A stretch of DNA of 33,066 nt from Candidatus Kuenenia stuttgartensis (GTDB lineage: Bacteria > Pseudomonadota > Alphaproteobacteria > SMXS01), in NCBI GenBank assembly GCA_943329845.2, contig CALQFM020000049.1:1-33066 (forward strand). The letters are read 5' to 3'. Every line of letters starts with the position of its first letter. Positions within the stretch are counted from its first letter, which is position 1. The position numbers and the translations under genes were made by a program. The notes below the pieces were generated by a model. It was not told the origin of the DNA. It ran no database searches and saw only the letters and a list, made by a program, of their open reading frames with translations. Below are positions 1 to 33,066 of this stretch, piece by piece.

Positions 1-145
1 CGCTACCGCAGCCGCTGCTCGTTCCCGAAGATCATTCGAATAGGGTCTCGCCATCCCGGCTGGCCTCCATCCCCAGCCAACAGGTTGAATCAGAATTCAA
101 CCGACTTGGGAATCCCCTTTCGATTCAATCATTCAGGAATCGAGT
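1..145. other. Left-edge non-coding stretch with two hairpins
   Basis: No gene is supported here. Frame 1 is open from base 1 to the stop at 160-162, but it has no start inside the window and resembles nothing I know. Two perfect inverted repeats lie just past the stop of the minus-strand exoD gene: GGTTGAAT/ATTCAACC at 83-90 and 95-102 with a 4-base loop, and TCGATTC/GAATCGA at 120-126 and 137-143. Neither is followed by a T-run on the minus strand, so they could be a non-canonical transcript end, mRNA-stabilising hairpins or an operator for a gene left of the window. Confidence 0.4.
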
Positions 146-844
146 CTAAGGCTGTGCCTTGACCAGTCCGAGGACGTCGGACAGCAGGAAGATCAGGCTC
201 ACGATCATCCCGTAGACCACGCCCGAGATGAGGACGACGGACAGAATCCCCGTCAACATAGCGCCCAGGTAGACCAGCCCGTCGCGCTCCAGCAACGCCA
301 GCGAGAACAGGCAGATCGCCAGCGCCGGCGGCATGTTGCCCAGCGGGATGGGCAGGAACAGCACGATCGACAGCAACAGGCAGGTCACGCCCATGAGCTG
401 GTCGAACGGTCGCGTCGCCAGCAGGATCAGGCGCGGCCGCATCAGCCGCTCGGCCCGCGCCATCAGCGGCGCCACCCGCGCCACGATGCGGACGAAGTCG
501 GTGAGCAGCAGCGAGCGCTGTGAAATCAGCTGGGGCAGCCAGGGCGATGAGCGGCCGACGGCGAGCTGGATGGCCAGGAACAGCAGCGGCGCGCCCAGGA
601 TCAGCGACGTGCCGGGCGGTGTCGGCAGCAGGTTCGGCACCGCGAAGATGAACATCAGCGCGCCGAAAGCACGGTCGTCGAGCCGCGCCGTGATGTCGGC
701 GATGGAGATTCGCTCCAGCGGATGGTCGGCGGCGATCTGGGTCAGCAACTCGGACAGCTTGGGGCCGCGCGGCCTAGCGTGGCCGGTCTCGGGCCTCGTT
801 GCGCTATCGGGATCGACGGTATCGGGCGACGGGTCGGTGCTCAC
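146..844 (-). CDS. exoD: ExoD-family membrane protein
   Basis: This 232-residue protein matches the ExoD family, inner-membrane proteins first linked to exopolysaccharide synthesis and alkali tolerance in rhizobia; their biochemical role is not settled. The N-terminal ~30 residues are Asp/Pro-rich and probably disordered. A conserved-looking block follows (KLSELL, ERISIADI, FGALMFIFAVPNLLPTPPG), and then hydrophobic segments at roughly residues 60-95 and 150-228, the last part being almost entirely membrane-spanning. The start is GTG at 842-844; no strong Shine-Dalgarno sequence precedes it, so the exact start is uncertain. It is divergent from rsmB, with 116 bases between the two starts. Length fits the family (about 200-230 residues). 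Confidence 0.8.
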   Translation of the reverse strand: MSTDPSPDTVDPDSATRPETGHARPRGPKLSELLTQIAADHPLERISIADITARLDDRAFGALMFIFAVPNLLPTPPGTSLILGAPLLFLAIQLAVGRSSPWLPQLISQRSLLLTDFVRIVARVAPLMARAERLMRPRLILLATRPFDQLMGVTCLLLSIVLFLPIPLGNMPPALAICLFSLALLERDGLVYLGAMLTGILSVVLISGVVYGMIVSLIFLLSDVLGLVKAQP

Positions 845-960
845 GGAACCGAGGCTTACCAGATCAACCGGGTGTTGTCTGCGCCCGCGTCCGTTAAATG
901 CTTGTGACGGGCCGAAACAGCGCTTGAAACGGCGTCCCCGGCCCTCTACTCAGGACGCCC

Positions 961-2253
961 ATGGACGTCGCACGCCAGACCGCTGCCGCCTTGCTCGAAA
1001 CGGTGCTTTCCAAGCGCCATGCCTTCGACGAGTCGTTCGCCCGTGCGGTCGAGCCGCTGGCGCCGCAGGACCGGGGATTCGTCCGCCAGCTCTGCGCCAC
1101 GGTGCTGCGCCGGCTGGGCCAGATCGACGACCTGATCGACGGCTGCCTGGATAAGCCGCTGCCGCCCGCCATGCCCGCGCCGCGCGACATCCTGCGCCTC
1201 GGCGTCGCCCAGCTGCTGTTCCTCAACACGCCCGCGCACGCCGCCATCGACACTTCCGTGACCCTGGCCGACGAGCATGACGACAAGCGGGTTGCCGCGT
1301 TCAAGGGCGTGATCAACGCCGTGCTGCGCCGGCTGTCGCAGGAAGGCGCCGCCAAGCGCGCCCGGCAGGATGGGCCGAAACTGAACACGCCGAAATGGCT
1401 ATGGGACAGCTGGGCCAAGGCCTATGGCGGCGACAAGGCGCGCCAGATCGCCGAGATGCACCTTCGCGAGCCGCCGCTCGACTTGACCCTGAAGCCGGGC
1501 CTGGACTTGAAGCAATGGGCGCAGAAGCTGGGCGGCCAGGTATTGCCGACCGGCACCGTGCGCATCACGGCCGGCGGCCGGATCGAGGAGCTGGCCGGCT
1601 ACAATGACGGCGCCTGGTGGGTGCAGGACGCCGCCGCGGCGCTGCCCGCGCGACTTCTCGGCGACATTGCCGGCAAGACGGTCGTCGACCTGTGCGCCGC
1701 GCCGGGCGGCAAGACCGCGCAGCTCGCCTCGGCGGGCGCGTTGGTCACCGCCGTCGACCGCGCGCCGCCGCGAATCAAGACGCTCAATATCAACCTGCGG
1801 CGGCTGAAGCTGCAGGCCGAGGTGGTCACGGCGGACGGCGCGACATGGAAGCCGTCCGCGCCCGCGGACGCGGTGCTGCTCGATGCCCCATGTTCCTCTA
1901 CCGGCACGATCCGCCGCCATCCGGACGTGGCGCTGCTGAAGACCGAGCGCGACGTAACGTCCGTGAAGCCGGTCCAGGCCGAGCTGCTGAAGAACGCCGC
2001 GCGCATGCTCAAGCCCGGCTGCACGCTGATCTATTGCGTCTGTTCGCTGCAGCCCGAGGAAGGGCCGCAGCAGATCACCGCTTTCCTGAAAGCCAACCAG
2101 GGATTCAGCCGCAAGCCCGTGACGCCCGGCGAGATCGGCGGCCTCGCCGAGCTGATCACGCCCGACGGCGACCTCCGCACCTTGCCGTTCCACCTCGCCG
2201 AACAGGGCGGCATGGACGGCTTCTTCGCGGCAAGACTCGTGAAGAAGGGCTGA
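961..2253 (+). CDS. rsmB: 16S rRNA (cytosine-C5)-methyltransferase RsmB
   Basis: This 430-residue protein is the SAM-dependent enzyme that forms m5C967 in 16S rRNA. Residues ~1-140 form the NusB-like RNA-binding domain typical of RsmB. The C-terminal Rossmann methyltransferase domain has motif I (DLCAAPGGK, ~242-250), motif IV with the conserved PC (DAPCSSTG, Cys311) and motif VI with the catalytic cysteine (YCVCSLQPEEG, Cys361). Both cysteines of the RsmB mechanism are therefore present. An AGGA six bases upstream supports the ATG at 961. In many alphaproteobacteria rsmB lies close to the heparinase-like gene and purH; here about 3.7 kb separates it from rpe, heparinase and purH. Identification is confident. 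Confidence 0.93.
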   Translation: MDVARQTAAALLETVLSKRHAFDESFARAVEPLAPQDRGFVRQLCATVLRRLGQIDDLIDGCLDKPLPPAMPAPRDILRLGVAQLLFLNTPAHAAIDTSVTLADEHDDKRVAAFKGVINAVLRRLSQEGAAKRARQDGPKLNTPKWLWDSWAKAYGGDKARQIAEMHLREPPLDLTLKPGLDLKQWAQKLGGQVLPTGTVRITAGGRIEELAGYNDGAWWVQDAAAALPARLLGDIAGKTVVDLCAAPGGKTAQLASAGALVTAVDRAPPRIKTLNINLRRLKLQAEVVTADGATWKPSAPADAVLLDAPCSSTGTIRRHPDVALLKTERDVTSVKPVQAELLKNAARMLKPGCTLIYCVCSLQPEEGPQQITAFLKANQGFSRKPVTPGEIGGLAELITPDGDLRTLPFHLAEQGGMDGFFAARLVKKG

Positions 2254-2285
2254 TTTTCCGAACTAAGACTGGATAGGGCTCGTAT

Positions 2286-2311
2286 TTTGTAGTTATAACT
2301 GTACATACAAA
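2286..2311 (+). promoter_or_regulatory. Candidate promoter/operator of brnTA
   Basis: The 77-base gap between rsmB and brnT is AT-rich and holds nested palindromes: TTTGTA at 2286-2291 and TACAAA at 2306-2311 as inverted arms, enclosing the perfect palindromes GTTATAAC (2292-2299) and TGTACA (2300-2305). BrnA proteins are ribbon-helix-helix repressors of their own operon, so this is the natural autoregulatory operator. TATAAC at 2294-2299 could serve as a -10 box; I see no good -35. The role is inferred from symmetry and position. Confidence 0.45.
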
Positions 2312-2330
2312 TGGCTGCAGCGATTTGAGC

Positions 2331-2639
2331 ATGGTTATTTCCGGATTCGATTGGGACGAGCACAATCGCGGCAAATGCCAGAAACACGGCGTGTCCACGG
2401 ATGAGATCGAGGCGCTGTTTTTGACGGGCCTGGTGATCCGGCCCGATGTTGCCCACTCGGGCAAGGAAGAGCGTCTTCTGGCGATCGGAAAGAGCCAGGT
2501 GGGTCGATGGATATTTCTCGCGTTCGCCATCCGCGGATCGGCGGACGAGATTCTCGTCCGGCCCATCAGCACCCGGTACATGCACCGCAGGGAAGTTGAG
2601 CACTATGAAAAAGAAAATTCCGGTCCTCTCGACGGATGA
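2331..2639 (+). CDS. brnT: BrnT-family toxin of a type II toxin-antitoxin pair
   Basis: The 102-residue product has the BrnT pattern: an N-terminal FDWDEHNRGKCQKHGVS (aromatic-x-W-D followed by K-HGVS), a central HSGKEERLLAIGKS and a C-terminal region with RPISTR and RREVEHYE. BrnT toxins are small RelE-like ribonucleases that inhibit translation and are neutralised by BrnA. I start at the ATG at 2331; an in-frame TTG at 2325 would add two residues, and the Shine-Dalgarno signal is weak for either. The end overlaps brnA by 35 bases, typical of translationally coupled toxin-antitoxin genes with the toxin first. The promoter-like palindromes are just upstream. Length is near the family norm (about 90-100 residues). 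Confidence 0.85.
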   Translation: MVISGFDWDEHNRGKCQKHGVSTDEIEALFLTGLVIRPDVAHSGKEERLLAIGKSQVGRWIFLAFAIRGSADEILVRPISTRYMHRREVEHYEKENSGPLDG

Positions 2640-2856
2640 AGAAGCCGAACGCTTTGTCGAAGGTGTCGACCTGACCGGGTATGACCTGTCTGGCTTCGCC
2701 GCCGCCCGGTTCGAGTTCGATAGAAAGACCGCCCGCGTCAACATGCGGCTCCCCGAGCGGCTGCTCGATGCGGTCAAGGCCCGTGCGAAGGCGCGCGGCA
2801 TACCGTATCAACGCCTCATCCGTGAGGCCTTGGAACGTGCGGTGGAAAGCCGTTAG
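2605..2856 (+). CDS. brnA: BrnA-family antitoxin (ribbon-helix-helix)
   Basis: This 83-residue protein starts with a Lys-rich stretch (MKKKIPVLSTDEEAERFVE) and ends with a ribbon-helix-helix DNA-binding fold: the beta strand ARVNMRLPERLLDAV, then the helix KARAKARGIPYQRLIREALERAV (~residues 49-80). It fits the BrnA/CopG antitoxins that bind the BrnT toxin and repress the shared promoter. The start is the ATG at 2605, inside the 3' end of brnT; the frame stays open farther upstream, but the protein only makes sense from this methionine. The stop overlaps the convergent ABC-transporter ATPase gene by 4 bases. The pairing with brnT is what makes the call firm. Confidence 0.83.
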   Translation: MKKKIPVLSTDEEAERFVEGVDLTGYDLSGFAAARFEFDRKTARVNMRLPERLLDAVKARAKARGIPYQRLIREALERAVESR

Positions 2857-3551
2857 TCCGGCCGCAGCTCGTCGTTCTCGATCCTGCCGTCGACGATGTG
2901 GATCTGCCGGTCGCCGGCTCTCGCGAATTCCGGGTCGTGGGTGACGGCAAGCACCGTCTTGTTCCGGTCGTGCACCAGTTCCGACAGGATTTCGCGCACA
3001 TTGGCGCTGGCCTTCGAGTCCAGGTTTCCGGTCGGTTCGTCGGCCAGGATGATCAGCGGGTCGTTGGCGAGCGCGCGGGCGATGGCGACCCTCTGGCGCT
3101 GGCCGCCGGAAAGCTGGTCGGGCCGCTTGCGGAGCTGGTCGCCCATGCCCAGGTCGACGAGCAGCGCCTCGGCGCGCTCGCGCTGTTCCTTGTCGGTCAG
3201 TCGGCCCAGCTTGGCCATGGGCAGCAGGACGTTGTCGACCACGCTGAACTCGACCAGCAGGAAGTGGAACTGGAAGACGAAGCCGAGCTTTTCCAGCCGG
3301 ACCCGGGCAATCTGGCGCTCGGTCAGCGTCGTGACCTCCTCGCCATCGAGCCAGATCTTGCCCGATGTCGGCATGTCGAGCAGGCCGAGCAGGTAGAGCA
3401 GTGACGACTTGCCCGAGCCCGAGGGTCCCATGATCGAAACGAATTCGCCCCGATTGATGGAAAGGCTCGCGTTCTTGACCAGCGTTACCGGCACCTCGCC
3501 GGTCAGTTCGCGGGTGACGTTCTCGGCGCGCAGCACCTCGGTCACGGTCAT
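2853..3551 (-). CDS. ABC transporter ATPase, LolD/MacB-like
   Basis: This 232-residue nucleotide-binding subunit has all the canonical motifs: Walker A GPSGSGKS (42-49), Q-loop Gln94 in VFQFHFLLVEF, signature LSGGQ (147-151), Walker B IILADEP (167-173) and a switch His in AVTHDPEFA. The Q-loop region strongly resembles LolD, and the whole protein belongs to the MacB/LolD/FtsE group that drives FtsX-type mechanotransmission permeases. It is the last gene of a three-gene minus-strand operon after adaptor and permease; 13 bases separate it from the permease. The substrate cannot be read from the sequence. It is unlikely to be the housekeeping LolD, because its partners are a single FtsX-type permease and an HlyD-type adaptor. 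Confidence 0.9.
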   Translation of the reverse strand: MTVTEVLRAENVTRELTGEVPVTLVKNASLSINRGEFVSIMGPSGSGKSSLLYLLGLLDMPTSGKIWLDGEEVTTLTERQIARVRLEKLGFVFQFHFLLVEFSVVDNVLLPMAKLGRLTDKEQRERAEALLVDLGMGDQLRKRPDQLSGGQRQRVAIARALANDPLIILADEPTGNLDSKASANVREILSELVHDRNKTVLAVTHDPEFARAGDRQIHIVDGRIENDELRPD

Positions 3552-3564
3552 GGCTGTTCGCCGC

Positions 3565-4809
3565 TCAAGCCTGCCCCCGCAGGATGTCGACCGGATGCAC
3601 CAGCCCGGCCTTGCGCGCCGGGAAATAGGCGGCGCCCATGGAACTCAGCGCGGCGAAGGCACACGCTATCAGCGCCTGGTCGAGGCCCCAGTACAGCGGC
3701 ATCTCGATGGGAACGGTGACGCCGGGCACCTGGAAACTCAGGGTCGATAGCACCCAGATCAGGCTGTAGCCCAGCGCCAGCCCGCCGACGCTGCCCATCA
3801 GTCCGATGATCGTGCCTTCCCAGAGAAACACATGGCGCACATCGCGGGCGGTGAAGCCCATGGACTTCAGGATGGCGATGTCGCGGCGCTTTTCCATCAC
3901 CACCGTGGAGATGATGTTGTAGATGCCGAACGAGGCGACCACGAGGATGGCGCTGACCACGCTGTACATGATGATGTTGCGCACCAGCAGCACCGACAGC
4001 AGGCTCTCCGACGCCTCTTGCCATGACCTCGCCCGGTAACCGATGCGCTTCTCGATGCGTGCCGCCACCGCGCGCGAGGCGTAGGGGTCGTCGAGCTGCA
4101 TCACCAGGATGTTGGCGCGGTCGGGCCGGTCCAGCAGCACCTGTGCCCGCTTCAGCAGCACATAGGCCTGACCTTCGTCGATGGCGGTCGCGCCGGTCTC
4201 GAACAGGCCGACGATCTTCATGGTGCGCACCAGTCCCACCGGCGACGACACGGTCACGTTGTCGCCCATCGCCAGGTTCATCTTTTTCGCCAGCGCCCGG
4301 CCGATGATGATGCCGTTGGGACTGGACGACAGGGCCTGCATGTTGCCGGCGACGATCTTGTCCTCGATGTCGCTGACGCCGGCCATCAGCTCGGGCACGA
4401 CGCCGTTCATCAGCACGCCCTGTTCCTTGCCGGCATAGGTCATGATGATCTGGCCGGACAGCACCGGCGCCACTCTCAGGCCCGGCATGCGCTCGATATA
4501 GGCCATCTTCTGCTTGTAGCCGCGGATGCCGCGCACTTCGGTCTTCGGCTTGACGTTGGAAATGGAAACCGCGGCGCCGGGAAAGCGCTTGACCGCCGGC
4601 TGGACCGGCGCGTCGCGGAACTCGTCGGACACCGTGATGTGGGGCGCGGAATCGACCAGCCGCTTGATGAAGTCCCGCTCCGACCCGCGCATCAGCGAAC
4701 TCACCGCCATGAAGAACGCCACGCCCAGCATGACGCCCAGCAGCGACATCAGCGTCTGGCGGCGCCGGCTGTTGAGGTGCGTGAGCGCGATCTTCAGGGT
4801 GAGCGGCAT
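3565..4809 (-). CDS. FtsX/MacB-type ABC transporter permease
   Basis: This 414-residue inner-membrane permease has one transmembrane helix near the N-terminus (LMSLLGVMLGVAFFMAVSS, ~20-38), a large periplasmic domain (~40-275), and three C-terminal helices around MYSVVSAILVVASFGIYNII, IIGLMGSVGGLALGYSLIW and the final ALIACAFAALSSMGAAYFP. That is the four-helix MacB/LolC/LolE topology. The motif EKRRDIAILKSMGFTARDV after helix 2 is the coupling helix that contacts the ATPase. The start ATG at 4807-4809 overlaps the stop of the adaptor gene (ATGA-type coupling), which fixes it; a much longer open frame upstream is an out-of-frame reading of the adaptor. The probable role is export or periplasmic mechanical work with a MacA-like adaptor. 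Confidence 0.88.
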   Translation of the reverse strand: MPLTLKIALTHLNSRRRQTLMSLLGVMLGVAFFMAVSSLMRGSERDFIKRLVDSAPHITVSDEFRDAPVQPAVKRFPGAAVSISNVKPKTEVRGIRGYKQKMAYIERMPGLRVAPVLSGQIIMTYAGKEQGVLMNGVVPELMAGVSDIEDKIVAGNMQALSSSPNGIIIGRALAKKMNLAMGDNVTVSSPVGLVRTMKIVGLFETGATAIDEGQAYVLLKRAQVLLDRPDRANILVMQLDDPYASRAVAARIEKRIGYRARSWQEASESLLSVLLVRNIIMYSVVSAILVVASFGIYNIISTVVMEKRRDIAILKSMGFTARDVRHVFLWEGTIIGLMGSVGGLALGYSLIWVLSTLSFQVPGVTVPIEMPLYWGLDQALIACAFAALSSMGAAYFPARKAGLVHPVDILRGQA

Positions 4810-5822
4810 CAGCCCGGCCTGGTGCGCTGCACCGTTACGTCCCGGCCCGGCTTGAGCCGGTCGTCGGGCTGGACCACGATGGTGTCTCCCCGAACCAGTC
4901 CGGACTTGATCTCGGTCCAGTCGTTGCCCGACGCGCCGGTGACCACCGCCCGTTCCTGCGCCTTGCCGTCCTTCACCAGCCAGACCTTGCCGTCGGTGAC
5001 GGCGGTCGCCGGCACCAGCAGGGCATTGGTCTTCTCGTCGGTGATGATATTGCAGTCGGCGGTCATGCCGATCAGCAGCGGCGTGTCCTCGGGCAGACGG
5101 ATGCGCACCCGGAAGCTGCGCGCCACGGGATCGCCCTTCGGCGTGATCTCGCTCACCGTGCCTTCCAGCACCTTGTCCGGATAGGCGTCGGCGCGGATCA
5201 GCACCTTCTGGCCAGGGCGAACCTGCGGAATGTCCTCCTCGTCGACCTCGACGGAGACGCGCAACGGCGCGCAGCAAGCCATCCAGAACAGCGCCTGGCC
5301 CGCCGGGAACACCTGGCCGACCTCACCGTCGCGCCGGATGATGCGGCCCGCCTCGGGCGCTCGGAGTTCCATTTCCGCGTTCTGCTTGCGGATGCGGGCG
5401 AGCGAGGCCCTTGCCGTGTCCAGATCGTTCCTGGCCGAATCCCGGGCGACACCGGTTCCCACGCCCCGCGCGAGCAGGCCCGCGGCCCGGTCGTACTGGT
5501 TCTGGGCGAACCTCACCCGCGCTTCCCATTCGCGAACGGACTGGGCCAGCTCCTCGTTGTCGAAGGTGGCGAGCTTCTGGCCCTTCACCACCTCGGCGCT
5601 CTCGTCGACCAGGAGCTGGGCGAGGCGGCCGCCGGACTTGGGCGCGATCGGCATCATCACCGTCGGCTCCACGGTGCCCGAGGCGTAGACCGCCTGCACC
5701 GCCGGCCCGATCCGCGGATGGGTGACCTGGACCGTTACAGGCCCGGCGCGCCACCAGAACACCGCTCCTGCCGCAGCCAGAACCGCGACAAGGAGCAAGG
5801 AACGCAGCAACCATTTATTCAT
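4809..5822 (-). CDS. HlyD/MacA-type periplasmic adaptor subunit
   Basis: This 337-residue membrane-fusion protein has an N-terminal signal-anchor helix (~5-26), a split biotinyl-lipoyl domain (VYASGTVEPTVMMPI and MELRAPEAGRIIRRDGEVGQV), an alpha-helical hairpin between them (~75-150), a beta-barrel domain (VSVEVDEEDIPQVRPGQKV) and a membrane-proximal domain ending in LVRGDTIVVQPDDRLKPG. This is the RND/MacA adaptor architecture. It is the first gene of the operon and probably links the permease to an outer-membrane channel. No TolC-like gene is present in the window. Two adjacent cysteines in WMACCAPLRV are uncommon for the family. The ATG has only a weak ribosome-binding site. Confidence 0.87.
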   Translation of the reverse strand: MNKWLLRSLLLVAVLAAAGAVFWWRAGPVTVQVTHPRIGPAVQAVYASGTVEPTVMMPIAPKSGGRLAQLLVDESAEVVKGQKLATFDNEELAQSVREWEARVRFAQNQYDRAAGLLARGVGTGVARDSARNDLDTARASLARIRKQNAEMELRAPEAGRIIRRDGEVGQVFPAGQALFWMACCAPLRVSVEVDEEDIPQVRPGQKVLIRADAYPDKVLEGTVSEITPKGDPVARSFRVRIRLPEDTPLLIGMTADCNIITDEKTNALLVPATAVTDGKVWLVKDGKAQERAVVTGASGNDWTEIKSGLVRGDTIVVQPDDRLKPGRDVTVQRTRPG

Positions 5823-5953
5823 GCGCCGTCATACCAGCCGATCCAGAAAAACACGCGGTTCCGCCCCGGGCTCGCCACGGCAAGAGTTACCCGGTGGTAA
5901 GGCTGCGCACAATGCACTGTAAACGGGCGACGCGCTGCCAAAAAGCGACCGTC

Positions 5954-5987
5954 GTGCTTGCGGCTTCGGGGTCAAGTTGGTAAGCAC
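5954..5987 (+). promoter_or_regulatory. Hairpin directly upstream of rpe
   Basis: Bases 5954-5961 (GTGCTTGC) can pair with 5980-5987 (GTAAGCAC) as an 8-bp stem with one G-U pair and an 18-base loop. It ends 5 bases before the rpe start codon and occupies the place of the ribosome-binding site; the only purine-rich candidate is the GGGG in the loop. It may influence rpe translation. This is a sequence observation with no known family behind it. The rest of the 170-base divergent gap (5823-5992) shows no clear promoter. Confidence 0.3.
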
Positions 5988-5992
5988 ATTCC

Positions 5993-6661
5993 ATGCAACA
6001 ACAGGTCCGGATTTCACCGTCCATCCTATCCGCTGATTTCGCGAAGCTGGGCGAGGAAGTCCGCGCGATCGACGCGGCCGGCGCGGATTATATCCACATC
6101 GACGTGATGGACGGCCACTTCGTGCCCAATCTGACCATCGGTCCCAGCGTCATCAAGGCGTTGCGGCCGCACAGCGACAAGATTTTCGACGTCCATCTGA
6201 TGATTTCCCCGGTCGATCCCTTCATCCAGGCGTTTCGCGACGCCGGCGCCGACATCATCACCGTGCATCCGGAAGCCGGGCCGCACCTGCACAGGACGGT
6301 CCAGGCGATCAAGGCCACCGGCGCGAAGGCCGGCGTGTCGCTCAACCCGTCGACGCCTGTCGAGGCCGTCGACTTCGTGCTGGGCGACATCGACCTGATC
6401 CTGGTGATGAGCGTCAATCCGGGTTTCGGCGGCCAGTCGTTCATCGAGAGCCAGCTTGCCAAGATCGGTCGCCTGCGTACCATGATCGACCGCAGCGGCC
6501 GCGCGATCGACCTGGAAGTGGATGGCGGCGTCACCGCCGACAACGCGGCAAGGGTCGTCGCCGCCGGTGCCGACGTTCTCGTCGCCGGCACGGCGGCGTT
6601 CAAGGGAGGACCGGTGCAGTATTCGGACAATATCCGCCGGCTTCGCGGCCCGTCCGCCTGA
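5993..6661 (+). CDS. rpe: Ribulose-phosphate 3-epimerase
   Basis: This 222-residue TIM-barrel enzyme interconverts ribulose 5-phosphate and xylulose 5-phosphate in the pentose phosphate pathway, and in the Calvin cycle where present. The signature SILSADF sits at 10-16. The metal ligands are all there: His35 and Asp37 in [13 protein letters not shown], His68 in DVHLM and Asp177 in LEVDGGV. The phosphate-binding loops (SVNPGFGGQ and AGTAAF) are intact. Length is standard. It is the first gene of an apparent operon: 14 bases to the heparinase-like gene and then 21 bases to purH. The ribosome-binding site is poor and a hairpin lies just upstream. Confidence 0.95.
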
Positions 6662-6675
6662 TCCGCCGGAGCGCC

Positions 6676-8346
6676 ATGGCCAGCAAGGCGAAATCCAGGT
6701 TCACCGATCCCACGCGCGGCATGTCGCACGGGCTGCGGCAGCGGCTGCGCACGTATTATTACGGCACGTTCCTGTATCGCCGGGTGCTGAAGGGCGCCCA
6801 TCCGGTGCAGATCAAATTCAACCCCAAGAACCACTGGGGCGGCGATGTGGCCGTGGCCGACGCGCTGTTCCGCGGCCAGTACAGCTTCGCCGGACACACG
6901 GTCAGCGCGCCCAACGAGAACCCGTGGCGACTGCCGGCGCCCAGCCAGGCGTGGCAGGACGCCCTCCACGGCTTCGGCTGGCTGCGGCATTTCCGCGCCC
7001 AGGGCGGCGACGCGGCCAAGCGCCACGTTGAATCGCTGATCAAGAAGTGGCTGCAGGACTTCCAGGACTGGGATCCTGTCGCCTGGCAGCCCGACGTGAT
7101 CGCCCAGCGGCTGATCGCGTGGATGAGCAACGCTTCCATGGCCGTGAGCACCCAGGATCTGGTGCATCACAGCGCGGTGATGAATTCCATGGCGCGCCAG
7201 GCGCGGCACTTGGCGCGCACCGCGCCCATCGCCCGCGACGGCCTGCCGCGGCTGATCGCCATCATCGGACTGGTCTACAGCGGCTTTTGCCTGCCGGAAG
7301 GCGCGCGGCGGCTGTCGAAGGGTCTGCAGCTGCTCGAGCGCGAACTGGACCGGCTGGTGCTGGCCGACGGCTGCATCGTCACCCGCAATCCCAGCGACCA
7401 GTTCGAGGCGCTCCGGGCGCTGGTCGCGCTGAAGGCTGACCTGCGCGCCGCCAACCAGGAAATGCCCAACTACATCCAGCGTGCCATCGACCGCATGGCG
7501 CCCATGCTGCGCTTCTTCCGGCTGGGCGACGGCAGGCTGGCGCTCTTCAACGGCAGTTTCGAGGAGTCCGCCGACGAGATCGACCAGGTGCTCGACGCCG
7601 CGAAGGCCCAGGGCAAACCGCTCGGCGGCGCGATCTATTCGGGTTTCCAGCGGGTGCAGGCCGGCCAGGCGATCATTCTGGTGGACGCCGGTTCGCCGCC
7701 GCCGGGCGACCTCAGCGTCAGCGCCCACGCCAGCCCGAATGCGTTCGAGATGTCGGTCGGCACCGAGCGGTTGATCGTCAACTGCGGCTCCAGCGACGAG
7801 ATTCTGTTCGACGGCGTCCACAAGGTCAGCCGCACCACGGCCGCCCATTCAACGCTGATCATCGACAACAAGAACTCGTTCCCCATCCTGCGGAACCAGC
7901 GCATCGGCAAGCGGCCCAAGAAGGTGCTGGCGACGCGCGACGAGATGGACGACACGGTCAGCCTCGACATCACCCACTATGGCTACATCATGGCGTTCGG
8001 CTACGAGCACGAGCGTATCCTGAAGGTGGCCCGGAGCGGCAAGGTGGTCGAGGGCATCGACGCGCTGCGCTCGGTCAACCGCAAGAAGCGCCCCAAGGCG
8101 CCCGTCGACATCCGCTTCCACCTGCATCCGGATGTGGACGCAAGGCGCACGGTCGACGGCGGCGCGGTCGAGCTGACTTTGCGGGGCGGCGCCATGTGGC
8201 GGTTCGAATCGACCCACGGCGTCAATGTCGAGGAAAGCATCTATCTGGGCGAGCGCGGCCATGTGCGGTCGACGCGGCAGCTCGTGGTCAGCAGCACCAG
8301 CGGCGCGTCGCGGCTGCAGATCAACTGGCGCCTGCTCAAAGTCTAA
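6676..8346 (+). CDS. Heparinase II/III-family protein
   Basis: This 556-residue protein belongs to the heparinase II/III-like group conserved beside purH in many alphaproteobacteria. The N-terminal half (~70-330) is the alpha/alpha-toroid part, including NHWGGDVAVADALFRGQYSFAG-type residues early on and NPSDQFEALRALVALK mid-way. The C-terminal half (~335-556) is the beta-rich heparinase II/III-like domain with SGFQRVQAGQAIILVDAG and a run of beta strands at the end. Known members are polysaccharide lyases, but the substrate of this conserved group is not established. No obvious signal peptide is seen: the N-terminus is basic (MASKAKSRFTDP). GGAG lies 5 bases before the ATG. It is co-transcribed with rpe and purH judging by spacing. 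Confidence 0.85.
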   Translation: MASKAKSRFTDPTRGMSHGLRQRLRTYYYGTFLYRRVLKGAHPVQIKFNPKNHWGGDVAVADALFRGQYSFAGHTVSAPNENPWRLPAPSQAWQDALHGFGWLRHFRAQGGDAAKRHVESLIKKWLQDFQDWDPVAWQPDVIAQRLIAWMSNASMAVSTQDLVHHSAVMNSMARQARHLARTAPIARDGLPRLIAIIGLVYSGFCLPEGARRLSKGLQLLERELDRLVLADGCIVTRNPSDQFEALRALVALKADLRAANQEMPNYIQRAIDRMAPMLRFFRLGDGRLALFNGSFEESADEIDQVLDAAKAQGKPLGGAIYSGFQRVQAGQAIILVDAGSPPPGDLSVSAHASPNAFEMSVGTERLIVNCGSSDEILFDGVHKVSRTTAAHSTLIIDNKNSFPILRNQRIGKRPKKVLATRDEMDDTVSLDITHYGYIMAFGYEHERILKVARSGKVVEGIDALRSVNRKKRPKAPVDIRFHLHPDVDARRTVDGGAVELTLRGGAMWRFESTHGVNVEESIYLGERGHVRSTRQLVVSSTSGASRLQINWRLLKV

Positions 8347-8367
8347 CGCAAGAACAAGAAGGCCATC

Positions 8368-9948
8368 ATGACCGACCAACCCATCCGCAGGGCGCTGCTT
8401 TCCGTTTCCGACAAGACCGGCCTGGTGGAACTGGGCCGGTTCCTCGCCGGCCATGGCGTCGAGCTCCTGTCGACCGGCGGCTCGGCCAAGCTGCTGGCCG
8501 ACAACGGCATCCCCGTGCGCGAGGTCGCGGACTTCACCGGCTTTCCCGAGATGATGGACGGACGGGTGAAGACCCTGCACCCGAAGGTGCATGGCGGCCT
8601 GCTGGGCCTGCGCGACAAGCACGCCGACGCCATGACCCAGCACGGCATCGGCGCCATCGACCTGCTGGTGGTCAACCTCTATCCCTTCAAGGAAACCGTC
8701 GCCAAGGGCGGCGACTTCGACGAGTGCATCGAGAATATCGACATCGGCGGCCCGGCGATGATCCGCTCGGCGGCCAAGAACCACAAATTCGTCACCGTCG
8801 TGGTCGAGGCCGCCGACTACAAGGCGGTGATCGACGACATGACCGCCCATGGCGGCGGCACCACCGAGGCGACGCGCCGCCGGCTCGCAGCCAAGGCCTA
8901 CGCGCGCACAGCGTCCTATGACTCGGCCATCTCCGGCTGGTTCGCCGGGCAGCTCGGCGACACCTTCCCCGAGCGCCTGACCGTCTCCGGCACGCTGCAG
9001 CAGACGCTGCGCTATGGCGAGAACCCGCACCAGCAGGCGGCGTTTTACGTCTCCGGCGACAAGCGGCCGGGCGTCGCCAGTGCGCGCCAGCTCCAGGGCA
9101 AGGAACTGAGCTACAACAACCTCAACGATACCGACGCCGCCTATGAGGCGGTGGCCGAGTTCGATCCGGCGGAGCAGCCCGCCGTGGTCATCGTCAAGCA
9201 CGCCAATCCCTGCGGCGTCGCGATCGCCGGCAGCATGGCCGAAGCCTATCGCCGGGCGCTCGCCTGCGACCCGGTCAGCGCGTTCGGCGGCATCATCGCC
9301 CTCAACAACACGCTCGACGGCGAGACGGCGGCCGAGATCGCCAAGATCTTCACCGAGGTGATCATCGCCCCGGACGCCACCGACGAGGCACGCGAGATCA
9401 TCGCCGGCAAGAAAAACCTGCGTCTGCTGCTTGCGGGCGGCCTGCCGGACCCGGCGGCGCCGGGCATGACGGTTAAGTCGGTGGCGGGCGGTTACCTGCT
9501 GCAGAACCGCGACAACGGCCGGGTGTTCCGCGACGGCCTGAAGGTGGTGACGAAACGTGCGCCGACCGAGCGCGAGCTGACCGACCTGCTGTTCGCCTTC
9601 CGGGTCTGCAAGCACGTCAAGTCGAACACCATCGTCTATGTGAAGGACGGCGCCACGGTCGGCGTCGGCGCCGGCCAGATGAGCCGGGTCGATTCAGCCC
9701 GTATCGCCGCCCGCAAGGCCCAGGACGTTGCCGAGGCCGAAGGTCTGCCCGAGCCGCGCACGAAGGGGTCGGTGGTGGCCTCCGACGCCTTCTTCCCCTT
9801 CGCCGACGGCCTGCTCGCCGCCGCCGAGGCGGGCGCCACGGCGGTGATCCAGCCGGGCGGCTCCATGCGCGACCAGGAAGTCATCGACGCCGCCGATGCG
9901 GCAGGGCTCGCCATGGTGCTGACGGGAATGCGGCACTTCCGGCATTAA
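8368..9948 (+). CDS. purH: Bifunctional AICAR transformylase / IMP cyclohydrolase
   Basis: This 526-residue enzyme catalyses the last two steps of de novo IMP synthesis: formyl transfer from 10-formyl-THF to AICAR, then ring closure. The N-terminal MGS-like cyclohydrolase domain (~1-150) starts with [20 protein letters not shown] and includes STGGSAK and HPKVHGGLL. The C-terminal transformylase domain carries the catalytic Lys277-His278 in [12 protein letters not shown], and ends with [32 protein letters not shown], the usual PurH terminus. Length is typical. A GAAGG ribosome-binding site precedes the ATG. It ends 12 bases from the convergent glutamate dehydrogenase gene. Confidence 0.97.
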
Positions 9949-9960
9949 CCCGGGTGCCCC

Positions 9961-12900
9961 TCAGATCGACGCGAACACGCCCCGGATCTGCCTGGCCACG
10001 TAGCCCAGCTTGCCGACGGTGACGCTGCCGCTCGATTGCAGCTCGGCGATCAGTTCCCGCGCTCGCGACAGTGCCTTGACGTGGTGGGCGGCCCAGGATT
10101 CCACGCCGCCTTCGGCCAGCGCCATGCCGGTCAGTTCGCGCTGTTGGTCGTAGAGGTCGTCGACGATGCTGCCCAGCGCCAGCCGGTCCCAATGGTCGGC
10201 TGTCGCGACCATCTCGGTAGCGCCGCGCAGCCAGTCGAGGCCGGTGCGGCCCCCTACCGCGAAATAGGCGCGGGCGATGTCGTCGACCGGCGCCACCGCG
10301 CGCTCCTTCAGCAGCACGATGTCGGTGGCCGACAGCATCAGCTCCAGGCAGGCGATCCGGTGCGCCAGGTCGGCCGGCACACCCTTGGCGACCAGCAGGC
10401 TGATCTGTTCGGCGATGGCGTCGCCGCTGCTCACCTCCATGAGCGCGTCCGAGGCGAACAGCGCCTGCACGCCCGACTGGAAACGCTCGACCACGGTCCG
10501 GATGTCGAGCGGCAGGCCCAGATGGGTCAGGAACCAGCTGGACATCCGGTGCAGCAGCTCCTTGACCTCCAGGATCATGCCGGTCTGCACATGGGCGGGA
10601 ACGGCATTGTCGAGGCGGTCGATGTCGTCCCACAGCGCCTGCAGGCCCATCACCTCGCGGGCGACGATATAGGCGGTGGCGATCTGATCGACGGGCGCGC
10701 CGCTCTCCTCGGCCACGCGGGTGACGTAGGTGATGCCGGCGCGGTTGACGATCTCGTTGCCCACCGTCATGGCGATGATGTTGCGCCGCAGCTGATGGCT
10801 CCTGATCTGCTCGGCGAAGCGCTGGCGCATGGCGGGCGGGAAATAGGCGATCAGGTCGTTGCAGATCCACGGGTCGTCGGGCAGATCGCTGCGGGCGAGA
10901 CGCCGCTTCAGCGAGTTCTTGGCATAGGCCAGCAGCACCGCCAGCTCGGGCCGGGTAAGGCCTTCGCCCGCGGCATGGCGCCTGGCGAGTTCCTCGTCGT
11001 CGGGCAGGAATTCCACCGCCCGCTCCAGGGTGCCCTCATGCTCCAGCCGGTGCATGAACCGGGCCTGCGCGTCGAGCAGCTCGGCGGCGCGGCTGCCGGT
11101 GGTCGACAGGGTTTCGGTCTGCCGGTAGTTGGTGGCGAGGACGAGCGCGCCCACGTCGTCGGTCATCTCGACCAGCAGGGCGTTGCGCTGCTTTTCGGTC
11201 AGGTCGCCGTCCGCGACCACCGCGTTCAGCAGGATCTTGATGTTGACCTCGTAGTCGGAGCAGTTCACGCCGGCCGAGTTGTCGACCGCGTCGGTGTTGA
11301 GCCTGCCGCCGTGGCGGGCATATTCGACGCGGCCGCGCTGGGTGAATCCCAGGTTGCCGCCTTCGCCCACGACCTTGAAGCGCAGGTCCCTGCCGTCGAC
11401 CCGGAGTATGTCGTTGGCGCGGTCGCCGACCTCGGCATTGGTTTCGCTGCTGGCCTTCACGTAGGTACCGATGCCGCCCACCCACAGCAGGTCGGCCTCG
11501 GCCTTCAGGAGGGCGTGGATCAGTTCGGCCGGTGTCGTGGTGTCGGATTCGATGCCGGTGAGCGCCTTGACCTGCGGCGTCAGTGCGATGGACTTGACGC
11601 TGCGGGCGAACACGCCGCCGCCTTCCGAGATCAGTGCCGGGTTGTAGTCGGCCCAGCTGGAGCGGGGCAGATCGAACAGCCGCCGCCGTTCGTCGAAGGC
11701 GGCTTCCGGATCCGGATCGGGATCGATGAACACATGGCGGTGGTCGAACGCCGCCACCAGCTTCAGCGCGCGCGACAGCAGCAGGCCGTTGCCGAACACG
11801 TCTCCGGACATGTCGCCGATGCCCACGATGGTGATCGGCTGGGTCTGGACGTCGATGCCCAGTTCGCGGAAGTGGCGCTGGACGCTGATCCAGGCGCCGC
11901 GGGCGGTGATGCCCATCTTCTTGTGGTCATAGCCGTTGCTGCCGCCCGAGGCGAAGGCGTCGCCCAGCCAGAAGCCGTATTGCAGCGAGATCTCGTTGGC
12001 GATGTCCGAGAAGCTCGCGGTCCCCTTGTCGGCCGCGACCACCAGATAGGGATCGTCCTCGTCGTAGCGGACCACGCTCGCGGGCGGCGCCACGTTGCCG
12101 CCGACGATGTTGTCGGTAATGTCGAGCAGGCCGGACATCAGCGTGCGGTAGCAGCGGATGCCCTCGGCCTGGATTTCCTCGCGGGTGCCGCCGTCCGGCA
12201 GATGCCTGGGCACGAAGCCGCCCTTGGCGCCGTCGGGCACGATCACCGCGTTCTTCACCATCTGCGCCTTGATCAGGCCCAGGATCTCGGTGCGGAAGTC
12301 CTCCGGCCGGTCCGACCAGCGGATGCCGCCGCGCGCCACCTTGCCGCCGCGCAGATGAATCCCTTCCATCCACGGCGCGTATACGAACACTTCTACCATC
12401 GGCCGGGGCTTCGGCAGGCCCTCGACCATCTGGCTGTCCAGCTTCAGCGACAGATAGGGCTTGGGCTTGCCGTTCGCGTCCGGCTGGTAGTAGTTGGTCC
12501 GCAGCGTCGACTGGATGAGATTGACGAAGCGGCGGATGATGCGGTCCTCGTCCAGGCTCTGCACGGCTTCGAGCTGGGTTTCGATCCGCTGGGCGATCTC
12601 CGCGGCCTGGGTGTGGTCGGCGGCGGGATCGAAGCGGGCGGCGAACAGCGCCACCAGGTTGCCGACGATCTCGGGGTTGCCGGTCAACGACTTGCGCATG
12701 TAGGACTGCGAGAACATGGTGCCCGCCTGGCGCAGATATTTCAGGTAGGCGCGCAGGATGACGATCTCGCGCCAGCCCATGGCGGTGTGCAGCACCAGCT
12801 GGTTGAGGCTGTCGTCCTCGGCCGAGCCGTCACACATCTCGGCCAGCGCGTCCTCGAGCGGGGCCTTCACGTCGCGCAGGCGGTGCTCGGTGCCGGAGGC

Positions 12901-14745
12901 GTCGAGCAGCAGGATGTCGTGGATCCAGGCCTCGTGGGCCTCGCCGCGCGGACGCACGGAGTAGGCCTGCTCCTCCATCACCTTCAGGCCCAGATTCTCC
13001 AGCTTGGGCAGCACGTCGCTCAGCGGCACCAGGTGGCTGGCGTGGTAGATCTTCACCCTCAGGATGTCGGGCGTGTCGCCGACCCGCCGGTAGACGTTGA
13101 AGGCGCGGGATTCGGCGCCGCTCAGTTCGTCCAGCTTCCCGATGTCCTGGACCGCCAGTCCGGGATCGTAGGCATCGCAATAAGCCAGACTTACGCCCTC
13201 GGCGTACCGGGTCCACAACGCGTTGCCCCGCTCGTCGCCGAAGTGCTCGCGGAGGCTGTCCTTGAGATGGTCGCGCCAGGTACGGATGATCTCGGCGACG
13301 TGGTCGTCGAGTTCGTCGGAACCCACGTCCGGCATGGGACCCGGCGGCAGGCTGACCAGCAGGTGCAGACGGGCCAGCGGCGAATCGCCGATCTGGGTGT
13401 TTTCTGCCGCGATCTCCCCGCCCAGCGCATCGGCGAACAGCGCCGCGATGCGCTGCCGGCGGTCGTTGGTGAAGGCATCCTTGGGGATGTAGACCTGGAC
13501 CGAGGCGAAGCCGCCATAGGAATCCAGGCGGACGAACGACTTGGCATGCGGGCGCTCGAGCAGGCGCAGGATGCCGAGGGCCGTTTCGTAGAGTTCGTCG
13601 GGCTCGATCTGGAACAGGTCGTCGCGCGGGAATGCCTGCAGGATGTTGTTGAAGATCTTGCCATCATGGCTGTAGCGGTTGAAGCCGGCGCGCTGGGTGA
13701 CGATCGCGGCCTTGCGCCGCAGCACCGGGATCGACTTGAGCGCGATGCTGTAGGCGAGCGACGTGAACATGCCGATGAAGCGCCACTCGCCGATCAGCCG
13801 CCCCGTGTCGTCGTACCGTTTCACGCCCACGTAATCGAGCTGGACGGACCGGTGAACGGTCGAGCGCCGGTGCGCCTTGCCGATGATCAGCGGCGTCGGC
13901 TGCTCGAGGAACGCAAGCGCGGTCCGCGCCAGCGGCGATTCGGCGCCCTGCTCGCGCAGCACCGGAAACGCCGGGTCGCGCATCAGGCCAAGCCCCGCTT
14001 CCGCGTCGGTCACCGCGTAGGGCGCGCCGTTGCGGTCGACGACGTCGTATTCGCGAAAGCCCAGGAAGGTGAAGTTGTCGTCGGCCAGCCAGTTCAGGAA
14101 GTCCACGGCCTCCTGCACTTCCTCGACCGGCGCCGGACCGGGATGGGCCAGCAGCCAGTCGACGGCGCCCCGAAGCCGGGCGACCATGGGTTGCCAGTCG
14201 TCGAAGGTCGCACGCGCATCGGCCAGCACCGCCGCGAGGCCGGCCTCGATCTGTTTCAGCACGGCCGGCGAGGTCTGCTGGTCGATCTCCAGATACATGT
14301 ATGACTCGACATAGCCCAGGCCTTGCGGCGTGCGCAGGCCGGCCACGTCGCGCTCCACGGTCATGACCGGGTGCACCAGCATGGTGATCTCGCGGCCCTG
14401 CCGGGCCAGCTCGGCGGTCACCGAATCGACCAGGAACGGCATGTCGTCGTTGACGATCTCGACCACCGTATGGCGGTCCTGCCAGCCGGTCTCCTCCATG
14501 GACGGGTTGAAGACCTGCACCTTGGCTGTTCCCGTCGCGCGCGTGGCGGCGAACCGCCAAAGCGACAGGGCGAGGGCGAACAGGCTCTCGGGCCGCCGGT
14601 CCAGCAGGTCCTCGGGCGTGACACCGGCGAAGAACCGCGTCATGAACTCCAGGAATGGCCCGGCCTCGGCGGGGGTCAGGCTTTCCCGCGCCAGTTCGCC
14701 GATGCGGTCCAGATGCTGCTGCTTCCGGTCCCAGCGGTTATCCAT
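9961..14745 (-). CDS. gdh2: NAD-specific glutamate dehydrogenase (large, GDH-180 class)
   Basis: This 1,594-residue protein is the large NAD-dependent glutamate dehydrogenase that oxidatively deaminates glutamate to 2-oxoglutarate and ammonia, mainly for glutamate or arginine catabolism. The N-terminal half contains ACT-like regulatory regions (for example VQVFNPSMEETGWQDRHTVVEI near residue 75 and SFVRLDSYGGFASVQVYIP near 400). The catalytic core is near 790-1200, with GKVARGGIRWSDRPEDFRTE followed by MVKNAVIVPDGAKGGFV, the glutamate-binding Lys/Gly-rich segment, and VVGEGGNLGFTQRGR as the dinucleotide-binding loop. The C-terminal ~350 residues are the helical extension of the family. A purine-rich AAAGGGGGAG precedes the ATG at 14743-14745. 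It is transcribed alone, convergent with purH. Confidence 0.95.
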   Translation of the reverse strand: MDNRWDRKQQHLDRIGELARESLTPAEAGPFLEFMTRFFAGVTPEDLLDRRPESLFALALSLWRFAATRATGTAKVQVFNPSMEETGWQDRHTVVEIVNDDMPFLVDSVTAELARQGREITMLVHPVMTVERDVAGLRTPQGLGYVESYMYLEIDQQTSPAVLKQIEAGLAAVLADARATFDDWQPMVARLRGAVDWLLAHPGPAPVEEVQEAVDFLNWLADDNFTFLGFREYDVVDRNGAPYAVTDAEAGLGLMRDPAFPVLREQGAESPLARTALAFLEQPTPLIIGKAHRRSTVHRSVQLDYVGVKRYDDTGRLIGEWRFIGMFTSLAYSIALKSIPVLRRKAAIVTQRAGFNRYSHDGKIFNNILQAFPRDDLFQIEPDELYETALGILRLLERPHAKSFVRLDSYGGFASVQVYIPKDAFTNDRRQRIAALFADALGGEIAAENTQIGDSPLARLHLLVSLPPGPMPDVGSDELDDHVAEIIRTWRDHLKDSLREHFGDERGNALWTRYAEGVSLAYCDAYDPGLAVQDIGKLDELSGAESRAFNVYRRVGDTPDILRVKIYHASHLVPLSDVLPKLENLGLKVMEEQAYSVRPRGEAHEAWIHDILLLDASGTEHRLRDVKAPLEDALAEMCDGSAEDDSLNQLVLHTAMGWREIVILRAYLKYLRQAGTMFSQSYMRKSLTGNPEIVGNLVALFAARFDPAADHTQAAEIAQRIETQLEAVQSLDEDRIIRRFVNLIQSTLRTNYYQPDANGKPKPYLSLKLDSQMVEGLPKPRPMVEVFVYAPWMEGIHLRGGKVARGGIRWSDRPEDFRTEILGLIKAQMVKNAVIVPDGAKGGFVPRHLPDGGTREEIQAEGIRCYRTLMSGLLDITDNIVGGNVAPPASVVRYDEDDPYLVVAADKGTASFSDIANEISLQYGFWLGDAFASGGSNGYDHKKMGITARGAWISVQRHFRELGIDVQTQPITIVGIGDMSGDVFGNGLLLSRALKLVAAFDHRHVFIDPDPDPEAAFDERRRLFDLPRSSWADYNPALISEGGGVFARSVKSIALTPQVKALTGIESDTTTPAELIHALLKAEADLLWVGGIGTYVKASSETNAEVGDRANDILRVDGRDLRFKVVGEGGNLGFTQRGRVEYARHGGRLNTDAVDNSAGVNCSDYEVNIKILLNAVVADGDLTEKQRNALLVEMTDDVGALVLATNYRQTETLSTTGSRAAELLDAQARFMHRLEHEGTLERAVEFLPDDEELARRHAAGEGLTRPELAVLLAYAKNSLKRRLARSDLPDDPWICNDLIAYFPPAMRQRFAEQIRSHQLRRNIIAMTVGNEIVNRAGITYVTRVAEESGAPVDQIATAYIVAREVMGLQALWDDIDRLDNAVPAHVQTGMILEVKELLHRMSSWFLTHLGLPLDIRTVVERFQSGVQALFASDALMEVSSGDAIAEQISLLVAKGVPADLAHRIACLELMLSATDIVLLKERAVAPVDDIARAYFAVGGRTGLDWLRGATEMVATADHWDRLALGSIVDDLYDQQRELTGMALAEGGVESWAAHHVKALSRARELIAELQSSGSVTVGKLGYVARQIRGVFASI

Positions 14746-14801
14746 TGCTCCCCCTTTCGTCCGGGATGCTGGCTTTCGGGCCTCCGGGCGTTTGGTCTGA
14801 T

Positions 14802-14807
14802 ACTATA
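14802..14807 (-). promoter_or_regulatory. Possible -10 box for the glutamate dehydrogenase gene
   Basis: The 128-base gap between the asparagine-synthetase-like gene and the glutamate dehydrogenase start is unusually AT-rich at 14800-14818. On the minus strand it reads TATAGT within CCTATATAGTATC, a good -10 match about 57 bases before the start codon. No convincing -35 lies at 16-18 bases, so the assignment rests on the -10 alone. It implies the dehydrogenase has its own promoter rather than reading on from the ligase cluster. Confidence 0.3.
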
Positions 14808-14873
14808 TAGGAATTGTGTGGCGGTTTGGCGAAGCCGCGCGGGCATATGCTGCCTGCCGGGTCCCCGTTGGGA

Positions 14874-16679
14874 TCAGTCCGAAAGGGTCATCGCGTGACT
14901 GGGCGGGGATGCGGCGACCGCCTCCGGCTCGGCGGACAGCCGGTCGAACGTCATGGCGAGATGCAGGGCCCGCATCAGCAGGCCGGCGGCATCGGCGCCC
15001 GCCTCAAACTTGCACCAGTAGCGACGCCGCACGGCGTCGAGCAGCACATGCGGAATCAGGTCGCGCTTGACGGCGCCGCGCAACACCGCGTTCATCGCCT
15101 TCCGGGAGCGCGAGACGGGGGCGACAGGTGTCGCGCAGAGCGTGTCCAGCGCGGCGGACAGCGCGGCGGGCGAGATGACGCCGGGAATACCCTGGCCAAG
15201 ATGGCCGATCGCCTCGTCCAGCGACCGCCTCTGGCGCCGCATCTCGATGTCGATCACGGGCTGGGCCTGGGAAGTCCGCGCGCCCTTGATGCGGAACAGG
15301 CCGGGGAGCTTGCGCCGCGCCACCGCTTCGAAGAACCGCTTGTCGGTGCGCAGGCTCGACGGAAGGTGCCGCGCCATGTCGATCACCGCCAGGTCCAGGT
15401 GCGGCAGGGCGATGGCACGCCGCCGGGCGACGGTCTGGCGCCGCATCTCGACCATGTTGGCGCACAGGTAGGCGCCGAGAAACAGCATGTCCTTGGTGTC
15501 CTCGTCCGTCCGCATCCTTGGCAGGGCGAGGATTTCGTCATAGACGGGCCAGAGCGCGTCGGCGAGTTCCGTGGCCCGGTCGCTGGTGAGGTTAGGGGCG
15601 AGGCGCGACAGGATGCCGGGCGATTTCAGCGTCCCAGACCCCAGAAGCTCATGCTCGTTCCCGATGCGGAATGTGCCTTGGCCGAACGCCTCGTCGCCGA
15701 AGAAGAGGACCGCGCCGTTCGGCGCATCGGCGCACGCACGCTCATAGGCGTCGACCTCGTAGCAGGCTTTCCGCATGATCAGCCCGCTCTCCAGGTGGGA
15801 CCGCAGCATGCCGCCTATGTCGAACTCCTCGTCGAACCGGTAGATCCGGTGCGCGACCCCCAGGGACGCCGCCTGCCGCCGCGCCACGTCGGCGTCGGAA
15901 CCGGGCCGCGGCTCGCCCACGGCAAATGAAAACGCACTCACCGGATGACCCGCGGCCTGGAGGATGCCGAGAAGCGCGGCGGAATCGTAGCCACCCGACA
16001 GGGAGATCACGGCGTCACTGCCCTGTGCGCGTGCCGTCACCGCGGCGGTGACCCTCGACCACAACTCGCGTCCCGCCTCGGACCGGTCGGTCCAGACGTC
16101 GGCGCCGGGCTGGTGGCGCCAATACGGTGTCGAGGAGGTCCTGTCCGGGCCAATCGTGATCACGCTGGCCAGCGGCAGGCTGCTTACGTTGGCGAACAAG
16201 GTCCGGTCGCGCACCAGATAGCCATTGACCAGAAAGCTGCAGACGCCTGCCAGGTCGGGTGCGGGATTGGCGCCGGCCAGCAGGGCGGGATCGTCCGACA
16301 GCAGGAGGCAGTCGCCGGCGCGGGCCTGGTACACGCGCGACAGGCCGAGGTGATCGGTCCAGCAGGTCAGCCGGCCGCCGTCGTCCAGCCAGAGGTCGCT
16401 GCGGTGTTGGCGCGCCGCCGCCAGCAGGCTGGCCGGTGCGTCGCCGGCATCGATCAGATGGCGGGGAAGGCCGGCCTCCGGCGCGCCCCCGGTGCCGTCG
16501 ATCGTGGCGACGGCTCCGTGCGCCGGAACCGCCTTGCCGTCCCAGCGGCACAGCAGCAGGCCGCCCTCGGCGAGGCGAAGGCGCGTGATCGACGACGGCC
16601 TGTGGCTTTCCGCCGTGGACAGCGCAGCCTGTTCGCCTCCGTGGGCGTGTATGACCGCCAGGAATTCCGCTGCGTGCAA
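14874..16679 (-). CDS. Asparagine-synthetase-like ligase, paralogue 1 (no glutaminase Cys)
   Basis: This 601-residue protein has the two-domain architecture of asparagine synthetase B. The C-terminal ATP-pyrophosphatase domain is recognisable from the PP-loop SGGYDS at 228-233, DADVARRQAASLG around 262-275, and FFGDEAFGQ at 326-334, which takes the place of the AsnB GxGADExFxGY motif. The N-terminal region (~5-190) resembles an Ntn glutaminase domain but lacks Cys2, so glutamine hydrolysis is not expected; this is also the case in beta-lactam synthetases and lasso-peptide cyclases of the AsnB superfamily. The start is TTG at 16677-16679; the paralogue upstream begins at an equivalent point, which supports it. 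It is probably the last gene of the cluster. The likely chemistry is adenylation of a carboxylate and amide formation; the substrate is unknown. Confidence 0.8.
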   Translation of the reverse strand: MHAAEFLAVIHAHGGEQAALSTAESHRPSSITRLRLAEGGLLLCRWDGKAVPAHGAVATIDGTGGAPEAGLPRHLIDAGDAPASLLAAARQHRSDLWLDDGGRLTCWTDHLGLSRVYQARAGDCLLLSDDPALLAGANPAPDLAGVCSFLVNGYLVRDRTLFANVSSLPLASVITIGPDRTSSTPYWRHQPGADVWTDRSEAGRELWSRVTAAVTARAQGSDAVISLSGGYDSAALLGILQAAGHPVSAFSFAVGEPRPGSDADVARRQAASLGVAHRIYRFDEEFDIGGMLRSHLESGLIMRKACYEVDAYERACADAPNGAVLFFGDEAFGQGTFRIGNEHELLGSGTLKSPGILSRLAPNLTSDRATELADALWPVYDEILALPRMRTDEDTKDMLFLGAYLCANMVEMRRQTVARRRAIALPHLDLAVIDMARHLPSSLRTDKRFFEAVARRKLPGLFRIKGARTSQAQPVIDIEMRRQRRSLDEAIGHLGQGIPGVISPAALSAALDTLCATPVAPVSRSRKAMNAVLRGAVKRDLIPHVLLDAVRRRYWCKFEAGADAAGLLMRALHLAMTFDRLSAEPEAVAASPPSHAMTLSD

Positions 16680-16789
16680 TGGACAGGCCCCTCGCGCCGA
16701 CCGCTCGACGTTCCAGCCATTCTAAGCCGCTTCGGCGCCGTGTGGAAATGACCTCGGAGCGGTGCCGACGAAGCCCGGCATCGCGCGCA

Positions 16790-18592
16790 TCACCCAGGCG
16801 GACGGATCGGGGCGCCTATCTGCTGGAAGCCCATGGCGAGATGCAGCACCCTGCGGAACATGTAGGCCGGATCGTTCAGGATCTGATGGGTATTCCAGAA
16901 ACGCCGCTTGACCGGCTGCAGCCAGTGCAGCGGCAGGACCTGCAACCGGGTCAGGTTACGGAAGAACTGCATCCCGACAGCCTCCGGGCGCGACAGCAGC
17001 GGTCCGCCCGGCGTCGGTGAGGTACTCAGGACAGCATCCAGCAGCGCGTCGAATCCGCCCGGCAGCGTCATGCCGGGAATGGCGCGGTCGAGCGTCGGCG
17101 TGACGCTGCGGATCGACGCCTCGTCCCGCCGCAGCAAAGCCGCCACGTCCGCGACACCCTGGCGGTCGCGAGAGCGCGGCGTGCTGAACAGCTCGGGCAG
17201 GTTTCGCTCGCACACCTGCCGGTACAGGCGCTTGTCCAGGCGGTGGCTGAAATGCACATGCTTGAGGAAGTCGAGCATGCCGATGTCGTAGAGCGGTGTC
17301 GTGAACGGAAGCTGGGTACCGGCGGTATGCACCCGCATGGGCAGCAGATCCCAGGTCGCCGATACCGAGGCGTAGAGAAAGTCCTTCAGGTCGTCTGGGT
17401 GGGAGAGCCGCGGCGCCTCGGCCAGCAAACGGCGGTAGTCGGCCGCCACGTTCCGCTGCAGGCGGGCGACCCGTTCCTCGCCCAGCAGCGGCAGATAGGT
17501 CAGCAGTGTGTCCGGATGCTTGACGGCGGCGCCGCCGAGCATGTCGGTCTCCGACCTCAGCCGCAGCGTCCGCTGTCCGAACAGATGGTCGCCGAACACG
17601 AACAGCGGGTTGGCGAAGCGCTCGCGCGCCGTCGCGGCCTCCTCCCGGTAGGCGCCGATCTCGTTGCAGCATCCCCGCAGGCGCAAGCCCTGCGCCAGGT
17701 TGGCCTGGATCAAGCTGATGGTGTCGACGCCGTCGATGCGGTGGATGTGGTGCTCGACGCCGAGGCGCCGGGCCTGGTCGCGGCCCACGGCGGCGTCCGA
17801 ATGAGGCTGCGGCTCGCCCTTGACGTAGGAGAACGCGGTGAGCGGCGTGCCCGCCCGGTGCAGGATGCCCAGCAGGGTCGTCGAATCATACCCACCCGAC
17901 AGCGGCAGCACGACATGCCGGCCCGCGGTATGGGCGGCGACGCTGGATTCGATCAGCTCCCACATGCGTTGTGCCACCGCTCCGGTGTCCGGATCGGCGT
18001 CCTGGCCCGGGCGGAAGTTCCAATAGCGTCTGGCGACAGGACCGGATTCGGTGAGGGTCACGACGCTGGCCACCGGCAGCGTGCTGACCCCGGCATGCAG
18101 CGTGCGATCCATGGAGACGGTGCCGTTGGTCAGGAAATAGGCGATGCATTCCTCGTCCGGCTCGGGCGCCAGCCGGGCCAGCGTGGACAGGTCGTCCGAG
18201 TACACCTCGCAGCCGCCGGCCCGCACGTGGTAGATGCGCGAGATGCCGATGTGATCGGTCCAGAACCCGGGAGTCCGGGTCTCGTCCAGGTAGAAATAGC
18301 TGCGGTCCTGCGCTATGGCGCCCCGCAGGCCGGCGGAAACACCGGGCGCATCGATCAGCGCGGCTGGATAGGCCACTTCGGGCGATCCGCCCGTGCCGTC
18401 GACGACGGCAAGGATGCCGGCATCCGATCGTACCGGCGGTGTTCCCCAGGTACACAGCAGTATGCGACCAAGTTGCGACGGGATGTCGATCACATCCCGC
18501 GGCGCCAGCCTGGCGGCGAGGTATCTTGCGGTCGCGGCAGCACTCTCGGCATGCATGACCGCGACGAATACCGGCTCGCGCAACACGCCCAT
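16790..18592 (-). CDS. Asparagine-synthetase-like ligase, paralogue 2 (no glutaminase Cys)
   Basis: This 600-residue protein is a diverged tandem copy of the next gene: same length, same order of motifs, and alignable stretches such as FVAVMHA versus FLAVIHA, WTDHIGISRIYHVRAG versus WTDHLGLSRVYQARAG, and SGGYDSTTLLGIL versus SGGYDSAALLGIL (PP-loop at 232-237). FVFGDHLFGQ at 331-340 replaces the acidic GADE motif and here has His in place of the Glu found in paralogue 1, a possible active-site difference. There is no Cys2. It lies 68 bases downstream of the RimK-like gene and 110 bases upstream of paralogue 1, same strand. The C-terminal ~90 residues (from about LSRPEAVGMQFFRN) are helical, basic and shared with paralogue 1. 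Function is unknown; amide-bond formation is inferred from the superfamily. Confidence 0.8.
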   Translation of the reverse strand: MGVLREPVFVAVMHAESAAATARYLAARLAPRDVIDIPSQLGRILLCTWGTPPVRSDAGILAVVDGTGGSPEVAYPAALIDAPGVSAGLRGAIAQDRSYFYLDETRTPGFWTDHIGISRIYHVRAGGCEVYSDDLSTLARLAPEPDEECIAYFLTNGTVSMDRTLHAGVSTLPVASVVTLTESGPVARRYWNFRPGQDADPDTGAVAQRMWELIESSVAAHTAGRHVVLPLSGGYDSTTLLGILHRAGTPLTAFSYVKGEPQPHSDAAVGRDQARRLGVEHHIHRIDGVDTISLIQANLAQGLRLRGCCNEIGAYREEAATARERFANPLFVFGDHLFGQRTLRLRSETDMLGGAAVKHPDTLLTYLPLLGEERVARLQRNVAADYRRLLAEAPRLSHPDDLKDFLYASVSATWDLLPMRVHTAGTQLPFTTPLYDIGMLDFLKHVHFSHRLDKRLYRQVCERNLPELFSTPRSRDRQGVADVAALLRRDEASIRSVTPTLDRAIPGMTLPGGFDALLDAVLSTSPTPGGPLLSRPEAVGMQFFRNLTRLQVLPLHWLQPVKRRFWNTHQILNDPAYMFRRVLHLAMGFQQIGAPIRPPG

Positions 18593-18660
18593 CCCTAATT
18601 CTCGGTGCCCACGCGGGCATACTAGTGCGCCGCCATGGGAAATGAAATGGGTGGCTCGTT

Positions 18661-20121
18661 CTAGCGGCTCTCGATTCGGCGGACGAGATCGCTCAGCACG
18701 GTTTTGTACAGATCGTCCTTGAGAATGCCATCCTCGACGCCCCGGTCGATATTGGGATTGTCGTTGATCTCAATGACGAAAACGCCGTTCTCGCGCTGCT
18801 TCAGGTCGACGCCGTAAAGGCCGTCGCCGACCAGGTTGGCGGCGCGCACGCCGGCCTCGACGACCTCCTTCGGCGCGTCCTCGACCGCCACCGCCCGGAA
18901 CGCTCCCTCGGCGAAGCCGCCGCCCGGCTTGTGGTTGATGATCTGCCAGTGCCTGCGCGACATGAAGTACTGGGAGACGAACAGCGGCTTGCGGTTCAGC
19001 ACCCCAACCCGCCAGTCATATTCCGTATACATGAATTCCTGGGCGAGGATCACCGCCGAGTGCCGGAACAGCCGCTTGCCGTGCTCCAGCAGGTCGGACC
19101 GGTTCTCCACCTTGACCACGCCGCGCGAGAACGAGCCGTCGGGAATCTTCAGCACCAGCGGATAGGACAGCTCGGCCTCGGCGTTGAGGATGTTCTGCCG
19201 GTCGACGATGACGGTCTTGGGCGCCGCCACCCTGTTGGTCTGCAGCAGCTCGGCCAGGTAGACTTTGTTGGTGCAGCGCAGGATGGACACCGGGTCGTCG
19301 ATCACCGGCAGGCCCTCGAACACCGCCTTCTGGGCGAAGCGGAAGGTGTGGTTCTCCAGCGTGGTGGTCTCGCGGATGAACAGGGCGTCGTACTCCGCCA
19401 GCCGCAGATAGTCCTTGCGCTCGATGGTCTCCACGTCGATGCCCATCTGGGCGCCGATGGACACAAACTTTTTTATGGTTTCGGGGGAAGACGGCGGCAG
19501 CTTGGCCGAGGCGTCGTAGAGCACCCCCAGCGCGAAGCGCGAGGTCGGCCGCGCCTTGGGCGCGCGCCAGTCGGCACGCGTATAATGTTCCAGCCGCGCG
19601 AGGAAGAAGTCGAATTCCTCCGGGCTCAGCGCGCGGGGCGCGATGGCCTGCAGCGACTTGACGCTCCAGCGCTCGTCGAACGCCACCTCGACCCGCAGCA
19701 GCGGGCAGCGAAACCGGTCGAACAGCTGGCGGGCGAAGGTGCGGAACCGGTTGCCGGCGGTCTGGCCGAAATAGACGGTCAGCGTGAACGCGGCCTGCGG
19801 CGGGTTGGACAGCTTCCTGATCTCGTCGCGCAGGGTGTGGTTCAAGTCGGGCAACTCGACGCTGTAGAGCTGCTTGCGCGACAGGTTCAGGATGGTCTCG
19901 ACCGTGGGCACCACCTTCTGGCCGCGCGCCTCGGCCAGCAGCGAGCAGTAATAGCCCAGGTCGAGGTACTCCAGGTCGCCGCTCAGATTGATGACGCGGG
20001 CGCTCTTGCTCGACAGCCCGTCGGGCGTCTCGACATATTGCTGCAGGGTCACCGCCTTGCCGGCCTTCTGCGCCCATTCGCAGTCGGCCGGAGAGTCGAC
20101 GATAATGATGTGACGTGCCAT
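18661..20121 (-). CDS. RimK-family ATP-grasp ligase with RLAN N-terminal domain
   Basis: This 486-residue protein starts with the RLAN domain (RimK-like ATP-grasp N-terminal; MARHIIIVDSPADCEWAQ, then LEYLDLGYYCSLLAEARGQKV, ~1-180), followed by a RimK-type ATP-grasp domain (~230-486). Visible ATP-grasp features are FIRETTT, the lysine in YPLVLKIPDGSFSRGVVKVEN, and the Mg-binding IEINDNPNID (~448-456). Such proteins were predicted by comparative genomics to be amidoligases that act with a GNAT/peptidase partner to make peptide-like metabolites or modify peptides. The ATG at 20119-20121 starts exactly at the domain boundary; the frame continues upstream for 34 unlikely residues. A GNAT gene precedes it and the two asparagine-synthetase-like genes follow. 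The substrate is unknown. Confidence 0.87.
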   Translation of the reverse strand: MARHIIIVDSPADCEWAQKAGKAVTLQQYVETPDGLSSKSARVINLSGDLEYLDLGYYCSLLAEARGQKVVPTVETILNLSRKQLYSVELPDLNHTLRDEIRKLSNPPQAAFTLTVYFGQTAGNRFRTFARQLFDRFRCPLLRVEVAFDERWSVKSLQAIAPRALSPEEFDFFLARLEHYTRADWRAPKARPTSRFALGVLYDASAKLPPSSPETIKKFVSIGAQMGIDVETIERKDYLRLAEYDALFIRETTTLENHTFRFAQKAVFEGLPVIDDPVSILRCTNKVYLAELLQTNRVAAPKTVIVDRQNILNAEAELSYPLVLKIPDGSFSRGVVKVENRSDLLEHGKRLFRHSAVILAQEFMYTEYDWRVGVLNRKPLFVSQYFMSRRHWQIINHKPGGGFAEGAFRAVAVEDAPKEVVEAGVRAANLVGDGLYGVDLKQRENGVFVIEINDNPNIDRGVEDGILKDDLYKTVLSDLVRRIESR

Positions 20122-20265
20122 GGGGCCTTTGTGATTGGGGCTGAAAAATCGTCGCCGTACCGGGCCCGGCCGCTGCGCCGCCTCGCCAGATCCATGGCTT
20201 CGTCGAACCCCGCCGCGCGCCATGATGCGCGTCGTTGCCGTTGCAGTAAAGATAGCGCGTGGCGG

Positions 20266-20721
20266 CTAAGCCGGTATGGCCCCGAGGCATTTTTTCATGA
20301 CCACGGCGGCAGAACCGTCGTCGTAGAAGTCGGGTTTCCGGCCGGTCGTCACATAACCGGTGGCCACGTACCGGCGGATCGCCGCTTCATTGTCCTCGCG
20401 GACCTCCAGCCTGATCTCGTCATGGCCGGACAACGCCGCCCAGCGTTCGGATTCGGCCAGCAACGCGGTGCCGATGCCCGCCTTCCGGACGGCGGGATCG
20501 ACGGCGACGGAGTAGAGCCGCAGCGACCGGCTGCCCCGGCGCGGCAGGGCGATGGCATCGCCCGCAAGCCTGCCGTCGATCTCGGCAACCAGGCACATGG
20601 CCCGCCCTTCGCGCACCAGCCGCCGCAGCGACCGCGCCGACAGCCGGTCGCCGGGAAACGAGACCTCCTCCAGCCGCACCATGGCGGGAATATCGGCGAG
20701 CGTGGCAGGGCGGATCAGCAT
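20266..20721 (-). CDS. GNAT-family N-acetyltransferase
   Basis: This 151-residue protein is a single GNAT domain. It starts MLIRPATLADIPAMVRLEE, has SFPGDRLSARSLRRLV (typical of the GNATs paired with RLAN/RimK ligases), the acetyl-CoA pyrophosphate loop VRKAGIGTALL (~78-88), and the late strand VREDNEAAIRRYVATGY, and ends MKKCLGAIPA. In many proteobacteria the homologous partner is a GNAT fused to a C39-like peptidase domain; here that second domain is absent, and the 144-base gap to the ligase gene is too short to hold it. It is the first gene of the ligase cluster. It may acetylate an amine on the substrate or product of the ligases, or transfer another acyl group; this is inference. Confidence 0.85.
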   Translation of the reverse strand: MLIRPATLADIPAMVRLEEVSFPGDRLSARSLRRLVREGRAMCLVAEIDGRLAGDAIALPRRGSRSLRLYSVAVDPAVRKAGIGTALLAESERWAALSGHDEIRLEVREDNEAAIRRYVATGYVTTGRKPDFYDDGSAAVVMKKCLGAIPA

Positions 20722-20824
20722 GGACTCTCCGAAATTGGCGGCTCATCAGTCGATAGCCGAGGTCTCGCGGCGCGTAAACGCCCGTATTCGGCTAGACTGG
20801 CTGCTTTGGTGAGTGGAGTAGCCC

Positions 20825-20993
20825 ATGCGCAACAAGACTGTTCCCGTCGTCAAGGCGCCTGCCGTCAAGGTTCCGGCGCTCGCGATCGGTGGGCCGCATT
20901 GAAATCAAGAAGGCCCGCATCCGTTCGCCGGAGGTCGGCGAACTGACGGTTCGCCGGTTGCGCATCCTGGAGGAAGTCGAGCCGAAGACCTGA
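20825..20993 (+). pseudogene. Small ORF, apparently split by a one-base shift
   Basis: An ATG at 20825 with a good ribosome-binding site (GGAG, 6 bases upstream) opens a 25-codon frame ending at the TGA at 20900-20902. A second frame at 20889-20993 encodes GRIEIKKARIRSPEVGELTV and continues to VEPKT and a TGA. Omitting one G from the GGG at 20891-20893 joins both into one reading frame of about 55 residues (from MRNKTVPVVKAPAVKV). Both halves show the G/C third-position bias of neighbouring genes, which argues that they were one gene. I do not recognise the family. Alternatives: a sequencing error in the G-run, a genuine frameshift mutation, a programmed shift, or two unrelated chance frames. 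It lies between the divergent GNAT gene and the CoA-transferase. Confidence 0.4.
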
Positions 20994-21055
20994 CCCGTTC
21001 CGGTTTTGCTGGCGGACCCGAGGCGGATGTTCCACCGTGATGCCGGGGAGATTCG

Positions 21056-22267
21056 ATGGCTGACGACCGATCGGAGAACATGCCGCTCAGCGGCATCACC
21101 GTGCTGGACCTGGGACAGGTCTATCAGGGACCGTACGCGACCATGCTGATGGCGCGGGCCGGCGCCGACGTGATCAAGGTCGAGCCGGTCGATGGCGAGC
21201 CGGTGCGCCGCCGCTCGGCGGTGTCGAAGGGCGCCATGCTGCCGCTCGCCATGCTCAATTCGAACAAGCGCGGCATCACCCTCAACCTGAAGTCGCCCGA
21301 GGGGCGCGACCTGCTGCTGAGGCTGGCCGAACATGCCGACGTGCTGCTGGAGAACTTCGCGCCCGGTGTGATGGACGGTCTCGGCGTCGGCTGGGAGGTG
21401 CTGCATGCCGTCAATCCCCGGCTGATCTACGCCTCGGGCAGCGGCTTCGGCCTGTCCGGGCCAGACCGGGACGCGCTGGCCATGGACCTCACCATCCAGG
21501 CGGTGTCGGGCGCCATGAGCGTCACCGGTTTTCCCGGCGGCCCGCCGCTCAAGTCCGGACCGACTTTCGCCGATTTCCTCAGCGGCACCCACCTCTACGG
21601 CGCGGTGCTGACGGCGCTGTTCGAACGCACGCGGACGGGCAAGGGCCGGCTGGTCGAGGTGGCCATGGTCGAGACCATCTACCCGGCGCTCGCGTCGAAC
21701 CTCAGCCTGCTCCATGGCACTTCAGGGACGGTCACCACCCGTACCGGCAACCGCCACGGCGGTCTCGCCATCGCGCCCTACAACGTCTATCCAGCCGCTG
21801 ATGGCCACGTCGCCATCCTGTGCATCAAGGAGGCGCACTGGACCAACCTGCTGCGCGCCATGGGGCGCGAGGATCTGGCCGACGACCCGCGCTTTGCCAC
21901 CAACGCCCTGCGCGTGCGCAACCTGGACGCGACCGACGCCGTCGTCGAAGCCTGGACATCGGCGCGCAGCCGGGCCGACATCTTCGCGGCGGTCAAGCAG
22001 TATCGGATTCCCTGCGCGCCGGTCCGCGACCTGGAAGAGGTGATGAACGACCCGCACATGCACGAACGCGGCATGCTGGAATGGGTCGACCATCCCGAGC
22101 TTGGGCGCGTCGTGCTGCCGAACAGCCCGCTGCGCATCCACGGCGCGGTCCGGCCGGCGACGGTGCCGAGCCCGACCTTGGGCCAGCACAATGACGAGAT
22201 TTTCGGCGGGCTGCTCGGTCTCACGCCGGAGGAGATCGACGGGCTGCGCGCCAAAGGAGCGATCTGA
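21056..22267 (+). CDS. CaiB/BaiF (class III) CoA-transferase
   Basis: This 403-residue protein is a family III CoA-transferase, which moves CoA between carboxylic acids through an aspartyl-CoA thioester. Family features run through the whole length: GITVLDLGQVYQGPYATMLMARAGADVIKVEP at 13-44, then NSNKRGITLNLK, and LLENFAPGVMDGLG. Asp144 in ALAMDLTIQAVSG is at the place of the catalytic aspartate (Asp169 of formyl-CoA transferase). The interlocked-ring C-terminal half includes PCAPVRDLEEVMNDPHM. GGGGAG lies 5 bases before the ATG. The acyl substrate cannot be inferred; no neighbouring gene points to a particular pathway. The next gene follows after 2 bases. Confidence 0.92.
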   Translation: MADDRSENMPLSGITVLDLGQVYQGPYATMLMARAGADVIKVEPVDGEPVRRRSAVSKGAMLPLAMLNSNKRGITLNLKSPEGRDLLLRLAEHADVLLENFAPGVMDGLGVGWEVLHAVNPRLIYASGSGFGLSGPDRDALAMDLTIQAVSGAMSVTGFPGGPPLKSGPTFADFLSGTHLYGAVLTALFERTRTGKGRLVEVAMVETIYPALASNLSLLHGTSGTVTTRTGNRHGGLAIAPYNVYPAADGHVAILCIKEAHWTNLLRAMGREDLADDPRFATNALRVRNLDATDAVVEAWTSARSRADIFAAVKQYRIPCAPVRDLEEVMNDPHMHERGMLEWVDHPELGRVVLPNSPLRIHGAVRPATVPSPTLGQHNDEIFGGLLGLTPEEIDGLRAKGAI

Positions 22268-22269
22268 GT

Positions 22270-22965
22270 ATGCTGCGACTCTATGTCGCAACAATGTTTT
22301 TAGGCTTGCTTTCCGGTGGGGCAGCCTACGCTTGGTCCTGCGAAAAATACGCGCCCAATGTTGTGAACTTGACGGGCACTTTGCTCACCGTGACGGCTTA
22401 TGGGCCACCCAACTACGGAGAGAATCCCGGGACAGACAGCCTCGAAACTGTGCCTGTCCTGCGGCTGGATCGACCGATCTGCGTCGACGAAGACCCTTTG
22501 GATGGCGGCGTCTCTCCACCCGAGCGGGACATCGTAGCGATTCAGTTGGTTTATTCGTCAGCCACTGCCAAGTTCCGGCGTGACCTGGTAGGCCGTCATG
22601 TCAGCGTTTCCGGAACACTGTTTCACGCCATCTCGGGACATCACCGCACCGACGTTCTGATGTCGGTGACGAAGCAGAAGGATGTACCCCTCATCCCCCG
22701 CGCCGAGGTGGTCGATGCGCTGGCGGCAGCCCGGGCAGTAGGCGATGCGATCGGGGCCTGTCCGTCTCATATAGGGCGTCGGCGGGCCAGCACCCTCATC
22801 GCGCTTTGCAGCTGGGTATCGTCCTCCAGGTATCCGCCATGCAACATGGGAAACCCCTGTAAGGCGGCCACGGAACATGTCCGCCAGATGTGCCCACAAT
22901 CAGCGCCGGATGCAGATTTGCCGTGTGAGAACTACGGTTTACCGCCCGAATATGCCCGTCCCTAA
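22270..22965 (+). CDS. Secreted DUF4431-domain protein with Cys-rich C-terminal extension
   Basis: This 231-residue protein begins with a signal peptide (LYVATMFLGLLSGGAAYAWS). Residues ~25-145 match my recollection of DUF4431: LTGTLLTVTAYGPPNYGE, then VLRLDRPICVDEDPLDGG, then LVGRHVSVSGTLFHAISGHHRTDVLM. The remaining ~85 residues are not part of that domain and carry seven cysteines, among them CNMGNPCKAA. Base composition is visibly less GC-rich than the neighbours, with mixed third positions, suggesting recent acquisition. The ATG is 2 bases after the CoA-transferase stop, with AAAGGAG inside the end of that gene, so it could be translationally coupled even though the functions look unrelated. 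The end overlaps the convergent hydrolase by 4 bases. Function is unknown. Confidence 0.7.
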   Translation: MLRLYVATMFLGLLSGGAAYAWSCEKYAPNVVNLTGTLLTVTAYGPPNYGENPGTDSLETVPVLRLDRPICVDEDPLDGGVSPPERDIVAIQLVYSSATAKFRRDLVGRHVSVSGTLFHAISGHHRTDVLMSVTKQKDVPLIPRAEVVDALAAARAVGDAIGACPSHIGRRRASTLIALCSWVSSSRYPPCNMGNPCKAATEHVRQMCPQSAPDADLPCENYGLPPEYARP

Positions 22966-23675
22966 CCCAGCACTTCTTCAACAAAGTTGATCATCGCCCG
23001 CCACGACCGCTTGTCGGCCTTCTCGTCATATTTCACGCCCCGCTCGGGCATGTTGAGGCCCGGATGCGTAAAGGCATGCATCGCGTGGCCATAGGCGTGC
23101 AACGCCCAGTCGGCGCCCGCATCGGTCAGTTCCTTCGCCAGGGACAGCACATCGGCCGGCGGCGTCATCGGGTCTTCCCAGCCGTGCAGCACCAGCACGC
23201 TGGTGTTGATCGTTCCCTGTGGCCCCAGGTTCGGCGGCGCGTAGACGCCGTGCAGGCTGACCACGCCCTTCACCTTGCCGGTGCCGCTGCGCGCCAGGTC
23301 GAGCGCGCACAGGCCGCCGAAGCAGTAGCCGGCGAAGACGATGCGCGCCGCGTCGACTTCGGGCAGCGCGGCGGCCGCGTCGACGATGGCCAGCAACCGG
23401 TCGCGCAACAGCGCGCGGTCGGCCATGTACGGCGCCATCAGGGCGCTGTTGTCTTCGCCCGGGCTGCCGCGCTTGCCCTTGCCGTAGACGTCGACGGCGA
23501 TGCCCACATAGTCCAGCGCCGCCAGCCGGTCGGCCACGCCGCGCTCGGGATCGCCCTGGCCGGCCCAGTTGTGGGCGACCAGCACGGCGGGCCGTTTGCC
23601 GCCACCTTCCGGGACGGAAACGTAGAGTTCGCAGGTCGCGCCGCCATGGGCGTGCTCGTGGTAACGGCCGGGCAT
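22962..23675 (-). CDS. Dienelactone hydrolase family protein
   Basis: This 237-residue alpha/beta hydrolase has the dienelactone hydrolase triad: the nucleophile Cys118 in FAGYCFGGLCAL, Asp168 in HGWEDPMTPP, and a histidine in YGHAMHAF (His197 or His200). Early elements such as RPAVLVAHNWAGQ (oxyanion region) and GIAVDVYGKGKRG also match. Classical members open dienelactones in chlorocatechol degradation, but most genome-encoded relatives, including those with GYCFGG, have unknown substrates. There is no signal peptide, so it is cytoplasmic. GGGGAGGAG precedes the ATG. It is followed after an interval by no partner of an aromatic pathway, so a general esterase role is as likely. Confidence 0.9.
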   Translation of the reverse strand: MPGRYHEHAHGGATCELYVSVPEGGGKRPAVLVAHNWAGQGDPERGVADRLAALDYVGIAVDVYGKGKRGSPGEDNSALMAPYMADRALLRDRLLAIVDAAAALPEVDAARIVFAGYCFGGLCALDLARSGTGKVKGVVSLHGVYAPPNLGPQGTINTSVLVLHGWEDPMTPPADVLSLAKELTDAGADWALHAYGHAMHAFTHPGLNMPERGVKYDEKADKRSWRAMINFVEEVLG

Positions 23676-23697
23676 CGGACTCCTCCCCAGGATGGCG

Positions 23698-23964
23698 TTA
23701 TTCGGGCGCGGCTTCCGGCTCCGGCTCCGGGTCGCGGAAATACGCTTCCACGGCGCCCTTCAGCTTGATGGTCATCGGATTGCCGTGGCGGTCCAGCGAG
23801 TTGGCGACGCTGACCTTGATCCAGCCCTCGCTGATGCAGTACTCGTCCACATTGTTCTTCTCGACGCCCTTGAACCGGATGCCGATGCCGCGCCGCAGCA
23901 GCTCCTCATCGTAGTGAGGACTTTTCGGGTTGGTGGACAGGCGGTCGGGCAGGGTGTCGGTCAT
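23698..23964 (-). CDS. DUF3297 family protein
   Basis: This 88-residue protein fits DUF3297, a short conserved family of Proteobacteria: PDRLSTNPKSPHYDEELLRRGIGIRFKG, then KNNVDEYCISEGWIKV, then SLDRHGNPMTIKLKGAVEAYF. The C-terminus is Pro/Glu-rich (RDPEPEPEAAPE). No function is established for the family. It has the same orientation as the TPR gene upstream and the hydrolase downstream (22 bases away). The ribosome-binding site is weak, but the start agrees with the conserved N-terminus. Confidence 0.85.
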   Translation of the reverse strand: MTDTLPDRLSTNPKSPHYDEELLRRGIGIRFKGVEKNNVDEYCISEGWIKVSVANSLDRHGNPMTIKLKGAVEAYFRDPEPEPEAAPE

Positions 23965-24031
23965 GGGATCGGCTTTCGGCTGGTGTTCAGGGGCGCAGAG
24001 TGCCCATCACCTCGCCGGATTCCAAGCCGAT

Positions 24032-24595
24032 TCAGCGCGTCTCTCGCCGCGTCACGGTGAACCGGGTCAGTTCCTTCTTCGGCATATCCCATTCCGGGCT
24101 GAGCGCCAGCGCCTGGCTGTAGTCGTAATAGGCCGCCGTGGTGTCGCCCAGCCCCTCATAGGCGATCGCCCGGTTGTAATAGGCCTTCTCGGGCTCCTCG
24201 ATGCCAAGCTCGAGGCCTCTGTTGGTGTCGGCGAGGCCCTCGGCGAAGCGCCTGGTACCGATCATCAGCGCGCCGCGGTTGACCCAGCCTTCGCCCAGTT
24301 CGGGCTTGCGCCTGAGCGCGTCGTCGAAGTCGCTCTGGGCCAGGTCCCAAGCCTTGCGGCGCATGTGGATGATGCCGCGGTTGACGAAGGTGGCGGCGCG
24401 CCGGAGCTGGTCCAGCGGTTCCTCCCGCAGCGCGAGGTCGCAGGTTGCCAGCGACTTTTCGTCGGCCCTGCCCCACAGCGCCGCCCGTGAGCATTCCGCC
24501 GCCTTGGATTCACCCACGATCGTGACGGCGCTCCACGCCGGCGTCCCGGCGACTGACAAAAGGGCGATCATGGCCATCAACAGTCTGACGTTCAT
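24032..24595 (-). CDS. Exported tetratricopeptide-repeat protein
   Basis: This 187-residue protein has a signal peptide (MNVRLLMAMIALLSVAGTPAWS) with a likely cleavage after AWS or WSA. It then has about four TPR-type helical pairs: ECSRAALWGRADEKSLATCD, FVNRGIIHMRRKAWDLAQSD, GWVNRGALMIGTRRFAEGLA, and AYYNRAIAYEGLGDTTAAYY. The start is the ATG at 24593-24595, with GGGGAG seven bases upstream; the open frame continues 33 codons further, but that part does not look coding. It is probably a periplasmic scaffold; no partner is evident. The stretch 24596-24773 up to the sulfotransferase gene holds no feature I can identify. Confidence 0.75.
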   Translation of the reverse strand: MNVRLLMAMIALLSVAGTPAWSAVTIVGESKAAECSRAALWGRADEKSLATCDLALREEPLDQLRRAATFVNRGIIHMRRKAWDLAQSDFDDALRRKPELGEGWVNRGALMIGTRRFAEGLADTNRGLELGIEEPEKAYYNRAIAYEGLGDTTAAYYDYSQALALSPEWDMPKKELTRFTVTRRETR

Positions 24596-24773
24596 TGCCG
24601 GTCTCCCCAACCTGCAAGGCAACCCGTCAATCGTCGGCACTATTGGGCGCGGCGCATCGGAAAACGGCTGCGTCGAATAGTTGCCGTTGAGCAACGGATG
24701 TTTTAAATCGGACTCGACTTCAGGGTGGTGTTATACGCCCGCGCCGCTTGATCGCCAAATTGTGTTGCCGGGT

Positions 24774-25664
24774 TCACGCGGCCGCGCGCTCGCCGATCGT
24801 GACCGGCGAGCCGGCATACCGGGCAAGGAACGGCAGCTCCCGGCACATGGCCTCGACCCGTTCCACATCCTCGCGGGTCCAGCAGACGCTGTCGCGCGAC
24901 AGCTTGGGAGACTCGAACACCACGGCGCTGCAGGCCGCCAGATAGGCCGGATCGGCCTCCAGCCCCACGAAGGCGCAGAGCTGCCGCATGTGGCCTTCCA
25001 CGTCGGCGACGAAGCCCTCGTGCCACTGAGTGAGGATTTCCTCGGGTGCGAGACGGCCGATCACCGCCTGGCAGCATGACGCCAGGGCGTGGTAGCGGTC
25101 GATGGCGGCGGGCAGGGACCGCTGCTCGCGCTGCGAGATGGTTGCCAGGTTGTCGTAGGGGTTGCGCACGTTGTGGACGAAGCGCAGCGGCATGTTCATG
25201 CGCCGCCTGAGGGTGTCGAGCAGTGACGGATCTTCCAGCAGGTGCCAGCTGGTCCCGCCGCCTTTCTTGTCGCCGATCACGCGGATGTCGTCATGCCTGC
25301 CCAGGAAGCCGCCGGGCACGTCGTAGGCGTAGCCCGCGCTGATCCGGCCCCGCTGGGCGAAATCCTGGTCCCGGCGCCGCAGCAGCGCCAGAATCTGCGA
25401 GCGCTGGAATCCGAGCCGGAAGTAGCGGGTGGCGAACAGTTCGTGGGCGATCAGCGCCTGCGGGTGCGCGTTGAGCAGCGCGCCCACCAGCGAGTGGCCG
25501 CTGCGCGGATAGCCGATGAAGGTGACATAGGCCTGCAGGTTGCCGAACAGCCGGCGGTGCGCCGCGTAGTCGATCCACGACACGGGATAGAGCACCGTCA
25601 CGGCGTATGCCTTCCGGAGCCATTCGGAACTGGTCAGTCGGCGGAGCCGTCTCTGGAATAACAA
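24774..25664 (-). CDS. Sulfotransferase family protein
   Basis: This 296-residue protein has the two PAPS-binding signatures of sulfotransferases: the 5'-phosphosulfate loop FIGYPRSGHSLVGALLNAHP (~49-68) and the 3'-phosphate-binding RNPYDNLATIS around 167-177, with the intervening HELFATRY region. Members transfer sulfate from PAPS to hydroxyl or amino groups of carbohydrates, lipids or peptides; the acceptor cannot be read here. There is no signal peptide, although VLYPVSWIDYAAHRRLF near the N-terminus is amphipathic. It stands alone between the TPR gene and the tRNA, with no glycosyltransferases nearby. The precise ATG is plausible but not strongly supported by a ribosome-binding site. Confidence 0.85.
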   Translation of the reverse strand: MLFQRRLRRLTSSEWLRKAYAVTVLYPVSWIDYAAHRRLFGNLQAYVTFIGYPRSGHSLVGALLNAHPQALIAHELFATRYFRLGFQRSQILALLRRRDQDFAQRGRISAGYAYDVPGGFLGRHDDIRVIGDKKGGGTSWHLLEDPSLLDTLRRRMNMPLRFVHNVRNPYDNLATISQREQRSLPAAIDRYHALASCCQAVIGRLAPEEILTQWHEGFVADVEGHMRQLCAFVGLEADPAYLAACSAVVFESPKLSRDSVCWTREDVERVEAMCRELPFLARYAGSPVTIGERAAA

Positions 25665-25744
25665 CGATGCCGCGGACAGTTCCCCAACCCTCCAGTCAGT
25701 GCGCGTGCGCCAAGCATCATACGACTGGTTGCGGGTGTGAAACG

Positions 25745-25779
25745 AAAAATTGATCCGTCCGCCCGAATGGGTTCCGGAC
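25745..25779 (-). terminator. Rho-independent terminator after tRNA-Gly
   Basis: On the minus strand, GTCCG pairs with CGGAC (plus 75-79 and 57-61 of 25700), with an inner CCC/GGG pair around an ATTC loop and a GAA bulge; then GATCAATTTTT follows. It begins 30 bases past the tRNA CCA end and is the likely end of the tRNA transcript. Confidence 0.6.
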
Positions 25780-25808
25780 GCCGTGGCCTCACCGATCTGC
25801 GAGAATTA

Positions 25809-25883
25809 TGGAGCGGGCGATGAGATTCGAACTCACGACCCTAACCTTGGCAAGGTTATGCTCTACCCCTGAGCTACGCCCGC
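25809..25883 (-). tRNA. tRNA-Gly (anticodon GCC)
   Basis: The 75 bases fold into a complete cloverleaf: acceptor stem GCGGGCG/CGCCCGC, D arm GCTC/GAGC, anticodon stem TAACC/GGTTA with loop TTGCCAA (anticodon GCC, reading GGC and GGT), a T stem GTGAG/CTCAT with one G-T pair and the TTCGAAT loop, discriminator T and an encoded CCA. It is flanked by its own promoter and terminator and is not part of a tRNA cluster within this window. Confidence 0.96.
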
Positions 25884-25926
25884 GCTCCGTCCGCGACCTG
25901 GGGCATCGCCCCGGTGCAGGCGGCGG

Positions 25927-25954
25927 ATATTACGCATTGGCTTTGGGTTTGCAA
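25927..25954 (-). promoter_or_regulatory. Promoter of tRNA-Gly
   Basis: On the minus strand, TTGCAA (25949-25954) and TAATAT (25927-25932) are separated by 16 bases, a good housekeeping sigma-factor match 43 bases upstream of the tRNA 5' end. The -35 lies in the small inverted repeat GGGGTTGCAAACCC. Confidence 0.55.
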
Positions 25955-26118
25955 CCCCAATCTTGACGGAAAATCGACGCCTTGTTCCGGGCTTTCAGGG
26001 GCGGCGAGCCTTGACGGAACGCTTAATTTCACCACCTGATTGTGCTAGGTCACCGCCAGGCACGAACAGCCGGCCGGCGGTGCGACGAACCCGGCCCATA
26101 ATGAACCGGAAGGCAAGC

Positions 26119-27012
26119 ATGAGCACGTTGCAGGCGCCGCAAGGCGAACTGATCAAGGATTCGGACACCGCCCATTTCATGGCCGACGTCATCGAGACGT
26201 CGCGCACGGTGCCGGTGATCGTCGATTTCTGGGCGCCGTGGTGCGGCCCGTGCAAGCAGCTCACGCCGATCATCGAGAAGGTGGTCAACGGCGCCAACGG
26301 CCGCGTCAGGCTGGTGAAGGTCAATGTGGACGAGAACCAGCAGCTCGCCGCCCAGCTCCGGGTGCAGAGCATCCCGGCGGTGTTCGCGTTTTTCAACGGC
26401 CAGCCGGTCGACGGCTTCATGGGCGCGGTGCCGGAAAGCCAGGTGAAGCAGTTCGTCGACCGCCTGTCCGGCCTGGGTGGCCCCGGTCCGATCGAGGAGA
26501 TGCTGACGGCCGGGGCCGAAGCGCTGGAGGCGGGCGACTATCAGAACGCCGAGGCGATCTTCACCGAGGTGCTGGCGGCCGAGCCCGAGAACCTGACCGG
26601 ATATGCCGGCATCATGCAGGCACGGCTGAAGTCCGGCGACCTGGATGCGGCGAGGCAGATGTTCGCCTCGCTCGACGCCGACACCCAGGCCAAGAAGGAA
26701 TTCGCCGGCGTTCGCGCCGCGCTGCAGCTCGCCGAGCAGGCGGGCGACGCGGGCGACGTTGCCGATCTGCGGGCCAGGGTCGAGGCCGACCCGGCCGACA
26801 GCCAGGCCCGCTTCGACCTGGCGCTGGCGCTGGCAGGCGCGGGGCGCAACGAGGACGCGGCAAAGGAGCTGCTCTACATCGTCCGTCACGACCGGGCCTG
26901 GAACGAGGACGGCGCGCGCAAGCAGCTGGTCACCCTGTTCGACGCCTGGGGCCCGACCCACCCGCTAACGGTGCAGACCCGCAAATCGCTGTCGTCGCTG
27001 CTGTTTTCATGA
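26119..27012 (+). CDS. cnoX: Thioredoxin-domain chaperone-like protein (CnoX/YbbN)
   Basis: This 297-residue protein has an N-terminal thioredoxin domain (~10-120) with an intact WCGPC at 41-45 and the cis-Pro loop SIPAVFAFFNG. It continues into a TPR-like C-terminal region (~130-297) with EEMLTAGAEALEAGDYQNAEAIFTE and ARFDLALALAGAGRNEDAAKELL. This is the CnoX/YbbN architecture: a holdase that protects substrates and passes them to chaperonins. Alphaproteobacterial versions keep the redox-active CGPC, as here, so it may also reduce disulfides. GGAAGG five bases upstream selects the ATG at 26119; an ATG at 26101 would add six residues, and the frame is open to 25963. It is the first gene of a four-gene operon. 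Confidence 0.9.
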   Translation: MSTLQAPQGELIKDSDTAHFMADVIETSRTVPVIVDFWAPWCGPCKQLTPIIEKVVNGANGRVRLVKVNVDENQQLAAQLRVQSIPAVFAFFNGQPVDGFMGAVPESQVKQFVDRLSGLGGPGPIEEMLTAGAEALEAGDYQNAEAIFTEVLAAEPENLTGYAGIMQARLKSGDLDAARQMFASLDADTQAKKEFAGVRAALQLAEQAGDAGDVADLRARVEADPADSQARFDLALALAGAGRNEDAAKELLYIVRHDRAWNEDGARKQLVTLFDAWGPTHPLTVQTRKSLSSLLFS

Positions 27013-27656
27013 TCCAGGACTGGACCAGACTGCCCAGCACCATGCCGGTCTTTCCGCTGTCCGGCGCGCTGCTGCTGCCGCGGGGCGCGCTGCCGCTGAA
27101 CATCTTCGAGGCGCGCTACCGCTCCATGGTCGAGGACACCATCAAGGGCAAGCGGGTCATCGGCATGGTCCAGCCCCGGGTCCACGAGGGCGAGGCCCAG
27201 GAACCGCCGGTCTACGACATCGGCTGCGCCGGACGGCTGACCGCCTTCCAGGAGCTGGAGGACGGCCGCTACATCATCACCCTGACCGGCATCCGCCGCT
27301 TCCGCATCGTCGAGGAGATGGCGCGCACCACGCCCTACCGCATGTTCCGGGTGGACTATGCCGACTTCATGCAGGACTTCGAGCCCGAGACCGCGGCCAG
27401 CGCCGACCGGGCCTATTTCCTGAAGCTGATCCGGCAGTATGTCGACATCCAGGGCTACAACGTGGACTGGGACGTGATCGAGAACACCGACACCGAAACC
27501 CTGATCCATGCGTCCTCGACCCTGGCGCCCTGGGCGCCGAACGAGAAGCAGGCGCTGCTCGAGGCGCCCGACATCGACAGCCGCTACCAGACGCTGATCG
27601 CGCTCTACGAGATGGCCATCGCCCAGGCGGGCGGCGCCGGCGGCTCGTTGCAATAG
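27009..27656 (+). CDS. Lon substrate-binding (N-terminal) domain protein
   Basis: This 215-residue protein consists of a stand-alone Lon N-terminal domain: [27 protein letters not shown], then [33 protein letters not shown], and a helical C-terminal part. There is no AAA+ or protease domain, so it is not a Lon protease. In Lon this domain recognises substrates, and stand-alone versions are thought to bind misfolded or specific proteins. The start ATG overlaps the cnoX stop by 4 bases (ATGA), so the two are translationally coupled, which suggests a joint proteostasis role. Length is typical for the family. Confidence 0.9.
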
Positions 27657-27666
27657 GAATCCGCGT

Positions 27667-27855
27667 ATGCCGTCATCCAACGAGATCGATCCCAAGCTGC
27701 TGGAGATTCTGGTCTGCCCGCTGACCAAGGGACCGTTGGACTACGACCGGCAGGCGCAGGAGCTGGTCAGCCGCCAGGCCGGCCTCGCATTCCCGATCCG
27801 CGACGGCATCCCGATCATGCTGGTCGACGAAGCCCGCAGCCTCGACGGCAAATGA
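27667..27855 (+). CDS. Trm112 family protein
   Basis: This 62-residue protein matches the bacterial Trm112/UPF0434 family: [20 protein letters not shown], then [25 protein letters not shown]. Eukaryotic and archaeal Trm112 activate several methyltransferases; the bacterial role is less clear. The first CP motif is present, but the second zinc-binding cysteine pair of the eukaryotic protein is not, as is normal in bacterial members. It lies 10 bases after the Lon-N gene and overlaps the next gene by 4 bases. Confidence 0.92.
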
Positions 27856-28205
27856 CTCCCTGGCCCGCCGACCTCCGCTTCAACCAGGCGGAGAAGCTGC
27901 TGGAAATCGACTTCGAGGACGGCCGCAAGTTCCGCCTGCCCTACGAGCTGCTGCGGGTGGAAAGCCCGTCGGCCGAGGTGCAGGGGCACGGCGCCGGCCA
28001 GAAGACCATAGTGCCGGGTAAGAAGAACGTGTCTGTCAGCGGCGTGGTGCCGACGGGCAACTACGCCGTCCGTATCCAGTTCGACGATGGCCACGACACC
28101 GGCATCTACAGCTGGGACTACCTGTACGAGCTCGGCACGAAGCAGGAGGAGCTCTGGACGAAGTACCTGCAGGCCCTGGAGTGGAAGGGCCTGAAGCGGG
28201 ACTGA
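27852..28205 (+). CDS. DUF971 (GBBH-like N-terminal domain) protein
   Basis: This 117-residue protein is a single DUF971 domain, also found at the N-terminus of gamma-butyrobetaine hydroxylase and fused to some Mrp/ApbC iron-sulfur carriers. Characteristic parts are [27 protein letters not shown], then [34 protein letters not shown]. No catalytic residues are known for the isolated domain; a role in Fe-S or metal handling is only suggested by its fusions. The start overlaps the Trm112 stop by 4 bases, and it closes the cnoX operon, 25 bases from the convergent DJ-1 gene. Confidence 0.92.
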
Positions 28206-28230
28206 GCGGCGTTCCCTCCGCGCTCGAACC

Positions 28231-28839
28231 CTACCAAGCCACCTCGAACGGCGGCTCGGGCGCGTACTGGATGGACTTCTGCACCAGCGCGCCGTGCTCC
28301 TTGCCAAAGCGTTCGCCGGTCAGCCACAGGGCCATGTCGATGCCCGCCGACACGCCCGCCGAGGTGACCAGGTTGCCGTCGCGGACGTAGCGCTGGTCGC
28401 GAACCACCTCGCCGACGCCGTCGATGGCCTCGAGCTCGTGGATCGCGCCCCAGTGGGTCGTCGCCCGCTTGCCCTGCGCCGGGCCGGCGGCAGTCAGCAC
28501 CAGCGAGCCGGTGCAGACACTGGTCACCCATTCGCAGCGCGCCGACTGGCGGCGGACGAAGTCCAGCATGGCCGGGTTCTTCATCTCGCGCCGCGTTCCC
28601 TGGCCGCCCGGAACGAGGATTATGTTCAGGTCCGGGCAGGTGGCGAAGGAATGGTCGGCCTCCACGCGCATGCCCTTGGCGCAGCGCACCGTCTGGCCGT
28701 TCTCCGACACCAGGAAGATGCTGTCGGGCGCCGGCTGCTTCTGCCAGGCGAACACCTGGTTGGAACTGGTCAGCACCTCCCAGGGGCCGACGAAATCCAG
28801 TTCCTCCGCGTCGTCAAAGACCACGATGCCGATATTCAT
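28231..28839 (-). CDS. DJ-1/PfpI family protein, isonitrile-hydratase-like
   Basis: This 202-residue protein is a DJ-1/PfpI-fold enzyme with the nucleophile-elbow Cys109 in WVTSVCTGSLVL and the preceding LVPGGQGTR. It is close in pattern to isonitrile hydratase (InhA): FVGPWEVL, TSVCTGSLVL, GKRATTHW, VVRDQRYVRDGNLVTSAGVSAGIDMAL and IQYAPEPPF all have counterparts there. That enzyme hydrates isonitriles to N-substituted formamides. Whether this one has that activity is inference. The ATG at 28837-28839 has the strong ribosome-binding site AAGGAGGT and lies 26 bases inside the 3' end of the glxA-type regulator, implying co-transcription and coupling. Confidence 0.88.
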   Translation of the reverse strand: MNIGIVVFDDAEELDFVGPWEVLTSSNQVFAWQKQPAPDSIFLVSENGQTVRCAKGMRVEADHSFATCPDLNIILVPGGQGTRREMKNPAMLDFVRRQSARCEWVTSVCTGSLVLTAAGPAQGKRATTHWGAIHELEAIDGVGEVVRDQRYVRDGNLVTSAGVSAGIDMALWLTGERFGKEHGALVQKSIQYAPEPPFEVAW

Positions 28840-29845
28840 GGGAAACCTCCTTGCTGGCTGAAACGGGAAGCCGCCGGAACCGGTCGCGGTAGGCCTTCGG
28901 GCCCACGCCCAGGCGGCGGATGAAGGTACGGCGCATGCGCTCCATGGTGCCGAAGCCGCAGTCATGGGCGATGCGGTCGATGGCGTGGGCTGTGTGCTCC
29001 AGGTCCCGGCGGGCGGCCTGGGTGCGGGCGCGCTCGACGAACTCGGCAGGCGTCACACCGGTTTCGGCGCGGAACACCCGGGCGAAGGTGCGCTCGGACA
29101 TGCAGGCGCGGTCCGCCAGTGCCGGCACGGCCAGCTCTTCGCCCGGATTGTCGGCGATCCATTTCAGCAGCTTGCCCAGCCTGCCGTCCCGGCCGCCCTG
29201 CGCCTCGAGCTGCACGCTGAACTGGGACTGGCCGCCGGGCCGGATCATGAACAGCACATGGCGGCGTGCCACCTGCACGGCCAGGTCGTGGCCCCAGTCC
29301 TCCTCGATCAGGGCGAGCGCCAGGTCCATGCCGGCGGTGATGCCGGCCGACGACCACAGATTGCCGTCGCGCACGAAGATGGCATCCCGGTCGATGCGCA
29401 GGTCCGGGAATGCCTGGCCGATCAGGTCGCAGGCATTCCAGTGGGTGGCGACCCGCTTGCCTGACGCGAGACCCGCCTGCGCAAGCAGGGCGATGCCGCT
29501 GCAGATCGAGACCAGCCGGCGTGCCTTGCGGGCAGCGCGTTGGATGAAGGCGACCTGGCGCTTGTCACGCAGCGCCTCGACGATTCCGTCTCCGCCCGAG
29601 ACGACCAGCGTGTCGAGGTCGGCCAGTTCGTCGTCGCCAATCTCGTCGAACGTACGGTCCATGCCGAGGCGCATGCCGCTGGTGGTGGTAATGTATCCTG
29701 GATCAGGCGCGGCGAGGGTGATCGCATAGCCGGGCAGGCCCGCGTCGCGCACGGCGGAGAACACCTGCATGGGACCGGTGATGTCGAGGATCTGGGCCCG
29801 CTCGAAGCAGACCATGATGACCTTCCGCGGCGCTGTCTGGAGCAT
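28814..29845 (-). CDS. GlxA-family transcriptional regulator (DJ-1 + AraC HTH)
   Basis: This 343-residue protein joins an N-terminal DJ-1/PfpI-like domain (~1-190, with LVVSGGDG and the elbow SICSGIALL) to a C-terminal AraC-type DNA-binding domain (~225-325) with two helix-turn-helix units, LADRACMSERTFARVFRAETGVTPAEFV and IAHDCGFGTMERMRRTFIRRLGVGPKAY. This is the GlxA family, whose DJ-1 part usually senses ligand rather than catalysing. The ATG at 29843-29845 follows GAAGGGAG. It overlaps the isonitrile-hydratase-like gene, so the regulator most likely controls that gene and itself in response to the enzyme's substrate. Confidence 0.9.
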   Translation of the reverse strand: MLQTAPRKVIMVCFERAQILDITGPMQVFSAVRDAGLPGYAITLAAPDPGYITTTSGMRLGMDRTFDEIGDDELADLDTLVVSGGDGIVEALRDKRQVAFIQRAARKARRLVSICSGIALLAQAGLASGKRVATHWNACDLIGQAFPDLRIDRDAIFVRDGNLWSSAGITAGMDLALALIEEDWGHDLAVQVARRHVLFMIRPGGQSQFSVQLEAQGGRDGRLGKLLKWIADNPGEELAVPALADRACMSERTFARVFRAETGVTPAEFVERARTQAARRDLEHTAHAIDRIAHDCGFGTMERMRRTFIRRLGVGPKAYRDRFRRLPVSASKEVSHEYRHRGL

Positions 29846-29872
29846 GGCACTCTCCCTTCAGCCAGGAACTTA

Positions 29873-29901
29873 CGATCAGGACCGTTTGGCGGAAATGACA
29901 A
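29873..29901 (-). promoter_or_regulatory. Possible promoter of the glxA-type operon
   Basis: On the minus strand TTGTCA (29896-29901) and TGATCG (29873-29878) are 17 bases apart. The -35 is good and the -10 is poor, as may be expected for a promoter needing an activator. Functional assignment is tentative. Confidence 0.25.
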
Positions 29902-29948
29902 TTAACCCTCGTTTCCTGCCAGAGCCGGCCAGCGTGCCGCTCGCGGCT

Positions 29949-30057
29949 CCCCCTCATCCGGCGCTTTGCGCCACCTTCTCCCACAAGGGGAGAAGGGTTC
30001 GATACGGCACCGGCAGAGTCCCCTCTCCCCCGTGGGAGAGGGTTAGGGTGATGGGTG
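29949..30057. repeat. Palindromic intergenic repeat (RIME/REP-like)
   Basis: The asd-to-glxA gap holds a mosaic of hairpins: GGCGC/GCGCC (29960-29964 and 29968-29972), CCTTCTCCC/GGGAGAAGG (29974-29982 and 29988-29996) and CCCTCTCCC/GGGAGAGGG (30021-30029 and 30034-30042). The outer ends CCCTCATCC and GGGTGATGGG are roughly complementary. This is the pattern of the mosaic intergenic elements common in alphaproteobacterial genomes (RIME-type), normally present in many copies. It may also end or stabilise the asd transcript. Confidence 0.7.
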
Positions 30058-30091
30058 ACCGCGACGTGCTTCCCTGCTTCGAGCTAACGCC

Positions 30092-31135
30092 CTAACGCCT
30101 GAGCAGCAGCTCGGCGATCTGCACCGCGTTCAGCGCCGCGCCCTTCAGCAGCTGGTCGCCGGCGGCGAACAGCGCCAGCGTCCGGCCCGACGGGTCGGCG
30201 GTGTCGACGCGGACGCGGCCCACCAGCACGTCGTCCTGGCCCGAGGCCTCCGACGGCATGGGGAAGTGGTTGGCGGCGCGGTCGTCCACCAGCCGCAGGC
30301 CTTGGCCGCCCTGTAGCAGCGCGCGGGCCGCTTCCGGCGTCACCACCTCGTCGAACTCCACCGAGATCGACATGGCATGGGCGCGCAGCACCGGCACGCG
30401 GATGCAGGTGATGCCGATGGGCATGTCGTCGACGCCCAGGATGCGCCGGGTTTCGGCCACCACCTTCAGCTCCTCGCCGTTGTAGCCGCTGTCCACATCC
30501 ACGTCGGCGTTGTGGCTGAACAGGTTGAAGGCGTAGGGGTGCGGCAGCACCTTGGGTTCGTAGGATTCGCCGCGCAGCTGGGCGGCGGTCGACAGGCGCA
30601 GCTCCTCCATGGCGGCGGCGCCGGCGCCAGAGGCGGCCTGGTAGGTGGTCAGGCGCAGGCTGCGGATCGGATGCGCCTTGTGCAACGGCGCGAGCGCCAC
30701 GGTGGCGATGGCGGCGACGCAGTTCGGGTTGGCGACGATGCCGTTGTGCCGGGCCAAGGTTTCGCCGTTCACCTCGGGCACCACCAGCGGCACGGTCGGG
30801 TCCATGCGGAACGCCGACGAGTTGTCGACCATGATCGCGCCGGCGCCGACCGCGTCCGGCGCGTGGCGGCGCGAGATGCCGGCGCCGGCCGAGAACAGCG
30901 CCACGTCGACGCCATCGAAGCTGCGCGCGGTCAACTCCTCGATGGTGACGTCGTTGCCCTTGAACGGCAGCGCCTTGCCGGCCGAGCGGGCCGACGCCAG
31001 CAGCTTCAGGCCGCCGACCGGGAAGTTCCTGGTCTCGAGGCAGCGGATGAGTTCGACGCCGACGGCGCCGGTCGCGCCGACGATGGCCACGACGGGCGCG
31101 TTGGACGTGATATGGCGGGGTGAACTGGTCTGCAT
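30092..31135 (-). CDS. asd: Aspartate-semialdehyde dehydrogenase
   Basis: This 347-residue enzyme reduces aspartyl phosphate to aspartate semialdehyde with NADPH, the shared step to lysine, diaminopimelate, threonine, methionine and isoleucine. The Rossmann motif IVGATGAVGVELI is at 18-30, the catalytic Cys139 is in VANPNCVAAIATVAL, and QAASGAGAAAMEEL and ITCIRVPVLRAHAMSISVEF follow, including the substrate-binding Arg and the catalytic His (RAHAMS). I place the start at the ATG at 31133-31135, where the conserved sequence begins; the frame stays open farther upstream through the leader region without resembling the family. GAGAGAC forms its ribosome-binding site and is part of a hairpin described separately. 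Confidence 0.95.
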   Translation of the reverse strand: MQTSSPRHITSNAPVVAIVGATGAVGVELIRCLETRNFPVGGLKLLASARSAGKALPFKGNDVTIEELTARSFDGVDVALFSAGAGISRRHAPDAVGAGAIMVDNSSAFRMDPTVPLVVPEVNGETLARHNGIVANPNCVAAIATVALAPLHKAHPIRSLRLTTYQAASGAGAAAMEELRLSTAAQLRGESYEPKVLPHPYAFNLFSHNADVDVDSGYNGEELKVVAETRRILGVDDMPIGITCIRVPVLRAHAMSISVEFDEVVTPEAARALLQGGQGLRLVDDRAANHFPMPSEASGQDDVLVGRVRVDTADPSGRTLALFAAGDQLLKGAALNAVQIAELLLRR

Positions 31136-31139
31136 GATC

Positions 31140-31209
31140 GTCTCTCTACCGTTGTTGTGGGAGAGACAGGGCCGGCCTTGGCGGAACCCCGTCTTCGGGG
31201 GCCTTCCGC
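31140..31209 (-). promoter_or_regulatory. Hairpins in the asd 5' leader, one covering the RBS
   Basis: On the minus strand GTCTCTC (31161-31167) can pair perfectly with GAGAGAC (31140-31146), which holds the only plausible Shine-Dalgarno sequence of asd and ends 4 bases before its ATG. Just upstream a second stem pairs GCGGAA with TTCCGC (31204-31209 and 31181-31186) and CCCC with GGGG inside it. The second has no T-run, so control of translation fits better than transcription termination. The role is inferred from structure only. Confidence 0.45.
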
Positions 31210-31221
31210 TGGATGTCGCTC

Positions 31222-31296
31222 TTAACCCGCGCGCACCAGCGAACGCCCCGCCGAAGCGGTCGTTTTCGTCGTGGTGCTGGTTTTGATCGTCGACAT
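31222..31296 (-). CDS. Candidate threonine-rich leader peptide of asd
   Basis: A 24-codon frame begins with ATG at 31294-31296 and ends with TAA, 86 bases upstream of asd. Seven of its residues 3-13 are threonine (STIKTSTTTKTT), with one isoleucine and two lysines, all end products of the Asd pathway. A block of codons for the pathway's product is the hallmark of ribosome-mediated attenuation, as in the thr leader of enteric bacteria. ACCAGC in the Thr-codon block (plus 31276-31281) can pair with GCTGGT downstream (31235-31240), so a stalled ribosome would alter the RNA fold. There is no clear ribosome-binding site; the putative promoter would place the transcript start almost at the ATG, giving a leaderless peptide. 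It could also be a chance frame. Confidence 0.4.
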   Translation of the reverse strand: MSTIKTSTTTKTTASAGRSLVRAG

Positions 31297-31305
31297 GGCG
31301 CGGAC

Positions 31306-31333
31306 ATCTATCACGGCCACCGGATCGCGGCAA
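31306..31333 (-). promoter_or_regulatory. Possible asd promoter
   Basis: On the minus strand TTGCCG (31328-31333) and ATAGAT (31306-31311) lie 16 bases apart, after the hsp20 terminator and just before the candidate leader peptide. Both boxes are partial matches. Confidence 0.3.
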
Positions 31334-31370
31334 TATGCGCGTTCCGCATGGCATGTGCCGCCAAACAGGC

Positions 31371-31404
31371 AAAAAGAAGGGCCGCCCGCTTCCGCGGACG
31401 GCCC
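31371..31404 (-). terminator. Rho-independent terminator of hsp20
   Basis: On the minus strand an 11-bp stem, GGGCCGTCCGC with GCGGGCGGCCC (one G-T pair), closes a GGAA loop and is followed by TTCTTTTTG. It starts 23 bases after the hsp20 stop codon and separates hsp20 from asd. Confidence 0.85.
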
Positions 31405-31427
31405 AATCACAGGCAAAGGATGGTTGA

Positions 31428-31904
31428 TCAGGCAGTCGCGTGGTCGATGACCTTCGCGCCCGTGCCGTTGATGGGGATCTGGCGTGGCTTGCGCTCCTCG
31501 GGGACCTCGCGGACCAGGCTGACATGCAGCAGGCCGTTCTCGAGCGCGGCGCCGGTGACCTTGATGGTATCGGCCAGATGGAAGCGGCGCTCGAAGGCGC
31601 GCTTGGCGATGCCGCGGTGCAGGTAGACCGGTTGCGGCGCCAGGGTCTCGCCCTCGGCGGCCTCGGTCTTCTGGGCGCGGCCGGAGATCACCAGCACGTC
31701 GTCCTTCACCGTCACGTCGAGCTCGTCCTCGGTGAAGCCGGCGACCGCCATGGTCACGCGGTAGTCGTCATTGCCGACTTTCTCGATGTCGTAGGGAGGA
31801 TAGCCGCCGTCGCCATTAAGGCGGGTGGCGTTGTCGAGCATGCGGACCAGGTTGTCGAAGCCCACGGCCGAACGCATCAGGGGATTGGTGTCGAATACGC
31901 GCAT
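31428..31904 (-). CDS. Small heat-shock protein (Hsp20 / IbpA-like)
   Basis: This 158-residue alpha-crystallin-type chaperone holds unfolding proteins under heat stress. The N-terminal arm (MRVFDTNPLMRSAVGFDNLVRML) and the alpha-crystallin domain (~38-130, PPYDIEKVGNDDYRVTMAVAGFTEDELDVTV through RRFHLADTIKVTGAALENGLLHVSLVREVPE) match bacterial class A sHsps such as IbpA, and the C-terminal PRQIPIN holds the I-x-I anchor. The ATG at 31902-31904 directly follows a predicted thermometer hairpin; the frame is open upstream, but that part is the 5' leader. Regulation is likely twofold: an RpoH promoter and a ROSE-type RNA thermometer, both visible upstream. A strong terminator follows. Confidence 0.95.
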   Translation of the reverse strand: MRVFDTNPLMRSAVGFDNLVRMLDNATRLNGDGGYPPYDIEKVGNDDYRVTMAVAGFTEDELDVTVKDDVLVISGRAQKTEAAEGETLAPQPVYLHRGIAKRAFERRFHLADTIKVTGAALENGLLHVSLVREVPEERKPRQIPINGTGAKVIDHATA

Positions 31905-31992
31905 CTTACTCTCCAGTGAGCAATAAGGTTGATGTGGCCCACCAATGGTCGGGCCGGTTGTGTCGTTGCCGGACCCGTCAGCGGCACCCGGC
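31905..31992 (-). promoter_or_regulatory. ROSE-like RNA thermometer of hsp20
   Basis: The 88-base 5' leader can form three hairpins. The last (31905-31927) abuts the start codon: CTTATT then a bulged G then CTC pairs with GAG, AG, TAAG around an ACTG loop, giving nine pairs with a single unpaired G and burying the GGAGAG ribosome-binding site. TTGCT opposite the Shine-Dalgarno sequence with one bulged G is the diagnostic feature of ROSE elements, which melt at heat-shock temperature. The upstream hairpins are GGCCC/GGGCC (31936-31955) and GCCGG/CCGGC (31968-31992). ROSE elements are known upstream of hsp20 genes in rhizobia and other Proteobacteria. Confidence 0.75.
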
Positions 31993-32000
31993 GATTGGTC

Positions 32001-32028
32001 ATTTGGGAAGGGTTTGGGCACGTTCAAG
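32001..32028 (-). promoter_or_regulatory. RpoH (sigma-32) heat-shock promoter of hsp20
   Basis: On the minus strand CTTGAA (32023-32028) and CCCAAAT (32001-32007) are 15 bases apart, close to the sigma-32 consensus CTTGAA / CCCATnT. The expected transcript start near 31993 coincides with the first base of the ROSE-like leader, so promoter, thermometer and gene fit together. Confidence 0.7.
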
Positions 32029-32590
32029 AGGCAAAATCAGACCTGTTCGTGTCTCGTCGCGCCGGTTTCCGAGCGGGGAGTGCCCAGGAAGATCGGTACC
32101 GCGCCTTCGTCGCTTCAATGCCCGAATTTGCCTCGACATCGTGCGGCGCCCTTCGTGTGGGGGCGTCGCCGTCTCGAAGCCAGCGAGGCCGTCCGGCCGG
32201 TTGCGGGTGCGAGGGGCTTTTCGGAAACAGCCAAGAGTTGCATGCCTTCAGATCCTTGAAGCGACGGCGCTTGGACCTTGAATCAACGATCGAGGATCTT
32301 GAGCGATCCTACCCCGCGGCCGCCGATACTTTGTGGTAAAATTGAAACATAAAGTGATTTTGTTAATAGTAGTAATTGGTATCAAGCGCCATGCAGCCAT
32401 AAAATATAATTTTTGATTGATCGGATTTCCTATGTTGAAAAAAGTTCCATTGAAAACCCGTTTATTAAATAAATAAATGATTTGTCTTTGTGCGGAATAG
32501 CGCGCCAAGTGAATTTCGAACGAAGGGATCCTGAAAAGAATTCGTGCGAATGCAGGGCCCGAAGCAGGATAATTTTGGTCGAGGCGTAGC
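32029..32590. other. Gene-poor stretch with AT-rich island
   Basis: Up to about 32330 several frames are open on both strands (for example a plus frame to 32339), but none looks like a protein family and frames overlap freely, so I call none. From ~32335 to ~32500 the composition drops sharply to AT-rich (runs such as TTTATTAAATAAATAAATGA). Plus-strand AT-rich patches could contain the promoter of the tpsB gene that follows; no single -35/-10 pair stands out. The composition suggests foreign origin. Confidence 0.5.
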
Positions 32591-32842
32591 ATGTTTAAGC
32601 CAATTCTATTGACAGTTTTGCTGTTGATAGCGGGTCAGAGCGCCCTTGCGCAGCAACCACCGGTCGCGGGCGGACAATTCCAGCAGATTCCGCCGCCGCC
32701 GACGCGTGAACGATCGATTCCGGAATTGCGGATCGAGCGACCGGACGCACCCCTTACAGCCGATACTGGCGGCGCGACGATCTTGGTGAACGCGCTGCAT
32801 GTCAGCGGCGCGACGCTGTTCTCCGAGTGGTCTGCCCCCTGA
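32591..32842 (+). pseudogene. Truncated TpsB (ShlB/FhaC-type) transporter, N-terminal part only
   Basis: The first ~79 codons encode a signal peptide (FKPILLTVLLLIAGQSALAQQ), a proline-rich linker (FQQIPPPPTRERSIPELRIE) and the beginning of the first POTRA domain (ILVNALHVSGATLFSE). This is the typical start of a two-partner secretion TpsB outer-membrane protein, normally about 550-600 residues. After codon LFSE at 32827 the family sequence stops abruptly and insertion-sequence-like DNA begins, giving an early TGA at 32840-32842. GAGG six bases before the ATG is a fair ribosome-binding site. The rest of the gene, and any TpsA exoprotein partner, would lie beyond the right edge. The fragment is not expected to function. 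Confidence 0.7.
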
Positions 32843-32892
32843 AAAGTGGTCCTCCCTGAAGTATGGTTTTCAGCCATGAGGAGGATCTGTAA
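32828..32892. mobile_element. IS3-type terminal fragment (candidate)
   Basis: TGGTCTGCCCCCTGAAAAG, followed by TGGTCCTCCCTGAAGTATGG, resembles the terminal sequence of IS3-family elements as I remember them: a TG start, C-rich tract and short spacer before the first transposase ORF. An ATG at 32875 is preceded by no more than this end and breaks off in the next element after a few codons. It starts exactly where the TpsB reading frame loses similarity. The other end is outside the window, so the family call is tentative. Confidence 0.45.
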
Positions 32893-33066
32893 CCCGAATT
32901 ATTCATCAGCCGGGCTATTCCGGGTCGGCGAACGTAGCTTAACCTACTGATTTGGTGTAGAGAATAGGCGCTTAGACCACTCTCGAACACCGGACAGAAA
33001 GTGCCACGCCCGCCATGGTCGACGATAGCGTTGCTGGTTTTGGATTCCCAGCTATTTGCCGCAAGA
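32893..33066 (+). mobile_element. IS1380-type element, left end (runs off window)
   Basis: From about 32893 the sequence starts CCCGAATTATTCATCAGCC, like the left end of IS1380-family elements, and continues ~120 bases non-coding to a transposase start. It follows the IS3-like fragment immediately, which suggests a second insertion into the first. The boundary is estimated from the start of the terminal-repeat-like sequence; target duplication and right end cannot be seen. Confidence 0.5.
33015..33066 (+). CDS. IS1380-family transposase, first 17 codons
   Basis: The last 52 bases hold an ATG followed by MVDDSVAGFGFPAICRK, cut by the window edge. IS1380-family transposases commonly begin with a short acidic stretch followed by F-P-A-x-x-R-K-K and then the AAFDGGR block, which would lie just outside. 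Only 17 residues support this, but the element-like DNA upstream agrees. Confidence 0.5.
   Translation, partial: MVDDSVAGFGFPAICRK

Follow-up and report, generated by a model that had tools for sequence, protein, structure and literature searches.

Organization of the locus

The stretch of DNA analysed here (the window, 33,066 nucleotides) carries four genes on its minus strand, which encode a GNAT acetyltransferase, an RLAN-RimK ATP-grasp ligase and two asparagine synthetase-like proteins, AsnB-like a and AsnB-like b (Table 1). With the assigned starts, the genes are separated by gaps of 144, 68 and 110 bases. The initial annotation had described these four same-strand genes and read them as a single amide-forming pathway; the description was confirmed in positions, Pfam identities and gaps. 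In RLAN-RimK, the RLAN domain (Pfam, E 9e-44) precedes the RimK/ATP-grasp models and a GNAT gene lies adjacent, the arrangement that identifies an RLAN-RimK/GNAT pair. We placed the RimK start at the ATG at 20121; the mechanical open reading frame begins at 20223. This ATG is conserved in genomes G001, G002, G004 and G005 of the same genus, and the sequence ahead of it differs by insertions and deletions. The GNAT protein is devoid of the C39-like peptidase domain common in its relatives. Both AsnB-like proteins match Pfam Asn_synthase above the gathering cut-off (E 2e-8 and 3e-8), but the matched segments, which surround the PP-loop, are just 76 and 85 residues long; their best NCBIfam scores are 41 and 49 bits, where the cut-off is 267. 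The TTG start of AsnB-like b is common to G001, G004 and G005.

Table 1. Features of the RimK locus and its flanks, in window coordinates.
Feature	Position	Strand	Remark
CoA-transferase family III gene	21056-22267	+	flank; Pfam
GNAT acetyltransferase	20266-20721	-	151 aa; Pfam GNAT E 2e-15
RLAN-RimK ATP-grasp ligase	18661-20121	-	486 aa; ATG start
Promoter-like element before AsnB-like a	18619-18647	-	in RimK-AsnB gap; pattern; putative
AsnB-like a	16790-18592	-	600 aa; Asn_synthase match, no glutaminase Cys
PP-loop SGGYDS of AsnB-like a	17882-17899	-
Cys-x-Glu motif of AsnB-like a	17660-17668	-	C309, E311
Promoter-like element before AsnB-like b	16719-16748	-	pattern and general scan; putative
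AsnB-like b	14874-16679	-	601 aa; TTG start; Asn_synthase match, no glutaminase Cys
PP-loop SGGYDS of AsnB-like b	15981-15998	-
Cys-x-Glu motif of AsnB-like b	15756-15764	-
NAD-glutamate dehydrogenase	9961-14745	-	flank; Pfam

In a six-frame reading of G001, G002 and G003, a frame resembling a Kef-type antiporter (named by eye) lies between the locus and the glutamate dehydrogenase gene; the window has 128 bases at this place. A role in anti-phage defence was considered and rejected, none of the four proteins giving a PADLOC match at E 0.01.

GNAT and RLAN-RimK form a conserved alphaproteobacterial unit

Among 96 relatives, the RLAN-RimK of the window was matched in all seven genomes of the genus (G000 to G006) at 91-100% identity and, over its full length at 48-63% identity, in seven genomes of other families; 12 more gave a weak match to the RimK ATP-grasp part only. 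In a sample of the class, RLAN-RimK was found in 45 of 385 alphaproteobacterial genomes (E 1e-60), four from this genus and 41 others. The stretch around RimK was read for all 41 non-genus loci, seven of which (L109, L159, L163, L164, L165, L170 and L176) were shorter than 13 kb owing to contig ends or the requested length. GNAT is adjacent to RimK, or joined with it in a single open frame as in L187 and L190, at 40 of the 41 loci; the sole exception is L159, where the contig stops inside RimK. GNAT also adjoins RimK in 7/7 genus genomes. The pairing of GNAT with RLAN-RimK is thus a real, old and conserved alphaproteobacterial unit. A DUF3335/C39-like match falls on a GNAT frame at 25 of the 41 non-genus loci (in L187 the match is a second GNAT on the opposite strand) and on none of the GNAT frames of the seven genus genomes.

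By family chemistry, RimK would join an amino acid, glutamate by analogy, to a small molecule or protein via an acyl-phosphate, and GNAT would acylate the RimK substrate or product. The available portions of the open-licence PMC literature searched name no product of RLAN-RimK.

An AsnB-like family almost restricted to the genus

Full-length AsnB-like relatives occur in six of the seven genus genomes, and all six have copies beside RimK: two each in G000, G001, G004 and G006, one in G003 and three in G005. The genes follow RimK in identical place, strand and order in the six genomes, and the gap lengths range from 68 to 167 bases. G002 has RimK-GNAT and no AsnB-like genes. Altogether, the genus holds 14 copies, 12 of them beside RimK in tandems of one to three per locus. 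The single-pathway proposal had been said to fail if AsnB-like genes were found mostly apart from RimK and GNAT; within the genus the opposite was seen, 12 of the 14 copies being at the locus. Of the two extra copies, one (G000 C37) shares its stretch with an M48-type peptidase and the other (G003 C2) is near a cytochrome P450 gene; the genes around them have no evident link. Other neighbours of these two copies read as RNase E, PBP1A and DNA ligase D from the starts of their sequences.

Outside the genus the family is rare. At E 1e-20, AsnB-like matches were found in seven of the 385 genomes of the class sample, four of them from this genus. The only full-length non-genus relative found there is in G191 (610 bits); in G298 and G363 the match was partial (79 and 77 bits). 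The G191 gene sits in a polysaccharide locus that also encodes a Polysacc_synt flippase, glycosyltransferases and a sugar transferase, and this genome gave no RLAN-RimK match to the RimK of the window, only a weak generic ATP-grasp match. In a phylum sample of 398 genomes, the family was found only in the genome from which the window comes. The class search (E 1e-20) and the phylum search (E 1e-30) each scored up to three candidates per genome. A scan of genome contigs with two short peptide patterns returned three loci, corresponding to G001, G004 and G006, and missed G003 and G005.

The AsnB-like family has no member at any of the 41 non-genus RimK loci. Two of them, L171 and L173 from one genus, have a canonical AsnB near RimK that the AsnB-like profile matched weakly; the L171 protein scores above the cut-off for glutamine-hydrolysing asparagine synthase and therefore does not belong to the AsnB-like family described here. 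The AsnB-like genes are thus nearly confined to the genus. A mobile or viral origin of the genes was also considered and found no support: among viral contigs, 79 pattern matches yielded no confirmed AsnB-like relative, and five plasmid records cover 28-34% of an AsnB-like protein at 28-32% identity.

Selection and evolutionary rate

Reading frames are kept and dN/dS is below 1 in the relatives, so all four are true genes. By the NG86 method, dN/dS is 0.21-0.23 for the a-copies of G000, G004 and G005, 0.21-0.32 for the b-copies of G000, G001, G004 and G005 and 0.38 for the pair of c-copies; the remoter a and b pairs give 0.45-0.61 at dS near or above 1. The corresponding values are 0.00-0.11 for RimK (21 pairs) and 0.16-0.30 for GNAT (10 pairs, five of the seven genomes). 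The a-copy of G001, which has an in-frame N-terminal deletion, was excluded from three of the alignments, the dN/dS calculations and the tree and included in the residue counts below. These ratios indicate purifying selection on the AsnB-like genes, whose rate of evolution is several times that of RimK and similar to that of GNAT. Because of this similarity to GNAT, rate alone does not separate the AsnB-like genes from the whole module. In a tree of the AsnB-like proteins, the a-copies group together (support 99/97), as do the c-copies (100/100); the b-copies are not a single clade, because the c-copies fall among them. The RimK species tree has support of 40, 43, 49 and 70 at four of its five inner forks and gives no date for the loss in G002.

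Promoter-like elements before the AsnB-like genes

A promoter-like element, defined as a T-rich pentamer, 15-20 bases and TAnnAT, precedes four of five a-copies and five of six b-copies, that is, nine of the 12 locus copies; the pattern was devised after viewing the alignments, and the orthologues are not independent. It is absent from G006 a, G006 b, G005m, the two c-copies and the G191 gene, and from all six other starts examined (RimK, GNAT, glutamate dehydrogenase and CoA-transferase). The chance occurrence of the pattern, estimated with a Markov-1 model of the window, is about 0.002 per 130 bases. In a looser form it has four sites on both strands of the window against 1.2 expected from the Markov-1 model, and two of these are the sites before AsnB-like a and b. 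A general promoter scan returned four sites against 0.6 expected; it flagged the b site and missed the a site. No terminator-like site was found between the genes on the minus strand, and read-through is therefore possible. As judged by these patterns, the AsnB-like genes are probably transcribed at least partly from their own promoters.

Two adjacent modules or one pathway

We give about an even chance to a reading in which RimK-GNAT and the AsnB-like genes are two side-by-side modules that differ in spread. The AsnB-like family would have arisen, or arrived, next to RimK in an ancestor of the genus and then undergone tandem duplication and moves. Its genes would have no obligate link to RimK, and their enzymes would possibly, not demonstrably, act on the product of RimK-GNAT. 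One point against two modules is that the place, strand and order of the AsnB-like genes after RimK are constant in six genomes, which fits a functional link. The lack of a terminator-like site between the genes, the copies without the promoter-like element and the pace of GNAT weigh on the same side. Since RimK is present in all seven genus genomes, co-occurrence within the genus cannot tell linkage from common descent.

A single pathway is possible but on balance somewhat unlikely. In it, the acylated product of RimK and GNAT, an amino acid or peptide, would receive further amide bonds or decoration from the AsnB-like pair, as a genus-specific extension of the old RimK-GNAT product. It would account for the common strand, order and short gaps in 6/6 genomes that have the genes here and for the concentration of 12 of 14 genus copies at the RimK locus. 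It also has precedents: GNAT, ATP-grasp and AsnB-type enzymes make one product in the synthesis of N-acetylglutaminylglutamine amide (NAGGN; for the GNAT-containing and AsnB-type enzymes, available part of PMC8070244), and other operons link ATP-grasp ligases with GNAT (available part of PMC4431377). The parts of the proposal that stood are the GNAT and RLAN-RimK pair and the position of the AsnB-like genes beside RimK in six of seven genomes. A single pathway was not supported: AsnB-like genes are found at 0/41 non-genus RimK-GNAT loci, G002 retains RimK-GNAT without them, and copies exist elsewhere in the genus and in G191, a genome without this RimK. The promoter-like elements before the AsnB-like genes and the much slower evolution of RimK also speak against a single pathway. 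Separate transcription, the second ground for refutation named in the initial annotation, is indirectly favoured by these elements, which precede most a- and b-copies.

Predicted fold and active site of the AsnB-like proteins

The AlphaFold model of AsnB-like a reached a pLDDT of 71.1 (47.6-64.2 for the other four models) and a pTM of 0.75; its confidence is low at residues 337-358, the site of the dyad Tyr discussed below. Compared with solved structures, the model matched TsnB9 (Z 22.1), human asparagine synthetase (18.2), carbapenam synthetase (17.8), E. coli AsnB (16.9) and beta-lactam synthetase (16.6). The fold matches overall had Z of 15.7-22.1 over 388-491 residues, nearly the whole length, at 12-16% identity. 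AsnB-like a is thus predicted to have the two-domain AsnB fold, with an Ntn-like N-terminal domain and a PP-loop synthetase domain. A sequence search against solved structures matched TsnB9 alone, and partially.

Residues were counted over 15 copies, the 14 of the genus and that of G191. The S, G, G and D of the PP-loop are present in 15/15, with SGGNDA in place of SGGxDS in one, and R451 and K454 are likewise kept in every copy, at identities to the first copy down to 31%. Glutaminase Cys is absent at residue 2 in all 15 copies, some of which have start codons assigned by choice; its absence from the AsnB-like pair, noted in the initial annotation, was confirmed. As the AsnB fold, the PP-loop and the invariant lysine are kept, the AsnB-like proteins should bind ATP and adenylate a substrate. 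The usual release of ammonia from glutamine would be impossible, so the nucleophile would come from the substrate or another amine.

The Glu363-Tyr368 dyad of PesC is conserved among five AsnB-type enzymes; mutating its Tyr inactivates PesC, and mutating its Glu weakens it (available part of PMC13060819). The dyad was assigned to the E and Y of DEVFGGY, corresponding to positions 336 and 341 of the AsnB-like proteins; the assignment used the five-residue spacing and the hhalign register against the genome's own canonical AsnB. The dyad Tyr is absent in 15/15 copies, position 341 being Arg in five, Gly in eight, Ser in one and Lys in one. The dyad Glu is present in nine (b-copies, c-copies and G191); the other six have His (five a-copies) or Gln (G005m). 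Residue E348 of AsnB, the Glu of the SGEG loop, has no acidic counterpart at 329-334 in any copy; seven of the 15 have Asp at 328. C309 and E311 form a Cys-x-Glu motif that is invariant in the 15 copies and aligns with the DSSAIP segment of canonical AsnB, presumably part of the substrate pocket. The initial annotation had counted three carboxylate-activating enzymes at the locus; this is unproven for the two AsnB-like proteins because the Tyr of the dyad that handles the carboxylate in AsnB-type enzymes is missing from every copy. With this Tyr missing, holding the substrate would fall to other residues, perhaps the invariant Cys-x-Glu.

Such losses raise the question of whether the AsnB-like proteins are degenerate, with a structural or regulatory role in which they bind ATP or a ligand and form no bond. 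Besides the absent glutaminase Cys, the dyad Tyr missing from 15/15 copies and the dyad Glu missing from 6/15, this idea would explain the fast evolution, the in-frame N-terminal deletion in the G001 a-copy and the SGGNDA of one copy. We regard it as quite improbable: the PP-loop residues, R451, K454, C309 and E311 are kept in all 15 copies despite identities down to 31%, and dN/dS of close AsnB-like pairs is well under 1.

PP-loop sulfur transferases use Cys. A more specific proposal is that the AsnB-like proteins form a distinct AsnB branch with a rebuilt site, in which the invariant Cys-x-Glu handles the substrate, Cys perhaps serving as a covalent nucleophile for acyl or sulfur transfer, and the a-copies (His) and b-copies (Glu) carry out two reactions. 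This nearly genus-private, fast-diversifying branch would act on the RimK-GNAT product or on a cell-surface sugar. Taken in full, we consider the proposal unlikely.

It is highly improbable that the AsnB-like proteins are macrolactam cyclases of the lasso-peptide type acting on a ribosomal precursor. Against the albusnodin/ikarugamycin cyclase model, whose cut-off is 300, AsnB-like a does score 45 bits, and one plasmid match coincides with an annotated lasso B2 protein. The lasso B-protein family PF13471, however, was not found in the seven AsnB-like carriers (G000, G001, G003-G006 and G191; G004 is 78% and G006 84% complete) and was found solely in G002, which has no AsnB-like genes. The gaps of 68 and 110 bases also offer little room for a precursor gene.

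Implications

The locus most likely holds a lineage-specific, glutaminase-free, ATP-using AsnB-like family beside a conserved RimK-GNAT module. Its main interest is an AsnB-like branch that lacks the dyad Tyr and carries an invariant Cys-x-Glu, an altered site that hints at undescribed chemistry. If the AsnB-like genes act with RLAN-RimK, they offer a handle on the RLAN-RimK product. Acting alone, they would represent an AsnB-type branch that lacks the Tyr whose loss inactivates PesC, and would provide a test of the superfamily mechanism. The locus also cautions that a pathway should not be inferred from gene order in one genome.

Comparison with known systems

Gene pairs of RLAN-RimK with GNAT, or with GNAT-C39-like peptidase, were reportedly described by Iyer et al. 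in 2009. The locus resembles these pairs in that GNAT neighbours RLAN-RimK, a feature of 40 of the 41 other loci; it differs in the missing DUF3335/C39 match on the GNAT frame (7/7 genus genomes) and in the AsnB-like genes after RimK (6/7). DUF3335 members are frequently fused to GNAT domains according to the available part of PMC10318531. Methylofuran ligases MyfA and MyfB are, in the part of the source available, ATP-grasp glutamate ligases and a possible lead for RLAN-RimK. In its available portions, the open-licence PMC literature searched does not describe RLAN-RimK together with AsnB-like genes.

Ngg of the NAGGN (asnO-ngg) system contains an ATP-grasp domain. In this system, a GNAT-containing enzyme and an AsnB-type enzyme make one small amide product, and AsnO uses glutamine (available part of PMC8070244), whereas the AsnB-like proteins here are without the glutaminase Cys. 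A NAGGN pathway was rejected: the synthetase model TIGR03103 exceeded its cut-off in none of the eight genomes tested, and the AsnB-like proteins scored 24.5 and 24.2 bits with the AsnO-type model TIGR03104, far below its cut-off of 570. Lasso and ikarugamycin macrolactam cyclases also belong to the AsnB superfamily and gave weak partial matches of 27-45 bits (cut-offs 300 and 525). With the superfamily as a whole, the AsnB-like proteins have in common the fold, the PP-loop and the invariant lysine; they differ from it in lacking the glutaminase Cys and the dyad Tyr and in carrying an invariant Cys-x-Glu at the DSSAIP segment.

Gene neighbourhood and AsnB-like relatives

Between the RimK/AsnB locus and the glutamate dehydrogenase gene, six-frame reading showed a reading frame, named by eye as Kef-type antiporter-like, in three same-genus genomes (G001, G002 and G003). 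Comparison of window positions 14746-14873 with the stretches L097, L098 and L099 from relatives found this frame to be absent from the window, because only 128 bases separate the locus from the glutamate dehydrogenase gene there. Beyond the CoA-transferase gene, the loose promoter-like pattern that precedes the AsnB-like genes recurs from position 25742, on the strand of the sulfotransferase-family gene.

Coordinates of neighbouring and related genes
Feature	Stretch	Position	Remark
DUF4431-domain gene (domain match)	window	22270-22965	immediately follows CoA-transferase gene
Sulfotransferase-family gene	window	24774-25664	
AsnB-like a of G001	L098	11771-13306	
Distant AsnB-like relative in G191	L134	9052-10950	within polysaccharide locus

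AsnB-like a of G001, as assembled, lacks about 88 residues of its N-terminal domain in frame, a deletion that may be real or an assembly effect. G002 is the sole genus genome devoid of AsnB-like genes, and it also carries (in L205) the only match to the lasso B-protein family PF13471 among the eight genomes searched, the other seven giving none. For G191, an alphaproteobacterium outside the genus, the polysaccharide setting of the AsnB-like gene may hint at a sugar-acid substrate.
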